Assembly (NCBI RefSeq): GCF_000969985.1
Contig: NZ_CP009526.1
Span: 4,340,001 to 4,404,000 of the forward strand
Length of the DNA: 64,000 bases
Direction of reading: 5' to 3'
Origin: Methanosarcina barkeri str. Wiesmoor
GTDB taxonomy: Archaea > Halobacteriota > Methanosarcinia > Methanosarcinales > Methanosarcinaceae
A program made the position numbers and the translations under genes. Shown here piece after piece: positions 1-64,000 of the stretch. The notes beneath the pieces were generated by a model that saw only the letters and a program-made list of their open reading frames with translations, ran no database searches and was not told the DNA's origin. How positions within the stretch are numbered: the first letter of the stretch is position 1; each line of letters starts with the position of its first letter.

Positions 1-668
1 ATCTTGACCTTAACTGGTTTAAGAGGAAAATTAGCAAAAAAATGCTAAAAGATCGAGATTTTAAGTGGGGACACTCTAAACATAGAGGTTATTTCATAGG
101 GATGAAGCTAAGTCTTGCTCTGGAATATCCAAGCTTAAAACCGTTAGCATTCATTGTTAATGAAGCAAACATTAGTGAGTACACGGTTTATCCACAGATT
201 CTTGAAGAGCTAAATAGAAGAAGGAAAGAAAGAGCAGGAGACATACTTTATTTCTACAGAAGTTATTACTCATATGAAAATTATGTAATAGGAATAGCAA
301 AATAAAAGATAGTTCCTGTAATTTTTCCAAGGAGTAATTGTAATTTTAACAAACTTTTTGGTATGCTAAGCTATCCTCTTAATATATTTGATTCAAAAAG
401 AAATACAGAGGAAGAAAAGAAGCTTTACGGGAAACTGGTTGTAAAGTTTAAGTCTTTGATTGAAAAATGGGGAGAACTTAGGCCTATTAGATATCTCATA
501 GAGGACGTGTTTAAATTAGCCAAAAAGACATGCAATATGGAGAATTTACACAGATATACGATGCGTTCTGTAAAAAAATACTGTTCTCTAACTGTATTTT
601 TGACAGGGACAGTCATAGCTTTCTTTATTAATGATAAAAAGGGATTAAAACGCTTGACTGAGAGTTAA
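1..668 (+). pseudogene. DDE transposase remnant, cut by window edge and by a stop
   Basis: The frame is open from the left edge of the window, so the true start lies outside. It hits TAA at 303-305 and then continues in exactly the same frame from 306 to the stop at 666-668. Joining the halves gives one continuous transposase-like protein containing GHSKHRGYFIGMKLSLAL near the left and a basic C-terminal part with a hydrophobic stretch. A single base change creating the stop explains the break. The last 41 bases overlap the end of the convergent IS4-type transposase. The exact insertion-sequence family is uncertain; the reading as a dead transposase is inferred from composition and motif style. 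Confidence 0.7.
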
Positions 669-1917
669 GAATAAAAGCACCATATATCGTTTCAAAAGTC
701 CTCTGAATCCCACATATATGCAGAATTACTGTCAACAAATCTGATACATTCTCTGCAAATATTGTACTCCAACGTAACTGTGTATATCTAGCCATTTTTT
801 CAGGATGAGTTGTTGAGTTTCTTACAAGAGAATATATTCTTCTGCTAACGATTAGTGCCAATATTGCTGTCCAGATTAGAGCTTCAATTACCTGCACATT
901 CTTTGTTTCAAGAACGTCTAGCGCGTATTTGCTTTTCAATTCTTTGAAAAGCAGTTCTATGTCCCATCTTGCTCCATATAGGTTTGCAATATCTTTTGCA
1001 TTCAAAATATCTTTCTGAATATTTGTGATATAAATATGGTACTTTTCATCCTCGTCATTATAGACTGCAACAAGACGTACAATCATCTCATCCTGTTTTT
1101 GTTTACCTTTGTATACTCTTCTTTTAAACTTTATTTTCACAACAGCATCAAGATCTTTCCCAGAAAGTTGTTTAATGCATTCACTAACAGTTTTTCCAGC
1201 GAACTCCTTGCTTTTTGTCTTAGAAAGTCCCTCTTCAACAGAAACAAGAATAGGATCCATATTTTTCCTTATTCTTGAAACAAAATATCCTCCATTTTCC
1301 TCAACCCTTGCAAACATCTGAGTTTTGTAAAAACCAAGATCAACAAGCAGAATACGATCTTTGATCCAGGGACCTATTTTTAATGTCTTGATCTCAGCTG
1401 TTTTTTCAGAATACAGGGCAACTGTTTTAGGTCCGTTAGCAACTGCGCTTACCATAACCCCCACTTTTATGCCTGCAGCTACTTTTCTTGTTCTTGCTAC
1501 TGGAAATTTGTCTGCTAAAGAAGAGTGAAGACGAACAATTGTACTGTCCTGAATGAGAACATCTTGGAAGTTTTCGAGTTTCTTGCTAAGTTTTCTACCA
1601 GGTTCTTTTGCAAGTTCTTCTATGCCGTGAATTACACACTGATGTAGGAACTCAACAAGTTCTGGAGTGAAACGATAGTACCAACTGCTATCGCTTATGA
1701 TTTTATGAGACTCAGTTTCATATTCTCGTTTCAAACTGGCAAGTGTACGCTGCAAGCGTACACCAAAACTCAGAGTTAAAACCCAAAAGATGATGACAGG
1801 GTCAATTTTACGTTCACGTATTATAAGACCAGTTTCTCTGGCAGTTTGCCTTAACCACTCTTCGGGAAACATTTCCCGAAGAGAGTCCTCAAGAGTAGGT
1901 GGAGAACGAGGAGACAT
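628..1917 (-). CDS. IS4-family transposase
   Basis: This 429-residue protein is a DDE transposase of the IS4 family, which cuts and pastes its own element. The first Asp is D124 in IQDSTIVRLH and the second D193 in LLVDLGFY. The C-terminal IS4 signature Y-x2-R-x3-E-x6-K is complete at Y314, R317, E321 and K328. The length is normal and there is no internal stop, so it may be active. I could not identify convincing terminal inverted repeats or a target duplication on either side; the left end appears to run into the older transposase remnant, suggesting insertion into or beside it. Confidence 0.88.
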   Translation of the reverse strand: MSPRSPPTLEDSLREMFPEEWLRQTARETGLIIRERKIDPVIIFWVLTLSFGVRLQRTLASLKREYETESHKIISDSSWYYRFTPELVEFLHQCVIHGIEELAKEPGRKLSKKLENFQDVLIQDSTIVRLHSSLADKFPVARTRKVAAGIKVGVMVSAVANGPKTVALYSEKTAEIKTLKIGPWIKDRILLVDLGFYKTQMFARVEENGGYFVSRIRKNMDPILVSVEEGLSKTKSKEFAGKTVSECIKQLSGKDLDAVVKIKFKRRVYKGKQKQDEMIVRLVAVYNDEDEKYHIYITNIQKDILNAKDIANLYGARWDIELLFKELKSKYALDVLETKNVQVIEALIWTAILALIVSRRIYSLVRNSTTHPEKMARYTQLRWSTIFAENVSDLLTVILHICGIQRTFETIYGAFILNSQSSVLIPFYH

Positions 1918-2337
1918 AGATACAAAGATTAGAATATTATTATAAAAGCATATACATTTCCTGGAGGCTGCTGATTATTCTTCGAATCAACGTGCTTGGG
2001 GGAGCATAAATTCGGAGAGACTGTATTGGGGGATGCAGTAGATACAGCACCTCTGGGCTTCTTCTTGCCTTACATATTTAAAAGGTTTTTGAAAAGGTTT
2101 TTGTTAAATTTGAGAACAGTCTTTTTATCAAAAAATTTCATATAATTTTTTAATTTAGAGAGCTTGTGCATATCCATTTTTTTAGAGCCTCGAAAATTAA
2201 TTTTGATACTGTATGGAATTTTATTTAATAGGTTATGGTACATAAGCGTAAGTTATTTATAGAATAAAGAGGAAATAGGATTCCGTATTCCTTTAAAGAA
2301 AGAAGAGAATAAAACTAGAATAAAGGAGAACCAGTTA
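1918..2337. other. Intergenic stretch, no gene seen
   Basis: These 420 bases are AT-rich and have many stops in all frames. A direct repeat of aaaggtttttg lies near 2080-2105. The stretch ends in a purine-rich leader with AAAGGAGA at about 2322-2329 that serves the next small gene. No RNA gene or inverted repeat was recognised. Confidence 0.5.
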
Positions 2338-2502
2338 ATGAATAAAATGACAGAGAAGAAGCTTTCAAAGCAAATATCACAAGGATCTTTGTTTGGGAAT
2401 GGGATGCTTTTAACCTCTGAAGAACTTTATGAGAGATGTTGGGGCCATTCATACAATATTAATCTAAAATTAAAAACAAATTGGAAAAAAGGAACATGTT
2501 AA
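2338..2502 (+). CDS. Small hypothetical protein, 54 residues
   Basis: ATG at 2338 is preceded at good spacing by AAAGGAGA, a strong Shine-Dalgarno match. The reading frame gives a 54-residue basic protein beginning MNKMTEKKLSKQ and ending WKKGTC. It has no membrane segment and no family I recognise. The ribosome-binding site is the main support; the isolated position next to transposase debris means it could also be the truncated start of a larger lost gene. Confidence 0.4.
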   Translation: MNKMTEKKLSKQISQGSLFGNGMLLTSEELYERCWGHSYNINLKLKTNWKKGTC

Positions 2503-2590
2503 AAATTTATAAATGAACAAACTTTAGACAACCTCCAGAAAGTTATCCACAGATTAATAAAAACCAACTTGAAAATAGCGAAAACACAAA

Positions 2591-2671
2591 ATGGGGTATA
2601 AAATGGAATACGAACTCGAAGAAGTAGAGAGAGATTACATCATGTTTAGAAAAGAAATGGGAGAAGAATAA
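2591..2671 (+). CDS. Possible 26-residue peptide
   Basis: A short frame (MGYKMEYELEEVERDYIMFR, then six more residues) that is acidic and helix-compatible. No Shine-Dalgarno sequence is obvious. It may be a fragment of a decayed gene. No function is proposed. Confidence 0.15.
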   Translation: MGYKMEYELEEVERDYIMFRKEMGEE

Positions 2672-2728
2672 AAATAGAAGGAGTAAACTAGCCTCTTAAT
2701 AGTCTACCAATATATCAGCCTCAAACAA

Positions 2729-2808
2729 ACAACCTCCAAAACAGACAAACACCAAAACAGACAACCTCCAAAACAGATAACCTCCAAAACAGACAAACAC
2801 CAAAATAT
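2729..2808. repeat. Five 16-bp tandem repeats
   Basis: Five consecutive 16-base units alternate between acaacctccaaaacag and acaaacaccaaaacag, with one base change in the fourth unit and an altered end in the fifth. The array is almost free of G on this strand. It lies before the zinc-ribbon gene and is not part of any reading frame I trust. Confidence 0.85.
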
Positions 2809-2821
2809 CTAAAAACTTGTG

Positions 2822-2897
2822 TGAGCTCATCACAAAACTTGATAATCGTTCAAAATTCAAGACTCAGAGAGCCAATTTTGAGTTTTGTGATGAACTC
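2822..2897 (+). promoter_or_regulatory. Long inverted repeat upstream of small zinc protein gene
   Basis: gagctcatcacaaaact (2822-2838) pairs with agttttgtgatgaactc (2881-2897) at 16 of 17 positions. Inside it, caaaatt and aattttg can extend the stem. The structure ends 33 bases before the ATG at 2931, so it would form a hairpin in the leader or the DNA just upstream. Its role is not known. Confidence 0.6.
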
Positions 2898-2930
2898 GAA
2901 ATTAAAATAAAAATTCAAGGGGTTTTATTC

Positions 2931-3071
2931 ATGAAACATTTAAAAATATGTCCAAAATGCCACGCTAAACTGAAACTGCGCTCAGACGGTGAGATCCAGT
3001 ACTGTAGTGTTTGTAAGTACTGGACAAAAGTAGGTACTGCAAGGCTCGATTCAATAATGATTTTTGGATGA
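2931..3071 (+). CDS. Small zinc-ribbon-like protein, 46 residues
   Basis: The start ATG 2931 is chosen because AAGGGG lies about nine bases upstream; a longer frame from 2817 would run through the inverted repeat and is less likely. The protein has two Cys pairs, CPKC near residue 8 and CSVC near residue 28, typical of a zinc ribbon that binds one zinc ion. Such proteins may bind nucleic acid or act as adaptors, but no specific family is recognised. It stands alone, with a hairpin before it and a terminator-like hairpin after it. Confidence 0.55.
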   Translation: MKHLKICPKCHAKLKLRSDGEIQYCSVCKYWTKVGTARLDSIMIFG

Positions 3072-3109
3072 GGAGTCTGCATGAAGCTCGACGTAAAATG
3101 ACAACATTA

Positions 3110-3125
3110 ACCCTCAAAAAAGGGT
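3110..3125 (+). terminator. Hairpin after zinc-ribbon gene
   Basis: ACCCT (3110-3114) pairs with AGGGT (3121-3125) around an A-rich loop, followed within 25 bases by a run ending in ATTTTT. It is 39 bases past the stop of the zinc-ribbon gene. Confidence 0.4.
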
Positions 3126-3261
3126 ACATTATTATCATTTTTAAGGAGACGATATTAAGAATCAGGATTGTCAGGCAAGATTTTCCAGATAGAATAGGAT
3201 TTTTCAGAACGACTAAACATAGTTAAAGTTTACAAAAAAGTTTACAAAAAAGAGAATATAA

Positions 3262-3277
3262 GCAGGATAAATCCTGC
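3262..3277 (-). terminator. Hairpin downstream of ppdK
   Basis: GCAGGA-TAAA-TCCTGC is a perfect six-pair stem with a four-base loop, 45 bases beyond the ppdK stop. Read on the minus strand it is followed by a T-rich stretch containing TTTTTT, consistent with a transcription end for ppdK. Confidence 0.55.
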
Positions 3278-3322
3278 CTCTTATTAAGCCTCTTTTCAAA
3301 TAAGTTTCTAACTTCAAAACAT

Positions 3323-5971
3323 TTACTTTCTTGACTCAATTGTGCTCTGGGCAGCTACGAGTCTTGCAATCGGAACTCTGTAAGGAGAGCAGCTTACATA
3401 GTTAAGACCTATATCATAGGCGAAGTGAATGGACCTTGGCTCTCCGCCGTGTTCTCCACAGATTCCCATTTTGAGGTCGGGTTTGACAGAGCGACCTTTT
3501 GATATACCGATTTTCATGATCTCGCCAACGCCTTCCTGATCCAGGACTGCAAACGGATCGTGCTCAATAATTCCTGCTTTCTGGTAGATAGGCACGAATT
3601 TGGACACATCGTCACGGCTGAACCCGAAGGTTGTCTGGGTCAGGTCGTTTGTCCCGAAGGAGAAGAAATCGGCTTCCTGAGCAATCTGGTCTGCGACAAT
3701 TGCGGCTCTGGGCAGTTCGATCATTGTTCCTACTTTGTAATCGATCTTTACGCCTTTCTCAGCCATGACTGCCTCTGCCATCTTGCAGACTTCTTCCCTT
3801 GTAATGGCAAGCTCTTTTACAAGACCCACGAGAGGAATCATAATTTCAGGAGTAATCTTCATTCCCTCGTTTGTAAGTTCACAGGCTGCTTCCATGATTG
3901 CGCGTACCTGCATATCATAGATTTCCGGATAGGTGATTCCAAGCCTGCATCCCCTGTGACCAAGCATAGGGTTTATTTCTTTGAGGGAAACCACACGCTG
4001 AATGACCTTCTTTACCTCGTTGATCTTTCCGGAAGAATCTCCTGAGGCTTCGAGTTCCCTGAGCTTTGCGTCAAGCTCTTCCTTGTCAGGAAGGAACTCA
4101 TGAAGTGGTGGGTCAAGCAGCCTGATAGTAACAGGCAGGCCTTCCATGCTGCGGAAGATTCCAAGGAAGTCTTCTTTCTGCATAGGAAGTAACTTTTTAA
4201 GGGCTTTCCTCCTGGACTTCTCATCTTCGGCCATGATCATTTCCCTTACTACGGGAATCCTTTCTTCTCCTAAGAACATATGTTCAGTTCTGCAAAGTCC
4301 TATACCTTCAGCCCCTAGTTCACGGGCTAGACCTGCATCTGCCGGATTATCTGCATTTGTTCTTACTCCGAGAGTCCTGATCTCGTCGGCCCACTGAAGA
4401 ATCTTCTTTAGATCCTCATTAATTTCAGCATCAATCAGCTCTACTTTCCCGATAATTACACTGCCTGTGCTTCCATCAATGGTAACATAATCATGCTCCT
4501 TGACAGTGTAACCATTTACCATAAAGAGGTTGCTCTTTGTATCGATGGATATGTCTCCACAACCCACAACACAAGGCTTTCCCATACCTCTTCCAACGAC
4601 TGCTGCGTGAGAGGTCATTCCCCCACGTACGGTGATGACACCCTGGGCAGCTGCCATTCCTCCGATGTCTTCAGGGGAAGTTTCGGTCCTGACAAGAATT
4701 GTCTTTTCTCCCTTCTCAGCCATTTCCTCGGCTACTTCGGCAGTAAATACAACTTTTCCTACAGCAGCTCCGGGTGATGCAGGAAGTCCCTTTGCGACTA
4801 CTTCCAGTTTTGCATTGGGGTCAATTCTGGGGTGCAGGAGCAGGTCGATGTGTTCGGCTTTAACCCTTGTGACTGCGGTTTCCTTATCAATCAACCCTTC
4901 TGCTACCATGTCAGTTGCTAACTTTACGGCTGCGGCAGCTGTACGTTTTCCTGTTCTGGTCTGCAGCATGTAGAGTTTTCCTTCCTGGATAGTAAACTCT
5001 ATGTCCTGCATATCTTTGAAGTGGGCTTCGAGCTTCCTACAGATATCAACAAGCTGATTATAGGCTTCAGGAATCTTATTCCCAAGAGTATCAATAAAGT
5101 CAGGAGTTCGGATGCCTGCAACAACATCTTCGCCCTGTGCGTTGATAAGGTACTCTCCGAAGAATTTCCTTTCTCCTGTAGACGGGTTTCTTGTAAAAGC
5201 AACTCCTGTGCCTGAGGTATTTCCTCTGTTCCCGTAAACCATGGTCTGTACATTGACAGCTGTGCCCCAGCTGTCATCGATTTCGTTAAGCTTTCTGTAT
5301 GTGATGGCTCTTGGATTGTTCCAGGAATCAAAAACAGCATCAATTGCCATCTGAAGCTGGACCTTCGGGTCCTGGGGGAACTCAAATCCTTTTTCGAGTT
5401 TGATTACTCCCTTGAACCTTTCAGCCAGATCTTTCAGTGCTTTTGCATCGAGATCGGTGTCAGACTCGACTTTAAGTTCTTTTTTCTTATCCTCAATAAG
5501 GGACTCGAACTTGTCGAAGTCAATTCCTAGAACTACGTCTCCAAACATAGAGATAAATCTGCGGTAACAATCGTAAGCGAACCTTTCGTCATTGACCTTA
5601 TTTGCGAGTCCAAGAACAGATTTGTCCGTGAGCCCAAGGTTAAGAACGGTATCCATCATCCCCGGCATGGACACCCTGGCACCGGACCTTACAGAAACAA
5701 GCAGTGGATCTTCTGGGTCCCCCAACTTTTTGTTGTTTAAGGTCTCGAGCTTATCGATCGCTTCTTCAACCTGTTTGAGTACTTCTTCAGAATACTTCTT
5801 ACCTTTCAGATAAAGTACGCAAACTTCAGTTGTTATCGTAAAACCTGGTGGTACGGGAATTCCGAGGTTTGCCATTTCGGCTAGGCCTGCGCCCTTACCT
5901 CCAAGTAAGTCTCTCATGCTAGCTTTGCCATCAGTTACATCCTTTCCAAAAAAATATACGAACTTGGACAA
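3323..5971 (-). CDS. ppdK: Pyruvate, phosphate dikinase
   Basis: This 882-residue enzyme interconverts pyruvate, ATP and Pi with PEP, AMP and PPi in the cytoplasm, linking pyruvate to gluconeogenesis. All three parts are visible: the N-terminal ATP-grasp domain with the conserved GGKGAGLAEM loop near residue 25, the phosphohistidine domain with GGMTSHAAVVGRG near residue 455, and the C-terminal PEP/pyruvate barrel with LCRTEHMF and CGEHGGEP. The length matches the family. The start is a TTG: GGAGG lies seven bases before it on the minus strand and no ATG fits. It is transcribed away from gar1. Confidence 0.97.
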   Translation of the reverse strand: MSKFVYFFGKDVTDGKASMRDLLGGKGAGLAEMANLGIPVPPGFTITTEVCVLYLKGKKYSEEVLKQVEEAIDKLETLNNKKLGDPEDPLLVSVRSGARVSMPGMMDTVLNLGLTDKSVLGLANKVNDERFAYDCYRRFISMFGDVVLGIDFDKFESLIEDKKKELKVESDTDLDAKALKDLAERFKGVIKLEKGFEFPQDPKVQLQMAIDAVFDSWNNPRAITYRKLNEIDDSWGTAVNVQTMVYGNRGNTSGTGVAFTRNPSTGERKFFGEYLINAQGEDVVAGIRTPDFIDTLGNKIPEAYNQLVDICRKLEAHFKDMQDIEFTIQEGKLYMLQTRTGKRTAAAAVKLATDMVAEGLIDKETAVTRVKAEHIDLLLHPRIDPNAKLEVVAKGLPASPGAAVGKVVFTAEVAEEMAEKGEKTILVRTETSPEDIGGMAAAQGVITVRGGMTSHAAVVGRGMGKPCVVGCGDISIDTKSNLFMVNGYTVKEHDYVTIDGSTGSVIIGKVELIDAEINEDLKKILQWADEIRTLGVRTNADNPADAGLARELGAEGIGLCRTEHMFLGEERIPVVREMIMAEDEKSRRKALKKLLPMQKEDFLGIFRSMEGLPVTIRLLDPPLHEFLPDKEELDAKLRELEASGDSSGKINEVKKVIQRVVSLKEINPMLGHRGCRLGITYPEIYDMQVRAIMEAACELTNEGMKITPEIMIPLVGLVKELAITREEVCKMAEAVMAEKGVKIDYKVGTMIELPRAAIVADQIAQEADFFSFGTNDLTQTTFGFSRDDVSKFVPIYQKAGIIEHDPFAVLDQEGVGEIMKIGISKGRSVKPDLKMGICGEHGGEPRSIHFAYDIGLNYVSCSPYRVPIARLVAAQSTIESRK

Positions 5972-6301
5972 TGAGTCTCCTCCTTAGAATGAGATCATTA
6001 ATCGGAGTTAGTGACCGTAATAATAACCAGAATTATGGTCTGATTGCTGCCAACAATGTCCATTTAATATATAAGCTTGTGGTTTCCTTCTCCTAGTTCT
6101 TATATTCTACTATATTAAATTAGTTAAGACTAACATATAATATAGTTCTTGCGATATCTTTATATATAATGAACGTAGACTACATATGCTTTTCAGTTTA
6201 CAATATATAGCCATATTTATGGCTGACAGAAAAACATGCTCAAAGCCAGGATATTTTTGCCCTGAGCTGGAGAAAATAGCTATTAACTATTCGTGGCTGA
6301 T
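5972..6301. promoter_or_regulatory. Divergent promoter region of ppdK and gar1
   Basis: This 330-base AT-rich spacer holds several TATA-like strings, including tttatatataatg around 6157 and acatataatatag around 6132. Either could drive one of the two divergent genes. The ppdK leader ends in a strong AAGGAGGAG. Promoter positions are inferred from sequence only. Confidence 0.4.
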
Positions 6302-6562
6302 ATGAAACGACTCGGTAAAGTGCTGCACAGAACAGGTGTTAAAAACCTGATAATTAGAGGGGATGAGGTAAAACCCGAGAATATCTCAAATGGTTTTCCT
6401 AAATTGAATTCGGTCGTTGTAGATAAAGCCCTGAATCGGATTGGTACGATCGTAAGTGTTTTCGGACCAGTAGACCATCCATATTTTTTAGTGAAGGGCT
6501 TTAAACGAACTCCTGATTCAGAATTTAGAGCTCTTATTGATGAAAGAGTCTATATTCAGTGA
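6302..6562 (+). CDS. gar1: H/ACA RNP protein Gar1
   Basis: Gar1 is a small subunit of the archaeal H/ACA ribonucleoprotein that makes pseudouridine in rRNA. The sequence MKRLGKVLHRTGVKNLIIRG, followed by a beta-barrel core (VVVDKALNRIGTIVSVFGPV and PYFLVKG), matches the Gar1 domain at its usual size. ATG 6302 is preferred over the in-frame GTG at 6293 because archaeal Gar1 usually begins with MKRLG; the upstream bases give no clear Shine-Dalgarno sequence for either. tfb follows 190 bases later on the same strand with its own TATA-like sequence. Confidence 0.88.
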   Translation: MKRLGKVLHRTGVKNLIIRGDEVKPENISNGFPKLNSVVVDKALNRIGTIVSVFGPVDHPYFLVKGFKRTPDSEFRALIDERVYIQ

Positions 6563-6753
6563 AAGCTCTGACATGAATATGCACTTGAATTCTATATTAT
6601 GGTTAAACATTAACTAGGTTATATATTTTTTGCTAGTTACAGCCGTGATTTTTCTTATCCTGCCTTTTAGATATCTACTGTAATTTCAGTGGTGCAGCCA
6701 AAAATACCGGAAATATACACATATGATTGTTTTAGTTTGTAAGGTGATATGAT

Positions 6754-7767
6754 ATGGTAGAAGTCGAAAGAGTTCGCTATTCTGACACTCTTGAAAGAGA
6801 AAAAATACGTGCCATGATCAAAGCTCGCAAAGAGAAACAAAAGGAGCAAAGTTTTGAGAAAGAAAAGGCCGTGTGTCCAGAATGCGGCAGCAGAAACCTC
6901 GTCCACGACTATGAGCGAGCCGAACTCGTGTGTGGGGACTGCGGACTTGTCATTGATGCCGATTTTGTGGATGAAGGCCCAGAATGGCGAGCTTTCGATC
7001 ATGATCAACGTATGAAGCGTTCCCGTGTGGGTGCGCCCATGACATACACAATCCACGACAAAGGGCTTTCCACAATGATTGACTGGAGGAACCGCGACTC
7101 CTATGGAAAGTCAATATCTTCCAAAAATCGTGCTCAGCTTTATCGTTTAAGAAAATGGCAGCGTAGAATCCGTGTAAGTAACGCAACTGAAAGAAACCTT
7201 GCATTTGCACTATCTGAACTGGACAGAATGGCTTCGGCTCTCGGTCTTCCGAGAACTGTGCGGGAAACCGCAGCTGTCGTCTACAGAAAAGCTGTGGACA
7301 AGAACCTTATCCGTGGAAGAAGCATTGAAGGTGTTGCCGCAGCCGCTCTTTATGCTGCTTGCCGCCAGTGTAGCGTCCCAAGAACTCTTGATGAAATCGA
7401 AGAGGTATCCAGGGTCAGCCGGAAAGAAATCGGAAGAACTTACCGTTTTATTTCCAGAGAACTCGCACTAAAGCTCATGCCCACGTCTCCTATAGACTAT
7501 GTCCCAAGGTTCTGTTCAGGCCTTAATCTTAAAGGAGAAGTCCAGTCAAAGAGCGTTGAGATCCTGAGGCAGGCTTCCGAAAAGGAACTCACAAGCGGGA
7601 GAGGTCCCACAGGAGTTGCTGCCGCTGCAATTTATATTGCTTCCATTCTCTGCGGTGAACGGAGAACTCAGCGGGAAGTTGCAGATGTAGCCGGGGTTAC
7701 GGAAGTCACTATCCGAAACAGATACAAAGAGCTTGCAGAAGAGCTGGATATAGAGATTATTCTCTAA
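6754..7767 (+). CDS. tfb: Transcription initiation factor TFB
   Basis: TFB is the archaeal TFIIB counterpart that bridges TBP-bound promoter DNA and RNA polymerase. The 337-residue protein has an N-terminal zinc ribbon (C41, C44, C60, C63), the B-reader segment [21 protein letters not shown], and two cyclin-fold repeats, the second ending in a helix-turn-helix ([21 protein letters not shown]). An extra charged N-terminal stretch of about 35 residues precedes the ribbon. A TATA-like ggttatatatttttt near 6610-6625 is the likely promoter. Confidence 0.97.
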
Positions 7768-7929
7768 GTCTTCCCTCATTTTTCTTTTGCCAGCACTTTT
7801 TCTCTTTTATTTAGAGAAATGCCCTGTTTTTTACTGGTTTGTTTAATTAAGTCACTTCCCCGGGTCTTCCCGCTTGCGGAGATTTATTTCAAAACGGGAT
7901 TTTAGATACCTTTAATTTTTTGATCCATA

Positions 7930-8586
7930 ATGCTAACAATTGAAGTTTTGGAAGCTCTTCTATTAGGTTTTTCTGTAGGGCTTACAGGCGCACTTGTTCC
8001 GGGCCCAATGCTTTTTGCAACTATAGAGATATCACTAAAAAAAGGCTGGCTTGCAGGCCCACAGGTAGTATTCGGGCATATGCTTGTGGAAGCTGTGCTC
8101 TACGTGCTGATTCTCGTAGGAGCTGCTTCGTTTGTTGACAGTGGCATAATTTCATTAATCTTCCTAATAGGAGGGCTTTCACTTCTGGTATTTGGACTTC
8201 TTACCTTAAAAGAAGCACGAGCTACAGCTTCTTCTACTCAGATTTCTCAGAATTCCTCAAGCTTGAAGCTGGTTTCCAACCCTGCCCTAATAGGCCTGGT
8301 TACTTCAGTTTCGAACCCGTACTTCTGGATCTGGTGGCTGACCGCTGGCGGAGCTCTTGTACTTAAAGAATATGAACTGGGAATTCTAATTGCAATGGCT
8401 TATATGCTCGGTCACTGGGCTGCAGACCTGGGCTGGTTTACTGCCATATCCGGCTCATTCGGACGTGGTAAAACCCTGCTCTCCCAAAAAATGCATAGAT
8501 ATATTCTCTATACCTGCGGGGTATTCCTCGTAGTTTTTGGGTTGTACTTCATGCTTAATTGCAATCATTCGATTCATTTATCCTGA
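7930..8586 (+). CDS. LysE-type membrane transporter
   Basis: A 218-residue protein with about six hydrophobic segments. The N-terminal GLTGALVPGPMLFATIEISLKKGW matches the signature of the LysE/RhtB exporter superfamily, which moves amino acids or small solutes out of the cell. Substrate cannot be told from sequence. The ATG at 7930 has no Shine-Dalgarno sequence and may be used on a nearly leaderless transcript. It sits 62 bases before trm5 and could be co-transcribed with it, with no evident functional tie. Confidence 0.85.
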   Translation: MLTIEVLEALLLGFSVGLTGALVPGPMLFATIEISLKKGWLAGPQVVFGHMLVEAVLYVLILVGAASFVDSGIISLIFLIGGLSLLVFGLLTLKEARATASSTQISQNSSSLKLVSNPALIGLVTSVSNPYFWIWWLTAGGALVLKEYELGILIAMAYMLGHWAADLGWFTAISGSFGRGKTLLSQKMHRYILYTCGVFLVVFGLYFMLNCNHSIHLS

Positions 8587-8648
8587 GCACGGGCATGGAT
8601 AGCTTAATAACAAAAGGACAACCTTAGGCTTCCAAAAGGCGATTTCCC

Positions 8649-9659
8649 ATGAAACGGCAGTGCATAAAAGTTCCTAAAAAGAAAGGAGAACCTGTAAGAA
8701 GAATACTCCTTGAGCTTGAAATTCTGGATAACTCCGTAAAAATAAGTGCAGATGAGGCATTTCTTTATATTCCCCTGACCAGAGAACCTGCCTCTGACGA
8801 GCTGGAGAGTTTTCCTACAGAAATTGAGCTTATCGAGTTCGATTTCAAGCCCCAAGAAAAGAAACCTGTTCCAGAAGACCTTCTTGGTTTCAGCCCTGCT
8901 TATGAAGTTATAGGAGATATCGCCCTGCTGGAAGACCCTGAACTTGACAAGGAGAAAGCCTCAAGAATTGCCGATGCCCTCCTTTTAACACATTCGAATA
9001 TAAAAACAGTGCTCAAGCCTCTTACGCCTGTTATCGGGGAATTTCGGGTTAGAGAATTTGAGGTCGTTGCGGGCGAGCCGAGAACTGAAACTATTCACAG
9101 AGAGTACGGCTGCCGTTACAAAGTCGACCTTGAACGAGCTTATTTTACTCCCCGCCTTTCGACCGAGCGCTCAAGAATTCTTTCCCGGGTTAAGGACGGA
9201 GATATCGTTGTCGATATGTTTGCAGGCGTCGGCCCTTACAGCATCCTGATCGCAAAGAGCAAAAAGCCTTCAAAAGTCCTGGCAATCGATAAAAATCCAG
9301 AAGCTGTGCGTTATCTCAGAGAAAATATAATTCTTAACTCTGCGAAAAACATAGAAGCAATCGAAGGAGACGCCCGGGAAGAAGCAAAAAAGTTTGCAGG
9401 CACTGCCGACCATGTGATTATGAATTTGCCTCATAGTGCTTTTGAGTTTCTGGACTCTGCAGTTCTCCTGACAAAGCCCGGCGGAATTATTCATTATTAT
9501 GGGATAACTCCTGAGGACGACCTCTTTGAAAGCTCTACAGAACTTATAAAGGAAGCTGCGGAAAAAGCAGGCAGGAAAATCGAGGTTCTGGAAAAAAGAG
9601 TAGTCCGTTCGTATGCGCCTCACCAGTATAATATCTGTATACAGGCAAGGATTGTTTAA
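8649..9659 (+). CDS. trm5: tRNA (guanine-37-N1)-methyltransferase Trm5 type
   Basis: Trm5 methylates N1 of G37 next to the anticodon, preventing frameshifting. The 336-residue protein has the N-terminal D1 domain, the D2 region (IGDIALLEDPELDKEKA) and a Rossmann methyltransferase fold with VVDMFAGVGPYSI as the SAM-binding motif and MNLPHSAFEFL as motif IV. RIVDLERAYFTPRLS-type residues before motif I (here KVDLERAYFTPRLS) are typical. It may belong to the Trm5b branch; the related Taw22 makes a wyosine precursor step and cannot be excluded. Confidence 0.92.
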   Translation: MKRQCIKVPKKKGEPVRRILLELEILDNSVKISADEAFLYIPLTREPASDELESFPTEIELIEFDFKPQEKKPVPEDLLGFSPAYEVIGDIALLEDPELDKEKASRIADALLLTHSNIKTVLKPLTPVIGEFRVREFEVVAGEPRTETIHREYGCRYKVDLERAYFTPRLSTERSRILSRVKDGDIVVDMFAGVGPYSILIAKSKKPSKVLAIDKNPEAVRYLRENIILNSAKNIEAIEGDAREEAKKFAGTADHVIMNLPHSAFEFLDSAVLLTKPGGIIHYYGITPEDDLFESSTELIKEAAEKAGRKIEVLEKRVVRSYAPHQYNICIQARIV

Positions 9660-9846
9660 AGGAGGATAAAATTATTTTAAGGAATGACAAAATTATTTTA
9701 AGGAAGCTAAAACCTTAAAAAGGTGGCCGTATTATTTAAATAATGTCAGGGTTATTCAGACGTCGCAAAAGCAAATAGCTCCGCCCGAGCGAAATAATTA
9801 AATTCTTGATCTATATATTAGGTCTGCTTATTCTTTCTATGCATTT

Positions 9847-9918
9847 GCCGTCGTGGCTTAGCGGTATAGCGGCTGATTCGTAATCAGCAGGTCGAGGGTT
9901 CAAGTCCCCCCGGCGGCT
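9847..9918 (+). tRNA. tRNA-Thr (anticodon CGU)
   Basis: A 72-base cloverleaf without CCA. Acceptor arm GCCGTCG (9847-9853) pairs with CGGCGGC (9911-9917) with one G-U pair; U73 follows, as in archaeal threonine tRNAs. The anticodon arm is GCTGA-TTCGTAA-TCAGC, giving anticodon CGU for ACG codons. The T arm is GAGGG-TTCAAGT-CCCCC with one A-C mismatch. A TATA-like ctatatatta at about 9811-9820 lies at promoter distance, and a short T run follows the gene. There is no intron. Confidence 0.96.
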
Positions 9919-10072
9919 CTTTTTCACTATTTATATCGTGTTCATCATTTTTTATATTCATTTTTTATATCATCTTCTGTCAATAAAAAGGTCGACAACT
10001 CGATAACAAGATCTGGTTTTAAAAAAGAAAGAAATTAAGTTTTGGAAAAGACATAACGAGCTTGCTTTATCT

Positions 10073-10354
10073 TCAAGCTTTCAGGCCTGCAGCATAGCCT
10101 TTCGGGAAGCAGTCACTGTAGCCTCTTTCATAGCCTCTATCATAGTCAGTTTTAGTGGCCGTTCTCTCTATAAATGCACTGTAGGGCTTCTTGCTGTCGA
10201 CTTTGCCTTCTCTAAATCCGTCTTTATAGCCATCTCTGCAGCCGTCTTTATACCCGTTATCATATTCTCGCTGGCTTGCTGTTGCCGCCGCAGCTGTTAA
10301 TGAAACTACAAAAATGACTAACAGCAAGACAGCCATTGTCTTTTTCATACTCAT
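10073..10354 (-). CDS. Secreted GY-repeat protein
   Basis: The start ATG at 10354 encodes MSMKKTMAVLLLVIFVVSLT, a Sec signal peptide ending near TAAAATAS; GGGGGA lies seven bases upstream. A longer in-frame ORF starts at 10504 but runs through a leader that is conserved upstream of an unrelated gene, so it is rejected. The mature part is about 65 residues of repeated Tyr-x-x-Gly-Tyr units (YDNGYKDGCRDGYKDGFREG, then a second block), with two Cys. Function is unknown; a small exported surface or periplasm-like protein is inferred. Its leader and signal peptide closely resemble those of the secreted cupin at 41946. Confidence 0.75.
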   Translation of the reverse strand: MSMKKTMAVLLLVIFVVSLTAAAATASQREYDNGYKDGCRDGYKDGFREGKVDSKKPYSAFIERTATKTDYDRGYERGYSDCFPKGYAAGLKA

Positions 10355-10600
10355 TTGTTGATCCCCCAATTTATCCCAACTTAATGGATTTGCGGATGCT
10401 GGATTTTCAATCCATCCAGTGTTGGCAGATGCATTCATTTTACCAATGGGTCGATTCAGCGTATTTTTGATGAGGATGATAACAGCGATAGATTCTATCC
10501 TCATTTTACATACTTGGATTTGCCAACAGAGGCAATTTCAAACACATGCAATAGAGCAATTATTAGTTATTTATTATAATATTGGTAGAAATATAAATAT
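10355..10600 (-). promoter_or_regulatory. Conserved 250-bp leader, copy A
   Basis: Read on the minus strand, this stretch aligns over nearly its whole length with 41696-41945 on the plus strand. Best-conserved blocks are an upstream TATA-like tatttatatttct, a 31-base core at 10518-10548 (29 of 31 identical) with a GCC-TCTGTT-GGC mini-hairpin, a segment aaaatgaggat, and the final ttgggggatcaacaaATG with the ribosome-binding site. It therefore contains promoter plus 5' leader. The ATG inside (atgaggat) does not keep a shared reading frame between copies, arguing for a DNA or RNA element rather than a peptide. Confidence 0.8.
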
Positions 10601-10960
10601 CGAAGGAATTTAACTAATAATTACAAAATGGGGTATTTTTATTTGAGATTTCCTATTAATATTCACATTAATTATATTTATTATATTAATATTTCTCCAA
10701 CAGCATTTTTTTCATTGATTCATCAAATTTGGAACTTAAGCTCATGCATCTTTGTTTAAGTGAAAATCAATGAAACTTACCCTGTTTCGTAACATCTCTC
10801 CAAAATATTTATTGATTAGGAGCTAGAATAGGTAGCGATTTTAGTTTTGGAAAATAAGTATTCATCCGAAGAAAAATCAGTTTGTGGATACTGATCTTGG
10901 GAATAAAACAAATTAAGTAAAAAGAGAAAAAGCACCTGCTTGAGATGCTTAAACTTGTAT
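10601..10960. other. AT-rich spacer, nothing further seen
   Basis: This 360-base stretch lies between the promoter side of the GY-repeat gene and the end of the pilin gene. It is strongly AT-rich, with stops in all frames and no clear hairpin followed by T. Confidence 0.4.
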
Positions 10961-11494
10961 TTAGAACCTTATATCCTTGTCGCAGATAAGCTGATTGGTC
11001 TGCACATCGATGACTTTGATATTGACAGTATCACCAGAAACTATTGCGTGATCTGTCTCACCTGTGCTGTCTTGAAGTGGCGTATCATCAGAAACTGTTA
11101 TCAATTCTAGTATCTTTATATCACCAACGTTCATAGTTCCAAGACCATCGTCATCAGTAGTAATATCATCAGTTCCAAGACCATCAGCATTAATTTCAAC
11201 GGATGTGCCACCATTAACAGATGCCATAACTTTTGTTATTGTGGAATCCTCGAAGTGAACCGCATCTCCACCAAGGTGCTCAATTTTTATAGATGGCGCA
11301 TCGAATGCATTATCAGGGATATGACTTGCTTTAATATCAAGGTTCGCCTGCGGTGCAGATTCAGTAGTTCCCTGGCCAAATACGGAAGATCCGATTGCGG
11401 CGGCGAGGATGACGGTTATTGCAACCATCAAAATGACACCGATAACCGGGGAAACTGCTTTATCATCTTTTCTAAACAATTTCTTGAAATCCAT
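10961..11494 (-). CDS. Archaeal type IV pilin (Pilin_N family)
   Basis: The 177-residue protein begins MDFKKLFRKDDKAVSPVIGV followed by a hydrophobic helix ILMVAITVILAAAIGSSVFG, the class III signal peptide and assembly helix of archaeal pilins, cleaved by a prepilin peptidase before the helix. The rest is acidic and beta-rich, ending in NQLICDKDIRF. An internal duplication, ADGLGTDDITTDDDGLGT, is visible. GGAGGG lies upstream of the ATG. It is divergent from the three pilin-like genes that follow. A role in surface pili or attachment is inferred from the family. Confidence 0.88.
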   Translation of the reverse strand: MDFKKLFRKDDKAVSPVIGVILMVAITVILAAAIGSSVFGQGTTESAPQANLDIKASHIPDNAFDAPSIKIEHLGGDAVHFEDSTITKVMASVNGGTSVEINADGLGTDDITTDDDGLGTMNVGDIKILELITVSDDTPLQDSTGETDHAIVSGDTVNIKVIDVQTNQLICDKDIRF

Positions 11495-11794
11495 ATGTTT
11501 CTCCCTCCTGGTTAAACGTATTCGGACAGGAAAGCCCGCCAGATACCTTTAACACCTGAAATATAACATTAACAGTTAGTATTTATATTAACTGTGTGCC
11601 TTTTTACTTTTCATAAATATTTAAACTTTTGCTGAGTGTAATAAAGAGTTATCTAGTTCCACTCCCATAATTAGATCAGCAAGATATCTATTAGCAGTTC
11701 TAGTTTAATAAATTTTCTCAGACAGTCAGATTAATAAGTTATTAAAAACATTTTAAAAAGTTAACAGTTGAATTTTTAGAGGGTGGTTTTTATC
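11495..11794. promoter_or_regulatory. Divergent promoter region between pilin genes
   Basis: A 300-base AT-rich gap between the minus-strand pilin and the plus-strand pilin-like genes. It must hold both promoters; tattaacagttagtatttatatt near 11570-11590 is TATA-like for the minus-strand gene. GAGGGTGG at 11779-11786 is the ribosome-binding site of the plus-strand gene. Confidence 0.4.
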
Positions 11795-12883
11795 GTGGAG
11801 GGTAAAAAGCGTTGGGCATTTTGCCAGGACTGTCGGGGTGTTTCAGAAGTATATGGGCAACTGCTCATGATAAGCATAGTCGTTATAGCCTTTTCTACAA
11901 TAGCCATAACTGTATTTTCCGATGGGGGAGCTGTGAAGCCGGAACATATTCCGCATACAGACTTACATGAAAATATCAAGTATATTAATAACGATGTTTA
12001 TGCTATCGAGATTGTCCACAGTGGGGGAGAATCTATTGATCTCAAATCAATAGATATTTTACTTAATGTCAACGGACAGCAACTTACTCCATATAATGCA
12101 TCCGATAAATCCAACTTCAAAGTCAAAAATCCTGATGACACTTTCAGGACCAGAAACTCAGATGGTGATTTTATAGTCGAGAACTCGGAAGATCCGGATT
12201 ATATAAACAATGTTTTCTCGCTTGGAGACTGCATTGTAATTTACACTACTGAGGACACTATTACTGTTACAGGAGAAAAGATAGATCTCAAGGTTGGGGA
12301 TGATATAGATATGTTCTTTGTGGACACGCCTTCCCAGCAGGTTGTCCAGAGAACCGTACTCCAGAAAAGCTATGGAAAAATTCCTGACTGGATTACTCCT
12401 CACCCTTACGGAAGTGTATATGACAACTCCTCAACTCCAGGTGAATGGTTGCCTACCGAGCTGGTTGACGGGATCAATGATGGTTTTATCACGGAGTGCC
12501 AGATGTATAAAGACAAGTGGTCTAGTGAGATGTTCACTTTTGGCATAGACGCAGATGACATGAACATCAATGATCCGTTAAAAGCAGTTCGCTTAAAAAT
12601 AGTATATAGTGGGCATGACAGCAGTATGAAAAACTTGACACTTGAAATTAACGATGGAAATCCAAATGAGTGGATCATTGTTGATTACGATATGACTAGA
12701 TATTATAGCTACACTGAATGTGATAAGAACCTAGAACCCTACAATCTGAAACTGATGGACCTGGGTGTAAATACAACTGCAGAACTAGAAAACCTGTCAG
12801 TCAGGTTTTCAGCATATGGACAGGCAGCTAGTGACAATAAAATTGGCTGGGTTGATTTTATCGGAATCCATGTGGAGTACTAA
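11795..12883 (+). CDS. Pilin-like membrane-anchored surface protein
   Basis: About 362 residues. The N-terminus has CRGVSEVYGQ followed by a hydrophobic helix (LLMISIVVIAFSTIAITVFS), resembling class III signal peptides of archaeal pilin-like proteins. The long ectodomain is acidic and beta-rich, ending WVDFIGIHVEY. GTG 11795 is chosen because GAGGGTGG sits eight bases before it; an earlier GTG at 11783 overlaps that site. It heads a run of three plus-strand pilin-like genes spaced by 40-100 bases, probably one operon of minor pilins or surface proteins. Confidence 0.72.
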   Translation: MEGKKRWAFCQDCRGVSEVYGQLLMISIVVIAFSTIAITVFSDGGAVKPEHIPHTDLHENIKYINNDVYAIEIVHSGGESIDLKSIDILLNVNGQQLTPYNASDKSNFKVKNPDDTFRTRNSDGDFIVENSEDPDYINNVFSLGDCIVIYTTEDTITVTGEKIDLKVGDDIDMFFVDTPSQQVVQRTVLQKSYGKIPDWITPHPYGSVYDNSSTPGEWLPTELVDGINDGFITECQMYKDKWSSEMFTFGIDADDMNINDPLKAVRLKIVYSGHDSSMKNLTLEINDGNPNEWIIVDYDMTRYYSYTECDKNLEPYNLKLMDLGVNTTAELENLSVRFSAYGQAASDNKIGWVDFIGIHVEY

Positions 12884-12924
12884 ATATAAAGAGCAGAGAT
12901 TGAAGCAAGGGGGGTTCGAGACAA

Positions 12925-13920
12925 ATGAAAAAACATAATGAAAAAAATTTTAGAGTTGAGAATATAAGATTCTCCTGCTCGGAATCTGCAACATCAACTG
13001 TTATTGGGGCAGTACTGTTGCTGGGAATAATATTTTCAGTACTCACTATCATATGGGTAGGCTGTGTCCCGGAATGGAAAAACGATGCCGAACGTTCCCA
13101 TATGGACAAAGTATGGAAGGACATGGCAGATGTTAAGTCAAAAATTGATATGATGTCAATCATCCTTGCTTCAACCCCTGACTCTTCGAAAATCAATACC
13201 TCAAACCCGAGCTCTTCATCTCCCCAGCTTGTAATGAGTGTACCTTTCCATATGGGTGGAGGAAGTATCCCGATTATAGGTACTACAAAATCCAGTGGAA
13301 TTCTTGCCGTAAACAAGGATAAATGCATAATGAGTGCAATTGTAATTTACAATGACTCTACCAGCTTTCCTTTCAATATCAGCTGTGGAACAATTACCTA
13401 CGCTTCTCAGAATCATTACTATGTAGACCAGGGTTTCAGTTATGAAAGCGGAGCTCTAATCCTTGAGCAGGGAGAACAGCCTGTCATGATGCTATATCCA
13501 TCTATCCGTTTCTCCAGGGCATCGTCCAATCAATATAATATTTCGATAAATGCTGTGCGGATATTCCGGACACTGTACGACTCTCCACAGATAATTTCTT
13601 CAAACAGCGGCTGCTCTCTCCGCCTCACAGGCATTGACTACAGGCATATTTACGATAGCGACGAGTACGAAGACCTGAGCATAGAAAGACTCGTATTAAC
13701 AATTTATACAATTCATCCTGATGCCTGGAAACAGTATCTTAGCAAAATGCTTGCAGATGCAGGAATAGACGAGAAGGATTATACCCTTGTAGAAAATGAA
13801 GATAACAACAATGTGCGTCTGATCTTTCCTAAATTTGACTCAACAACGCCAGATACTTTAAAAAGACTATATATAAGTGAAACCGTGATCAAGGCCGAAC
13901 CGGGGATTGGCTTAAACTGA
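12925..13920 (+). CDS. Pilin-like protein, VPEWKNDAER paralogue 1
   Basis: A 331-residue protein with a hydrophobic segment TSTVIGAVLLLGIIFSVLTI near residues 24-43, preceded by a polar SCSESA stretch as in archaeal pilin-like leaders. Directly after the helix comes VPEWKNDAERSHM, which is nearly identical in the next gene. The remainder is a beta-rich ectodomain with a conserved pattern of short Cys-containing stretches. GGGGGG precedes the ATG. Function is unknown; a membrane-anchored or pilus-tip role is inferred from position beside other pilin-like genes. Confidence 0.72.
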   Translation: MKKHNEKNFRVENIRFSCSESATSTVIGAVLLLGIIFSVLTIIWVGCVPEWKNDAERSHMDKVWKDMADVKSKIDMMSIILASTPDSSKINTSNPSSSSPQLVMSVPFHMGGGSIPIIGTTKSSGILAVNKDKCIMSAIVIYNDSTSFPFNISCGTITYASQNHYYVDQGFSYESGALILEQGEQPVMMLYPSIRFSRASSNQYNISINAVRIFRTLYDSPQIISSNSGCSLRLTGIDYRHIYDSDEYEDLSIERLVLTIYTIHPDAWKQYLSKMLADAGIDEKDYTLVENEDNNNVRLIFPKFDSTTPDTLKRLYISETVIKAEPGIGLN

Positions 13921-14021
13921 ACTGAATTGAAAGGGAATTCTAAAAATTTAGGAAAATCAGGGGAAATCAAATCAAGAACTTAAGTAAAAAATAAAAGATA
14001 TATAACTCAAGGGTCTGGAAA

Positions 14022-15017
14022 ATGCTCCCGAAGACTGTTATAACAAGGAGAAAGCCAGAAAACAGGAAAAAGGGTGGTCTATCCTGTTTTTCAAAGTGTG
14101 AATCTGCTGCTGCAACAGTTATTGCAGCAGTATTGCTCTTAGCCCTCATATTTACAATGATTTCCGTAGTAAAGCTTGAGTATGTTCCTGAGTGGAAAAA
14201 CGATGCTGAAAGGAACCATATGTGTGATACATGGGAAGAAATGGTTGGAGTAAAGACAAAGATCGATATACTTTCCAGGCTCATGGAATCAGAAAATTAC
14301 TCGGCTTATGGTATTTCAGCAACTGTACCTGTTAATATAGGAGGAGGGGAAGTCCCGGCTTTTGACCCTTTAAAATCGGATGGAAAACTGGAGGTAAATA
14401 CCGAAAAGTGCACGATGATAGTAACACCGTACAGTCCTTCCCAAAAAATAAAACCCTATATTATTGAGTGTGGAGGAATAACCTGCTCTTCTGAAAATAA
14501 GCAGTACCCGGATCAAGTATTCAGGTATGAAAACGGAGCTTTGATTCTTGCAGCTGGCGAAAACTCTCGTATAAAACAGCCTCCAGTATTCGATATAGAG
14601 AAAACTGAGGGAAACAATTACACCTTCACACTTGGTGCGGTTCAAATTTTAGGCAAGCCAGATTCCATTTCTTCTAACGCTATTACTCCACTGCGGCTGA
14701 CTGGTTGGGGAGTTCAGCCTATGCACAACAGTAGCGATTACATAGACATAAATATCAGTGCCTTTAACCTGACAATTGCCACAAAATACCCGGATGCTTG
14801 GACTGCATACTTAAATGAAACTGCACAAGAGAAAGGACTTGAAAATGGAACAGATTATACCGTTCGATGCATGCCGGAATCCGGACATGTGCGTTTCTCG
14901 TTCCTAGGCAATGGAAGCAAAGAACTTGAGTGGTTATATATAAGTAAAGCTAGAATTGGTGCAGAACTTGGAGCCGGAAACAATTTCAATGCTAATTACA
15001 GTACAAGGCTGGATTGA
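14022..15017 (+). CDS. Pilin-like protein, VPEWKNDAER paralogue 2
   Basis: Also 331 residues and clearly a duplicate of the preceding gene: the helix AATVIAAVLLLALIFTMISV is followed by YVPEWKNDAERNHM, and the ectodomain keeps the same order of motifs (GGGEVP versus GGGSIP; YENGALILAAGE versus YESGALILEQGE; LRLTG in both). The Shine-Dalgarno match is weak (GGGTCTGGA). The two paralogues have diverged well beyond simple recent duplication. It ends 40 bases before a decayed fragment of another surface gene. Confidence 0.72.
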   Translation: MLPKTVITRRKPENRKKGGLSCFSKCESAAATVIAAVLLLALIFTMISVVKLEYVPEWKNDAERNHMCDTWEEMVGVKTKIDILSRLMESENYSAYGISATVPVNIGGGEVPAFDPLKSDGKLEVNTEKCTMIVTPYSPSQKIKPYIIECGGITCSSENKQYPDQVFRYENGALILAAGENSRIKQPPVFDIEKTEGNNYTFTLGAVQILGKPDSISSNAITPLRLTGWGVQPMHNSSDYIDINISAFNLTIATKYPDAWTAYLNETAQEKGLENGTDYTVRCMPESGHVRFSFLGNGSKELEWLYISKARIGAELGAGNNFNANYSTRLD

Positions 15018-15054
15018 AAATGTTATGTAGCTAAAAAAATGATACTGTTTTGAC

Positions 15055-15522
15055 ACATTTACGAGAACTTATAAAAATTCTCAGATTTCACCTGACCCCA
15101 ATCCGCTTAAAGATTACGACTCTAATATTATATTCCCCTCAAACAGCGGTCAGGGAATAGAACTGGCTTCTTATAATCCAAATAATAGTAATTCACAGGA
15201 GATAGCTGGGAATCAGAACCTTGTTTTGAACTTCAATTTTGAGAATTATACAGAATTCAATATTAGATCGCCATTCTCCGTAACAATCAAAATGATTTAC
15301 AAATATGAAAGAAGTAGTAACCAAAGGCCTGATATGAAAATGTAGCTTACCGGAGGAACTCAAGATTTATTTAATCCTCAGGATAACTGGCGTCTGTATA
15401 ACAAGACATTTTCAGTGTCACCAAAAACTCCTTCTGACATTAACTTCAATATCGAGATCGATGCTGACAATAAAGAACAGGGCACTTTCTATATCGACTA
15501 CCTCGCAGTCTACCTGAGCTAA
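15055..15522 (+). pseudogene. Decayed tail of a pilin-like surface protein
   Basis: One frame is open from about 15055 to TAA at 15520-15522 except for a single TAG at 15343-15345. It encodes a beta-rich sequence ending TFYIDYLAVYLS, resembling the C-terminus WVDFIGIHVEY of the protein at 11795. No start codon with a ribosome-binding site exists upstream; stops close the frame in front of 15055. It is best read as the 3' end of a fourth gene of the cluster that lost its helix-encoding half. Methanosarcina can read UAG as pyrrolysine, but without a start this has little weight. Confidence 0.65.
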
Positions 15523-15590
15523 CGGAAAAGAAAAAAGCATATGGGTACATATATTCGCCATACACTGAAAAAGCGAGAAACTCGATCCAT

Positions 15591-16364
15591 ATGCCCGAAA
15601 AATACACCACTTCCTATCCTGCGAAAAGAATTCGTTCCGACGGCAGAGCCGAAGACGTTAAAGTGCTGCTCGCAAAGGAATGCCCTGTTAAACTATTTCT
15701 CAACGGAAAACTCTTTACAAAACTTTTTGCCTCCCCGCTCGAACTCAAAGAGCTTGCAATAGGCCACCTGATTACAGAAGGGGTTATCAGTTTCAGGGAA
15801 ATTGAAAACGTAGAAGTAGAAGGCGGGACGGTTCATGTCCGGACCCAAAGCGAGAGTCGGAAAATCCATACAGAAGACACCGGAAAAATCGGAAGAGCAG
15901 GAAAAGCAGGAAAAGCTGAAAAAGAAGAAAAAACCAGCAGAGAAATTTTTGTAGACTCAGAATCTGTTTTTGATCTGCAAGCCGTATTTGCAGGCATAGA
16001 ATACCTTGAATCTGACACATACAAACTTACCCGAGGAACCCATCTGGCAGCTCTGATAGACCGAAACGGAAAACTTGCTGTACAAATTGTAGACGTCGGC
16101 CGGCACAACGCCGTAGATAAAGCCGTAGGAGCTGCCTTTCTCAAAGGCGTCGACCTCTCACAACATTACATGCTCTCGACAGGCCGGCAGCCAGCATATA
16201 TGGTTACAAAAGCAGCTCGGGCAGGAATTCCTCTCATCGCCACCAAATCCATGCCCTTCGACTCAGGCGTTGAAGCTGCAAAAAAAGCAAATGTATGCCT
16301 CATAGGCCAGCTCAGAAAAGAATCAATGCTCATCTTTGCCAACGAATGGAGGGTAAAACTCTAA
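15591..16364 (+). CDS. fdhD: FdhD-like sulfurtransferase family protein lacking CxxC
   Basis: FdhD proteins pass sulfur to the molybdenum or tungsten cofactor of formate dehydrogenase. The 257-residue protein has the family's FASPLELKELAIGHLITEGVI block, VDVGRHNAVDKAVGAA near residue 165 and STGRQPAYMVTKAARAGIP near residue 195. The CxxC loop that carries sulfur in the E. coli protein is absent: only two single cysteines exist (C31 and one near residue 236), and the expected region is a charged GRAGKAGKAEKEEK insert. It may bind cofactor without sulfur transfer. The start could lie slightly differently. Confidence 0.85.
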   Translation: MPEKYTTSYPAKRIRSDGRAEDVKVLLAKECPVKLFLNGKLFTKLFASPLELKELAIGHLITEGVISFREIENVEVEGGTVHVRTQSESRKIHTEDTGKIGRAGKAGKAEKEEKTSREIFVDSESVFDLQAVFAGIEYLESDTYKLTRGTHLAALIDRNGKLAVQIVDVGRHNAVDKAVGAAFLKGVDLSQHYMLSTGRQPAYMVTKAARAGIPLIATKSMPFDSGVEAAKKANVCLIGQLRKESMLIFANEWRVKL

Positions 16365-16446
16365 TCATTCTCTAAAAACTGCTGCCTGCAAGCCTTTTTC
16401 AAAAAAATCATGTAGTACTTAGATAGCTGGCTATAATAGCTATAAT

Positions 16447-17022
16447 TTACACATTTAGCTTCTTCAAAAGCCATGCTATGTTCTGGCCCAAAGTCTGCAT
16501 GGTTTGAATGCCTTCTTCATCTTTTTCAACCTCCCCTTCGGCAAGTCCCATTCCCATATTCCAGTAACTTGATCCCGGGATTATCATCTGGGAAATTGTA
16601 AAGAAATGGTTGATTGAATCAAAAACGTGAATTGAGCCTGCCCGTCTCACTGCAACGACTGCTGCTCCGACTTTATGCCTGAACATTTCGTTGTTGGCTT
16701 TAGCAACAAAACCTGCCCTATCAATAAGAGCTTTAAGTTCGGGAGTCAGGTCTGCAAAATAAGTAGGCGAAGCTAGAATTATTCCATCGGCTTCGAGCAT
16801 TTTTTCAATGCACTCGTTGACGATATCCTTGTCAATTACACATTTCTTGTCCATTTTTTCGTAGCATTTCCCACAGGCCGTACAACCGTGGATTTTTTTG
16901 CCTCCAATCTGCACAACTTCGGTTTCTATTCCTTCTTTTTCAAGTTCTGCAAGGACATGCTTTATAAGGGCAGCCGTATTTCCGTCCTTTCTCGGACTTC
17001 CGTTAAATGCGACAACTTTCAT
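16447..17022 (-). CDS. Iron-sulfur flavoprotein (Isf family)
   Basis: A 191-residue flavodoxin-fold protein. GSPRKDGNT near residue 8 binds the FMN phosphate. C47, C50, C53 and C61 form the compact C-x2-C-x2-C-x7-C motif that ligates the [4Fe-4S] cluster of Methanosarcina Isf. Isf proteins accept electrons from ferredoxin and can reduce oxygen or peroxide, so a role in oxidant defence is likely. GGAGGAA precedes the ATG. A second Isf-type gene lies at 20668. The promoter side is filled by a 21-bp tandem repeat. Confidence 0.88.
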
Positions 17023-17044
17023 TTCTTCGTTCCTCCGGCGGACT

Positions 17045-17253
17045 GTCTCTATTCTCTATCTCTATTCTCTACTCTTTAATTTCTATTCTCTTTTCTTTAT
17101 TCTCTACTCTTTAATTTCTATTCTCTTTTCTCTAATTTCTCATCTCTCTTCTCTAATTTCTCATCTCTTTTCTCTAATTTCTCATCTCTCTTCTCTAATT
17201 TCTCATCTCTTTTCTCTAATTTCTCATCTCTTTTCTCTAATTTCTCGTCTCTC
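17045..17253. repeat. 21-bp CT-rich tandem repeat upstream of isf
   Basis: Six units of 21 bases run from 17128 to 17253, each of the form ttctctaatttctcatctct plus c or t; degenerate units continue back to 17045. The plus strand is pure pyrimidine over long stretches, so the isf sense strand is purine-rich. It lies immediately upstream of the isf start and occupies where a promoter would be expected. The long frame through it is low-complexity and not regarded as a gene. Confidence 0.9.
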
Positions 17254-17476
17254 TTCTTATAATTGATTCCCTTTCAGGCTTTTCCCTATCTTCCTTGCAG
17301 CAATAAATATTTCACATGAAAAATATTTTAGTAAATATCCGCTAGAATTGCCTCCATTTGTTAGGAAACACCGGTCCCATCGTCAGCGATTCATAATCGA
17401 TAAACTCTCCGAAAACAATGTTTATATTTACCTTATTCCATAAACAGTATAATAAATTTTTAATGGGGGTGGTTAG

Positions 17477-18654
17477 ATGAAAAAATCAAAAAATTTTCAG
17501 TTTCTGGCTTATCTTACAATTATGCTAATATTACTTAGCATAATTCCGGAAGTCTCTTTTGCTGCCAAAGATTCTTCTGGACACGGAAAAAGTAATCAAG
17601 AGAAGTATATGCGCGAAGATGCCCGCAATTCATCCAATAATGAAACTGATGGCATGGGTAGCGCTGGGGATTCTGCGGCAGAGAAGGAAAGATTTCGGAA
17701 CAATTCCAGTGTAAAAGATATGAACAGGACCTCAGAACACAAACAAGAAAAAAATCAATTAAGAGAAAAGCTCCAGGTTAATAAGCAAGAATACAACGAA
17801 GCAAAAGGAGATTTTCTCAAAATCAGGAATCTTGTTCGTGCAGGAAAACTTGACCCTAATTCCAAAGAGGCTCTAAATGCCACAAAGCTCTACCTTAACT
17901 AAAGTGTTACATGAAATCTCACCTTTCAAATGTAAAAAGCAACTTGGCTTACTCAAGCGGAAACGGAACCGACGAAAAGACTATTGATGTCAATGAAAAG
18001 ATAAAATTACTCGAAGCTGAGATGGCTGAAATTGCAAATGCATCAAGCCAGGAAGAGCTTCTGGTTGTGATCAGGTCCGTTCGTGGAGTATGGAATAATG
18101 CCGAGAAAACCAGCCTTTCAAGCGTAGGGAAAACTGTCAGTGAGAAAATAGGAGAGTTTATAGAGAAATCCGAAAACCTTTCTGAAAAACTTGAAACAAA
18201 AATAGATAACCTGAATGAAACAGGCGTTAACACAACCGACCTTGATAATAAACTTGCCAGTTACAATTTCTATATAAACTCCGCGAAAGAAAATAAAGAA
18301 GCTGCAGATGCTATCTATAGTGGTGAGAATGTCACCAAGACAGATATGGAGAAGGCAAACGGTTATCTTCGTCGATCTCTCCGTGATATCGATACGGTAA
18401 ACGATATAATTAGACAAATTCTCAACGAGCTTAAAAAATACGAGACTGAAAATGGTAACAAAATTGGAGTCGAAGACAACCAGAAAACTGCACTTAATAA
18501 CACTGAAAATATAACTGGCACAAATTTCTCTGGCGGGAATTCTAGCATTAATACCGACAACCCTGAAAGCGGAGATAATGTTTCTTATGGAAAAGAAAAA
18601 AGTCATAGCTCAGGGAATGGTACTGGAAACTTAACTAATAAATTACAGAATTGA
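17477..18654 (+). pseudogene. Secreted protein gene interrupted by a frameshift
   Basis: The first part (17477-17902) starts MKKSKNFQFLAYLTIMLILL, a signal peptide ending near SFAAK, and is Ser/Asn-rich and then coiled-coil-like. It stops at TAA 17900-17902. The second part continues in the -1 frame, which is open only from 17899 onward, so one missing base at about 17899-17902 reunites them as NATKLYLN-x-KCYMKSHLSNVKSNL and gives about 392 residues. The second part is rich in Glu, Lys and Asn with N-glycosylation sites. It is an exported helical protein of unknown role. A sequencing error or a very recent mutation would look the same. Confidence 0.6.
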
Positions 18655-18665
18655 GGAGGCAGAAA

Positions 18666-18932
18666 ATGGTCAAATTTGCTCACCTGCTCGTACTTTCAGT
18701 CTTAATTGTTTGGCTTGCAGGATCCGGTTGTGTCGGGGACAGCACATCTGAAGTAAAAGGATCAAAAGCAAATCCAGACATTGCTGAGATACAGAATGGC
18801 AAAACAGCTGAAGATCTTGAAATGGGGACTATGCAGGCCGAAATCCAGGAGCTTGATTCTGAGATAAAAGATCTTGATGACTTGCTTGTGAACGCAAGTC
18901 TTGAAGAAGAGATAGTAATTGAAGAACTGTGA
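18666..18932 (+). CDS. Small lipoprotein
   Basis: ATG 18666 follows GGAGG by six bases; the frame could also begin at TTG 18651, which overlaps the end of the preceding gene, but the ribosome-binding site decides for ATG. The 88-residue product has a signal peptide with a lipobox-like LAGSGC, after which the mature chain is very acidic with a coiled-coil segment (EIQELDSEIKDLDDLL). It is presumably anchored at the outer face of the membrane and co-transcribed with the preceding exported protein. No known family. Confidence 0.6.
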   Translation: MVKFAHLLVLSVLIVWLAGSGCVGDSTSEVKGSKANPDIAEIQNGKTAEDLEMGTMQAEIQELDSEIKDLDDLLVNASLEEEIVIEEL

Positions 18933-19235
18933 AATGAAAAGGGGAGAAGTGAAAACTCTACTCTAAAGTAGTAAACGTATCTTTTATTGATTTATACTAC
19001 GAATCTGCTATTTTTGGGGGGTAAAATCACTTTCAAGATATATATCTCAAGGTTTACCTCAAAAGAGTTACTGGCATGAAATAGAAAAACACATTATTGA
19101 TCTTGATTTTTTCTGCCATAACTACTTTTCCCCTTTCAATTTTATTCACTACTGCATCAAGTTTGATACTGATTTTCCAAAAAGTGTTCGGGAACAGAGT
19201 TTTAAGAATGAAATCGATAAAAACACATCTGGATA
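18933..19235 (+). other. Spacer with a start-less reading frame
   Basis: From about 19015 to TAG at 19255-19257 one plus-strand frame is open (KSLSRYISQGLPQKSYWHEI and on, ending SGYYNVFL) but contains no ATG, GTG or TTG in a usable place. It overlaps the end of the ABM gene on the other strand. It could be a fragment of a lost gene. Nothing else is seen. Confidence 0.3.
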
Positions 19236-19526
19236 TTACAACGTTTTTCTGTAGACATTAACCTCAGTTTCTTTTTCAAGGTATTCTGAAAGTAGAGGGA
19301 ATATTTTCTTAAAATGACTGGAATTTAAATGCTGATCAAGGCTTTTTTCATCTTTCCACTCTTCTAAGAAAGTCATGACTCCTGAATTCTCCAGTTCCTG
19401 ATACAGGCCATAATCTATGCAGCCTTCATCTTTTAATGATGCTTCAACAAGACTTTTGCACAAACCCAGAAATTCCTGAACCTTTTCAGGCTTGACGTAA
19501 TTTTTTGCAACCACTCGTATTGTCAA
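19236..19526 (-). CDS. ABM-domain monooxygenase (YgiN-like)
   Basis: A 96-residue protein with the full antibiotic-biosynthesis-monooxygenase fold: MTIRVVAKNYVKPEKVQEFL, then GCIDYGLYQELENSG and FLEEWKDEKSLDQHLNSSHF. Members are dimeric ferredoxin-like proteins that oxidise quinols or other aromatic substrates without cofactor, or act as small-molecule binding proteins. It belongs to a local group of redox genes (two Isf, nitroreductase, HxlR). Substrate unknown. Confidence 0.85.
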   Translation of the reverse strand: MTIRVVAKNYVKPEKVQEFLGLCKSLVEASLKDEGCIDYGLYQELENSGVMTFLEEWKDEKSLDQHLNSSHFKKIFPLLSEYLEKETEVNVYRKTL

Positions 19527-19554
19527 TAAATCACCATCTTCTTAGCAAAAATTA

Positions 19555-19740
19555 TTTTCCTGAATTCCCATACTTTCCGTACTTCCCGTACTTCCTGTAC
19601 TTTCCGTACTTTCCATACTTTCCGTACTTTTCATACTTTCCGTACTTTTCATACTTTCCGTACATTTCATACTTTCCATACTTCCCACATTTCCCATACT
19701 TTCCATTCCCACATTTCCCATACTTTCCGTATTTTCCTTA
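19555..19740. repeat. 9-bp tandem repeat (gaaagtacg type)
   Basis: On the minus strand the unit gaaagtacg/gaaagtatg/aaaagtacg repeats in register, with shorter irregular gggaatg units at the upstream end. A minus-strand frame across it would encode Glu-Ser-Thr/Met repeats (ESTESMKST), but the frame (19542-19796) lacks a convincing start and is treated as repeat. The array lies just upstream of the ABM gene. Confidence 0.85.
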
Positions 19741-19954
19741 GTATCTCTCTGTCGAGAACCTGGTTTGAGAAAGTCTCTTACGTTTTCCACATTCAACAGA
19801 TATCCGGAAACGGGATTTATTTTTCAAAAAAAGGTATTAACAGACAAATTTAGCTTCTGTAAGAGCCTTTTAGCAGATTCAACTCTTTGAACAGCTCTAT
19901 TTTGTTATCCTTCTTTTGATACAATATAAATTTTATATTACCTGCCTTACAGCT

Positions 19955-20479
19955 TCATTCTCTTCTCTGACCGTACTTATTGTGATAGATTTTTGTTTTA
20001 TCAAACCTATCCTGAGGGCCTGGTTTCTGGTCAGGATAACCTAACGGTACAAAAGCTAGAGGAATTACATGTTCAGGCAGTTCAAAGGCTTTCCTGAAAC
20101 CTTCAACTCTGTCCTTCATAGGATAAATCCCTGTCCAGACTGCCCCAAGCCCTGCGTCGTGAGCTGCAAGCAGAAGGTTCTGGGTAGCTGCCGAGCAGTC
20201 CTGAACCCAGAATCCTGGAGCCTTTTCAAGTGTTGTATCCCCACAGACAAGAATTGCAAGAGGAGCTTCCCTGCACATGCCTGCATAGGGGCTGAAAGTG
20301 GGAATTTCGTCAAGGAGCTTCCTGTCATCGATAACAATAAAGATCCAGGGCTGGGCATTGACCGCTGATGGAGCACTCATTGCGGCCCTGAGCAGTTCGG
20401 CAACAAGTTCCCTCGGAACGGGCCTGTCAGTGTATTTTCGAATGCTTCGGCGAGTGTGGATTGCTTCAAGAGTTTCCAT
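19955..20479 (-). CDS. Nitroreductase-family FMN protein
   Basis: A 174-residue member of the nitroreductase family, FMN-dependent NAD(P)H oxidoreductases. The N-terminal IHTRRSIRKYTDRPVP and SAPSAVNAQPWIFIVI bind FMN; GLGAVWTGIYP and PLGYPDQ are the conserved C-terminal blocks. AGGAGGGG lies just before the ATG. Typical substrates are nitro compounds, quinones or flavins. It sits between the ABM gene and the second Isf gene on the same strand, but with tandem repeats in both gaps. Confidence 0.92.
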   Translation of the reverse strand: METLEAIHTRRSIRKYTDRPVPRELVAELLRAAMSAPSAVNAQPWIFIVIDDRKLLDEIPTFSPYAGMCREAPLAILVCGDTTLEKAPGFWVQDCSAATQNLLLAAHDAGLGAVWTGIYPMKDRVEGFRKAFELPEHVIPLAFVPLGYPDQKPGPQDRFDKTKIYHNKYGQRRE

Positions 20480-20550
20480 ATGAGACCCCTCCTATTCATT
20501 CCTGAAAGATCTGGGCGAGAAGATTTCACCCCAGTTTTTTCGCGCCCTAT

Positions 20551-20634
20551 TTTACTTTCTTCCCGTTTTTTACTTTCTTCCCGTTTTTTACTTTCTTCCC
20601 GTTTTTTACTTTCCGGTTTTTTACTTTCCGGTTT
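20551..20634. repeat. 18-bp and 15-bp tandem repeats
   Basis: Three copies of tttactttcttcccgttt are followed by two copies of the shortened tttactttccggttt. The array lies between the Isf gene (its downstream side) and the nitroreductase start, where the promoter of the latter would be. Confidence 0.88.
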
Positions 20635-20667
20635 TTTAGTTCCAGATGTTATTATAATTTATTTTAT

Positions 20668-21225
20668 TCATTTGAACAGGTTAAGACCTGCGTTTTTCGC
20701 TTTTTCCATAAGCTCGATATTACCCTTGACCTCTCCCGGAGCGTGATAGCCAACTCCTACAAGAACATCCTTTACTTCTGCCTGCATGAAGCCAGAAACT
20801 TGACCTTTAAACTCCTCGTAGACCCCTTTGAAAGCTGCCGGGTCAGGAGCACCCTGAGTTCCTACAATCACAGCTTTTTTCCCTGCAGGGAGACGGGGAG
20901 AGAAGTCTGCATTTATAAGAGAGTAGCAACGGTCAAGGAAAAGCCGCATCTGGCCTGTAAACTGGCCAAAGTAAATTGGAGAGCCAAAAACAACTCCATC
21001 TGCTGATGTAAGCTCCTCGAATACTTCCGTAAGATCATCTTCAAGTTTGCACTTGTCATGGCCCTTACAATAGTCACAGCCCTGGCACCCTTTGTAATTC
21101 ATCTCGTTGAGAATAAATGTCCGGGTTTCAGCACCTGCTTCTGCCGCACCTTCCAGGACCTGCTGGACAAGAATATTCGTATTTCCGTTCTTTCGGGGGC
21201 TTCCTACAATACCTATAACTTTCAT
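20668..21225 (-). CDS. Iron-sulfur flavoprotein (Isf family), second copy
   Basis: A 185-residue flavodoxin-fold protein with GSPRKNGNT for FMN and C47, C50, C53, C59 in a C-x2-C-x2-C-x5-C cluster motif. It differs from the copy at 16447 in the last spacing and overall sequence, so it is a separate paralogue. The ATG at 21225 is chosen over GTG 21234 because AAGGCG lies eight bases upstream of the former. It is divergent from the HxlR regulator gene, which probably controls it. Confidence 0.88.
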   Translation of the reverse strand: MKVIGIVGSPRKNGNTNILVQQVLEGAAEAGAETRTFILNEMNYKGCQGCDYCKGHDKCKLEDDLTEVFEELTSADGVVFGSPIYFGQFTGQMRLFLDRCYSLINADFSPRLPAGKKAVIVGTQGAPDPAAFKGVYEEFKGQVSGFMQAEVKDVLVGVGYHAPGEVKGNIELMEKAKNAGLNLFK

Positions 21226-21264
21226 TCTATTCACGCCTTTTAATTTTTGTAAACTAAGCTTAAC

Positions 21265-21309
21265 TTAGACCTACACCTGAATTGGGGTATAACCGGAGTT
21301 GAGGTCTAA
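21265..21309. promoter_or_regulatory. Inverted repeat between isf and hxlR
   Basis: ttagacct (21265-21272) and aggtctaa (21302-21309) are perfect inverted repeats separated by 29 bases, 40-85 bases upstream of the isf start. Being in the divergent gap, it is a candidate operator for the HxlR protein or the edge of a promoter structure. A TATA-like ttatatacc for hxlR lies at 21420-21428. Confidence 0.45.
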
Positions 21310-21478
21310 ACTGAGTTTCATTTTCTTTGAATTTATACTGGATCAATTTTTCAATTGATGCCAGATTTTTCTTTATTTAAGAAAATGTATTTATTGATAT
21401 CTGATTTGCAGTAACTATACTTATATACCATACATGCAATCCGGGTACTAACTAACAAAATGGATACTATGTGAGCAT

Positions 21479-21847
21479 ATGGTAAGTGAAGTACGGAATA
21501 ACAGACATTACCAGTGTCCTGTGGAAGCAACCCTGGAGGTAATTGGAGGCAAATGGAAGCCTATTATCCTCTGGCAGTTGAGGACAGAAAAATTAAGGTT
21601 TTCAGGACTCCAGCAAAGCATGCAGGGCATTTCACCCAAGATGCTTACGAAACAGCTCAGGGAACTCGAAGAAGACGGGCTTATTCTCAGGGAAGTTTAT
21701 CCTGAAATCCCACCCAGGGTTGAGTACTCACTAACCGAATTCGGAAAGACTGTGCTTCCGGTCCTGGACGCTCTCTGCAAATGGGGAATTGAGTATCTTG
21801 GAAGAGAATGCCTACTGGATAAGCAATCGCTTAATGATAGATCGTGA
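21479..21847 (+). CDS. HxlR-family transcriptional regulator
   Basis: A 122-residue winged-helix regulator: CPVEATLEVIGGKWKPIILWQL, then LQQSMQGISPKMLTKQLRELEEDGLI and VEYSLTEFGKTVLPVLDAL are hallmark HxlR blocks. C13 occupies the position of the redox- or aldehyde-sensing cysteine known from bacterial relatives such as HypR. It is divergent from an Isf gene, a common HxlR arrangement, suggesting control of that flavoprotein in response to oxidants or electrophiles. Confidence 0.92.
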   Translation: MVSEVRNNRHYQCPVEATLEVIGGKWKPIILWQLRTEKLRFSGLQQSMQGISPKMLTKQLRELEEDGLILREVYPEIPPRVEYSLTEFGKTVLPVLDALCKWGIEYLGRECLLDKQSLNDRS

Positions 21848-22167
21848 CATCGGGAATAAGTTCGGACAAAAATCTACAAACAACGCCCACGCAACAAGTA
21901 AAAGTAAACCTTCTTCCTGTATCTTAATGCTAGTATTGAATTTTAAATGTTAGTATTGAATTCTGCTTTTATCTGGAAAATCTAAAGCATCAGAAAGACC
22001 TAAAGCATTAGAACATAGACTGACACTGAGCAAATTTAAAATTGGAAATAATATTTCTTTACCAATATTTTCAGAAACATTGAAACTTTTGAAAGTTAAT
22101 ATATTAATCATCGGCAGATAAGAAAGTCACTGAATCATTGTAAATCGGGAAATCCCAGGTTAAACGT
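21848..22167. other. Spacer with short direct repeats
   Basis: Contains a direct repeat of tgttagtattgaatt-like sequence at about 21930-21962 and a repeat of ctaaagcat at about 21983 and 22000. A TATA-like aatatattaatc near 22098 may serve the helicase gene. No gene seen. Confidence 0.4.
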
Positions 22168-24489
22168 ATGACGCAAAAGAACGGATATATGCGGTATTTT
22201 ACGAAACAGAGTTGCTACCCTAACCAGGCAGAAGCCATGGAGAAGATCCACTCGGCTCTCCTGAACGAAAAAACCGTACTCTTTGAAGGAGCATGTGGAA
22301 CAGGCAAGACTTTAAGTGCACTTGCTCCTGCACTGAGTGTGGGGAAAAAACTCAATAAGGTCGTTATTATAGTCACTAATGTCCATCAGCAGATGGTTCA
22401 ATTTATAAATGAGGCAAGAGAGATTTCCCGGGATAACGACATAAAAACAATTGTTTTCAAGGGCAAGGCTTCGATGTGCCCCAAAAATCTCGATTACGAA
22501 GAATGCAGGCTCAAAGGAGAAAATACCTATGACCTCCTTGACCTTGAGCGGGAAATTTCTTCAAAAGAAAAAGAGCTCAAGGATGCCTATGAGAAATACA
22601 AACGAACAAAAGATCCTGCTCTTTATTCCCTGAGAACTGAGCTTGAAAAAGAACTCGAAGAAACTAAGAAAAAATCTCGGGCTTTGAGGAATAATTCCTG
22701 CCTGGAGTTATATGAAGTCCTGAAATTTGAAGGTAACGAATTTTCCAACTGGCTTTTTTCCGACGTAAGAAGCCCGGAAGAAATCCTGGAGTATGCCGAA
22801 GACCGGGATATGTGCGGGTATGAACTGCTGAAAAAAGAACTCAAAAACGCCGAACTTCTAATCTGCAATTTTCATCATGTCCTTAGTGCCGAAATTTTCA
22901 TGATGCTGCTTAAATGGCTTGAACGAGATCCTGAAGATGTTATTCTGATTTTTGACGAAGCACATAATATTGAGGCATCTGCCCGTTCCCACTCTTCAAC
23001 AATGCTCTCGGAACTGACTATTGAAAAAGCTCTTTCGGAAGTAGGTGAGACTCCTGAATCTGACAATTCCCTTATGTTAGGAAAAGAAACTGACTCAGGA
23101 GGTGGCATTCCCCTTGACCAGGACTATGCGGCTAGACTATATGCAAAAAAGCTGTTTACCTGCCTCCTTACCGCTCTCAGGGATACATATGCTGCAAAAT
23201 TGAAGTTCGGGGAAAGAAACAGGCTTGGAAAACACTGGCAGGACATTAAGATCAGCGACCCTTATGAGCGCTTTGACATCCTGAAAGCTCGCTTTTTGCG
23301 AGAAGCGATGAAGGAAGGCTTTGCAGATGAAGAAAAAGTCCTCACAAGGCTGCGGGAGATTGGCGAGTTTGGAGGAAGGCTGGAAGAGATTTATGCGGAA
23401 AATTACAAAAAAGGGCTTCTTGCAGTTCCGAAACGTTCCCAGATCCGGTATGTTGCAGACTTTTTATCCTCTTACCTCGTACTTTCGGACAGGCAAAACT
23501 ACTATCCAATTCTGAATGTGCGCAGAGATTTCAAAAGCGATAGAATAGCCGGCAGGATTGAGCTTTTCACATGCATTCCTAAAAACGTGACTCAGCCTCT
23601 GTTTGATTCCATTTATGCAGCAGTACTCATGTCAGCTACACTCCGACCCTTCGAAATGATAAAATCCACGCTTGGCATCTCAAGGGAAGTGGAAGAGATT
23701 TCCTATAGTACGACCTTTCCCAGGGAAAGGAGGCTTACACTTGCGGTTTCCATTCCTCCGCTTTTTGCAAAGAACCGTGACAGCCCGGAAACGCTTGAGA
23801 GCATTAAAGAAGCCCTGCTTGCAGCTACTGTTGCATCGCCAGGAAACGTGATTATTTACTTCCAGAGCTATGCTGAAGCACTCCGCTATACTAAACTCCT
23901 TGAACCTGAACTTTCTATTCCTATTTTCCTTGATGAGACAGGGGTTTCAGCCCAGGAAATCCGAAAGAAGTTTTTCAAAATCGGAGAGCAGGGAGGAAAA
24001 GCCTTACTTATAACCTATCTCTGGGGAACATTGAGTGAAGGTGTTGATTTCAGAGATTCCAGGGGCAGGACCGTGATTATAGTGGGAATCGGATATCCGG
24101 CCCTAAATGACCGAATCAAGGCTGTCGAATCTGCTTATGATGAAGTTTTCGGCTGTGGTGAAGGCTGGGAGTTTGCAGTTCAGGTGCCTACAATCAGGAA
24201 GGTCAGACAGGCAATGGGAAGGATAGTGCGTTCTCCAGACGACTATGGAGTAAGAATTCTCCTTGATTCTCGCTACCAGGGCTCTCAGGTACGTAAACTC
24301 GGTAAATTTTCAGTTTTTGATTATTTCCCGCCTGAAGAAAAGAGGGAGTTCATCGACATTGCACCCAAGGATGTGGGAAGTATCGTGAAAGAATTTTTTG
24401 CACACGTCACGCATAGTAATCTCGAAAATGAATCGAAGTCCCAGACTTCAAGTCGTGTGGGTTTCGGAAGCCTTGCTGAAAAGCTTTGA
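22168..24489 (+). CDS. XPD/Rad3-type Fe-S DNA helicase
   Basis: A 773-residue superfamily 2 helicase that unwinds DNA 5' to 3' using ATP. Walker A is GACGTGKT at 41-48 and the Walker B box DEAH at 263-266. Four cysteines, C104, C113, C178 and C216, lie between them as in the [4Fe-4S] domain of XPD. C-terminal helicase motifs include SEGVDFRDSRGRTVIIVGIGYP and QAMGRIVRSPDDYG. A long charged insert (about 120-175) falls within the Fe-S domain. A role in repair is inferred from the family; DinG-like activity is an alternative. Confidence 0.93.
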   Translation: MTQKNGYMRYFTKQSCYPNQAEAMEKIHSALLNEKTVLFEGACGTGKTLSALAPALSVGKKLNKVVIIVTNVHQQMVQFINEAREISRDNDIKTIVFKGKASMCPKNLDYEECRLKGENTYDLLDLEREISSKEKELKDAYEKYKRTKDPALYSLRTELEKELEETKKKSRALRNNSCLELYEVLKFEGNEFSNWLFSDVRSPEEILEYAEDRDMCGYELLKKELKNAELLICNFHHVLSAEIFMMLLKWLERDPEDVILIFDEAHNIEASARSHSSTMLSELTIEKALSEVGETPESDNSLMLGKETDSGGGIPLDQDYAARLYAKKLFTCLLTALRDTYAAKLKFGERNRLGKHWQDIKISDPYERFDILKARFLREAMKEGFADEEKVLTRLREIGEFGGRLEEIYAENYKKGLLAVPKRSQIRYVADFLSSYLVLSDRQNYYPILNVRRDFKSDRIAGRIELFTCIPKNVTQPLFDSIYAAVLMSATLRPFEMIKSTLGISREVEEISYSTTFPRERRLTLAVSIPPLFAKNRDSPETLESIKEALLAATVASPGNVIIYFQSYAEALRYTKLLEPELSIPIFLDETGVSAQEIRKKFFKIGEQGGKALLITYLWGTLSEGVDFRDSRGRTVIIVGIGYPALNDRIKAVESAYDEVFGCGEGWEFAVQVPTIRKVRQAMGRIVRSPDDYGVRILLDSRYQGSQVRKLGKFSVFDYFPPEEKREFIDIAPKDVGSIVKEFFAHVTHSNLENESKSQTSSRVGFGSLAEKL

Positions 24490-24563
24490 AACCCTTTTGA
24501 ATTAATCAAAAAAGTTAAACGATTTGAAATAACGGTTTGAAATAACGGTGTGAACTGTTTGAT

Positions 24564-24881
24564 ATGTTAAACCTACTTAGAACTCGATACCAGTGCATTG
24601 ATTCCAAATTATCTTGCTTGCAGTGCCAGCATCAGCTTACAGTTAAAATGCATGGGGATAAAAGCGAAAATCATATACTAATGAAGTATTCTTCAAATGA
24701 AGCGAAGAAATTAGCCTTTAATGATTTAGGATCAGACGCTACTAACAAGGTTATGAAGTTGGCTAAAGATAAGCATATGACTATTAACAGGAACGTTGAT
24801 AGCGTGGCCCTTGAAATACGCGCGCATGCTTTCTGTTATTGGGCCCACATTTTGAGGGATAGTGCAAATCCAGCGGATTAG
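24564..24881 (+). CDS. Hypothetical protein
   Basis: A 105-residue frame whose true start is uncertain: ATG at 24564, 24651 or 24681 are all possible and none has a clear ribosome-binding site. The better-looking part begins MKYSSNEAKKLAFNDLGSDA and ends HAFCYWAHILRDSANPAD; it is helical and charged. No family recognised. A 29-residue frame follows after three bases, so the two may be one decayed gene or a small operon. Confidence 0.35.
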   Translation: MLNLLRTRYQCIDSKLSCLQCQHQLTVKMHGDKSENHILMKYSSNEAKKLAFNDLGSDATNKVMKLAKDKHMTINRNVDSVALEIRAHAFCYWAHILRDSANPAD

Positions 24882-24884
24882 ATT

Positions 24885-24974
24885 ATGTCTGAAAGTAATT
24901 ATGGTTGGATATCCAGTTTTTTAAAAAGCTTACCTTCCAGATTTAGAGGTATAGTGCACAACTTTATTGACTAA
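24885..24974 (+). CDS. Possible 29-residue peptide
   Basis: MSESNYGWISSFLKSLPSRF and nine further residues, starting three bases after the previous stop. It has an amphipathic look. No clear ribosome-binding site and no known relative. Confidence 0.25.
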   Translation: MSESNYGWISSFLKSLPSRFRGIVHNFID

Positions 24975-25266
24975 CACTCACAAAATTTACATCATCTTTA
25001 AATTGAATGGGAAACTCTCATTCTCATCTCAATTTACTTTTTACTCTGATATCTTAGAGCCTATCCCAGAAGTCAGTGATGCATGTTGAAAAGTTAATAG
25101 GAATTACACACTTGAAGTACAAAATCCATAGCATTAAACCTTTAACCACACTTTCCGGAGTAAAATTTCTGAGTTTGACATTTTTTAAATCATGCACTTA
25201 CTATTTATAAAATCTTTCACACAGATTCATCTTTTTCTTTATTGAATTAGTGGTTGGAACAGTAGC
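24975..25266. other. Spacer with insertion-sequence relics
   Basis: ttagagcctatccc at 25054-25067 matches the outer end and flanking TTA of the IS5-family element at 62209 (gagcctatccgaaaa), so it may be a solitary end. On the minus strand around 25121-25148 is a segment related to 41378-41410 and 60710-60750 (consensus gttaaaggtttaatgct). No gene is seen. Confidence 0.4.
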
Positions 25267-25380
25267 GTGAAAAAAACTCCATTGTTTGCGGTGGAATTTA
25301 CCAGCACAGATTTTTATCTGAAATTAAATATAAAAAGTTTTAACCTGAGAGTTTCAGGTTATGAGCCCTTAATTCAGATC

Positions 25381-26859
25381 TCAGGTCCTGCAAACTTCAC
25401 TCTTTCTGAGCCAGTCAATATCGGACTGGTACAGGAGCCTGAGGTCTTTAAGCCCGAGCTTCAGCATGGCAAGCCTGCTGACTCCAAGCCCCCAGGCAAG
25501 GACAGGGTCTTTAATCCCTAAAGGTTCACTAACTTCTCTTCTAAAAACGCCTGCCCCTCCAAGTTCAACCCAACCCAGGCCGTCAACATAAACCTCAGGT
25601 TCCACACTTGGTTCGGTATATGGGAAATATCCGGGACGGAAGCGGACTTCTTCGAACCCCATCCTGTGGTAGAATTCTGCCAGTAAGCCGAGCAGGTCTG
25701 CAAAAGACATATTCTTGTCCATTACAACTCCTTCAAGCTGCTCGAACTCCGGAGTATGAGTAGGGTCAATGGTTTCCCTGCGGTAAGCTCTGTCAATGCA
25801 GAAAGCTTTTACAGGTGATTTGGGGTGGTCAGCTAGATACTTGACAGTAACAGATGTTGTATGGGTTCTCAGCACATTGCGTCTTGAAAGTTCCTTATCC
25901 CAGGCTCCACCCCAGCCGCAGGAATCGATATCTCCTCCATGCTCGTGCATTGCAGCAACCTTCTCGAAGTACTCAGTGGGGAGCTCGCAGGTGCTGTTAA
26001 GGTGGAAGGTATCCTGCATATCTCTTGCAGGGTGGTCCTGAGGTTGGAAGAGGGCATCGAAGTTCCAGAAAGAACTCTGGATGATCCCGCCTTTAATCTC
26101 GGCAAACCCCATTTCCAGGAAGATCTGACGCATCTGCTCTATAAGGCGCCTGTAAGGATGGATCTTGGCTCCGTAAAGGGATTTGGGCGTAATATCAAGA
26201 CGGTAAGGCCTGAACTTCTTGTCCTTCCAGGCCCCGCTCTTCAGTAACTCGGGTGTGAGCTGAGCAATTTCCTCTTCAAGGACAAGACCCTGGGTAGCAA
26301 GCGCATTTCCTGCGTCAGTTATGGAAACAGTCCTGAACTTTTCTTCGTGTTTTATGACAAGTTTACGCTTAAGCAAGTCCTTTATTGTTCCCTGGTCGGA
26401 CCCGATCTCTTCAAGGGTTTTTGCTTTGCCTGTGAAAGCTGCAAGGGTTTCTTCATCTTTTCCTGCATTCACTTTTCCCGATGGCACCATTACCCCATTT
26501 TCAATTTTTGCCCATCCCTTTTTTACGAGCCAACCGGTTGCAATCCCTACCATTTTTGGAGAGAAATGGCCCCTCAGCTCTTCAAGCGAGGTAGGTTTTT
26601 TCAGGAAGTCAATAATCTGGCGTTCCGGAAGCCCGGTTTTTGTATATTCCGTCCCTTCCTTTGTAAGAGAATAACGTTCGAGCATCTTTTCGGAAACCGA
26701 AACCAGCCCTTTTTCCTCAAGCATGAAAGCTGCCTGCATTGCCGCATCCACCTGCAACCCTGATTTTTCCTCCAACCTTTCGGGAGAAGCAGATCCTATT
26801 TCCTCAAGGGCAAGCAAGACCTTTTTCTCGTTGATTGTGAGATTGTCCTGAATACTCAT
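25381..26859 (-). CDS. pheS: Phenylalanyl-tRNA synthetase alpha subunit
   Basis: PheS is the catalytic subunit of the class II PheRS heterotetramer. The 492-residue archaeal form has N-terminal winged-helix domains (roughly 1-200) for tRNA contact, then the core with motif 2 around [10 protein letters not shown]-like [40 protein letters not shown], and motif 3 [13 protein letters not shown] with [13 protein letters not shown]. Length is normal. It ends 1 kb or so from trpS on the same strand; the spacer between them suggests separate promoters. pheT is not in the window. Confidence 0.96.
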
Positions 26860-26997
26860 ATATGATCACTTCCTGACGTTCCTGATAATATTAAGAGTTT
26901 GATAAATTTATAACTGATTATTTTTATAAAATTCGCCTTGTAAAATTATTTTTTGTGAATTTATTTGGTAAATCTACTTTGCAAAAGTTACTTTGTA

Positions 26998-27042
26998 ATT
27001 TACTTTTTGTAAAGTTACTTTTTGTAAAGTTACTTTTTGCAA
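26998..27042. repeat. 15-bp tandem repeat at the trpS 3' end
   Basis: Three units of the form agttactttttgtaa (the last with gcaa) lie across the trpS stop codon and its downstream side. Looser copies extend to about 26960. Confidence 0.7.
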
Positions 27043-28451
27043 ATTATTTTATATTCATCGAGGTGTTCCCTTGCAAGTTCCCGCTTTTCCTGATGGTCTT
27101 TGAGGAACTCGTACATCTTCTCGGCCGCAAGCTGTTTGCATGAACCGCACATCCTGGTTCCTGAGACACATTCCTGCCTGATTTCCAGTAACTCCTCATC
27201 GTCCCCAAGCAGGTGGAAGAGCATCAGTTCGAACACTGAACATTCATCGGGTTTTCCGCCAAGTTTTTTCTGTTCTTCCAGGGTCACACAGCCGCCGGTC
27301 TTTGCCCTCTTTACTTTTTTTGCGCCTTCTTTCGGGTCGTCAGTAAGAGCAATATAACTGTCAGGGATGCTGCTCGACATCTTTCCTCCCTGCAGCCCGC
27401 TCATGAAGCGATGATAGGTAGATGCAGGAGGAATGAAAGCATAGCCTTCGAACTCAGCGGCTACTTCAGCTACAATCTCATCCAGTATTTTTCGGGTGAG
27501 TATCATTTCACTGGCGGATTTAGAGACATCTTTAAGCTCGGCCGTGAAGTATTTCTTTTTCTCAGGCTGGTTTATTTGCGAAACAAATCTTTCCAGGAAC
27601 GGATAGTCGGGAGTTTGAAGTACGTCCAGGTGCTCTTCATAGAGTTTCACTTTACCTGGAATGCGTTTTTTAAGCTCCTGTAAAGCTTGCTTTGGGGCAC
27701 CCTTGCCGCGCACGCTCAGGTATTTCCAGCCGTTTGCATTTTCTCTCTCTTCTACCCTGAACATGCTCATCTTGCCTGCAAGCCCTCTTGTAAGGCGGAG
27801 GTGAGGGTCCTGGTCAGGTCCTACAGGCACCACAACCGGTTTTGGCCCCCCAAATTCTTCAAGCTGGGGCTGGAGAATATCGGCAGCCTGAGTTGCTACA
27901 CTGATCATATGGGATAGGTTTGTCTCTCCTGAAAAACCATAGATTGCACTCAGTTCCGAGAAATTGACCTTGACCCCGAGTTCAAATGCCAGGTCTTTTA
28001 CGCTTTCACAGCCTGACTGAAAGTAAATAAGGCCATCGGGCTTAAAACCGAGAGCGATAAGACTTAGTATATATTCTTCCACTCCGATTTCCCTGCATTT
28101 CTGCCAGGAAAAACCGCGTACTGAGAAAGCCTCTCTATCCGCAATCCCAACAAAAGCTGACGCTCCCATTTGCTGGTGCCAGATAATCTGGTCCATAACC
28201 ATCTTGTGCCCGAGGTGAACCTTTCCTGAAGGCATAAAACCGTCCATAACCGAAAAAGGGGCACCTGTCCTCATGGCCTCTGCAATTTGTTCGTAATCAC
28301 GGTGCCCGAAGATAACTCTTCTCCGCATATACATATGTGGAGAGGGGATTTCAGGAAGCATATTATCAAATGGAGAAATCCCGAATTCTTCGAATAACTT
28401 GGAATAATCATTAATCTCGCTTGAACTCCATGGGTCAAGTTTATTAGTCAT
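27030..28451 (-). CDS. trpS: Tryptophanyl-tRNA synthetase
   Basis: A class I synthetase that charges tRNA-Trp. The start at 28451 ([20 protein letters not shown]) is chosen because GAGGG sits before it; a longer frame to 28679 has no such site. The signature HLGH in [11 protein letters not shown] and KMSSS in [10 protein letters not shown] correspond to HIGH and KMSKS. The protein is the archaeal/eukaryotic type, about 473 residues, with a Cys-containing segment [15 protein letters not shown] near the C-terminus that could bind metal. Confidence 0.95.
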
Positions 28452-28757
28452 AAAGTCCCTCGTTGGCTGCCGATTTTCTGGGAAAAGCCTCAGGCAGGCA
28501 GCTTTCTCTTGCTGAAAATAATTAAATACATGAATGCAGTTCCAGCTAAACTGCTCTTTAAAAATACGTGCTAATATGTAAATGTTTATCTTCGGGAAGA
28601 CGGTTCCGGACTCACACCGGTTTTCCAGAGGTACGAGGCTTTTAACTCTTCTTGTTTGCCATATCCCAACTAAAAGCAAGTTAAAAGGAATATAAACGTA
28701 CCAGAGAAAAACGCTAGAGAAAATTCTGTAAAAGAATATCCTATAACTTATTCTTTT

Positions 28758-29996
28758 TTACTCTTCATTAACTTTTTCAAATATTTTTTCAAATGGATAT
28801 GGCATTTTTGCTCCTGACGGAATCCTATCAACAAATTTCAGAAAATCTGGATCGTGCATAGGAGCCAGGTTTTTCTGCTTCTGGAAATAAGGGTAACTTC
28901 TGATTTTCTGCCAGGCTTCCTTTAAGGATTCTTCTTTTATGTTCCCAAAACTGAAAGGCGGATACGGACCGGCTTTTGCATCTCCGTCTGCCGTTATATG
29001 CATCCAGCGCCTGCCTTCCATTGCACCCAGCATCTGACCTTCAAAATAAGTATTCGCAAACATCCTCGGGCCGTCCGGGCTGGAATTTATCCTGTGGTAC
29101 ATCTCAAGGATGCTTTTCCTATCTTCGTCAGTGATTACAGGCTCATCTCTGGTTTTTGGCATTGCTTCCCAGACTGAAAATTCATGGACTCCAAGTTCCC
29201 ATGCAAGGTTATAGAGCGCAGGCAGTTCCTGTATATTTGAGGGAGACGCGTGTGTTGTCATTACAACCACGAGCCCGGCTTCAAGTGCCAGTTTTATGGC
29301 AGAAACCGCCCTTTCATATGCTCCCCTAGAATTTCGGGCAGCATCATGTTTTTCAGGGTCCGTTGAGTAAATTCCTACCATAAGTGAATGGAGCCCGGCG
29401 TCTTTCAGGCTAGATGCCGTTTCTGCTGAAAAGTCCGTACCCCAGGTGGAACAGTTTACTATAGCCCGTTTTTTGTCTACATACCTTATCAGCTCAAAGA
29501 CTTCTTCCCTCAGGAGAGGATCATTTTCAGTAAATGTGATAATGAAAGTGCCGGATTCAAGGGCTTCATCAATTATTCTTTTTACAGTACCGGTATCCAG
29601 CTCATCTGCAACCGTTCCTAGTGGATATCTCGAACTGCTCTGGCGGGTAAGTTCAATAGACACGGTTTCAGGAATGTATTTTCCGAGAGCTATCTGTATT
29701 TCAGCAAAAATAAGACGTTTAAAGGCAGGACTCGGGATTGGGGGGAGCCAGGCTGAGGCAATAACCCTGTTTTCCTCTACAAGGGCTAACTTTTCCTCTT
29801 TCAGGCGGGAATTCATCTTTTTCAGGACAGGGTTGAAAGCTACTTTCAGGGTCCCGTTTGCCGTAAGCTCCAGAACATCTCCGGCGTGCCTGAGGTTTAC
29901 TGACAGCCCGGGCATTGAGAAAATTTCTATATTTTTTTCCTCTGCTTGAACTTCTCTCAATGAAACTTCCGGTGTACCCTTTTTTTCAGAAGTCAT
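28758..29996 (-). CDS. Radical-SAM-like protein without cluster cysteines
   Basis: The 412-residue protein follows the radical SAM plan: a strand VSIELTRQSSSRYPLG (about 112-127) where IELTxxCNLxCxHC would normally stand, then FIITFTENDPLL, DAGLHSLMVGIYSTDPEKHD and an AGLVVVMTTHAS strand of a TIM barrel, and a C-terminal SFGNIKEESLKEAWQKIRSY that resembles a SPASM tail. Every cluster cysteine is gone: the only Cys in the protein is C182. It therefore cannot bind the catalytic [4Fe-4S] cluster in the usual way and may be a pseudoenzyme that binds peptide or another partner. No partner gene is adjacent. Confidence 0.7.
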   Translation of the reverse strand: MTSEKKGTPEVSLREVQAEEKNIEIFSMPGLSVNLRHAGDVLELTANGTLKVAFNPVLKKMNSRLKEEKLALVEENRVIASAWLPPIPSPAFKRLIFAEIQIALGKYIPETVSIELTRQSSSRYPLGTVADELDTGTVKRIIDEALESGTFIITFTENDPLLREEVFELIRYVDKKRAIVNCSTWGTDFSAETASSLKDAGLHSLMVGIYSTDPEKHDAARNSRGAYERAVSAIKLALEAGLVVVMTTHASPSNIQELPALYNLAWELGVHEFSVWEAMPKTRDEPVITDEDRKSILEMYHRINSSPDGPRMFANTYFEGQMLGAMEGRRWMHITADGDAKAGPYPPFSFGNIKEESLKEAWQKIRSYPYFQKQKNLAPMHDPDFLKFVDRIPSGAKMPYPFEKIFEKVNEE

Positions 29997-30083
29997 TCTT
30001 TCTTCACAGGCTCCTGATTTGCCTGCTGGATATTTATAATCAACCCTTTTGGAAGCAACTCTTTTTAAAACAACCTTTTTAAA

Positions 30084-30114
30084 ACAACCTTTTTAAAAAA
30101 GGCTTGACCGAAAA
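30084..30114 (+). repeat. Dispersed intergenic motif, copy 1
   Basis: acaacctttttaaaaaaggc followed by ttgaccgaaaa. Nearly the same sequence occurs on the minus strand at 49260-49292. The cctttt/aaaagg arms can form a hairpin. Upstream, the unit acaacctttttaaa is repeated in tandem twice more. Confidence 0.6.
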
Positions 30115-30254
30115 ACAAGCCGTCCCTATATTTTCCGGAGGCTTAACGCTGGAGTGCAAGCTCAAATCTAAAAGAAAAATTTAGGCTGCTCGGACACGAA
30201 AATGAAAGTAATCGGCCTGAGCTGCTTTTTAGGATATTTAAATAAGCTTAAACC

Positions 30255-30863
30255 TCAGATCCTTTCTGAAAAGGCGAGGTTTCCGCTGATTTTCTTTATT
30301 TTTACTTTGACCACGTCACCTTTTGAGGCTCCGGGCACGAAAACCGTATACTTGTCTATCTTTGCAATTCCGTCACCTTTGGACCCGACTGCATCGATCC
30401 GGAGCTCGTAGGTTCCGCCTTCTTCGATAGCTTCCCTGACAACCACATTGGTTGCTTTTCTCTTCTTGACAGGCCTGTGAGCACCGCAAGCAGAACATCT
30501 CAGGACAAGCACCCTGTCCACCTTGACAAGCTGAGTGTCCGGGCGTCCGCATTCCGAACACATAACGTATTCGTCCACATAAGCCTGAATATTATCAGAG
30601 ATCTGGGCTCTCGTAAACCTTCCCTGGAAGACTGCACGTGTGCCTTCTATTTTCCCTGCAGTCCCAAGTTCCCTGGTGAGATATTTCATCAGGTGGTCAG
30701 GGTCCCGGTTAAGGATATCTGCAATATTTCCGAAGTTCTCAAGAATTGTAGTCTTTCCTTCGGAAAAGATTCTGGGCTCAGGGATTACGAATCGAGCATC
30801 CGTAGTCTCGGTGTCAGGCATTTTTGCCATTGCACGGTTCAAAAGCTCTTCGTAATCGTACAT
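30255..30863 (-). CDS. Translation initiation factor aIF2 beta with TRAM domain
   Basis: aIF2-beta is part of the heterotrimer that brings initiator tRNA to the ribosome. The 202-residue protein has the beta domain (about 25-100), the zinc ribbon C-SEC near residue 112 and C-SAC near 131 (MCSECG, RCSACG), and then an extra C-terminal TRAM domain ([20 protein letters not shown]), a nucleic-acid-binding barrel often added in methanogen forms. AAGGAG precedes the ATG. It follows rpl10e by 35 bases on the same strand, forming a likely translation operon. Confidence 0.93.
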
Positions 30864-30898
30864 GTTATTGCTCCTTTTGATATTAACAATTTAACTGG

Positions 30899-31459
<561 letters not shown>

Positions 31460-31485
31460 TTAGCTTAGCTTAATTTAGCATAATT

Positions 31486-31639
31486 AGCTTAATTTAACTT
31501 AGTTTAGCTGAATTAGCTTAATTTAACTTAGTTTAGCTGAATAGCTTAATTTAACTTAGTTTAGCTGAATTAGCTTAATTTAACTTAGTTTAGCTGAATT
31601 AGCTTAATTTAACTTAGTTTAGCTGAATTAGCTTAATTT
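31486..31639. repeat. 29-bp tandem repeat upstream of rpl10e
   Basis: Five consecutive units (29, 28, 29, 29, 29 bases) made from agcttaatttaacttagttt followed by agctgaatt, plus a partial sixth. Degenerate units reach back to about 31451. The sequence is built from smaller TTAGCT-like modules. The unit copies are almost identical, suggesting recent slippage expansion. Confidence 0.92.
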
Positions 31640-31918
31640 CACTGAAATTTGTTGTTGTAACGGACTCCTTTCCGGTTCCTTTCCGCATATAAATGTTTGC
31701 GTTAAGTTTGTAAAAAACCATCTAGCAAACGATTCAGTATGAGATATGTGCATATAGAGATACCTGCCTGTATTTACATTTATCTGTAAACCTATCCTGG
31801 TGGACTTCAGCAGGTAGCTACTGTATTTTCCCGGTTCCCTGATAGGGATTCGGACTGAATTTCTATAACCCTTGAAAATTTGTATATTCTGGGCTTAAGC
31901 GACTTACTCCCTAAGTAC

Positions 31919-33040
31919 TTAGTGGTTTATAAGGTTTATTGATGGTTCCGGGTACTTCTCCAGAAATCCTGCAAGTAGCCCGAAACAACCTGAAAGCATC
32001 ATGCTCCCAAAAGGTGCGGCAAAATGCAGTTTATTTGAAATCTCCTCTCGGATTTCGGATTCTGAAAGCTTTTCAAGTATTTCTCTTTTTGGACCCGTAA
32101 CTAATATAGATCTAACCTGCTCAAATCCCAGAGCTTCCTTTATGTATGCACCATGCCCCCCATCTTCGAAAACCTCGTCAAAACCAAGCCTTCCGTCAGC
32201 AAGCTTTATGATGTAGTTCTGGAGTTTTTCAGGGTTCATGAGGGAAGTGTGGTGTTCAAAAACAGCCGTGATCTTGTTTTCATTAACAAGCGCTACCAGA
32301 GTATGCCCGTTTCCAATATTAACCACAACAGATGGCTGTATAGCCGCAGGATCAGTAAGCGCGCCAAAGATGGCTGCTGGCCCGGTATCCATGAAAACTG
32401 CCCTGGTTTTCCGATTTCCTGCAGCTTTGAGAAGAGAATCTGCCTGAGCTTTCATTCGGGTAAAAGCCTCAGGAATTTCCTCGGGCCTGTACACAAAGTT
32501 ATCAAGTTTCCCTCCTTTGTCGATGAGTTCTCGAAGCAGTTCAAAGCGGTAGATCCTGTTGCTCTTCTCAGGGGCATTCCCGTGGTCCTGTACTGCCACG
32601 GCATAGTTTGGAGGTATCTGAACCTCAAAGGCCGAAAGCGCAGATGATGTCGATTTAGGATCGAAATCCTGCATGACAATTTCCTGCGCATTCTCTTCAG
32701 ATGCAAATTTTTTTGCTTCAGCTTCGGAGACAATTTGAATCCCGAAAGCCTTTACTTTTTCAATGTTATCATTAATGGTCAGAGCAGCCTGTTCAGTGGC
32801 ATACACCGGAAAACCTGCCTTTAGATGAGCCCTGATCGCAAAGGTCGAAGGGCCTCCTCCCATTATGTTTCCGGTAAATACTATTGTTTTTCCTTTTTTG
32901 GTCGCTTTCCGTACTTTTTTCGCAATTATCTGAGTGGGAGCGGGCATGACCATAAGCAGGCTGTTTTCTACCTCTTTATCAGAATTGAAGAGTAGAATAT
33001 CCTGCGTACCTGTTCCTACATCCGCTGCAAGTATTAACAT
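31919..33040 (-). CDS. DUF1786 family protein, ASKHA-like
   Basis: A 373-residue protein of the archaeal DUF1786 family. MLILAADVGTGTQDILLF at the start and VVVNIGNGHTLVAL near residue 240 look like the two phosphate loops of the actin/Hsp70/sugar kinase fold, so ATP binding is likely. GNIMGGGPS and SMMLSGCFGLLAGF are further conserved glycine-rich segments. Some members have been labelled pyruvate formate-lyase activating enzyme-like, which the sequence does not support. No reaction is assigned. Confidence 0.8.
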   Translation of the reverse strand: MLILAADVGTGTQDILLFNSDKEVENSLLMVMPAPTQIIAKKVRKATKKGKTIVFTGNIMGGGPSTFAIRAHLKAGFPVYATEQAALTINDNIEKVKAFGIQIVSEAEAKKFASEENAQEIVMQDFDPKSTSSALSAFEVQIPPNYAVAVQDHGNAPEKSNRIYRFELLRELIDKGGKLDNFVYRPEEIPEAFTRMKAQADSLLKAAGNRKTRAVFMDTGPAAIFGALTDPAAIQPSVVVNIGNGHTLVALVNENKITAVFEHHTSLMNPEKLQNYIIKLADGRLGFDEVFEDGGHGAYIKEALGFEQVRSILVTGPKREILEKLSESEIREEISNKLHFAAPFGSMMLSGCFGLLAGFLEKYPEPSINLINH

Positions 33041-33427
33041 ACCTGAGCATTAGCTGATAAATTATTAAAATATAGGCAATCAAGTGTAAGTCAGCAGAAC
33101 ACTAGTAAGCAGGGCACTGGAGAGCAGAACTCTATACGAAATTGGCCAGAATACTGAGTTAATTAAGATAGGTTAGCCAGGATAGCTAGTTGGTCAGAAA
33201 TCAACAGTCAAGTGCCGGACCAAAATCATAATCAGAAACTTGATTAAGAACTCCAGCCAAGTACAGAATTTAAAAAAGCAAATTATGAGTTTTGGGATCG
33301 CTCGTAACGATTAGTGGCAGTTCATCACATACTCAGGCCCTATGAACACCTCACTAAGGGCATTTCCACTGTGATTTCCACTGTGTTTTGGCTATCAAAA
33401 GTAAAGGCTATACAATCAACTTCGTTT
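33041..33427. other. Spacer, no gene seen
   Basis: A 387-base stretch upstream of the DUF1786 gene and downstream of the debranching enzyme. It has simple direct repeats such as cactggagagcag-like and stop codons in all frames; the right end contains ccactgtg twice near 33367-33384. Nothing functional recognised. Confidence 0.4.
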
Positions 33428-35407
33428 TCAAGGTTTGATCTCAAGTACATCCTCTACATATGCCCTCAAAATTTCCGCAACGCTCCAGGCCTGGGCGATA
33501 CAGCCTCCAGGAGAGTGAGGATAGTCACCATCAAATACTTCAGAAATGGAACCGATACCTGCTGTTTCAAGCTGCATATCAAAGCCTTCAAGAAGAATCC
33601 GCATATTCTCAAGACTATCTTCCGAATAATTATTGACTTTCCTGTAGGCTTTCACATAAGCTCCAAGGAGCCAGGGCCAGGCGGTTCCATTGTGGTAAGC
33701 GGTATCTCTGGTTAAGGCATCTCCATGATATTGCCCTTTATATAAGGAGTGGTCTCTCGAGAGAGTTCTAAGCCCAAAGGGGGTCAAAAGGTCTTTTTCA
33801 ACTCTGTCCACAATCGCTTTTTCTTTTTCAGGAGGGAGCATAGTATAAGGTAGGGACACGGCAAAGATCTGGTTAGGTCGGATGGCAGAGTCTTTAACCT
33901 CGTTTCCTGTTTCATCCTTATATACGAGGTCAAAGAGACAGTTGGTTTCCGGATTCCAGAAAGTGTTCTCAAAACTCGAGACAACACCAGTTGCAAGAGT
34001 TTCGTATGGGGAGACCTCTTCACCGAGAAGAGTACCAAGGTAAGAAGCAGTTTTCAGGGCGTTATACCAGAGAGCATTTATCTCACAGGCTTTACCTGCC
34101 CTTGGTGTCACTGCCCATTCCCCGATTTTAGCATCCATCCAGGTTAGCTGGGGTCCCTGCTGGATGAGATAATCTGAATCCATGCCGATTCCAAAATCTG
34201 TGCCTGTAAAGTAATGATCTATAATGTTAACTACTGTGTCCCAGATATCCGAGAGGAAAAGGAAATCGTTTGTATATGCGAAATAGCGGCTAAGGGCATG
34301 AATAAACCAGAGAGGAGCATCCACTGTATTATAAATTGGCTCTCCTCCAAAAGCCGGGAAAGTGTTAGGGATTAAACCTCTCCGACAGTACCTAGCAAAA
34401 TAATTGAGAATGGTTCTTGCTTCCTCGAAACGATAAGGAACTAAAAGTAAGCCAGGCAGAGAAATCATGGTATCCCTTCCCCAGTCAGAATACCAGTGAT
34501 ATCCTGCAATTACCGTATCCTCACCTGAAATATGGCTTCTCACTACGAAAGTATCAGTCGCCCTGATAAGTTTAAGAGCAAAAGGATCAATAAGTTTTGA
34601 ATCAAGAACAAGAAGGTTCTGCCGATTTGCTTCCCTGATACGGAGTTTATCAACTTGCTTGAGAGTAAAAGAAGAAACATCTCCTGTTGAAGCAGCAACA
34701 AAAAAACGGAAATCTCCCAATCCGATCTTGCTTTCAAAATACCCTGGACTAAAGTTATCTTCCTCAGAGTTAAGTCCCCGTTCTTTTTCAGCATCATACT
34801 CTAAGTTATAGTACCATGTGGGATTAGGATGATACTGGAGGTCGGATGAAAGCGAGAAAGTAAAACCATTAGAGCTTGCCATTTCTACTCCAGCAGGAGT
34901 AGCTTCCTGGGTAAAGGAAAGGTATCCGGCGCGGGCAGTGATATTAAAGTCTCTTGAACTTACTAGAGGAAAAATTCTTAGTAAAGCTTCCTCTCTCCTG
35001 GATTTTATATCATAGAGAACACAGGTTGTGTTACTGTTGCGAACCATGAAGACTGTTTTCTTTACGGTTATACCACCAGGATGGTAAACCCAGGTAGGAA
35101 ATGGGTTTTGAGCAAATTCTGAAAGATAATTAAAACCCTCAGGAGAAATAGTTCCTGGATATTTATGGGTTGCGAGTTTATACGTTTCTTCGTTGGTAGA
35201 AATTTCCTCATCAAGGGAAGAAAGTATCAAATATCTCCCTGGATAATTCGCTGGAGCTGCTACAAGCAGTCCGTGATAAGTCCTTGTTCTTGAGTTAATT
35301 ACTGTAGAGGAAGCAAATCCTCCAAGCCCATTTCCTATAATCCACTCTTTTTTTATTCCTTCATCATATGTCGAAAGAAAATCTGCCCCAAGCCTGATCC
35401 CACTCAT
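33428..35407 (-). CDS. Glycogen debranching enzyme (amylo-alpha-1,6-glucosidase)
   Basis: A 659-residue protein of the archaeal/bacterial GDE type, removing alpha-1,6 branches from glycogen. The N-terminal domain begins WIIGNGLGGFASSTVINSRT and YHGLLVAAP; the catalytic (alpha/alpha)6 domain has YHWYSDWGRDTMISLPGLLL, TVDAPLWFIHALSRYF, TWMDAKIG and NGTAWPWLLGAYVKAY. The acidic residues of these motifs are present. The ATG lacks a Shine-Dalgarno sequence. It is divergent from a glycosyltransferase gene that may act on the same polymer. Confidence 0.92.
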   Translation of the reverse strand: MSGIRLGADFLSTYDEGIKKEWIIGNGLGGFASSTVINSRTRTYHGLLVAAPANYPGRYLILSSLDEEISTNEETYKLATHKYPGTISPEGFNYLSEFAQNPFPTWVYHPGGITVKKTVFMVRNSNTTCVLYDIKSRREEALLRIFPLVSSRDFNITARAGYLSFTQEATPAGVEMASSNGFTFSLSSDLQYHPNPTWYYNLEYDAEKERGLNSEEDNFSPGYFESKIGLGDFRFFVAASTGDVSSFTLKQVDKLRIREANRQNLLVLDSKLIDPFALKLIRATDTFVVRSHISGEDTVIAGYHWYSDWGRDTMISLPGLLLVPYRFEEARTILNYFARYCRRGLIPNTFPAFGGEPIYNTVDAPLWFIHALSRYFAYTNDFLFLSDIWDTVVNIIDHYFTGTDFGIGMDSDYLIQQGPQLTWMDAKIGEWAVTPRAGKACEINALWYNALKTASYLGTLLGEEVSPYETLATGVVSSFENTFWNPETNCLFDLVYKDETGNEVKDSAIRPNQIFAVSLPYTMLPPEKEKAIVDRVEKDLLTPFGLRTLSRDHSLYKGQYHGDALTRDTAYHNGTAWPWLLGAYVKAYRKVNNYSEDSLENMRILLEGFDMQLETAGIGSISEVFDGDYPHSPGGCIAQAWSVAEILRAYVEDVLEIKP

Positions 35408-35647
35408 GTATACTTAATTTGAGTCGAGTTATTAAATAGCTGTATGTTTGAAAAAAAGCAATGCGTTGCTGTAAACAATTAATTCATTTTTATATAATTT
35501 GTTTTTATATCTTGTGGATTTTATACTTTTTACTTCTAAATTTACTTTCTGGAATTCCCTTATTAAGAGCTTATGATTTTGAGGCATAAGAATTTCCTTT
35601 GTTATTTTTCCTGAGACCTTTTTGCAATAATTTGGACTTGAACTCTT

Positions 35648-35719
35648 TAGCTCAGTAAGAGATTCTAGCTCAGTAAGAGATTCTAGCTCAGTAAGAGATT
35701 CTAGCTCAGTAAGAGATTC
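35648..35719. repeat. Four 18-bp tandem repeats
   Basis: Four perfect copies of tagctcagtaagagattc in the 500-base divergent gap (35408-35907) between the debranching enzyme and the GT4 glycosyltransferase. The rest of the gap is AT-rich; TATA-like atttataatatt-type sequence near 35800-35835 probably serves the glycosyltransferase gene. Confidence 0.9.
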
Positions 35720-35907
35720 TTAAAGTTCTGATTCTGGATACTGTATGACAAATGACCTTGAACCATGACTTTAACTCGAAGCTCCTTGAGATTTTTATAG
35801 AAAATATTATAAATTTTAAAATATATAATTAATACACAACAGGCAATGGAAAAACCGAACTTTTTGATATATGTCTCCTTAATTTTTTAACAGTGGGTAG
35901 TGGGTCT

Positions 35908-37089
35908 ATGAAAAAGATTAGGATAGGGATGTTTTCCTGGGAAAGTTTGTACTCGATACGTATTGGAGGAATTTCTCCCCATGTATCCGAGCTCTCCGAG
36001 GCGCTTGCAGCAGAGGGACATGAAGTTCATCTCTTTACGCGAGGTCATGGAAACAATAATGAAATAATCAACAGTGTCCATTATCACAGAATTGCCTGTG
36101 ATCAAGATGGGGGAATTGTTGAACAGATGAACCGGATGTGTGATGCTATGTACTGCCGGTTCCTTGAAGTGAGAGAAAGCACAGGAGAGTTTGATGTATT
36201 ACATGGTCACGACTGGCATCCGGTAAATGTTCTCTGCAGGATAAAAGCTCAGTTTGGGCTACCCTTTGTGTTGACCTTCCACAGTACTGAATGGGGACGT
36301 AATGGTAATTATTACGGAGACTGGTGGGAGGCAAGGGAAATATCTCATAGAGAGTGGCTCGGAGGGTACGAATCCTCTGACGTGATTGTGACCTCGCCGA
36401 TATTGAAGGAAGAAATTAAGCAAATTTACAAAATTCCCGATTATAAAATCTGGAAAATTCCTAACGGCATAAACGTGGGAAAGATAAAAAGAAATATTGA
36501 CCCCGGAGACGTGAAGAGGCACTATGGTATCAACCCATTCCTTCCAGTTGTACTTTTCACGGGAAGGATGGCATATCAGAAAGGCCCTGACCTGCTGGTG
36601 GAAGCTGCGGCAAGAGTCCTGAAAAAAAGGGATGCCCGATTTGTTCTTATCGGAGATGGGGGAATGCGCTCTCATTGCGAATACCAGGCTCAGAAACTTG
36701 GCATTGGAAACTCGTGCAATTTCCTTGGATATGCCCCGGATAACACTGTAATAGACTGGTTTAACGCCTGTGACCTTGTATGCGTGCCCAGCCGGAACGA
36801 GCCTTTCGGAATCGTTGTTCTTGAAGCCTGGGATGCAAGAAAACCTGTAGTTGCAAGCGATGCAGTAGCCCTTGTGGAGAATTTCAAGACAGGTGTTGTT
36901 GCTTATAAAGAGCCCTCCTCTATTGCCTGGGGACTCAACTACGTCCTTGAAGGGCTTGGCCGTAACAGAATGGGGAAAAAAGGGCATGATGTTCTCAAAA
37001 ATAAATATAACTGGAAAAGAATAGCTGAAAAAACCCTTGAAGTATATGAAAAAGTGATCGAAAAAAGACCTTATCATAAAAGTATGTGA
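35908..37089 (+). CDS. GT4 glycosyltransferase (glycogen synthase-like)
   Basis: A 393-residue GT-B glycosyltransferase. MKKIRIGMFSWESLYSIRIG and GGISPHVSELSEALAAEGHE form the acceptor-side N-terminal domain; FDVLHGHDWHP follows; the donor side has VVLFTGRMAYQKGPDLLVEA and the E-x7-E motif in PSRNEPFGIVVLEAW. ATG 35908 is preferred to an in-frame start 15 bases upstream because of homology at MKKIRIG. Its divergent partner is a debranching enzyme, so glycogen synthesis is a reasonable but unproven role. Confidence 0.88.
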   Translation: MKKIRIGMFSWESLYSIRIGGISPHVSELSEALAAEGHEVHLFTRGHGNNNEIINSVHYHRIACDQDGGIVEQMNRMCDAMYCRFLEVRESTGEFDVLHGHDWHPVNVLCRIKAQFGLPFVLTFHSTEWGRNGNYYGDWWEAREISHREWLGGYESSDVIVTSPILKEEIKQIYKIPDYKIWKIPNGINVGKIKRNIDPGDVKRHYGINPFLPVVLFTGRMAYQKGPDLLVEAAARVLKKRDARFVLIGDGGMRSHCEYQAQKLGIGNSCNFLGYAPDNTVIDWFNACDLVCVPSRNEPFGIVVLEAWDARKPVVASDAVALVENFKTGVVAYKEPSSIAWGLNYVLEGLGRNRMGKKGHDVLKNKYNWKRIAEKTLEVYEKVIEKRPYHKSM

Positions 37090-37189
37090 GAAAAGCAAAA
37101 GAAACTCGACCGAATAAAATTTCACCTAAAAGAATAAACAACTTATAGCTACTGAATAAACAGTTCCATAGAAATGCTATTCTGGTTCT

Positions 37190-37265
37190 GTAAAATCTTC
37201 GAGAAATTATAATTTACTCCAGCCAAATTAAACCTATATAGCTGTTCAGCCTCCGAAGATTTTAC
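37190..37265. promoter_or_regulatory. 12-bp perfect inverted repeat upstream of moaB
   Basis: gtaaaatcttcg (37190-37201) and cgaagattttac (37254-37265) are exact inverted repeats 52 bases apart. They lie after the glycosyltransferase gene and before the TATA-like actttatatc near 37310 of moaB. Just before the moaB ribosome-binding site a small hairpin tagcc-tcgt-ggcta is at 37341-37354. Either may be a terminator, an operator or a leader structure. Confidence 0.45.
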
Positions 37266-37366
37266 AAGTCCCTGTTATAGTCATGCTTTTAATTGCTGCA
37301 ACAAAAAATACTTTATATCTCCTTGATCAGTTGCATTGTTTAGCCTCGTGGCTATAGGTGGTTTTC

Positions 37367-37906
37367 ATGAAAGAATCTACACCGGAAATTCACAAAAAAG
37401 AAGCAAAAAAATTTTTTTCTTTTGCCTTAATCACAATTTCGACCTCAAGATATGAAAAATACGGAAATCCAGCCTCACCTGAAGATGCCGATGACATTTC
37501 AGGCAAAAATATGGAGGATCTTCTCGAAGCGGCCGGCCATAAAATTTCTTTCTACAGGCTGGTTTCCGACGAAAAAACCTCAATTACAGATGCGGTTTTT
37601 GCTGCTCTTGACAGCCCCGCAGATATTATTATTACAAGTGGAGGCACAGGGCTTGCACCAAAAGACATTACAATTGAGTCTGTAACCCCTCTTTTTGAAA
37701 AAGAAATCTCAGGTTTCGGGGAACTTTTCAGGTACAAAAGCATTGAAGATATAGGAACGTCGGTAATCCTTACCAGGGCTGTGGCAGGCGTAATTAAAGG
37801 AAAAACGGTGTTTTGCTTACCGGGTTCACCTAATGCTGTGAAACTGGCAATTTCTGAGATTATAATTCCTGAAGCAGGGCACATTGTCAGGCATGTGAAG
37901 GAATAA
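37367..37906 (+). CDS. moaB: Molybdenum cofactor protein MoaB/MogA
   Basis: A 179-residue protein of the MoaB/Mog fold that adenylates molybdopterin before metal insertion. LITISTSRYEKYG, DIIITSGGTGLAPKDITIES and FCLPGSPNAVKLAISEIIIPE are the family motifs, including the GGTG loop. ATG 37367 is preferred to GTG 37358 because AGGTGG lies five bases before it. It has no neighbour in the same pathway here; formylmethanofuran dehydrogenase is a likely user of the cofactor. Confidence 0.93.
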   Translation: MKESTPEIHKKEAKKFFSFALITISTSRYEKYGNPASPEDADDISGKNMEDLLEAAGHKISFYRLVSDEKTSITDAVFAALDSPADIIITSGGTGLAPKDITIESVTPLFEKEISGFGELFRYKSIEDIGTSVILTRAVAGVIKGKTVFCLPGSPNAVKLAISEIIIPEAGHIVRHVKE

Positions 37907-37987
37907 ACCTTTACATGTTTTAGTAGATGGGCTTCTGATAAGAGAAATCGTGTGGAGAAGTAATAATCCAAATTGTACTTTCAAAAA

Positions 37988-40477
37988 TCATTTTTCTTCA
38001 TCTCCTTCACTCATCTCTGAAAGAAGGAAATTATAATTGTTTTTTATTGTTACTGTATTAGGATGCTTCGGTTCCAATTTCTTTTCTATTATTTCAAGTG
38101 CCCTTTGAGAAAGTGGGAGTGCTTTTTCGTATTCTCCCATCTGACGATAGAGTCCTGCGAGATTGTTTAGTGTTGTTGCAACAGATGGGTGTTGCGGATC
38201 AAGCACCTTTTCACGAGTGTCAAGTGCTCTTTGATAAAGTGGGAGTGCTTTGTTGTATTCTCCCATACTTTCATGGAGTCCTGCGAGGTTGTTTAGGATT
38301 GTAGCGACATCTGGATGTTCAGGTCCCAGTGTCTTTTCGACTATTTCTAATGCTCTTTGAAAAAGTGGGAGTGATTTTTCATAAGCTCCCGTATGATGAT
38401 AGAGTTCTGCGAGATTGTTTAGGGTTGTTGCAACATCAGGGTGGTCTGAACCCAGAACCTTTTCATAGATTTCAAGTGCCCTTTGATAAAGTGGGAGTGC
38501 TTTGTCGTAAGCGCCCATACGATAATAGAGTACTGCAAGATTGTCTAGGGTTGTTGCAACAGACGGGTGTTGGAAACCTAAAACATTTTCACGAATACCA
38601 AGTGCCCTTTGATAAAGTGGGAGTGCTTTGTCGTATTCTCCCATACTTTCATAGAGCACTGCGAAATTGTTTAGTGAATTTGCAACATCTAGGTGTTGGG
38701 AACCTAGAATGTTTTCACGAATACCAAGTGCCCTTTGATAAAGTGGGAGTGCTTTGTCGTAAGCGCCCATACGACGGTAGAGTTCTGCGAGATTGTTTAG
38801 TGAATTTGCAACATCTGGGTGTTCAGATTCCGGCACCTCTTTATAGATTTCAAGCGCCCTTTGATAAAGTGGAAGTGCTTTGTCGTAAGCGCCCATATGA
38901 TAATAAAGTCCTGCGAGGTTGTTTAGGGTTGTTGCAACATCCGGATGTTCGTTTCCTAGCTTTGTTTTCAGAATTTGCAGCATTTCTTCATACATAGGGG
39001 TAATTAATTGCCAGAATGCTGCTCTGTTGAACGAATCAGATACAGAAATAAACCATTCGCATAATTTTTCTGCTTCAAGTGATTCTTTTGCATGGTAGAA
39101 GGCTTCGGTTAGGGCTATTTCGTGTTCTGGGGTTATAGCCTTAATATCAAGTTCTTCTATTTTGTCACTGTAGTAAGCAAGCAAAAATTGATGAGTACTT
39201 TTTCTATCAGTAGAATCTTGATGTTCTTGGAGGCTTTTCCTCATCAACTGATGAATCGAATATTTCTCATTGGAATCGGTTTTGATAAAAGAAAACTTAA
39301 TCAGTTTTGAAAAGGCACCAGTTGGATATCCTGGATCAAACTTTTTCATCAATATTTCAAATAGATCTCGATCCCAGAAATTAGGTGCTGAGAGTACTTC
39401 AAGTGCTCGAATCTCATTGTGGTCTAGGTATTTCACAAATATGTTGAAAATTTCTGGCTGTGTTTTTCCGAAATATTTAGAAACCGGCTGTCTTTTCTTG
39501 TTTATCTTTTCAAAAGTATCAACGGACAGGTTAAGGTAATACGGAACTCCTTCGCTGGCTTTGATAATTAGATCTCGAATATCTTTGTTTTCAATACCGC
39601 AATCTTCCAAAAATTTTGTACAATAGCTTTCTGGAAGTTCATCTACTGAGTGCTGTTCCAGATACATATCCCAATCAGAATCACATTCAGGAAACCATAG
39701 CAATTTTTCTCGCCCACATATAACCCATGAAACACCAAGCATATTTGGAATAAGGTTATCCCTTATCCATTTATCTTTTTCATGGAAACTTCCTTTATCC
39801 CTCAGACCATCCCAGAGAGCTTCGTAAGTATCAATAAAGATGTAGAATTTCGAGTTTTCCCCAAAGTGTTCAAAAAAATCAGCGGCAAAAATTCCTGGTA
39901 GTAGTTCTTCTATCTTATTTGGCTCTAATGATTCAATTTTGGAAACATCGATATGATGTAAGTGGCACCATTTTCTAAAACTGTCTGAAGCGCTGTTCAA
40001 TAGTTCCCAAGCTAATGAAAGTTTACTAGAGTTCTCAAGGACACCTATTATTTTATCTAAAATATCTCCTTTCTCGATTAGAGGATAATTCTGTTTTTGG
40101 AGAGGAATTTCCGGGTGAAGCTTTTTCCAATAAATAGCATGAACAGCATTAAAAAGGTGAAACTTCGCACTATGCTCTTCTTGAATTTTGTTTCGTAAAG
40201 TTATGAGGAAGGTACCTATATCCCTGTAAGTTTTTACGTCAAGATCTATTGATGCCCAAAATATTTCAGGGTACTCTTCCTTCAGTATCTTTTGCAACTC
40301 TTCTTGCAATTTGCTTTTACCAATTCCAGCAATTCCGTAATAAAATAAGACATTGTATTCTTTGATTTCCGAATTCTGGATATTTTCTCTGAAAGCCTGA
40401 ATGCAGGCTTCCCTATCAACAAATACTCTCTCTTTCCCAAAGTACGTTGTAGGACCTATTGGCATGTATATCTCCAC
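37988..40477 (-). CDS. STAND-type NTPase with seven TPRs
   Basis: An 829-residue protein. The NTPase part has Walker A GIAGIGKS at about 48-55 and Walker B YIFIDTYEAL near 215, with a winged-helix-like region before residue 450. From about residue 505 come seven full 42-residue kinesin-light-chain-type TPRs (HPDVATTLNNLAGLYYHMGA and variants) and a partial eighth. This domain order is that of STAND ATPases, where the repeats sense a ligand and the NTPase oligomerises. No effector domain is visible at the N-terminus. Some such proteins defend against viruses, but the function is not established here. An alternative start is MPIGPTTYFG four codons downstream. Confidence 0.82.
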   Translation of the reverse strand: MEIYMPIGPTTYFGKERVFVDREACIQAFRENIQNSEIKEYNVLFYYGIAGIGKSKLQEELQKILKEEYPEIFWASIDLDVKTYRDIGTFLITLRNKIQEEHSAKFHLFNAVHAIYWKKLHPEIPLQKQNYPLIEKGDILDKIIGVLENSSKLSLAWELLNSASDSFRKWCHLHHIDVSKIESLEPNKIEELLPGIFAADFFEHFGENSKFYIFIDTYEALWDGLRDKGSFHEKDKWIRDNLIPNMLGVSWVICGREKLLWFPECDSDWDMYLEQHSVDELPESYCTKFLEDCGIENKDIRDLIIKASEGVPYYLNLSVDTFEKINKKRQPVSKYFGKTQPEIFNIFVKYLDHNEIRALEVLSAPNFWDRDLFEILMKKFDPGYPTGAFSKLIKFSFIKTDSNEKYSIHQLMRKSLQEHQDSTDRKSTHQFLLAYYSDKIEELDIKAITPEHEIALTEAFYHAKESLEAEKLCEWFISVSDSFNRAAFWQLITPMYEEMLQILKTKLGNEHPDVATTLNNLAGLYYHMGAYDKALPLYQRALEIYKEVPESEHPDVANSLNNLAELYRRMGAYDKALPLYQRALGIRENILGSQHLDVANSLNNFAVLYESMGEYDKALPLYQRALGIRENVLGFQHPSVATTLDNLAVLYYRMGAYDKALPLYQRALEIYEKVLGSDHPDVATTLNNLAELYHHTGAYEKSLPLFQRALEIVEKTLGPEHPDVATILNNLAGLHESMGEYNKALPLYQRALDTREKVLDPQHPSVATTLNNLAGLYRQMGEYEKALPLSQRALEIIEKKLEPKHPNTVTIKNNYNFLLSEMSEGDEEK

Positions 40478-40734
40478 AGGCCAGTTTTCCGATCAACTAA
40501 GCTTCCGACCTATTGAAGTATTTTCAACTCGTCCTATATTACAGTACTGAAATCTTTCAATTAATTTCAAATATTGGATAAATGAATCAAACTATGTAAA
40601 AATAGACGACCAAAAGCCCTTTTACGGAGAAAAACTAATTTTTTATGGGTTATGGAGGCCCTGATACAAAAATAACATATTCCTGCAACTACACTCTTTT
40701 TCTGGAGAGAGAGTACACTTTCTGAGGGGTTAAA

Positions 40735-41256
40735 TTGGTTAAAGGCCTGGTTTATCTTTACACGGGGGAAGGAGAAGGAAAGACCACAAACGCCTTTGGA
40801 CTGGCTCTCAGGGCTGTAGGTCACGGGTACAGTGTAATAATTATCCAGTTCATGAAAGGCAGGAAATACATAGGGGAGTACAAAATAAAGGACAGGCTAG
40901 CTCCGGAATACGAGATCTACCAGTTTGGACGGGAAGATTTCATAGACTTCAAGAATCCCATGCCTCTGGATTATGAACTGGCGGAAAAGGGCCTCGAATT
41001 TGCAAAAAAAGCCCTGAAAAGGAAACCAAGGCTCCTGATACTGGACGAGATAAATCTTGCAGCCCACTTTGGCATTGTGAAAACTGAAGATCTCCTCAAA
41101 CTGCTGGATGATATACCGGAAGAAACCACAGTCGTCCTGACAGGAAGAAGGGCTCCTAGAAAACTGATAGAAAGGGCAGACCTTGTAACGGAGATGAGGC
41201 TTATAAAGCACCCCTTCGAGAAAAACGTCCCGGCAAGGGAAGGGCTTGAATATTAA
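40735..41256 (+). CDS. cobA: Cob(I)alamin adenosyltransferase CobA type
   Basis: A 173-residue P-loop enzyme that transfers adenosyl from ATP to the cobalt of corrinoids. VYLYTGEGEGKTTNAFGLAL is the modified P-loop, followed by IIQFMKG and LLILDEINLAAHFG, as in CobA/CobO/BtuR. The start is TTG: GAGGGG lies seven bases before it and the next in-frame ATG is too far inside. Corrinoids are essential to methanogenesis from methylated substrates. Confidence 0.92.
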   Translation: MVKGLVYLYTGEGEGKTTNAFGLALRAVGHGYSVIIIQFMKGRKYIGEYKIKDRLAPEYEIYQFGREDFIDFKNPMPLDYELAEKGLEFAKKALKRKPRLLILDEINLAAHFGIVKTEDLLKLLDDIPEETTVVLTGRRAPRKLIERADLVTEMRLIKHPFEKNVPAREGLEY

Positions 41257-41695
41257 CTTCTGAAAAATAAATTTTCCCCAAAATATACGTTTAACTCCAT
41301 AAATATACGTTTCCTGTATGCGTATATTTAAGAACGATGTGGAAGAATTGCACATTGTAATCAAACGTGCGATTTAGGTAGTTAAAGGTTTAATGTTATT
41401 GATTTTCAATTCAACCATGTAAGTACTGCAATCATGGAAATATTAACTGAGCCTATCCCAAAACCAATTTTTGGGCTTACTCAGTAAGATTCTCGGGATC
41501 ATCCTTCTAAGTCCAAAACTCGATTTTTCCAGGTTAACTAAACACGCATGAGTTTAAGTCCCAAACTTGGCGAACCAATGAAAACCCTATGCATTTGAAG
41601 AATAAATACTACGAAATATATAACTATTACACATCTTTTTGGGAAAGTTGAATGGGAAAAATCGACTTCGTTGTTTTTTATTTTAATTTTTCTAA
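41257..41695. other. Long spacer with mobile-element relics
   Basis: About 440 bases. 41378-41410 (gttaaaggtttaatgttatt) is one of three related segments in the window, the others being at 25121 and 60710. gagcctatcccaaaa at 41449-41463 resembles the end of the IS5-family element; together with tttttggg just after it, it could form a hairpin. No gene is seen. Confidence 0.4.
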
Positions 41696-41945
41696 TATTT
41701 ATATTTCTGCTAATATTATATTTATTAGATATAATTCTTTTATTACATGTGTTTGAAATCGCCTTTGTTGGCAAATTCCATGATATAAAATCATGATATA
41801 AAATGAGGATGGAATTTAATAATTACCCTCATCAAAATTCACTGGACGATTTATTGATAAAGTGAATACACCTGCCAGCATCGGTGGATTGAAAACTAAC
41901 ATTTGCAAAATTGATTGAGTTGAAACAGATTGGGGGAATCAACAA
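41696..41945 (+). promoter_or_regulatory. Conserved 250-bp leader, copy B
   Basis: Aligns with the minus strand of 10355-10600. Shared blocks are TATA-like tatttatatttctg at 41696, the 31-base core at 41746-41776 (29 of 31 the same as copy A), aaaatgaggatggaat, ctgccagcatcggtggattg, and ttgggggaatcaacaaATG at the end. A short upstream frame from atgaggatggaa stops after 20 codons here but is in frame with the gene in copy A. The similarity continues into the signal peptide codons. Confidence 0.8.
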
Positions 41946-42539
41946 ATGAGTCTTAAAAAGACACTGGGTATCTTGCTGGCAGTTTGTTTTTTACTATCAA
42001 TTGCTGCAACGGCAGTAAGTGCTAAAGAACTACCCAGCATGGCTGGAAAGGAGACATGCAAGACAGAGACGTGTAAGGCAGAGACATACAAGACAGAGAC
42101 GTGCAAGACAGTAGATAAGGCAAAAAATAAGATGAAAGGATTTTCTATCGATATCGAAAAGGCCACTTTAGAAAATAACTATTTCCGCAAGGTGCTCTAT
42201 ACCTCAAAGTACAGCCAACTAGTAATTATGAGTCTCAATCCCGGGGAAGATATCGGAATGGAAGTGCATGAGAAAAATGACCAGTTTCTTCGCTTTGAGG
42301 AAGGACAGGGAAAGTGCATAATTAACGGTAACGAATATGAAGTCGGTAACGGGTCCGCTGTGGTTGTGCCGGCAGGTGCCCAGCACAATGTCATTAACAC
42401 TTTGAAAACAGGTTCTCTGAAATTCTATGTAATCTATTCACCACCTGTTCACAAGGACGGCATTATACGCGCCACGAAGGCCGAAGCCGAAGCTAATCCA
42501 GAGGAATATGACGGCGTGACTACGGAATACACTAAGTAG
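41946..42539 (+). CDS. Secreted cupin protein
   Basis: A 197-residue protein. MSLKKTLGILLAVCFLLSIA is a Sec signal peptide ending near TAVSAK, similar to that of the GY-repeat protein at 10073. The mature chain first has four 5-residue units of the type ETCKT/ETCKA, then a cupin barrel (about 75-180) with GMEVHEKNDQFLRFEEG and VVVPAGAQHNVIN, in which the His and acidic residues could bind a metal. Outside-facing location is predicted from the signal. Ligand unknown. A clear hairpin terminator follows. Confidence 0.82.
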   Translation: MSLKKTLGILLAVCFLLSIAATAVSAKELPSMAGKETCKTETCKAETYKTETCKTVDKAKNKMKGFSIDIEKATLENNYFRKVLYTSKYSQLVIMSLNPGEDIGMEVHEKNDQFLRFEEGQGKCIINGNEYEVGNGSAVVVPAGAQHNVINTLKTGSLKFYVIYSPPVHKDGIIRATKAEAEANPEEYDGVTTEYTK

Positions 42540-42565
42540 ATAATGTCATAAGAAGTAGGAATAAA

Positions 42566-42598
42566 TGCTTTATATCCATAAAGCACTTTTCTTTTTTA
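42566..42598 (+). terminator. Hairpin and T-tract after the cupin gene
   Basis: TGCTTTA-TATCCA-TAAAGCA forms a seven-pair stem, followed directly by CTTTTCTTTTTT. It is 27 bases beyond the cupin stop. Confidence 0.7.
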
Positions 42599-42743
42599 TA
42601 TTTTGAACTAAATGTTCGAATTTCTTTGAAAACGTTTGTTTGCAGAAATAATGGCTGCGGTTAGTTTTGTATCCCACCTTTTTGATCTATTTTTAGGGAG
42701 TTTGTACGAGAGATTCAAAAGCCAAATTTTGATTTTTGAGTTA

Positions 42744-42833
42744 GGCTTAATAGTCTGCATCTCAGTAGTCTACGGCTTAATAGTCTACGGCTTAATAGTC
42801 TACAGCTTAATAATCTATGACTTAGTACTCTAT
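42744..42833. repeat. Six 15-bp tandem repeats
   Basis: Units of the form ggcttaatagtctac repeat six times, the outer ones degenerate. They lie between the cupin terminator and the end of the FilR1 gene. The plus-strand frame across them is hydrophobic by composition and is not called as a gene. Confidence 0.85.
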
Positions 42834-42856
42834 GGGTCGATACGTTGCTGTTTATT

Positions 42857-43642
42857 TCATATTATTTCCCTGCTCATATCCCTGTAGTATTCGAAAAACT
42901 CTTGTCCCCATATTATTGCCTGTGGTTCGAAACTTATCACATACTGGCGGTCAAACCTACCGTTTTCATTAAACAATCCTATAGTCATTATGTCGTTAGA
43001 AATAGCAATTAGCGCAGGGACTTCGAGTTCTATTTTTTCCATAATGTAAAGACTTGAATTTTTCATTTTGAGAAATTCGTTTCCAATTTCTTTGAAATTT
43101 TTCATAAGACGTGAATATACAGCTTCACTCAAAACAAGGGACATTTCAACGCCTTTTCGTGCAAGGTTGAGAACGAGATCCGGAAGTTGAGGATGGAAAT
43201 ATGAATAAAACATATGGACATAGGTTGAGTTAGAAAGATTTTTTACAAACTCCGGGTTCAGATCAAAAGTATGACTTAAATCCGGTTCTATGAGGCGATA
43301 GTTTCCAATTTCGTTTATCCTATTTACAAGATGGTGTGGAATAGGAGCAAGCTTTCTATCAGCCCAGAATTCTTCGTTCTTCTCAAACACTGACAGGGTT
43401 CTAATCAAGGGTTGCATTTTTTCGACGACAATTTCCCCTATTGCACTAAGCCGGTATATTCCTTCTTCATGTATTACCAGGCCCTCTTCTTTTAACTTCT
43501 TTATCTGCGGAAGAAGAGCCGTCCTCGGCACCTGAAGCTTCTCAAGTATCTCTTCAATATCCTTAGGGCCTTCTATTAGGAGCAGAAGAAAATCTTTTCT
43601 CTTCTCTGAAAACAGGATAAGATCAAGCAAGCCGAGATTCAT
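42857..43642 (-). CDS. FilR1/DUF1724-type winged-helix regulator
   Basis: A 261-residue regulator of a family expanded in Methanosarcina, some members of which control methylotrophic methanogenesis genes. The N-terminal winged helix is SEKRKDFLLLLIEGPKDIEEIL to EEGIYRLSAIGEIVVEKM; the C-terminal FilR1 domain includes DLSHTFDLNPEFVKNLSNST, and IMTIGLFNENGRFDRQYVIS. The target is unknown. It is transcribed away from a 750-base spacer, which probably holds its promoter. Confidence 0.88.
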   Translation of the reverse strand: MNLGLLDLILFSEKRKDFLLLLIEGPKDIEEILEKLQVPRTALLPQIKKLKEEGLVIHEEGIYRLSAIGEIVVEKMQPLIRTLSVFEKNEEFWADRKLAPIPHHLVNRINEIGNYRLIEPDLSHTFDLNPEFVKNLSNSTYVHMFYSYFHPQLPDLVLNLARKGVEMSLVLSEAVYSRLMKNFKEIGNEFLKMKNSSLYIMEKIELEVPALIAISNDIMTIGLFNENGRFDRQYVISFEPQAIIWGQEFFEYYRDMSREII

Positions 43643-44390
43643 TTTATAGTCTCCATCCTGAACTTATAAAAAAAAGGTTTTGTTCACCGGTTTCGTTTTT
43701 ATGGTTCGTTTTTAAATCCCTTATGAGTTCCAAACTGCTAATAAAGGTGTCGAAATCATTTGAAAACTTCGTCCTGTCTCTTTTCAAATTGGGAAAATAG
43801 CCATAATTTAGCGAATTTACAGACAAAAATCCTTTTATACCCCTTATTTTCTTTATATCTACTTTATGTGAGTCCAAAATAAATTGATAAGCCCGGTTAA
43901 GTGAAAAGAACGACTACAGAATCCAGAACAAACTTAACATATTGCTTGCTCAACTTATTGCTTGCTCACTTATGGTTTACATCTATTTAAAAATTTAATT
44001 ATTGTCAATTTTTATGAAATTTAACTTATTGCTAGCAGCAATCTGAAACTTAAATTACTGCCAGTATTAAACTCGGAAGCTTAACTCATTTTCACTATAA
44101 ATCTGGAGGTTCACCTGATTGCTTTTCGGTTTTCTAGGAAACGTTGATATAGAAGATGATAAGAAAAGGGAGAAGCCTGGATAAATGATAAATGACTTCA
44201 GGAAAGTGGCGAATAGCTTTGAGTAAGTGACAAACAGTTTTCAGAAGTAAATAATCTTTTCATTTATTGATTATAATTTTTTTTGTAACAATATATAATA
44301 ATGTGTAAATTATAATAGGGTATAAATTATAATAAGATGAATGTTTCATAATTGGCAGAATGAATTTTACAATTAATATGAGGAAGGGTA
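43643..44390. other. Long divergent spacer, repeats but no gene
   Basis: About 750 bases between the FilR1 regulator and the CRM-domain gene. It has the direct repeat ttattgcttgctca around 43940-43972 and related attgctagcagcaatc near 44030, which is a short inverted repeat (attgct/agcaat). Stop codons are frequent; a 77-codon minus-strand frame (43644-43877) lacks support. A TATA-like aatatataataatg is near 44290-44303. Confidence 0.4.
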
Positions 44391-44651
44391 ATGGAGAAAG
44401 AAAAGTTATACAAGTTAAAAGCCGAAGCAAATCAGCTTTCCCCTATTCTTAATATCGGAAAGAATGGAATAACGGACACTCTGATCGAGGAACTGAACAA
44501 GCAGATAAAAGCTAACAGGCTTGTGAAGATAAGGGTACTGAAAAGCGCTGAAGAAGGAAAAGACTTAAAGGCTATCGCGGAAGAAATTGCCGCTGCTACG
44601 AGATCCACTGTGATAGAGGTACGGGGAAGAACCGTGGTCCTGTACAGGTAA
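44391..44651 (+). CDS. CRM-domain RNA-binding protein (YhbY-like)
   Basis: An 86-residue stand-alone CRM domain: LKAEANQLSPILNIGKNGIT with the GKNG (GxxG) loop, then LIEELNKQIKANRLVKIRVL and EVRGRTVVLYR. Such proteins bind pre-50S ribosomes or structured RNA. GAGGAAGG precedes the ATG. No neighbour shows its partner. Confidence 0.92.
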   Translation: MEKEKLYKLKAEANQLSPILNIGKNGITDTLIEELNKQIKANRLVKIRVLKSAEEGKDLKAIAEEIAAATRSTVIEVRGRTVVLYR

Positions 44652-44941
44652 GAATTCTATACAGGTAAGAGTTAGGATGCAGGAATTATCTTTTTCCGAA
44701 CTCCGATTTTTGGTGAGCCTTCGAATATAATGCCTACCTTAGTTTTAATAAGAATAGCTTCCTGCCTTTTAAATGAGGAATAAGGTTTTCTGTAGCGTCT
44801 CTGTAATAAGTTAAAGTCTATAAGTATTTAGTTGCTTTAATATAAACTCATTATATATTTCGTTATGTTGGTAAGTTATTTATGCTGCAAAAGCAACATC
44901 GAGTTGCAAATTATTCGCACACGATTTACGGGTGTTTCATT

Positions 44942-44996
44942 ATTTCAAACTAGTCCCCCTAATTTCAAACTAGTCCCCCTATAATTTATATAAAAA
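44942..44996 (+). promoter_or_regulatory. Tandem 19-bp repeat directly upstream of the alaS TATA box
   Basis: atttcaaactagtccccct occurs twice in perfect form, 44942-44960 and 44962-44980, a period of 20. It is followed at once by ataatttatataaaaa (44981-44996), a good archaeal TATA box. Two identical sites two helical turns apart next to the TATA box suggest a regulator binding pair. The start site would then be near 45020, leaving a leader of about 140 bases before alaS. Confidence 0.55.
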
Positions 44997-45091
44997 TGAA
45001 TTGACGAATAAACTGAATTATTGTACAGGAATTCAAAACTCCATAGTATGTGCACTTTAAGTGCCTGGAAGTTTCTTAAAACGGTTGAGTT

Positions 45092-45154
45092 GGGGTATTT
45101 CCCCTTTTGTTTTCAGATAGACCAAGGCAGAGCAAAACCCAACCCTCCGGAGAG
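45092..45154 (+). promoter_or_regulatory. Structured leader before alaS
   Basis: GGGG-TATTT-CCCC (45092-45104) is followed by TTTTGTTTT, the form of an intrinsic terminator. GTTGGG at 45089-45094 could instead pair with CCCAAC at 45138-45143, and CTCCGGAG at 45145-45152 overlaps the ribosome-binding site GGAGAG. A further perfect stem GCACTT/AAGTGC lies near 45051-45063. Alternative folds could control readthrough or translation. This is inference from sequence only. Confidence 0.4.
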
Positions 45155-45160
45155 ATTGTT

Positions 45161-47932
45161 ATGCTTGAAGATGAATATCAACTTGAATTTTTCAAAAATA
45201 ACGGGTTCGTCCGGAAGCAGTGCCAGTCATGTGGCAAATTCTTCTGGACACGTGACCTTGACCGAAAGACATGCGGAGATGCGCCCTGCGACCCTTATAC
45301 CTTTATAGGAAACCCGATTTTTTCCAGGGAATTTGATATCTCCCAGATGCGTGAGTATTACCTCTCATTCTTTGAGGAGAAAGGGCACACAAGGATCAAC
45401 CGTTATCCTGTAGTTGCCCGCTGGAGAGATGACCTTTATCTTACCATTGCGTCCATTGCAGACTTTCAGCCTTTCGTAACCTCAGGACAGGTTCCCCCAC
45501 CTGCAAATCCCCTAACGATTTCCCAGCCCTGCATTCGCCTGAACGACCTGGACTCAGTAGGCAGGAGTGGGCGCCATCTTACAACGTTTGAAATGATGGC
45601 ACATCACGCCTTCAATAAAAGGGATCACGAAATCTACTGGAAGGAACATGCCATGGAACTTTGTGATGAACTCCTTACCTCACTTAAATTAGATCCCCTG
45701 GCTGTAAGTTACAAGGAAGAGCCCTGGGCAGGCGGAGGAAATGCAGGGCCCTGCGTTGAGGTTCTTGTGCACGGGCTTGAGCTTGCTACTCTTGTTTTCA
45801 TGGACCTGAAAGCCGACAAAAAAGGTGACGTCCTCATCAAAGGTGAGACCTATTCGAAGATGGATAACTACATCGTGGATACAGGATACGGGCTCGAACG
45901 TTTCGTCTGGGCTTCAAAGGGTTCACCTACCATCTATGATGCACTTTTCCCTGGCATAGTAAACGAACTCATGGGGCTTGCAGGACTTGAGCATGAACTG
46001 GACAACTCCGAATATGCAAATATTCTGGCCCAGAATGCTCGGCTTGCAGGGTTTATGGATGTAAGTGAACAGTCAAACCTTCTGGAACTCAGGAAAAAAG
46101 TCGCTTCAAGCATCGGAATGACCGTGGATAAACTCTCGGCTATAATGGAACCTGTAGAAAAGGTCTATGCAATTACTGACCATACACGCTGTCTGACTTT
46201 CATGCTTGGAGACGGGATTATTCCCTCGAATGTCAAAGCAGGGTATCTTGCAAGGCTTGTCATCAGGCGGACTTTACGCATGATGGACGACCTTGACATC
46301 CGTATCCCACTTTCCGAGATTATGGATATGCATATCAAGAATATGCCGGAGTATCCCGAATTCAGGGAAAATTTCCCGGTTATACAGGATATCCTGGTGT
46401 CTGAAGAAGAGAAGTTCCGTAATACAATGGAGAAAGGCCGCAGGATAATTCAGAAATCGGCATCTCATTTCAAGAAAACCGGGGAAAAGATTCCTTTATC
46501 TCAGTTAACTGAACTTTACGATTCCCACGGAATCCCACCCGAGATGGCAAAAGAAGTAGCATCCGAAATCGGAGTGGGCGTAGAGTTCCCTGACAACTTC
46601 TATTCCATTATTGGTGAACTGCATAACAAGGCTGAGGAAAAGGAAGAAGAAGTAGTTCCATTTGCAGATCGGCTTAAGCACCTCCCGAAGACAAAGCGCA
46701 GCTTCTATGACGAGCCCACGCGCCTGGAATTCGAGGCCGTTGTACTGGATATCTTTGACAACAATATAGTGCTGGATAACACCTTTTTCTACGCCGAAGG
46801 CGGTGGACAGCCTGCAGATATGGGAACAATCGCTACCGCGTATGCAGTATACAAGGTTGTGGACGTCCAGGTCTACGACGGCGTAATAGTACATACCATA
46901 GAGAACCCTGACGGGAATCTTGATATCCGCAAGGGTGACATTGTCAATGGTAAAGTGGACGAAAAGCGCAGGATGACCCTTGCCAGACACCACACGGCAA
47001 CCCATATCGTAAACGATGCAGCCAGGAAAGTTCTTGGAACACACATCTGGCAGGCCGGTGCCCAGAAGTTTGAGGACCACTCAAGGCTTGACCTTTCTCA
47101 TTACAAGCATATCTCTCCTGATGAACTGAAGCAGATAGAGCTCCTGGCAAATCGCATGGTTATGGAAAACAAGCGTGTTGTTACCGAGTGGATGTCAAGG
47201 ACTGAAGCCGAGCAGGAATACGGCTTTGGGCTCTATCAGGGTGGAGTGCCTCCAGGAGAAAAAATTAGAGTTGTAAAGGTCGGAGACGATGTTGAGGCCT
47301 GTGCAGGTACGCACTGTGTCAGTACAGGAGTTGTCGGCCCGATTAAGATCCTGAGAACCGAGAGGATCCAGGATGGAGTTGAAAGAGTTGAGTTTGCAGC
47401 AGGAGTTGCAGCCGTACGTGCCATGCAAAAGATAGATTCGCTTCTGTCAGATTCCGCAAAGACCCTTAGTGTGCCTCCAGAGCAGCTTCCTGCAAGTGTT
47501 GAGCGTTTCTTTGGGGAATGGAAAGACCTCAAGAAAGAAAACGAGAAACTCAAGGAAGAAATTGCCCGCGCCAGGGTTTACAGGCTGCTTGGAGGAGCTT
47601 CTGAGGTTGCAGGCCTCAAGGTTATTGCCGAATTCATTCCCGAAGCCGATTCCCTTGAACTCCAGAAGACCGCTACTGAACTCCTGAAACATGAAGACGT
47701 GGTAACTCTTCTCGCAAGTGATGCCGAAGGAGTTAAACTCGTTGCATCTGCCGGGCAAAAAGCCTTAAGTTGTGGAATCAATGCCGGCAGCCTTGTCCGC
47801 GAGATGTCGAAGCTTGTAAGCGGCGGCGGAGGCGGAAAGCCTGCCCTTGCTATGGGCGGTGGAACCGACCCCTCAAAAATTCAGGACGCGCTTGCCCGTG
47901 GGCTTGAACTCGTAAAAGAAGCTTGCAAATAA
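45161..47932 (+). CDS. alaS: Alanyl-tRNA synthetase, archaeal type
   Basis: A 923-residue class II synthetase. The archaeal N-terminal extension has CQSCGKFFWTRDLDRKTCGD; the catalytic core includes CIRLNDLDSVGRSGRHLTTF and GNAGPCVEV; the editing domain has RHHTATHIVNDAARKVLGTH and CAGTHCVSTGVVGPI, giving the four zinc ligands; the C-terminal C-Ala part ends with a glycine run GGGGGKPALAMGGG. ATG 45161 follows GGAGAG by six bases; a longer frame from 45107 would include the leader and is rejected. Confidence 0.96.
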   Translation: MLEDEYQLEFFKNNGFVRKQCQSCGKFFWTRDLDRKTCGDAPCDPYTFIGNPIFSREFDISQMREYYLSFFEEKGHTRINRYPVVARWRDDLYLTIASIADFQPFVTSGQVPPPANPLTISQPCIRLNDLDSVGRSGRHLTTFEMMAHHAFNKRDHEIYWKEHAMELCDELLTSLKLDPLAVSYKEEPWAGGGNAGPCVEVLVHGLELATLVFMDLKADKKGDVLIKGETYSKMDNYIVDTGYGLERFVWASKGSPTIYDALFPGIVNELMGLAGLEHELDNSEYANILAQNARLAGFMDVSEQSNLLELRKKVASSIGMTVDKLSAIMEPVEKVYAITDHTRCLTFMLGDGIIPSNVKAGYLARLVIRRTLRMMDDLDIRIPLSEIMDMHIKNMPEYPEFRENFPVIQDILVSEEEKFRNTMEKGRRIIQKSASHFKKTGEKIPLSQLTELYDSHGIPPEMAKEVASEIGVGVEFPDNFYSIIGELHNKAEEKEEEVVPFADRLKHLPKTKRSFYDEPTRLEFEAVVLDIFDNNIVLDNTFFYAEGGGQPADMGTIATAYAVYKVVDVQVYDGVIVHTIENPDGNLDIRKGDIVNGKVDEKRRMTLARHHTATHIVNDAARKVLGTHIWQAGAQKFEDHSRLDLSHYKHISPDELKQIELLANRMVMENKRVVTEWMSRTEAEQEYGFGLYQGGVPPGEKIRVVKVGDDVEACAGTHCVSTGVVGPIKILRTERIQDGVERVEFAAGVAAVRAMQKIDSLLSDSAKTLSVPPEQLPASVERFFGEWKDLKKENEKLKEEIARARVYRLLGGASEVAGLKVIAEFIPEADSLELQKTATELLKHEDVVTLLASDAEGVKLVASAGQKALSCGINAGSLVREMSKLVSGGGGGKPALAMGGGTDPSKIQDALARGLELVKEACK

Positions 47933-48064
47933 GTCTGAAAGTAAGTCTGAAAAAGGAAGTCTAAAGATAAGCCTGAAGATACCGGGTTTTAAATTCCCGG
48001 CAATTTATTCTTTTACTTTATTCTACCCTTTCACTTCTTTTTTCAATTGTTTTTCAATTGTTTT

Positions 48065-49102
48065 TCAATCATTAAAGATAACTTCACAAAGAATTGCAGT
48101 CCCATTTTTTACAAAGAGATGCACGGTTTTATTTCCTTCAAGGCCTTTTTCAACCTCGTTACGCACTTCCCAGTATTCTTCGGGCTTTACTCCTGCCCTG
48201 AGTACAACACTCCCGATATTCTGGCCTTTTAAGAATTTATTGATCTCTTTTGGTTCAAAGGGGCAGATCTTCAGTACAAGGTAATGATTTTTGATCATGG
48301 ACTGTTTTATCAGGGCATCCGAGGTCAATAAAAGCCTTTTATTGTCAACCCTGAAAAGCTCAAAACCTCCCATAAGAGGCCCTGCCATCTGCATCATGGA
48401 TTCCACAAGCTCAGGCAGCAGTCCGGCTGCAACTACCGATGGTTCAGGCTCGTAGGCGTTAAGTTTCATTTTGTCAGTTTCCCTTACCTGCGAGAGCCCA
48501 TATTTTGAAACCAGTCCTTCGCCTGCAGGCAGAGCCACAGCCATCCGGTCATACTGCTTCAGCCCGCCGAAGTAAAGGGTTAGGCGGTTGAGCTGCCCGT
48601 CCAGAGAGATGTATTCTTTTTCGCAGTCAAAAGGAATCCTTTCAGGCGGCATCTGGGGCGGAGCTTCAAAAGCAAAATTTCGGGTTTTTTCACCGTAAGC
48701 AGCCAGTACATTCGGAATTCCAGGCTCAAGGCTTGAGACATGCCTTTCGCTTTCTTCGGCCGGGCGGAAGGGATCAGAAAAGATTACGTCAACGGCCGGG
48801 ATTTGCTCTATGACTTTCGGGTCAAGAGCGTCCCCGCAAATGAATTTCACGTTGTCAAGCCCGTACATTGCGCAGTTCTGTTTTGCATACTCGATTTTTT
48901 TGGGGTCGATTTCCACTGCATACACGAACTCGCACTGCTGGGCAAAAAAGACGGTTTGCCCTCCTATCCCACAGCTTATGTCAGCCAGAATTTTACATCT
49001 CAAACGCTGCGCCCTGTAGCGGGCAATTGGCTCAGGGGTCGCAAAGCGCAGGCTTTCCTTATCCCCATGCAGGGGCTTCTCAAATTGTTTTCTCCGTGCC
49101 AC
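48065..49102 (-). CDS. Class I SAM-dependent methyltransferase
   Basis: A Rossmann-fold methyltransferase: ILADISCGIGGQTVFFAQQ is the SAM motif, VYAVEIDPKKIEYAKQNCAM the second strand and VIFSDPFRPAEE motif IV, which looks like a nucleic-acid methylase. LRFATPEPIARYRAQRL precedes the fold. The C-terminal 130 residues have a THUMP-like feel. The start is uncertain: a GTG at 49102 (VARRKQFEKPL) is chosen because the frame upstream to 49204 runs into a repeat-rich intergenic stretch; neither has a ribosome-binding site. Confidence 0.78.
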   Translation of the reverse strand: MARRKQFEKPLHGDKESLRFATPEPIARYRAQRLRCKILADISCGIGGQTVFFAQQCEFVYAVEIDPKKIEYAKQNCAMYGLDNVKFICGDALDPKVIEQIPAVDVIFSDPFRPAEESERHVSSLEPGIPNVLAAYGEKTRNFAFEAPPQMPPERIPFDCEKEYISLDGQLNRLTLYFGGLKQYDRMAVALPAGEGLVSKYGLSQVRETDKMKLNAYEPEPSVVAAGLLPELVESMMQMAGPLMGGFELFRVDNKRLLLTSDALIKQSMIKNHYLVLKICPFEPKEINKFLKGQNIGSVVLRAGVKPEEYWEVRNEVEKGLEGNKTVHLFVKNGTAILCEVIFND

Positions 49103-49259
49103 GTCGATCAGGAGTAGTAGATAGTTTATGAGATTTAAAGACGACTGATAAAAGAAGAATGCAGAGCTTCTGCTCGCTACGCAAACGCTCACTCGCTTGA
49201 TCACAACCGTTGCGCCGGTTGATCACGCCGCTTCTATGGGTAAGTTTTTCATTGCACCA

Positions 49260-49353
49260 TTTTCGGTCAAGCCTTTTTTCAAAAGGGTTGTGATCAGGCC
49301 GTTACATAGTAACTGGGGTTTTTAATCACCCTTTTTTTCAAAAGGGTTGTGAA
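49260..49353 (-). repeat. Dispersed intergenic motif, copy 2, with a direct duplicate
   Basis: On the minus strand the sequence matches the 30084 motif (aaaaaaggcttgaccgaaaa). The plus-strand string ccttttttcaaaagggttgt occurs at 49272-49291 and a near copy at 49331-49350. The stem cctttt/aaaagg is shared by all copies. Around 49196-49220, gatcacaacc and ggttgatcac form further inverted repeats. Confidence 0.55.
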
Positions 49354-49410
49354 AAAGCTTGCATATCAAGACAGAGATAGCTAACAAGCGTCGGTATTAT
49401 TACTTTGTTT

Positions 49411-49893
49411 TTATTCAACTTCAGCCACAATAACAACGTAGTTTTTCCCGTATTTTTCGGCACAGGCTGGACAGGTAGTATACCACATATACCATTTCTT
49501 GATTTCCAGGCCCTGGCTTTTTGCGTAGGCTTCAAAGTCCTGGCACCATTCTCCTGTTTTTTCAAAGTCTCCCTCATAGACTTTGCTCGAAAATTTCCCG
49601 CTCAGTGTTACATTTTCGGCGCCGTCTACTTCTTTATTAACAGCCAGATAAATGTCCATGTTGCTTTCTGAGGTGTGGTCTGACAAACAGAGCCAGTCCG
49701 GCATTTCTGCGTCTGCCCTGGCGACTTTTTCGTTCATCCGCGTTATTACCTCTCCAAAATTTAGAGGCATGTAAAACTGCGTGGTAACCGAGTCCTTGAT
49801 GAACCTTTTATTGTTCCATTCAAACAATTTTCCGTCCCATGGGGCTGGGTCAAAACGGGGACAACATTCAGGAGTTTCGAGGTTGGTGGTCAT
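49411..49893 (-). CDS. Conserved protein of unknown function, possible small-molecule binder
   Basis: A 160-residue soluble protein starting MTTNLETPECCPRFDPAPWD; AGGGTG precedes ATG 49893, and the longer GTG start at 49902 is rejected. It has WNNKRFIKDSVTTQFYMPLNFG early, TCPACAEKYGKNYVVIVAEV at the end, and several conserved-looking aromatic residues. The last part resembles GyrI-like (SOUL/AraC effector) domains only loosely. CPAC near the C-terminus may be redox active or bind metal. Not assigned. Confidence 0.6.
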   Translation of the reverse strand: MTTNLETPECCPRFDPAPWDGKLFEWNNKRFIKDSVTTQFYMPLNFGEVITRMNEKVARADAEMPDWLCLSDHTSESNMDIYLAVNKEVDGAENVTLSGKFSSKVYEGDFEKTGEWCQDFEAYAKSQGLEIKKWYMWYTTCPACAEKYGKNYVVIVAEVE

Positions 49894-50233
49894 GAGTTTC
49901 ACCCTGTTAAGTAATGACTTTGGGGGTTATTTTAGGTTTTGGTTTAAGTTTTTTAGTTTTTAGTTTTTTAATTCATCCTTTTGCAAAGGTACAAATTTTA
50001 CGATAGAAAGAAGACAACTTAGGAATCTTTCTTTAAGAAATTTACAAGAAAATGAAATAAGATTAAACTTTGGAAGCTAAGAATAGATACTTATACCAAA
50101 AATGAATATAAAATATTTGGAGATGGAATTCTAGAACACTCCCATCAAAAGTAGCGTCCGTTATTTTTTGGGTTTAGCTCAAAAGGTCACTTTCTGACCT
50201 GTAGATCTAGAGCAAATCTAGATTTATAGTGTG
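49894..50233. other. Spacer with paired hairpins
   Basis: AGGTCA-CTTTC-TGACCT (about 50190-50206) and an overlapping tagatctagagcaaatctag hairpin (about 50203-50225) lie before the tiny membrane peptide gene. The left part is AT-rich with a TATA-like tataaaatattt near 50107. No gene is seen in this part. Confidence 0.4.
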
Positions 50234-50263
50234 CAGAACCCTAAAAATACGGAGGTGAAAAGA

Positions 50264-50329
50264 ATGAGTGAGACAGCAACTGTCGTAATTTGTCTTTGTG
50301 TCACTTTCATTATAGCTCTGCTGTATTGA
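50264..50329 (+). CDS. 21-residue membrane peptide
   Basis: ATG 50264 is preceded by a full GGAGGTG Shine-Dalgarno sequence seven bases upstream, the best in the region. The product is MSETATVVICLCVTFIIALL plus Y: a short polar start and a single hydrophobic helix with two Cys. CAGAACCC (50234-50241) and GGGTTCTG (50350-50357) bracket it as inverted repeats, and a perfect palindrome AAAGCTAGCTTT follows the stop. It could be a small membrane subunit or a toxin-like peptide; nothing in the sequence decides. It converges on the cas operon end. Confidence 0.6.
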   Translation: MSETATVVICLCVTFIIALLY

Positions 50330-50488
50330 AGTGAAAGCTAGCTTTTATGGGGTTCTGTTTCCATTTCCACTAAAATACATACCTTCACAGTCTCAAATGA
50401 TATTAATTTTCGATGTTTTTTAGCCCGTTAATAATTTAGTTGAAGTTTTATAACATACCTTCAACAGATATTCTCTATGTTTATATGC

Positions 50489-51313
50489 TTAAATGCATAT
50501 TCTCCATAATCCTGTAGGTAGAATTTCGAATTCCTCATTTTTAATTACAGTGCTTCCAGGCATCCAGCAAATCTCAGCATTTGAATATTTTCCACCAAAA
50601 TATTTATTTTTCGATGTCTCTCTACCAACAAAAGGTTCTACCAAACCATTTAAATTCAAATTTTTCGTAATGACATGCGCTAATACATATTTATTTTCTT
50701 TAATGACATTTATAATTGGATGGTCGCCACTTAAATTTACAGCGTATCCATCAAAAATGATTTTTTCTAAGAGTTTGGATATCTCTATAATTTCCATGTT
50801 TCCCCATCCATACCCACGTTCCCCTCCAATCTGGATTTTTTTCAATGACTCTTTCCATTTTAAGTCAAATCCTTCTTTTTCGAAAATATAACCTAATAGA
50901 TAAACGGAATCTCCATTACGCGTTTTATGGGAGATGTTTTCGGTCTCGTGGAGTGAACCTTCTTCTGCTGTTTTTTGATTTAGAGCAGTATTTTGGGAAC
51001 TATTCAGGTACTTCCAGGAAAAATCATCAATATTTTCCCACGGAAAAATATCAATCTTAGTAGGGACTTTACCAATTTCATTATTTATTATTGTAGGGTA
51101 AAAATAACTGAATCTTAGATTTTCTGCTACTTCATTTCCAACTTCTTCATAGTTAAAACTTCCAGAATCTCTAGCTAGCCTTGCAGTCAATGCACCCCAC
51201 ATAGTTTTGGCAGGAACATAAGGCCGTGTCTGCTGTAAATTATCTGTTTTTTTCCATCCGATATGAACTGGAGAAAGAAGACGTAAACTCACACGATAGA
51301 GGGACCATGCCAT
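50489..51313 (-). CDS. cmr3: Type III effector subunit Cmr3-like (Cas5 group)
   Basis: A 274-residue RAMP protein and last gene of the cas operon. The N-terminal half has YRVSLRLLSPVHIGWKKTDN and PYVPAKTMWGALTARLA; the glycine-rich GGERGYGWGN lies near residue 172. By elimination and by fold style it occupies the Cas5-type position at the crRNA 5' handle in the complex. It starts one base after the cmr5 stop, with GGGAGGA overlapping that gene. A Csx10 or Csm4-like name is possible; subunit naming in this subtype is less certain than family membership. Confidence 0.72.
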   Translation of the reverse strand: MAWSLYRVSLRLLSPVHIGWKKTDNLQQTRPYVPAKTMWGALTARLARDSGSFNYEEVGNEVAENLRFSYFYPTIINNEIGKVPTKIDIFPWENIDDFSWKYLNSSQNTALNQKTAEEGSLHETENISHKTRNGDSVYLLGYIFEKEGFDLKWKESLKKIQIGGERGYGWGNMEIIEISKLLEKIIFDGYAVNLSGDHPIINVIKENKYVLAHVITKNLNLNGLVEPFVGRETSKNKYFGGKYSNAEICWMPGSTVIKNEEFEILPTGLWRICI

Positions 51314-51314
51314 T

Positions 51315-51707
51315 TTAGTCCTCCCTCGCCTTTGCTCCGTATCGGGTGTAGATTAATGTCTGCTCCCAAAGCTGTTTAGTGAAAAAAAGCATATCAATGT
51401 CATTACAAATATTATTTGTAAGGAACTCTAAAATCTCTTTATCTGGAATCTCTTTAGAATTATCACTATTTAGTGAAATTTTTTCCACAAAATCAGTCAT
51501 TTTCAGAAGCTCGCTTCTTATAATTTTTGCAATTTCTTTCTCAGTATTACTGCGGGAACAAAGAAATAACATACAAGCATAAATTCCGTTTTCCTGCAAA
51601 ACGCCTAAAGTCTTTGTAACGAGATTTTCTACACTTTTACTTTGTTTGCCCATTGTATTTTTCATGATTTCTTGAGAAGTTCGTGCAGCTTCAAGATCAA
51701 GATTCAT
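51315..51707 (-). CDS. cmr5: Type III small subunit Cmr5-like
   Basis: A 130-residue helical protein (MNLDLEAARTSQEIMKNTMG and so on) with the size, composition and place of Cmr5, which forms the inner helical filament of the complex. ATG 51707 is the right start because GGAGG is nine bases upstream; the GTG at 51713 is too close. It overlaps the end of cmr4 by 11 bases, a sign of coupled translation. Confidence 0.8.
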   Translation of the reverse strand: MNLDLEAARTSQEIMKNTMGKQSKSVENLVTKTLGVLQENGIYACMLFLCSRSNTEKEIAKIIRSELLKMTDFVEKISLNSDNSKEIPDKEILEFLTNNICNDIDMLFFTKQLWEQTLIYTRYGAKARED

Positions 51708-52662
51708 TCTCACAAACCTCCCAGGAACATATTTGTTTCATCCTCCCAAATCCTCTGGTAATCATTCCACCGATACCCAGATACTCTATCAAATGAAAGC
51801 CTGCGTTCAAAACATCCATTGGCGAGTCCCAAGTTTCTCCAAGTGAATCACCGATGTTTTCTGTTTCGCCTTTGAATTGTTTGTCAGTTACAGGAAACTT
51901 ACTCATATAATCGTCTTGTACTACATCAAAAAATAACCAAGTCGTTCTAGGGATTGCTTCATAAGTAAACAAAGCTTTATCTTCAGCTGCTCCAGTTTCT
52001 GGATTTATGGCGACCGAAGTACGAACTTCAAGGTTACTGTTGACGATTTGAGAAAATAACTTGGAAGATACAATTGAAAGTCGGTTAGCTATAGAATTCC
52101 ATTTATTGTTTTCTTTAATGACATCTGGAGGAGTTATTTTTAATCCGGTAACCGCTTTCAGTGAAAGCCACCCAAGATTTAATGTGTCTTTTTCCCAATT
52201 CACAGAAGTAAATACGCTTTCATCAGAAAGCTCAACAGTATCTGGTATAGAAAATCCGGCAATTTCAAGAACTTCTTTTGTACTAACCCATAGAGGTCCT
52301 GCAATAGAATTTACTGGAAATAGCAAAATTTGTGCATCACTAATGCTAATTTTACCTTGCTGACCCCCCTCGGTTTCTGTATATGTACCAAATGTATAGA
52401 TTATTGGACATTTTTTTGGGTCTTTTGCCTTTAAATTTTTATGCTGGCCAGCTGCTTCTGGTTTCCCATATTTCATTGAGGCATAGTGACGCGCTGCTCC
52501 CATTAAACTTGTTCCTGGAATTTTTGGAAGATTTGTTCCAGGCTCCCTAACTATTGTGTTATCAACTCTTCCAAGTTGGGATTGTCCAGTACCTATATGA
52601 ACAGGGTCCAGTGCCATGAATAGATAAAGTTGTTGAGTATAAAGTTTGTTTGATTTACCCAT
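51697..52662 (-). CDS. cmr4: Type III backbone RNase Cmr4 (Cas7 group)
   Basis: A 321-residue Cas7-type RAMP protein forming the repeated backbone that cleaves target RNA at regular intervals. LFMALDPVHIGTGQSQLGRV, then DNTIVREPGTNLPKIPGTSL and MGAARHY, is the Cmr4 signature. D34 in GRVDNTI matches the catalytic aspartate of Cmr4, so RNA cleavage is predicted to be intact. GGAGG precedes the ATG, which directly abuts the csx11 stop. Confidence 0.9.
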   Translation of the reverse strand: MGKSNKLYTQQLYLFMALDPVHIGTGQSQLGRVDNTIVREPGTNLPKIPGTSLMGAARHYASMKYGKPEAAGQHKNLKAKDPKKCPIIYTFGTYTETEGGQQGKISISDAQILLFPVNSIAGPLWVSTKEVLEIAGFSIPDTVELSDESVFTSVNWEKDTLNLGWLSLKAVTGLKITPPDVIKENNKWNSIANRLSIVSSKLFSQIVNSNLEVRTSVAINPETGAAEDKALFTYEAIPRTTWLFFDVVQDDYMSKFPVTDKQFKGETENIGDSLGETWDSPMDVLNAGFHLIEYLGIGGMITRGFGRMKQICSWEVCENES

Positions 52663-55449
52663 TCAAATTCCTCCAAAAGGTTCCTCTGCTCTATATTTTA
52701 AAATATTCATGTATAACTCCAAAATATCCCTCAATTTTCCAGACTTTGCTGCATCTTCTAATTCACTCATTTTTGCATCATCTGGTCTTCTTCCATTGTT
52801 CCAGTTTGCATTGTAAAGAACATCATGAACAAAAGTTTCAAAAACAGTTGTATCTTCCCCAACAGCCCACTCTTCCCTTTTTTTTTCAACAAGAGTAATT
52901 ACATTTTTTATCTGCGTATTTGATAAATTTTTGGAGCATAGATCCCATAAATAAGTGAAATTATCAAGTTCTTCAAGAAGATATGGTCTTAGAGCTTTCA
53001 AACTGTCTCTTCTATATCCTTTTTCATCGTAACAAATTTCAAATCTGCGGGAAGCTGAATCTAGAAATTCGAAATCAAATTTAGAAGGCAAAATACTTAC
53101 TGTATCTCCTTTTTTTAACTCACTAACATGAATCAGCCATCTATTGAAATTCTCATAATTTCTAAAGGAATGCATAAAGGAGTTAGATCGTTCCTGAAAA
53201 TTTCCCTGAGCATAAAAATAGGGGTACCAGTAATCAGTAGTTATTTCATCCCCCATTTTTGAACTAATTTCCCACTTTGTTCCATTGTTAAATTTAAGAG
53301 TGAATTTATTATCGTTTTCAATTGGATCTTCTTCCAATATCCATTTATCCTCATTCACTGATCTATCTTTATTTGATTTGCGCAGCATCCTGCGGCCTGC
53401 ATCCATTAAAGCTGCTAGGGGAGTGTGTGACTTAGCAAATACCATCCCAAGACTTAAAGGCAAACGATTCCTTACTTTACCCATTTCCTCTTCGTATTTT
53501 GTTTTTATTAGTATGGATGCTTCAAGAGCTTTATCTGCTGGAATAATAGTCATAAATATACTTGGTTCAGCTAATATAGGAATTACAGGAACATAAGAAG
53601 TGTTTTCTTCGTCAATTTTTAGTATTTTCAAGCATCCTATCGGATTTAAGCGTTTTTTTCCCTCAGAGTCATAGATTTTAACTTTTTTATTAGAAAGATA
53701 TTTTTTAAGATATTCTGTAGGGCTTTTATCAGTAGATTTTCCTGAATCAAAATCAAATTTATTAGCTAATTCCGTTAGGTTCTCGATTATAAGAAATTCA
53801 TTATTTCTACCACAAAAAATGCTGAAACCGATTCTGTCTAACATAGCTTTATAAGAATGATCTCTTTTAAGGGAATTATTATTTTCAGATTGAAAATTTC
53901 CAAAAATCTTCAGTCTATTGTCAACACGACCTATTTTTTTCGCTAAATCTTCCTTTGCATCTTCCCAGAATTTCTTAGTTGTTCTCCAAATCCTGTGCAT
54001 ACGAGCAAAAGATGGAGTTTTTGGAATGACTTTGCCATTTGCGTCAGATCCTACCTTTATGGTAGAAATATACCCGTCTGGTTTTAGCCATTCTAAGAGG
54101 TCTAATCTGCCAGTTAGTAGGCAAATTCTACCGTTTGAATCAGCAACCTCATCAATCCATATTGTGTTATCGAGACTATGATACCACTCACTCGCTCTCC
54201 AAGTTACCCTCTTGACCCAGCAATCTGAAGCTTTTCTGTTAAATCCCTTTGAAGTGGGCCCCTGAGGACGTAACCAAGAGATAGTACATATCCCACAATC
54301 AGAAACATCTTTCCAAAAATTCTCAACCGCATTAACATCTGCTGGAGAGCAAAGTTCATCATTAGAGAGAATTCGTGCTATAGGTGGAATTTCGTTCTTT
54401 TCTTTATCTTCATTATTCGGTTCTTGCCCACACCATGCTTGATTATCAATGTCAGTAGTGAGAATGACTTCGCCTTTAAATCCGAAGTTATGTTCTTCAT
54501 CAACTGCAAATTCATTTGCTATTAATTGCTTTAGTTGTGTTTTACTTTCTTCAGAAATTGTATACTCCAATAGATTTGGAATACTGGGTACAACATACAG
54601 ACTGTTATTTTGATCTCGATATACTTCGTTCCCTAATGGATATTTTTCTTCAAGTAGAACTTTCACCCTATCTAATCCCTTTGTTAACATTTCTTTTCTT
54701 GTTGCTAATATTGGTATATTTTGAGCATTTCCCCATATCTGCTCGGAATTAAACTTTATTACTAAAAATTGCCACTTTAGATTTAGAGGATCTGTTTTTT
54801 CTCCCAGAAGCAATGAACCCGCTAAAGCAGATTTATATAACGCAGCAACAATACCTGACCAATCAGTAAGTGTAACCTCATTTGTAGGTCTTCTGGTTTC
54901 CCCTAGTGCATAATCAAAGGATTCAACTAATGACTTTACAAAAAAAGATCTATCATTTATTTTATCATATGGAATGCTTGTTAATTTAGGAGTAAGCTCT
55001 TCTATTCCTTTTTCAAATCCAAATGGATTGCTGATCATTGTGTAATCTTTGTATTGCTTAAATAATTCTTCAGAAACATTTTCTTTTTCAATATGTGCTG
55101 CACCATGACAACGACCTAAGGCCTTTACAATCCAAGGATATTTTTTTTGCAGATTTTCTTTTTTTAGAGTTTCAGGCCGGCCTTTTTCAATAAGCTTATT
55201 TAACGTTACTTTTTCGAAAATAGGATTTACTTCAGAAAAATCAATTTCGATTTTCTTAAATCTGGTCTTTATATCTTTAAGAAAATGGGTAACTTCACTG
55301 TTCTTTTCAGTAGAGTCTAATTGGCGATCCAAAGAATTCCCGATCAAAAATTTATCACTACACTTTCTCATGTCATGCAACCAAGCAGCAATCTCAGCTA
55401 AATGTAATGCTTTCTTATTGTCAGCAAGGATTTTGAGATCAGGACTCAT
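52663..55449 (-). CDS. csx11: Type III-C large subunit Csx11-like (Cas10 family)
   Basis: A 928-residue protein and large subunit of the complex. An N-terminal HD-type site is visible in IAAWLHDMRK (H25, D26). The middle has a Cys cluster (CSPADV, then DCGICTISW and SDCW) likely binding zinc. The region with VPVIPILAEPSIFMTIIPAD and YEEEMGKVRNRLPLSLG, then VFAKSHTPLAALMDAGRRML, corresponds to the second palm domain, but no GGDD motif occurs anywhere. That is the known hallmark of subtype III-C large subunits: nuclease-like HD kept, cyclase lost. It overlaps the cmr6 end by 11 bases. Confidence 0.85.
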   Translation of the reverse strand: MSPDLKILADNKKALHLAEIAAWLHDMRKCSDKFLIGNSLDRQLDSTEKNSEVTHFLKDIKTRFKKIEIDFSEVNPIFEKVTLNKLIEKGRPETLKKENLQKKYPWIVKALGRCHGAAHIEKENVSEELFKQYKDYTMISNPFGFEKGIEELTPKLTSIPYDKINDRSFFVKSLVESFDYALGETRRPTNEVTLTDWSGIVAALYKSALAGSLLLGEKTDPLNLKWQFLVIKFNSEQIWGNAQNIPILATRKEMLTKGLDRVKVLLEEKYPLGNEVYRDQNNSLYVVPSIPNLLEYTISEESKTQLKQLIANEFAVDEEHNFGFKGEVILTTDIDNQAWCGQEPNNEDKEKNEIPPIARILSNDELCSPADVNAVENFWKDVSDCGICTISWLRPQGPTSKGFNRKASDCWVKRVTWRASEWYHSLDNTIWIDEVADSNGRICLLTGRLDLLEWLKPDGYISTIKVGSDANGKVIPKTPSFARMHRIWRTTKKFWEDAKEDLAKKIGRVDNRLKIFGNFQSENNNSLKRDHSYKAMLDRIGFSIFCGRNNEFLIIENLTELANKFDFDSGKSTDKSPTEYLKKYLSNKKVKIYDSEGKKRLNPIGCLKILKIDEENTSYVPVIPILAEPSIFMTIIPADKALEASILIKTKYEEEMGKVRNRLPLSLGMVFAKSHTPLAALMDAGRRMLRKSNKDRSVNEDKWILEEDPIENDNKFTLKFNNGTKWEISSKMGDEITTDYWYPYFYAQGNFQERSNSFMHSFRNYENFNRWLIHVSELKKGDTVSILPSKFDFEFLDSASRRFEICYDEKGYRRDSLKALRPYLLEELDNFTYLWDLCSKNLSNTQIKNVITLVEKKREEWAVGEDTTVFETFVHDVLYNANWNNGRRPDDAKMSELEDAAKSGKLRDILELYMNILKYRAEEPFGGI

Positions 55450-56713
55450 TGTGTACCCCCGAAGATTCTAAAGAAGTAGCAATATTTTTGGAAACATCAA
55501 TTAATTCTGAGAAACCTTCAAATCTCCATGTTGGCCATTCAGATGTAGGGGTATTTTGAGATTTCAGATATTTCTGCCACTTTTCGATATTATCATTGTA
55601 CCATGTTTTGAATTTCTTAAATTCCTTCTGACTTCCATTAAAATTACCTAACTCTGAATTACTAAGAGGCCCACCATTTTTACCCCTGAATTCATCTTTT
55701 AAAATTCCATTTTCATCAAGGAATTTTTTATAAGAATCTTTTGGAAACTCAAATTTTTCTTCTTGAACCGAAACTTTTACACTTTTGTTTCTTAAAGTGA
55801 TCGTACCATCTGTGATATTTTCATATGTTGTCCCATATCCACTTGATGTTTTGGCTCCAAATCCATAATAAGTAAACATCGATTTTAACCCCTCTGAGAC
55901 CAATTGTATATCTTCTGAAACCTGCTTTCTGATCTCTTTTTCATCACATCCAATCAAGTCAAAAGGAACATATAAAAGTGTAAAAAAACCCGTTGTATCT
56001 TGCGGAACGCTTTCCATTAGAATTGGCACTGTCCCAACTCTACGCTTTCGGTCATGAGGATTAATTATTTCCAATGATTTTTTGGTAAAAAAAGTAGGGA
56101 AAAAACATAGTCTTCCCATCCTTAGAGCTATATCTTCGGAGATTGGAGATCTCTCGTTTCCGAAAATACGTCTTATCTTATCGTTTTCATAATCATAATT
56201 AAGTTGCCAGAGAGAGTTTCTGAGACTTCCTTTCCAAGAGGAAGGCGAGACAAATGGGAGATGTAGAACTTTATCTTTTCTCAGAGGATTATCAATTATG
56301 TGAAAATCGTTTTCATCAAGGGATATATAGGGCTTTTTAAGTTTGAACATAAAATTGAGAATAAAGGAGTAACTGGGTAGCGTAGAAATATTTACCTCTG
56401 GACATATGAAATTGTCTTTAATGTATTTTGTAAGTTCCCATTTTTCGATAACTTCTTCTAAATTAACTTTCAAATTCTGTTTCTGCCATACTTCTCGGAA
56501 ATTATCTGACAATTTTTGATTAATGGTAGCCATGTAATGATAAGCTAGATATTCATTGGGCAAAATTAGGCCCTTAAGTTTGATCTCTAACTTTTTTTCT
56601 AATTCTTCTTTGTTTTCCTTTCCTGCCTTATCGATTTCCTCAACAATTATTTTGAGATCATTTATAGAGGCTTTTTCCTGTTGATAAAGAACTGAACCCC
56701 AATCAATATTCAA
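55439..56713 (-). CDS. cmr6: Type III RAMP subunit Cmr6-like
   Basis: A 424-residue protein with a charged helical N-terminal extension of about 130 residues and then a RAMP core: PFVSPSSWKGSLRNSLWQ, RIFGNERSP and the glycine-rich YYGFGAKTSSGYGTTYE. The FVSPSSWKGSLR box is the general RAMP motif; Cmr6 is the best fit given that the other roles are taken. It starts at TTG 56713: GGGGGTG is six bases upstream and the cmr1 stop is directly before it. Confidence 0.75.
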   Translation of the reverse strand: MNIDWGSVLYQQEKASINDLKIIVEEIDKAGKENKEELEKKLEIKLKGLILPNEYLAYHYMATINQKLSDNFREVWQKQNLKVNLEEVIEKWELTKYIKDNFICPEVNISTLPSYSFILNFMFKLKKPYISLDENDFHIIDNPLRKDKVLHLPFVSPSSWKGSLRNSLWQLNYDYENDKIRRIFGNERSPISEDIALRMGRLCFFPTFFTKKSLEIINPHDRKRRVGTVPILMESVPQDTTGFFTLLYVPFDLIGCDEKEIRKQVSEDIQLVSEGLKSMFTYYGFGAKTSSGYGTTYENITDGTITLRNKSVKVSVQEEKFEFPKDSYKKFLDENGILKDEFRGKNGGPLSNSELGNFNGSQKEFKKFKTWYNDNIEKWQKYLKSQNTPTSEWPTWRFEGFSELIDVSKNIATSLESSGVHNES

Positions 56714-57814
56714 TTAGGCACCCCCTGAAAAATTAGTTATTTCCTCTTCGTATTTCCTTCTTGGAGCTTCTTGGAGAGAAAACATTTTATTAATCTCTAT
56801 ACTGACTAAGTTACCCACAATTTTTTCAGTGAACCCCCAAATGCGTAAGAAATAATCACTTTCTGAAGGTTCTCTAAATAGATGACTTACAAAAATTCTA
56901 CTTCCAATTCCATCTTCCTTTTTTTTGTTCTCAGGAAGTGTGCCAAATATTTGACAAACTTGGTTTTTATCTCCATTACGATGAGAATAATATGCCTGTC
57001 TCAATCCTGAACCTTTATTACGATTTGGAAGTTTGTACCTGATATCGAAAGATACAGGCAGATAACTTGTGAACGAGGACTGATTTCCAACAATGTACGA
57101 TTTCTGAAAACTTTGAACTAACTGGTTTCTTACAGGAATTTTAAACTCGTAACACCAAAAATTAGATAAAGAGTAGAAGTCTGGTTTGTTTGCTTCTTTT
57201 TTGAACTCATCTTTGTTACAAAAATTATTTATCTCATTTAGGGCTCGTTTAAAATCCATCCTATTTTCCATTTCAAACTGACCAAAACCATACTGACTTT
57301 TGGCACCAATAGCACCAACATGGGACATTATGGAAAGTAATGCTTTGATCTGTGCGATTATTTCCGATTTGTCACCTCTACCGACTGGATAAATTCTAAA
57401 CGTAAATTTTCCAAAAGAAAGGTTATTATTAAAATTTTTTTTGAATATTGTTGATAGCCACCAGTTATTCCCAACTTCATCTTTATCGAGTGTAACTAAG
57501 TGAAAAGGTTCTTTTACACCAAAATCTTCTATTTCTAATCGAAATCTTCTTTTCCATCCTCCACATCCAAAAAGATAACATGCTGGGCACAGTTTATTAT
57601 TTCTGTCATTCTCTTTTTCCTTCCCATCAAGCATACATTTGCTATCACTTAATGGATTGCAAGCATATTTTCCGATTCCTCTTACTATTGCCTCATACCA
57701 CCAACGCATACTACCAATAATGCCTGTTTCTCTTACTGTGTCCGGACTCCCATTTACTCCACCTGTCCATATTGGAGTAAGAGTTTCAATTACAATGGGT
57801 TCAGGTTCCATCAT
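56714..57814 (-). CDS. cmr1: Type III RAMP subunit Cmr1
   Basis: A 366-residue protein. The first 35 residues, with ETLTPIWTGGVNGSPDTVRE and TGIIGSMRWWYEAIVRG, are the clear Cmr1 signature. A Cys-rich stretch (C-NPL, C-ML, CPACYLFGCGGWKRRF) follows and probably binds zinc. Cmr1 sits at the crRNA 3' end in type III-B complexes. AAGGAG precedes the ATG. It follows cas6 by 54 bases. Confidence 0.88.
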   Translation of the reverse strand: MMEPEPIVIETLTPIWTGGVNGSPDTVRETGIIGSMRWWYEAIVRGIGKYACNPLSDSKCMLDGKEKENDRNNKLCPACYLFGCGGWKRRFRLEIEDFGVKEPFHLVTLDKDEVGNNWWLSTIFKKNFNNNLSFGKFTFRIYPVGRGDKSEIIAQIKALLSIMSHVGAIGAKSQYGFGQFEMENRMDFKRALNEINNFCNKDEFKKEANKPDFYSLSNFWCYEFKIPVRNQLVQSFQKSYIVGNQSSFTSYLPVSFDIRYKLPNRNKGSGLRQAYYSHRNGDKNQVCQIFGTLPENKKKEDGIGSRIFVSHLFREPSESDYFLRIWGFTEKIVGNLVSIEINKMFSLQEAPRRKYEEEITNFSGGA

Positions 57815-57868
57815 AAATAACTCCTTAATTTATGATTATATTTGTACAATTGCTAAATATTATTCAAG

Positions 57869-58567
57869 TTATAATGATTCCAATTTCCTTCGATTTTCTG
57901 TTATTTTCCTCACAGTCCCAAACCCCTTAGCAACCCCCTTTCCCACTCCCATAAAATCCGGGATCAAAAAATTAGCTATAAAACCGCCTGTAAAAGAAGT
58001 AAAATCCATATTTTTGTACTTTGAACATCTGACTTCCACATCAACATCGCATTTTATGGTATCAGGAACCGTATATCCAAAAGCTTTTGACATGGAAAGC
58101 AAATTTCCTACAAGCGTCTTCCTGAGGATTTCCTTTTTTTCTTCAGTCTTTCTGGTCTCAAAGAACTTTTCTTCATTTTCTTTATTAAGGGCAAGCCAGG
58201 GAGTGAGAAATTCGTAAAAGTAGAGGTTTTTTGTGAGGCCAAAATCCTGTTTTTTAAGCCTCAGAGACCTTTCAGTGATTTCAAAGTCCTCATGAGGAAG
58301 AGTAACCGTATCAAATTTATCAAATAAACATTTTAAAATTTCTGCTCCTTCATTTATACCAACCACTAGCGGCATCCTATCAAGAACTTTGTACTGCACA
58401 AGAGGGTAACGGTAATAATATCTGTCAGTGTTATGGTTGTGGAGCTGATCGTATTCATTGAATTTTGACGCAAAGAAACCACGTATCTGATTTGCGTCCC
58501 CCCTGAACTCTTCTGAGCCTTCAAAGGTCATTTCAAGAGTTTTGAGCTTAATATTTTCTGGAGTCAT
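57869..58567 (-). CDS. cas6: CRISPR RNA endonuclease Cas6
   Basis: A 232-residue protein with two ferredoxin-like halves and the C-terminal glycine-rich segment FTGGFIANFLIPDFMGVGKG followed by VAKGFGTV, typical of Cas6. It would cut the repeat RNA of the neighbouring array to give crRNAs with an 8-base 5' handle. A single candidate catalytic His stretch (DQLHNHNTDRYYYR) is near residue 40. It has no Shine-Dalgarno site and may be the leaderless first gene of the operon; TATA-like ctttttaaaaatt lies about 20-30 bases upstream. Confidence 0.88.
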   Translation of the reverse strand: MTPENIKLKTLEMTFEGSEEFRGDANQIRGFFASKFNEYDQLHNHNTDRYYYRYPLVQYKVLDRMPLVVGINEGAEILKCLFDKFDTVTLPHEDFEITERSLRLKKQDFGLTKNLYFYEFLTPWLALNKENEEKFFETRKTEEKKEILRKTLVGNLLSMSKAFGYTVPDTIKCDVDVEVRCSKYKNMDFTSFTGGFIANFLIPDFMGVGKGVAKGFGTVRKITENRRKLESL

Positions 58568-58704
58568 GGGAAATACAACGAATTTTTAAAAAGTATCATT
58601 TTAATTTAATTTGTATTTATTTTAACATAAATTACTTTTAACATAAATAAATTTTGATATTTTATAGCTAACCTTTTTTATAAAAATAAAAACTTTGTTT
58701 ATAT

Positions 58705-59244
58705 TTATGTAAACTCTTTTATCCTTTTGTTAACACTTTGCTCAATTCTTTCAAGCCCAGCCGCGTAATCCGTATGTTTGTAATAGTTTACCCACGGGTC
58801 AACAACATTATATATATTTTTAACAAACCTATCGTGAGCCTTGTTTTTACTCATATTGTCTAACTTTATTTTTTCTGCACTTACCATGCTCTCAATGCTC
58901 TCAATTACATTCTCAATAGACCCTTCAGTAGGTATGATTTTTATACTTCTCTCCAATCCATTCTCATCGATAATCTCTTGAAAATAGAAGCCTGCGAACT
59001 CGAACCCGTTCGCTGCAGTCCCAACATAGGTCTTTTCTTTGTTAAATTCAAGGCCCAATACATCCAGAACAGTCTCAACTCTGTCAGGATTGATCCATTC
59101 CTTTGAAAGGATCGCAAAATCATCTGCAAAACGAACAAGGTGCTCAACCGAATCCCCTTCAACGTTCTTCAGCCCAATCTCTGCCCACTGGTTGTCGAAC
59201 TCAGTATTTCTTGATTGAAGAATCGCTTTCAAGATGTTGCTTTG
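58705..59244 (-). pseudogene. Reverse transcriptase fragment (C-terminal palm and thumb)
   Basis: The frame encodes LVRFADDFAILSKEWINPDR near its start, where FADD is the catalytic metal-binding motif of reverse transcriptases, followed by LGLEFNKEKTYVGTAANGFE and FAGFYFQEI. The C-terminal part ending YKHTDYAAGLERIEQSVNKR resembles the thumb/maturase-like X region of group II intron-type RTs. Everything before the second half of the palm is missing. The frame is open back to a TGA inside a partial CRISPR repeat at 59254-59277, so the break is at the repeat. No Cas1 domain follows. Confidence 0.75.
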
Positions 59245-59253
59245 ACGATGGTA

Positions 59254-59277
59254 GTTTCAATCCTTGTTTTAGTGGAT
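59254..59277 (-). repeat. Solitary CRISPR repeat piece at the RT break
   Basis: The first 24 bases match exactly the array repeat seen at 63633 (gtttcaatccttgttttagt then ggat on the plus strand); the following actcttcgtgat keeps only traces of its 3' end. It ends the open frame of the RT fragment. A weaker trace, gtttcaatcctt, is at 59471-59482. Confidence 0.8.
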
Positions 59278-59613
59278 ACTCTTCGTGATAAAAACGAAAA
59301 TAAAATTTAAGGAACAAAAGGAGGAAAAAAGTAATGATCCAAGAAGAGATAATTTTTTGTCTTTGCTTAATCGAAGTTTGTTTTAACATTTTTCTAGAAG
59401 CTCTTGAAATCATTAATTTGATAAATATGAAAAAATAAATTAAAGTTTCGGCGATTTTTCCAGATTGCCGGTTTCAATCCTTTTTTCTTTGCCTCTATTT
59501 CTTGATTATGTTTTGACAGGTGTCAAAAATTAAAAAATTAAAGAGAAAAAAAGTTTAAATCTGAATTTTTGCGGTATTTCGGGATACTTTTACCACTTCC
59601 CAACTTTTCCAGC

Positions 59614-60180
59614 TCAGAAAGCAACGTCTCTTGGTTTAAAATACTCTGGGTCAAAATTTGTCCCCAGCCACGCCACTGTATGTTCGTATTCCTCATGTTT
59701 AGGGTCTTCCAGGATATCGAGCATCTCTTCATAGCCCCCTGTTCCTCCTATATCTTCAGGGGCAGCTGCTCTTTTTCCTGCAGTGCAGACTGGATATTTC
59801 GCTCCTTTTTTTTTCGGAAGGATTTCCTCAAGCCGGACTTTTATCTCCCAGTTGTCCTCGAAATCGTAGGTGTACAGAGCAACCTTATTTTCCGGAGTGA
59901 AGTATTTGGAAAGCTTAGCCTTATTTTCCGGCACAAGGGGTTCACAGAAAGTTTCACAACCGTCGTCTGTTTCCCCTATTTTTTCAAGTTCACCGGTTTT
60001 TGGGTTTTGCATTTCGAATTCATGCAAATGGTAATCTTCCCAATTCATTGCAGTCTGGATTGCCTTATGAAGGTCCAGAAAAGTATAATTTTCCGGCACC
60101 TGGATTCGCCGCCAGATCTTAGGACTAATACCTTTTATTGAAAGCTTTAACTGGTATATCTTTTTAAACGTGTCTTTCAT
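59614..60180 (-). CDS. pRiA4b ORF-3-like protein, copy 1
   Basis: A 188-residue protein of the plasmid pRiA4b ORF-3 family, once linked to IS1096 passenger proteins. Motifs are ISPKIWRRIQVPENYTFLDL near residue 18, HLHEFEM, a YDFEDNWEIKV strand and GGTGGYEEMLDILEDPKHEE. The function is unknown. It is a close duplicate of the protein at 60866 (about two residues in three the same by eye) and lies downstream of a broken copy of that gene's upstream neighbour. Confidence 0.85.
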   Translation of the reverse strand: MKDTFKKIYQLKLSIKGISPKIWRRIQVPENYTFLDLHKAIQTAMNWEDYHLHEFEMQNPKTGELEKIGETDDGCETFCEPLVPENKAKLSKYFTPENKVALYTYDFEDNWEIKVRLEEILPKKKGAKYPVCTAGKRAAAPEDIGGTGGYEEMLDILEDPKHEEYEHTVAWLGTNFDPEYFKPRDVAF

Positions 60181-60380
60181 ACAGTTATTCCCCAGAATAA
60201 ACGGCCGCTAACATCAACTGATTTCTGCTAACGTTCGTTCGCTTCTGCTAATATTAATTAATTTCTGCCAATATTCATTAATTTTTGCTAATCTTAGATA
60301 CTATTCAATAATATCCTATAATATTCAATAATATCTAACAATACCCAACAACATCACAAATTATTTGATACCATTTGGTA

Positions 60381-60618
60381 CTATTCAACGATTTCCATAA
60401 CACGGATAAAACCGATAGCATGTATATGAATTTCTTTTATGATGTTTTTATGGCAGGAAGTGATAAAATTCTGGATCGTTTCTAAACATTTATCTATAGA
60501 TAAGTCTCTAAAAATTTCAAACCACGTTTCCGTATGTCTCATGTATGAAAGGTTGAAAAGCCTATCTCCCACATATTCCATGCGTGTGAACTTTGTTTCA
60601 AAAAATAGAGATTCCTTA
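60381..60618 (-). pseudogene. Truncated copy of the hypothetical gene at 61581
   Basis: From about 60618 the frame reads FFETKFTRMEYVGDRLFNLS and on through WFEIFRDLSIDKCLETI, matching the C-terminal third of the 137-residue protein (SFETKFARVEYAGDGLFNLS). The rest of its N-terminal part is absent, and the end differs (ITSCHKNIIKEIHIHA). It is the decayed partner of the duplicated cassette. Confidence 0.7.
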
Positions 60619-60865
60619 CTGTCAGTAAATTCTCAGATAATTTCAAATCTGCATGACTTATACACTTGAAAAACAAAATCAAATACGTCAAACACTGTGG
60701 ATTAAAGTCACATTTCAAACAGTTAACGGTCTAATGCTGTTGATTTTTCATTTAAACCGCTTGAGCCCGAACCTAAAAACTAACATCAAGCAGTTTATTT
60801 CTTGCTTAAACTGTATTGATATTTTTACTGTAAAGCAGAGAGTTCATTCACCAACTTTTTACTGC

Positions 60866-61435
60866 TCAGAAAGCAATGTCGTTTGGATCGAAGTATTCGG
60901 GGTCAAAATCTTCGCCCAGCCATTCCACTGTGTCTTCATATTCCTCGTTTTCGGGGTCTTCCAGGATCTCCAGCATATTTTCATAGCCCCCTATTCCTCC
61001 AATGTCCTCGGGAACAGCTGCTCTTTTTCCTGCAGTGCAGACAGGATATTTCACTCCTTCTTTTCTCGGAAGGATTTTTTCAAGCCGGATTTTTACATGC
61101 CAGTTGTCCCCAAAATCGTACCTGTACGTAGCAACCTTATTTTCCAGCGTAAAATATTTGGAGAGTTTAACTTTATTTTCCGGTACAAGAGGCTCGTCAC
61201 TGAAAGCATCGTAATCTTCATCTTTTGTCCCGATTCTGTCAAACATCCCGGTCTTTGGGTTTTGCATTTCGAATTCGTGCAAATGGTAATCATCCCAATT
61301 CATTGCAGCCTGAATAGCATCATGAAGGTCCAGAAAAGTATAATTTTCCGGCACCTGGATTCGCCGCCAGATCTGAGGAGTTATGCCTTTCATTGAAATC
61401 TTAAACTGATATATATTTTTAAAATTGTCTTTCAT
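60866..61435 (-). CDS. pRiA4b ORF-3-like protein, copy 2
   Basis: A 189-residue member of the same family: ITPQIWRRIQVPENYTFLDL, DDYHLHEFEM, YDFGDNWHVKIRLEKILPRK and GGIGGYENMLEILEDPENEE. It preserves the canonical YDFGD form, whereas copy 1 has YDFED, so this is probably the ancestral or functional copy. It lies 145 bases downstream of the intact hypothetical gene on the same strand. Confidence 0.87.
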   Translation of the reverse strand: MKDNFKNIYQFKISMKGITPQIWRRIQVPENYTFLDLHDAIQAAMNWDDYHLHEFEMQNPKTGMFDRIGTKDEDYDAFSDEPLVPENKVKLSKYFTLENKVATYRYDFGDNWHVKIRLEKILPRKEGVKYPVCTAGKRAAVPEDIGGIGGYENMLEILEDPENEEYEDTVEWLGEDFDPEYFDPNDIAF

Positions 61436-61580
61436 AAGTTATCCCCCTGAATGAATGTCCTCTAATATCTAATAATTCCCTCTAATATACGCTAATTTCC
61501 GCTAATATATGTTAATTTCCCTAAAACCGATAATATCCAACAAAATCCGATAAAACGGCCGACGAGCAAATGAATTTCTT

Positions 61581-61994
61581 TCATGGCTGAAAGTGGGACA
61601 GATCCTTGATTGTTTCTAAACATTCGTCTATAGATAAATCTCTAAAAATTTCAAACCATGTTCCCGTATGTCTCATGTATGAAAGGTTGAAAAGCCCATC
61701 TCCCGCATATTCCACGCGTGCAAACTTTGTTTCAAAAGATGGAGATATTGCCTGCGGGTCTGGGCATGCGTACTTCGCGCAGAAGTAAAAATAGCTGCGG
61801 TACCACTTCGTATAAATGTCCACTACGTAGTTAAAACGAATCTCTTCCGGTAGAGGGTTGATGTATTCAGGTTTTAAAAACGATTCAACAAGTTCCTTCG
61901 CTTTTGTTTCTACTTCCGACTTCACATCCTCTGGTACCTTAGGTTTTGGAGACTTTCGTGGATTAAAGGCCCACGTTGTTTGTCCTCTTTTCAT
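61581..61994 (-). CDS. Conserved hypothetical protein paired with ORF-3-like gene
   Basis: A 137-residue protein starting MKRGQTTWAFNPRKSPKPKV. The middle is helical and aromatic (YVVDIYTKWYRSYFYFCAKY) and the end WFEIFRDLSIDECLETI is shared with the broken copy at 60381. No known domain. Its repeated pairing with the ORF-3-like gene suggests the two work together. Confidence 0.6.
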   Translation of the reverse strand: MKRGQTTWAFNPRKSPKPKVPEDVKSEVETKAKELVESFLKPEYINPLPEEIRFNYVVDIYTKWYRSYFYFCAKYACPDPQAISPSFETKFARVEYAGDGLFNLSYMRHTGTWFEIFRDLSIDECLETIKDLSHFQP

Positions 61995-62109
61995 GGCATT
62001 ATGTATATAGAGTCCTAAACAAGTTTTTCATATTACAAATTTTTATACTTATGGAGAATTAATACAGGAGATGACGACTCAAACGTTAATCTTTTTTCGG
62101 CTTGTACAG

Positions 62110-62146
62110 GCCTTAATCCTTGTTTTATTGGCTCTTGCTCACGAGT
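62110..62146 (-). repeat. Solitary degenerate CRISPR repeat
   Basis: This 37-base stretch matches the array repeat at about 31 of 37 positions (plus strand: aatccttgttttattggctc then ttgctcacgagt). It stands alone 63 bases from the IS5-family element and 1.4 kb from the array, with no neighbouring repeat at spacer distance. Confidence 0.75.
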
Positions 62147-62208
62147 GTTAAGTTAAAAATAAACATATTCACAAACTGATGAATATTACTATAAAAGCGT
62201 CTCACTTA

Positions 62209-63080
62209 GAGCCTATCCGAAAAGTAGAATACCTATATTTTATGGTAATATTTATTAGTGTCAACACGAAAAAACGGACATGACTACGAGATCTCTAACG
62301 ACTTCTGGAATAAAATCAAACCATTATTACCTCTCCCTAAATCTAAAAAGAAGCCTGGAAGACCTAGAAAAGATGATAAGAGAATCTTAAGTGGTATACT
62401 GTATCTTCTTCGTACTGGTTGCCAATGGAAATCTTTGCCACGATTTTATGGAGCTCCAAGCACTGTTCATGATCGATTTCAAGAATGGCAAAGATCTGGC
62501 TTCTTTGAAAAAATGTGGCAATCTGGTCTAATGGAGTACGAGAATAAGAATGGATTAGAGTGGGAGTGGCAAGCAATTGACGGTGCTATGACAAAAGCAC
62601 CATTAGGTGGATCAGGAACCGGAGCTAATCCAACTGATCGCGGCAAGAAAGGTACAAAAAGGAGTATTTTAACAGATGGTAAAGGTATACCACTTTCAGT
62701 AACTGTTGATGGAGCAAATCGTCACGATAAAAAGCTTGTAAAAAGGACGTTGGATGCCATTATTTTTGAAAGACCTTTCCCAGATGAGGGAATTCAGAAC
62801 ATGTGTATGGATAAAGGATATGATTTTCCTGATATCAGAGAATTGGTCAAAGAATATGGTTATACCGCCCATATCAAAAGTCGTGGAGAAGAAAACATAA
62901 GAATAGAGATACCAGGTTTTAGGGCAAGAAGGTGGGTTGTAGAAAGGACACATTCATGGCTAAACAGATTCAGAAGACTGCTTATTAGATGGGAAAAGAA
63001 AATCGAGAATTACCTTGCTATGCTTCATTTCGCATGTGCATGGATAACATTCAGAGCAGCAGGATTTTTCGGATAGGTTC
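62209..63080 (+). mobile_element. IS5-family insertion sequence, intact
   Basis: The 872-bp element is bounded by inverted ends: gagcctatccgaaaa at 62209 and, read inward from 63080, gaacctatccgaaaa (14 of 15 equal). TTA at 62206-62208 and TTA at 63081-63083 form a 3-bp target duplication of the TNA type used by the IS1031/IS5 group. It has one intact transposase gene. It is placed between a degenerate CRISPR repeat and the trailer of the array. Confidence 0.9.
62258..63076 (+). CDS. IS5-family transposase
   Basis: A 272-residue DDE transposase in a single frame. An N-terminal helix-turn-helix region (LSGILYLLRTGCQWKSLPRF) precedes D108 in AIDGAMTKAP, D185 in MDKGYDFPDI and E229 in VVERTHSWLNRFRRLLIRWE. 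The start is GTG 62258. No frameshift or missing residue is visible, so it is probably active. Confidence 0.92.
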   Translation: MSTRKNGHDYEISNDFWNKIKPLLPLPKSKKKPGRPRKDDKRILSGILYLLRTGCQWKSLPRFYGAPSTVHDRFQEWQRSGFFEKMWQSGLMEYENKNGLEWEWQAIDGAMTKAPLGGSGTGANPTDRGKKGTKRSILTDGKGIPLSVTVDGANRHDKKLVKRTLDAIIFERPFPDEGIQNMCMDKGYDFPDIRELVKEYGYTAHIKSRGEENIRIEIPGFRARRWVVERTHSWLNRFRRLLIRWEKKIENYLAMLHFACAWITFRAAGFFG

Positions 63081-63096
63081 TTAGTAAAAGTAAAAA

Positions 63097-63480
63097 TCAT
63101 AATCTTAACTTCTGCTTATAAATCATCTTTTTTCCGTATCCATTATATTTGTGTAACATAATTCTTGTACCGTCAGCTTCTATTTCTGCATATCCAGTAA
63201 CAGGATAAAACATAAAAAACTTAATTGTGCCACCCCAGCTCCTATGTAATGTTATAGCTTTTAACTTTCTAATTTTAACTTTACCCGATATTATATTATA
63301 CCTATAACTTTTCTCGTAATCATCACCCCATTTACCTACACTTGTTACTTTTCCGGTAAATATGCGAGCCACGTTACAGTGTATAACTCTATCTCCAAAC
63401 GCCTTACCATATTTTGGCTTACTACTTCGGGTTTGATTATTATTTTTACTACCAAATAAATTTTTAAGGAAATCTAGCAT
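63097..63480 (-). CDS. Hypothetical protein at the CRISPR trailer
   Basis: A 127-residue basic protein (MLDFLKNLFGSKNNNQTRSS start) with a beta-rich body (RVIHCNVARIFTGKVTSVGK, GTIKFFMFYPVTGYAEIEAD). ATG 63480 is about nine bases from an AGG; an earlier ATG at 63486 is too close to it. It is read in the same direction as the array and begins 36 bases past its last degenerate repeat. No family recognised; it is unclear whether it is a Cas accessory or a bystander. Confidence 0.5.
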   Translation of the reverse strand: MLDFLKNLFGSKNNNQTRSSKPKYGKAFGDRVIHCNVARIFTGKVTSVGKWGDDYEKSYRYNIISGKVKIRKLKAITLHRSWGGTIKFFMFYPVTGYAEIEADGTRIMLHKYNGYGKKMIYKQKLRL

Positions 63481-63516
63481 TTCCATCGCCTGATATACTT
63501 AGTAAAAAATAAAAAA

Positions 63517-64000
63517 GTTTCAATCATTTCCTTTTTTATTGGATCTTGATCGCGAATAGTATATACACAACTTACTTAAAAAGCATTGCTCACGAATCGA
63601 GTTCTCTGGGAATGTATGCCCAAAGGCTGTAGGTTTCAATCCTTGTTTTAGTGGATCTTGCTCACGAATCCTTACAGCCTTAGCACATAATGACACATTT
63701 GTAAGGTTTCAATCCTTGTTTTAGTGGATCTTGCTCACGAATCGTTGCAGAGGTTCTTCTGATGTAACTTTCCGGAAGTTTCAATCCTTGTTTTAGTGGA
63801 TCTTGCTCACGAATAAAAGAGCTAAGTATCTAATTATACGTGAACTTAAGTTTCAATCCTTGTTTTAGTGGATCTTGCTCACGAATTAATGTATGATCCT
63901 CCAGTTTATTTAAAAATGGAGTTTCAATCCTTGTTTTAGTGGATCTTGCTCACGAATTAGATTGCAAACAGATTTTGAATGTCAAAAAGAGTTTCAATCC
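63517..64000 (-). CRISPR. CRISPR array, trailer end; continues beyond window
   Basis: Five perfect 37-base repeats (63633-63669, 63706-63742, 63778-63814, 63850-63886, 63921-63957) and the first 10 bases of a sixth at 63991. Spacers are 36, 35, 35, 34 and 33 bases. To the left, a 35-base spacer precedes a repeat of which only ttgctcacgaat (63586-63597) survives, and a 41-base distorted repeat is at 63517-63557. Read on the minus strand the repeat ends in ATTGAAAC, the usual 5' handle of type I and III crRNAs, so transcription is right to left, the leader is off-window and the worn repeats are the old trailer end. The repeat is of the kind I recall for M. mazei. Confidence 0.96.

Follow-up and report, generated by a model that had tools for sequence, protein, structure and literature searches.

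The two leaders and their genes

The window, which is the whole stretch of 64,000 nucleotides of Methanosarcina barkeri str. Wiesmoor that was analysed, contains two genes for secreted proteins with similar upstream regions. The first gene (10073..10354, minus strand) encodes a GY-repeat protein of 93 amino acids, which carries the signal peptide MSMKKTMAVLLLVIFVVSLTAAAATA and has only a sub-threshold Pfam match (Yae1_N). The second gene (41946..42539, plus strand) encodes a secreted cupin of 197 amino acids that is composed of a signal peptide, a Cys/Lys-rich linker, and a Cupin_2 domain (Pfam PF07883, E 1e-13). A tRNA-Thr(CGT) gene (9847-9919, plus strand) lies close to the GY gene at its 3' end, and the minus strand of the window carries CRISPR direct repeats (Rfam CRISPR-DR7), one of them isolated (59254-59290) and five forming an array (63633-63957).

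When 10355-10600 is read on the minus strand and 41695-41945 on the plus strand, the two regions align from end to end with 73% identity, and searching all 4.9 Mb of the genome gives this similarity an E-value of 1.8e-30. A core of the alignment (10548-10518 on the minus strand and 41746-41776 on the plus strand) is identical at 29 of 31 positions, and dinucleotide-preserving shuffled windows contain 0.00-0.01 matches to the core pattern per window. The similarity also spans the TATA-like promoter, the Shine-Dalgarno sequence, and the codons of the signal peptide. The TATA-like box TTTATATTTC is located at 10588..10597 (minus strand) in the GY copy, where it is supported by the alignment and by the family promoter consensus, and at 41698..41707 (plus strand) in the cupin copy, where it is supported by the alignment. 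The Shine-Dalgarno sequence GGGGG, identified by sequence, is found at 10363..10367 (minus strand) and 41932..41936 (plus strand), the ribosome-binding-site/start stretch reads TTGGGGGA(A)TCAACAAATG, and the signal peptides behind the two leaders are MSMKKTMAVLLLVIFVV and MSLKKTLGILLAVCFLL. The initial annotation had claimed the full-length alignment from the TATA-like box to the ribosome-binding site, the core identity, the ribosome-binding site, and the likeness of the signal peptides, and all these claims held, that on the core exactly. It had overlooked an insertion of about 13 nucleotides in the cupin leader (about 41788-41800) and another copy, the third of this genome (C2:1331248), which heads a second GY gene and has about 130 nucleotides of the leader deleted.

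Distribution of the leader family

By blastn, the leader was found in 13 of 40 relatives, and every match is inside the genus Methanosarcina. In the close family, as obtained by blastn and by the covariance model R1, the leader heads either a secreted cupin or a GY-repeat gene. R1 was built from 12 leaders of other genomes and none from this genome. It recovers the structured element of the cupin copy (41740..41912, plus strand; 137 bits, E 4e-27) as well as that of the GY copy (10386..10554, minus strand; 122 bits, E 6e-24), and its weaker matches in other species are found ahead of different small secreted proteins. One R1 match (L128) overlaps a coding repeat and was excluded as doubtful. 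The covariance model R2 was built from 17 diverged copies and includes no close relative of the window leaders. At E<=0.1 its counts per genome add up to 156 matches, which are distributed over 28 of 31 Methanosarcina genomes with a maximum of 24 copies in one genome. Because R2 was built without close relatives of the window leaders, its recovery of both of them at genome E-values of 1.3e-8 (cupin copy) and 5.0e-8 (GY copy) links the families independently. The search of 81 genomes from 13 other Methanosarcinaceae genera with R2 resulted in zero matches. Family and spread are shown by this sequence evidence. Three Methanosarcina genomes (G005, G006, and G045) have no R2 match, though two of them are near complete.

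In Rfam 15, no family matches the leader at the gathering score, and a relaxed threshold revealed only chance-level snoRNA matches (E 0.58-0.59). We did not find any earlier description in the open-access literature searched, subscription papers and preprints being outside the scope. A multi-copy, covarying leader family that is common to unrelated cargo in an archaeal genus appears to be new.

Fold of the leader RNA

The fold common to the aligned leaders is a rod, P1a-P1d, that closes a loop with the hairpins P2 and P3, and beside the rod there is a conserved single-stranded stretch, UUGAAAAACCAACA. In the GY copy (all minus strand), the closing helix P1d is built by GUUGGCA (10521..10527) and UGCCAAC (10421..10427), hairpin P2 by AUGAGGAU (10497..10504) and AUCCUCAU (10470..10477), and hairpin P3, with two mismatches in this copy, by ACCCAUU (10445..10451) and AAUGAAU (10433..10439). 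The counterparts in the cupin copy (all plus strand) are GUUGGCA (41767..41773) and UGCCAGC (41873..41879) for P1d, which is a covarying helix, AUGAGG (41803..41808) and CCUCAU (41827..41832) for P2, as placed by the cmsearch alignment, and AUUUAUU (41849..41855) and AGUGAAU (41861..41867) for P3.

The support for an RNA fold is the covariation and not the energy, because the minimum free energies of the leaders are unremarkable (z -0.3 and -1.2). In a sequence-only MAFFT alignment 90% of the cells pair and 10 pairs are changed on both sides. None of 500 shuffles matches four of the five covariation measures of the first MAFFT alignment, in which slid partners, serving as control, pair at 34-45%, and in another sequence-only MAFFT alignment the covariation is matched by at most 4 of 500 shuffles. 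Compensatory changes in P1d are, for example, U-A to C-G in two sequences and G-C to A-U in three sequences. In an alignment of 93 copies every covariation measure beats all shuffles (0/500). On the tree, 42 pair-preserving double changes are found versus 7.2+/-2.9 with permuted partners (0/5000), and each helix is enriched. The alignment of the 93 copies had been made by fitting them to the model; a sequence-only realignment agrees with it and contains 34 tree-aware double changes versus 8.2+/-3.1. The common fold is shown at the level of sequence evidence, and given this structural covariation it is likely that the leader is a folded RNA. The short-leader GY paralogues miss most of the structure and have kept promoter and gene. 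Therefore, the structure is not indispensable everywhere.

The promoter

The consensus upstream of the leaders is ATTAATAYTGGTTTCTTAnTTATATTTC, which is followed by TTATATT and ATAATAAT. Allowing up to three mismatches, the promoter pattern is found more than 90 times in the genus, and its reverse not once. In the window, the cupin/GY subfamily, which is M. barkeri-like, has kept the TATA part and not the TGGTTTCTTA part. With a common motif upstream of many members, the family meets the membership test for a shared promoter regulon. The spacing between the TATA box and the leader model, most often 40 nucleotides, is likewise shown by sequence evidence. Standard archaeal promoter spacing puts the start about 10-15 nucleotides before the rod. 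Transcription would, by inference, begin about 10-15 nucleotides before the first helix, and the leader would be transcribed as part of the mRNA, for which there are no transcript data. A start site close to the ATG, leaving the conserved block untranscribed, had been named as a refutation by the initial annotation; transcription of the block is inferred from the position of the TATA box and no start site has been measured.

Two further loci, L004 (G000:C2:283038) and L013 (G000:C2:2377206), encode a cytosolic protein of 81 amino acids and a PKD protein, respectively, behind the promoter and what appear to be the strands of the rod ends (ATTGTATC). Their middle parts are diverged, and they may be further family members under the threshold of the model.

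Cargo of the leaders and signal peptides

Of 112 tested loci, 95 (about 85%) precede an ORF with a predicted signal peptide compared to 15% at random positions, and under strict criteria these values are 83 of 112 loci versus 0.85%. The signal peptides were assigned by a hydropathy rule (hydrophobic N-terminal segment) and not by a trained predictor. At this level, the association of leader and signal peptide is shown by sequence evidence. The mature cargo includes Cys/Gly/Trp-rich, Lys-rich, and GY/Yae1-like repeats as well as PKD domains, beta/gamma-crystallin domains, beta-propeller (NHL/lactonase-like) stalk proteins, and cupins. Among the 187 leader pairs that can be aligned over at least 150 nucleotides, 82 have mature proteins without similarity detectable by blastp, some of which are low-complexity relatives that blastp misses. 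The leader of a crystallin gene and that of a propeller gene are 75% identical over 241 nucleotides.

DUF2795 genes that do not encode a signal peptide, found in the same genome (C2:4735395) and at loci of genome G013, are headed by the promoter and by at least some portions of the leader. Hence, the leader is separable from the signal peptide, and the idea of a strict export-only module was rejected on the basis of these genes. In G013, one leader copy lies 106 nucleotides before a DUF1699 gene. Other copies in this genome have no downstream ORF and adjoin insertion-sequence-like ends, and in L186 and L213 the leader is followed by a hairpin and six U without a downstream ORF.

Sequences like the insertion-sequence end GGACTTACGCA are located inside or just behind the leader copies L036/L055 (G014) and L185, L186, L192, and L213 (G013). 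A GY gene of G001 (L024, G001:C59, about 10949) has ACG where its relatives start with ATG, and its leader and Shine-Dalgarno sequence are intact.

It is likely that both window leaders belong to a cassette specific to Methanosarcina, which consists of a conserved archaeal promoter, a structured leader of about 170 nucleotides, and usually a Sec-type signal peptide, and which heads a dispersed set of genes for secreted or cell-surface proteins. New cargo would join this cassette mainly via gene duplication and fast divergence of the low-complexity mature regions, and sometimes by fusion.

Capture of a cupin

Most of the genus encodes a cytosolic cupin that has neither leader nor signal peptide and is 72-79% identical to the mature secreted form. 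The cytosolic paralogue of the same genome is 75% identical to the secreted cupin over residues 59-194. The RNA models detect the leader at nine loci that encode a secreted cupin, and at the 16 loci of leaderless cupins they detect none. This sequence evidence shows the capture, at least for the cupin: a cytosolic domain that already existed acquired the promoter, the leader, and the signal peptide. The direction from cytosolic to secreted is inferred because the cytosolic cupin is broadly distributed. Relatives of the cupin domain with 55-72% identity are present in MAGs labelled Patescibacteria and other bacteria (L041-L049). It is possible that these relatives result from horizontal transfer or from binning mix-ups.

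The initial annotation had offered two scenarios, that the module was attached to other cargo or that it was kept while the cargo diverged, and both held, the first with the secreted cupins having and the cytosolic cupins lacking the module, the second with the 82 dissimilar pairs. The absence of further copies in related genomes, which would have refuted it, was not observed given about 150 copies in Methanosarcina. Its idea of a regulatory RNA is met by a folded RNA backed by covariation, the regulatory effect being inferred only and not supported by any measurement. Its idea of a co-regulated export regulon held partly, as some copies precede apparently cytosolic genes and co-regulation is an inference.

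Possible mode of action and alternative explanations

We infer that the leader may act in cis on the translation or stability of its own mRNA. According to the predicted fold, the long rod would hold the ends of the leader together and leave the downstream ribosome-binding site open. The unpaired probability of the ribosome-binding-site/start region is 0.52 with the native leader versus 0.40 with shuffled leaders, and it is higher in 52 of 69 cases. Folding was done at 37 C only, and with sequences that are related to each other the p-value is not to be read literally. Because the predicted fold leaves the ribosome-binding site open, a protein-binding or stabilising leader is favoured over a switch that masks this site. 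Such a leader would insulate or stabilise the message and act as a platform for binding; a protein may, for instance, contact the single-stranded, conserved UUGAAAAACCAACA. These steps are inferred, there being no binding data. The promoter common to the members probably sets the regulon, and the genes would be co-regulated via promoter and leader, which is again an inference in the absence of expression data.

The alternative that survives best is that the DNA promoter alone regulates, and that the structured leader stabilises the mRNA in a generic way without specific regulation, as is typical of long methanogen 5' UTRs. This remains possible. Conservation of the promoter is high, and at some loci there is hardly any recognisable leader structure behind it (a PKD protein at G000:C2:2377192 and the short-leader GY genes), and long 5' UTRs are the rule in methanoarchaea, averaging about 150 nucleotides (PMC3510493). 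However, about 150 loci have the same fold of 170 nucleotides with specific internal sequences, which generic stabilising would not need.

A ligand- or temperature-responsive, riboswitch-like element with two folds controlling the ribosome-binding site is unlikely. In favour are the long conserved fold, the single-stranded UUGAAAAACCAACA beside the rod, and the position ahead of functionally linked genes, and one membership test for riboswitches, a conserved covarying aptamer-like fold in the 5' UTR, is met (the UTR position being inferred from the TATA box). However, the other, an alternative structure gating the ribosome-binding site or a terminator, is not met. An alternative 5' hairpin, GUGAU/AUCAC, looks good by eye but its covariation is not beyond that of shuffles, and there is no enrichment of base pairs between the 3' rod strand and the region of the start codon, by which the start codon would be sequestered (3.9 vs 3.6 bp, 37/69). 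In addition, the ribosome-binding site is more open in the predicted fold and not masked, and the membership test for an RNA thermometer, low-temperature pairing of this site, is not met in the 37 C folds (0.52 vs 0.40).

It is similarly unlikely that the leader is an mRNA zip-code that directs transcripts to the membrane so that their products are exported during translation. The strong co-occurrence of leader and signal peptide would fit, but the leader also heads genes without a signal peptide, such as the DUF2795 gene at C2:4735395 and others in G013. We also regard as unlikely a trans-acting small RNA that is derived from the mRNA leader. The ORF-less G013 copies L186 and L213, ending in a hairpin and six U, speak for this idea, but they adjoin insertion-sequence-like ends and may be decayed genes, and nearly all other copies are at mRNA-leader distance from an ORF. 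Recent paralogy only, with the leader as a functionless leftover of duplicated genes, is very unlikely; gene duplication clearly contributes, but compensatory changes are found on many branches and cargo similarity is lost while the leader stays alignable. A regulatory peptide encoded by the leader is all but excluded. Both window copies contain the uORF MCLKxPLLANxx, but several close relatives no longer have its start codon (ACG in G024) and the wider family has GATACAATTTGAAATCAC at this place instead, so that the leader fails the membership test for leader-peptide attenuation, a conserved short ORF.

We thus favour a protein-binding or stabilising leader in cis. A bolder reading, for which we see as much reason to believe as to doubt, is that an undescribed archaeal RNA class, together with promoter and signal peptide, constitutes a portable expression-and-export cassette of a riboregulated Methanosarcina surface-protein regulon, which is able to turn a cytosolic protein such as the cupin into a co-regulated secreted one.

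Relation to known systems and significance

Like the riboswitch-class 5' leaders in Rfam, the Methanosarcina leader has a conserved covarying 5' UTR fold upstream of functionally linked genes. In contrast to them, it matches no Rfam family, is restricted to a single genus of archaea, and forms one unit with promoter and signal peptide, and neither an alternative fold nor masking of the ribosome-binding site was detected. Within the same genus, a conserved promoter and 5' UTR are known from the S-layer gene slmA1 (PMC3361143), which also has a conserved upstream, untranslated leader ahead of an exported envelope protein. However, slmA1 is one orthologous gene whereas the leader family heads many unrelated genes. 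The genes for small secreted salivary gland proteins of the Hessian fly (PMC2955719) are similar in having non-coding regions that are better conserved than the diversifying coding sequences, but they are eukaryotic and no structured RNA family has been described for them, whereas the Methanosarcina unit is prokaryotic and has a covarying leader.

As far as we know, few natural cis-regulatory RNAs have been described from archaea. Here, a leader family of about 150 copies is found in a genus some strains of which are genetically tractable, and it yields a testable regulon. To our knowledge, the surface proteins linked by the leader have not been grouped before. Because their mature parts are of low complexity and fast evolving, the leader is a route to surface proteins that homology misses. 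The cupin provides a clear case of a cytosolic domain made secreted by joining a promoter-leader-signal-peptide unit. It is possible that the leader family coordinates what the Methanosarcina cell puts on its surface.

Follow-up and report, generated by a model that had tools for sequence, protein, structure and literature searches.

Gene A of the window (the whole stretch of 64,000 nucleotides that was analysed) encodes a protein that belongs to the radical SAM superfamily by fold and by descent, and that has lost the cysteines expected to hold its iron-sulfur clusters. The reading of A as a conserved pseudoenzyme, and not as a product of decay, is well supported by the comparison of its orthologs, and A very probably performs no radical SAM chemistry. 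We propose, with a probability of about 0.5, that A binds a substrate without catalysing a reaction and serves as partner to an intact radical SAM paralog, and that the two help to make a respiratory lipid, probably methanophenazine. Gene context and distribution support the pathway, while the partnership is what we infer. That A works in a redox-lipid (methanophenazine) pathway appears slightly better than an even chance, and that it is a physical partner of its paralogs B or C is conceivable at somewhat below even odds.

Fold and loss of the cluster ligands

Two Pfam profiles match A above their cut-offs, Radical_SAM (PF04055; 55.7 bits, cut-off 29.5, residues 130-263) and SPASM (PF13186; 22.1 bits, cut-off 21.5, residues 328-372), and no other Pfam family does. 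The AlphaFold model of A, made with an alignment of 54 sequences, has a pLDDT of 86.6 and a pTM of 0.87, and its pLDDT falls below 50 only in the N-terminal 17 residues and at residues 120-128, the former cluster loop. Foldseek and VIA comparison of this predicted model with the PDB gave SkfB (Z 23.1, 280 aligned, 3.8 Å), PqqE (Z 22.2, 255 aligned, 3.2 Å), SuiB (Z 21.1, 286 aligned, 3.8 Å) and BlsE (Z 21.0, 257 aligned, 3.5 Å). The structures of SkfB, PqqE, BlsE and MoaA have the barrel and tail of A, but they are cluster-bearing enzymes with ~14-19% identity to it. Tetraether synthase was rejected as the match of A, its Z of 16.5 being under those of SkfB and PqqE.

Curated NCBI families of the AhbD, NirJ and PqqE kind match A weakly. 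The best-scoring among them are the heme b synthase AhbD (TIGR04545) and the NirJ group, and an identity as AhbD was rejected on a score of 103.3 bits, where the cut-off is 500. The name of the haloarchaeal family TIGR04347 marks it, too, as a radical SAM/SPASM relative considered to be pseudo-SAM; A scores 71.2 bits against its cut-off of 525, with only residues 128-287 aligned, and was not taken as a member.

These results agree with the initial annotation, which had described an intact, well-formed frame for a radical SAM protein with a SPASM-like tail, with C182 as its sole cysteine and TRQSSSRYPLG in place of the CxxxCxxC loop. The frame, the lone cysteine and the altered loop were all found as described (Table 1), and the leading structural matches in the PDB are radical SAM proteins, not the barrel of another kind that the annotation had named as evidence against its reading.

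Table 1. Gene A and its neighbours in the window. Names of the neighbouring genes are those that we take from their sequences.
Feature	Position	Strand	Remarks
Pseudo-radical-SAM/SPASM protein A	28758..29996	-	412 aa, ATG-to-stop frame
Former CxxxCxxC loop, residues 117-127 (TRQSSSRYPLG)	29616..29648	-	CxCxCxxC in intact orthologs
Residues 156-160 (TENDP), place of the GGEP SAM motif	29517..29531	-	TEGDP in intact A; GGE in B and C
SPASM-like tail with A325, T335, G343 and A378	28863..29024	-	Four former auxiliary-cluster positions; Cys in intact orthologs
Family-specific N-terminal region, about residues 19-105	29682..29942	-	WLPPIP motif common to A, B and C
Downstream TrpRS-like ORF	27030..28679	-	Syntenic partner in intact and lost genera; longest frame given, true start probably further in
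Upstream eIF2-beta-like ORF	30255..30863	-	Syntenic partner of A
Ribosomal protein L10e-like ORF	30899..31420	-	Syntenic partner of A

An alignment of 53 intact A orthologs has nine columns with near-universal cysteine, eight of which fit cluster ligands (residues 120, 122, 124, 127, 325, 335, 343 and 378 of the window copy). The intact rows have cysteine at all eight, save for one column with serine in five rows, and the 29 cysteine-less (lost) orthologs have none, save for column 124 in two of the 29. The ninth column (residue 54) is not a ligand, and its cysteine is kept in 18 of the 29 lost orthologs. Since this column is kept while the eight ligand columns are emptied, it is the ligands that were lost and not cysteines in general, a pattern that goes beyond chance. 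Neither CxxxCxxC nor an equivalent triad, as expected of an enzyme, is found in A, and no triad is present in any of the lost orthologs (29/29). The cysteines of the SPASM auxiliary cluster are absent from A as well.

In tallies of the five commonest forms per group, EGDP stands in place of GGEP in intact A as well as in A orthologs from outside the class (EGEP in one outside row), while lost A mostly has ENDP and the Methanimicrococcus-like rows have EGDP. The SLDS motif of strand 4 reads SIYST-like or GLRSP-like in A even with the cysteines intact. In B, C and the other outside paralogs, the GGEP and strand-4 motifs look canonical. Since the SAM motifs are altered even in cysteine-bearing A, A may have been on its way to a non-catalytic role before the clusters were lost. 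EGDP and altered strand-4 motifs are possible in active enzymes.

Distribution, origin and selection

All 99 relatives searched have some match to the family at E<=0.001. The named loci of A number 80, of which 25 are without the motif and 55 have it. The motif is absent from A in 30/30 Methanosarcina genomes and also in the four nearest genera (g2, g11, g9 and g10, the last being Methanimicrococcus), where two loci were read in g2, two in g11 and, for g9 and g10, three and then two more; g10 is so named because it has a contig in common with the named locus L177, which encodes an A with no cysteine at all. Cysteine-bearing orthologs from Methanolobus, Methanococcoides, Methanohalophilus, ANME-2 and other Methanosarcinia have ~46-58% identity to A, with the same N-terminal region and barrel and, within the family, the same syntenic place. 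Unlike A, these orthologs keep CxCxCxxC and the auxiliary-cluster cysteines, as do all 22 A loci of nine other Methanosarcinaceae genera at that same place. CxxxCxxC is also present in 11 A loci of families f2 and f3, which together with the 22 mostly read CxCxCxxC.

A first tree, built from named rows of at least 350 aa and chosen others and rooted on B, has one change of state, but the lost rows are split at its root, with the Methanimicrococcus-like rows apart. In a second tree, made from a chosen subset of rows with outside orthologs added as the root, all lost rows form one clade with support of 94. We take the split as a long-branch effect, since the lost rows come together once the outside orthologs are added, and on the better-rooted tree the loss of the cysteines is one event. 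A orthologs of other families and classes form a clade with A (support 99). A second, intact copy of A that compensates for the loss was rejected, since the next-best matches that lost genomes contain are B and C rather than another A.

In Methanosarcinaceae, A sits among translation genes (eIF2-beta/L10e and TrpRS/PheS, PheS too being a name that we take from the sequence), not beside lipid genes. Synteny comparison found the same neighbourhood in cysteine-intact and cysteine-lost genera, so lost and intact A are orthologs, and out-paralogy of the two is disfavoured. A KaiC-like ATPase gene lies directly upstream of cysteine-bearing A in 12 of the 22 intact family loci, one of the 22 ending at a contig end (e.g. 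L042:6216-6983(-)). It is beside A in 0/11 lost neighbourhoods, and no close ortholog was found in any lost genome among those searched. Being missing from the lost loci and from several intact genera, the ATPase is not needed, and we rejected it as an obligate partner of A.

The only broken A frames seen are those of G019, with a C-terminal frameshift, and L120, with a run of N; the rest of the genus has intact frames. In G019 (L030:1507-2714(+)) the frameshift lies at an A-run and affects the last 40 residues, and it is possibly an assembly error.

Selection was estimated as Nei-Gojobori dN/dS from pairs with dS of 0.1-1.0. The median is 0.123 for lost A in Methanosarcina and close genera (90/210 pairs) and 0.069 for B in the same genomes (83/210 pairs). 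Intact Methanolobus A has 0.041 for the four pairs (4/91) below a dS of 1.0, and 0.060 for the 19/91 pairs with dS up to 1.5. The protein divergence of A is 1.69 times that of B, and 88 residue positions are at least 93% identical and the same across 29 lost and 58 intact rows. Constraint on A is thus weaker than on its intact relatives, by about twofold in dN/dS, but still strong and purifying; the relaxation fits a reduced role.

The initial annotation had argued against simple decay and considered a pseudoenzyme possible, and had proposed an alignment of orthologs across Methanosarcina. The loss proves to be conserved in all 30 genomes of the genus and in the nearest genera, and this, with the purifying selection, supports the pseudoenzyme. 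Simple decay was rejected on a dN/dS far below 1 and on the retention of the frames across genomes. The annotation had also named, as a pair of findings that would speak against it, intact cysteines in sister species and relaxed selection on this copy: sister genera do have intact cysteines, but a decaying copy is not borne out at a dN/dS of ~0.12, about twice that of intact relatives.

Paralogs, gene neighbourhoods and menaquinone genes

The same genome holds two further close relatives of A, namely B (G000:C2:727355-728536; 37% identity to A) and C (35%). B has the architecture of A and a WLPPIP/WIPPIP motif. Unlike A, it has CxxxCxxC and GGE intact and adjoins a prenyl synthase; both motifs are kept in 20/20 fetched loci of B and in 30/30 of C. 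The radical SAM genes L092-L094 of this genome fall outside the A/B/C clade in the tree.

The gene that B directly adjoins encodes a polyprenyl synthase (PF00348, 167.6 bits), and a prenyl synthase is directly beside B in 8/8 Methanosarcinaceae B neighbourhoods examined. The genes near this synthase are presumably ATP synthase subunits. Excerpts of PMC3017947 describe a methanophenazine-specific geranylfarnesyl diphosphate synthase, MM_0789, and place its Methanohalophilus counterpart, Mmah_1452, in the vicinity of heme genes and the ATP synthase operon. The synthase beside B fits MM_0789/Mmah_1452, by a match of place and not of sequence. A gene of the geranylgeranyl-reductase (GGR) family flanks C in 30/30 fetched loci, and in the genome of the window a UbiA prenyltransferase gene lies beyond it. 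The initial annotation had suggested that A binds a peptide or nucleotide, for which we found no support; what the gene context suggests instead is a redox lipid of isoprenoid type.

At E<=1e-30 the family matches 197 of the 237 genomes of the class, usually three times per genome, and A co-occurs with B and C throughout the class. Of the 237, 39 carry MqnA/D (PF02621), genes of the futalosine route to menaquinone, and 38 of these 39 belong to the 40 genomes that lack the family; the lone match among the 197 family-bearing genomes, in G002, is weak (E 8e-6). Two genomes have neither the family nor MqnA/D, and both are partial (G078, 61% complete; G101, 57%). That the family occurs in relatives without menaquinone genes suggests a non-catalytic part for A in making a substitute such as methanophenazine. 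According to excerpts of PMC5244752, Ca. M. nitroreducens probably has menaquinone and ANME-2a likely methanophenazine, which would agree with this pattern if family f5 is the Ca. M. nitroreducens group, as we infer. The mutual exclusion may go back to no more than one or two events in evolution, as f4 and f5 are possibly sister clades. The prenyl synthase found beside B is present in 170 of the 237 genomes, which cover f1, f3, f6 and f7 as well as a single genome of f5; in f2, A, B and C are all present, but no close prenyl synthase is (E<=1e-40).

At E<=1e-40, 123 of 392 genomes of the phylum match the family. Outside the class, A orthologs and B-like genes lie next to each other in 11/11 fetched loci from four families, and this adjacency suggests a partnership of A. 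A GGR-family gene is near A in ten of these loci, and the eleventh, L194, is short. In L186, which was examined in detail, the run also includes UbiA, a third member of the family and one more radical SAM gene. Clusters of this kind (L186:8045-15662, with similar ones in L184, L185, L187-L189 and L192) hold three radical SAM genes of the A/B family, a further radical SAM gene and a GGR-family gene, with UbiA and NMT1/THI5-like genes where these were read (L186, L184); such a locus may serve to make a prenylated redox lipid. Among 236 class genomes, 234 have no close relative of the NMT1/THI5-like gene, and with two weak matches in the set it was rejected as a shared pathway gene; since the class has no close relative of it, the outside clusters may make another lipid. 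The A orthologs outside the class (e.g. L186:8045-9292(+)) have CTLNCSEC, GLRSP or GIKSP in strand 4, and EGDP for GGEP, and form an unusual radical SAM subgroup.

Proposed role and its alternatives

Pseudoenzymes are well known in other superfamilies. In our searches of the open-licence literature we found no paper on radical SAM pseudoenzymes, apart from the database family TIGR04347, which is named pseudo, and no description of this gene in that literature on radical SAM pseudoenzymes, TIGR04347 or methanophenazine biosynthesis. Excerpts of PMC8941075 and PMC10821996, on tetraether synthase and GGR, do not mention gene A. The methanophenazine pathway is called undeciphered or unidentified in excerpts of PMC8546582 and PMC6315138, and PMC5852551, also in excerpt, describes it as not known for most of the archaea concerned. 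A, B and C are three candidate genes for this pathway.

To explain these observations, we suggest that A descends vertically from a two-cluster radical SAM/SPASM protein, and that both [4Fe-4S] sites would have been lost once, before the lineages of Methanosarcina, its close genera and Methanimicrococcus parted. By the known mechanism, such a protein could not make the 5'-deoxyadenosyl radical. It would still fold as a barrel without clusters, with its pocket presumably kept, and could bind the same isoprenoid or aromatic intermediate. As a non-catalytic subunit or substrate carrier, A might then present this intermediate to a cluster-bearing paralog, B being the first candidate and C the next. 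Counted against this proposal are the place of A among translation genes, the absence of a close prenyl synthase from f2, the possibility that the exclusion of Mqn genes goes back to one or two events, the relaxed constraint on A and the chance that the outside clusters, with their NMT1/THI5-like gene, make another lipid. A bolder version, which we regard as tentative and rather doubtful, is that methanophenazine is made with the set A, B and C, in which A is an ancient degenerate subunit paired with canonical B and was made a cluster-free scaffold in Methanosarcina and Methanimicrococcus. If true, this would provide a natural before-and-after series from a radical SAM subunit to a pseudoenzyme. 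Sister genera keep the clusters at the locus where A is cluster-free, and Methanosarcina is a genus with genetic tools.

The place of A among translation genes (L10e, eIF2-beta, TrpRS, PheS) could also mean that it was repurposed outside the ancestral pathway, for example to act as a regulator or to sense a ligand, the barrel serving as the module that binds. The neighbourhood is kept in Methanosarcinaceae with or without the cysteines, and several intact species have the KaiC-like ATPase gene directly upstream. However, the loss is not accounted for by a neighbourhood that also surrounds cysteine-bearing orthologs, 11/11 lost neighbourhoods are without the KaiC-like gene, and A follows B and C through the class; we consider repurposing unlikely. 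It is quite unlikely that A became a different catalyst, one whose old pocket would now use SAM or some other cofactor for non-radical chemistry. Invariant or nearly invariant polar residues in lost and intact rows (E157, D159, H249, E272, E277, R293, E319, R330 and H333), and P185W at the end of strand 3, the one clear switch fixed between lost and intact rows, would be consistent with such a catalyst, but neither a new motif nor a site for a cofactor was found, and only Radical_SAM and SPASM pass their Pfam cut-offs. A slowly decaying relic kept by chance would account for the twofold higher dN/dS of A and for the one frameshifted genome, and is very improbable, given that A is present in 30/30 genomes of the genus and in four further genera, nearly all with full frames, at a dN/dS of ~0.12 and with its 88 conserved positions.

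Elsewhere in the window, an 829-aa ORF (37988-40477(-)) has what we take to be an NTPase-like front part and tandem tetratricopeptide-like repeats.
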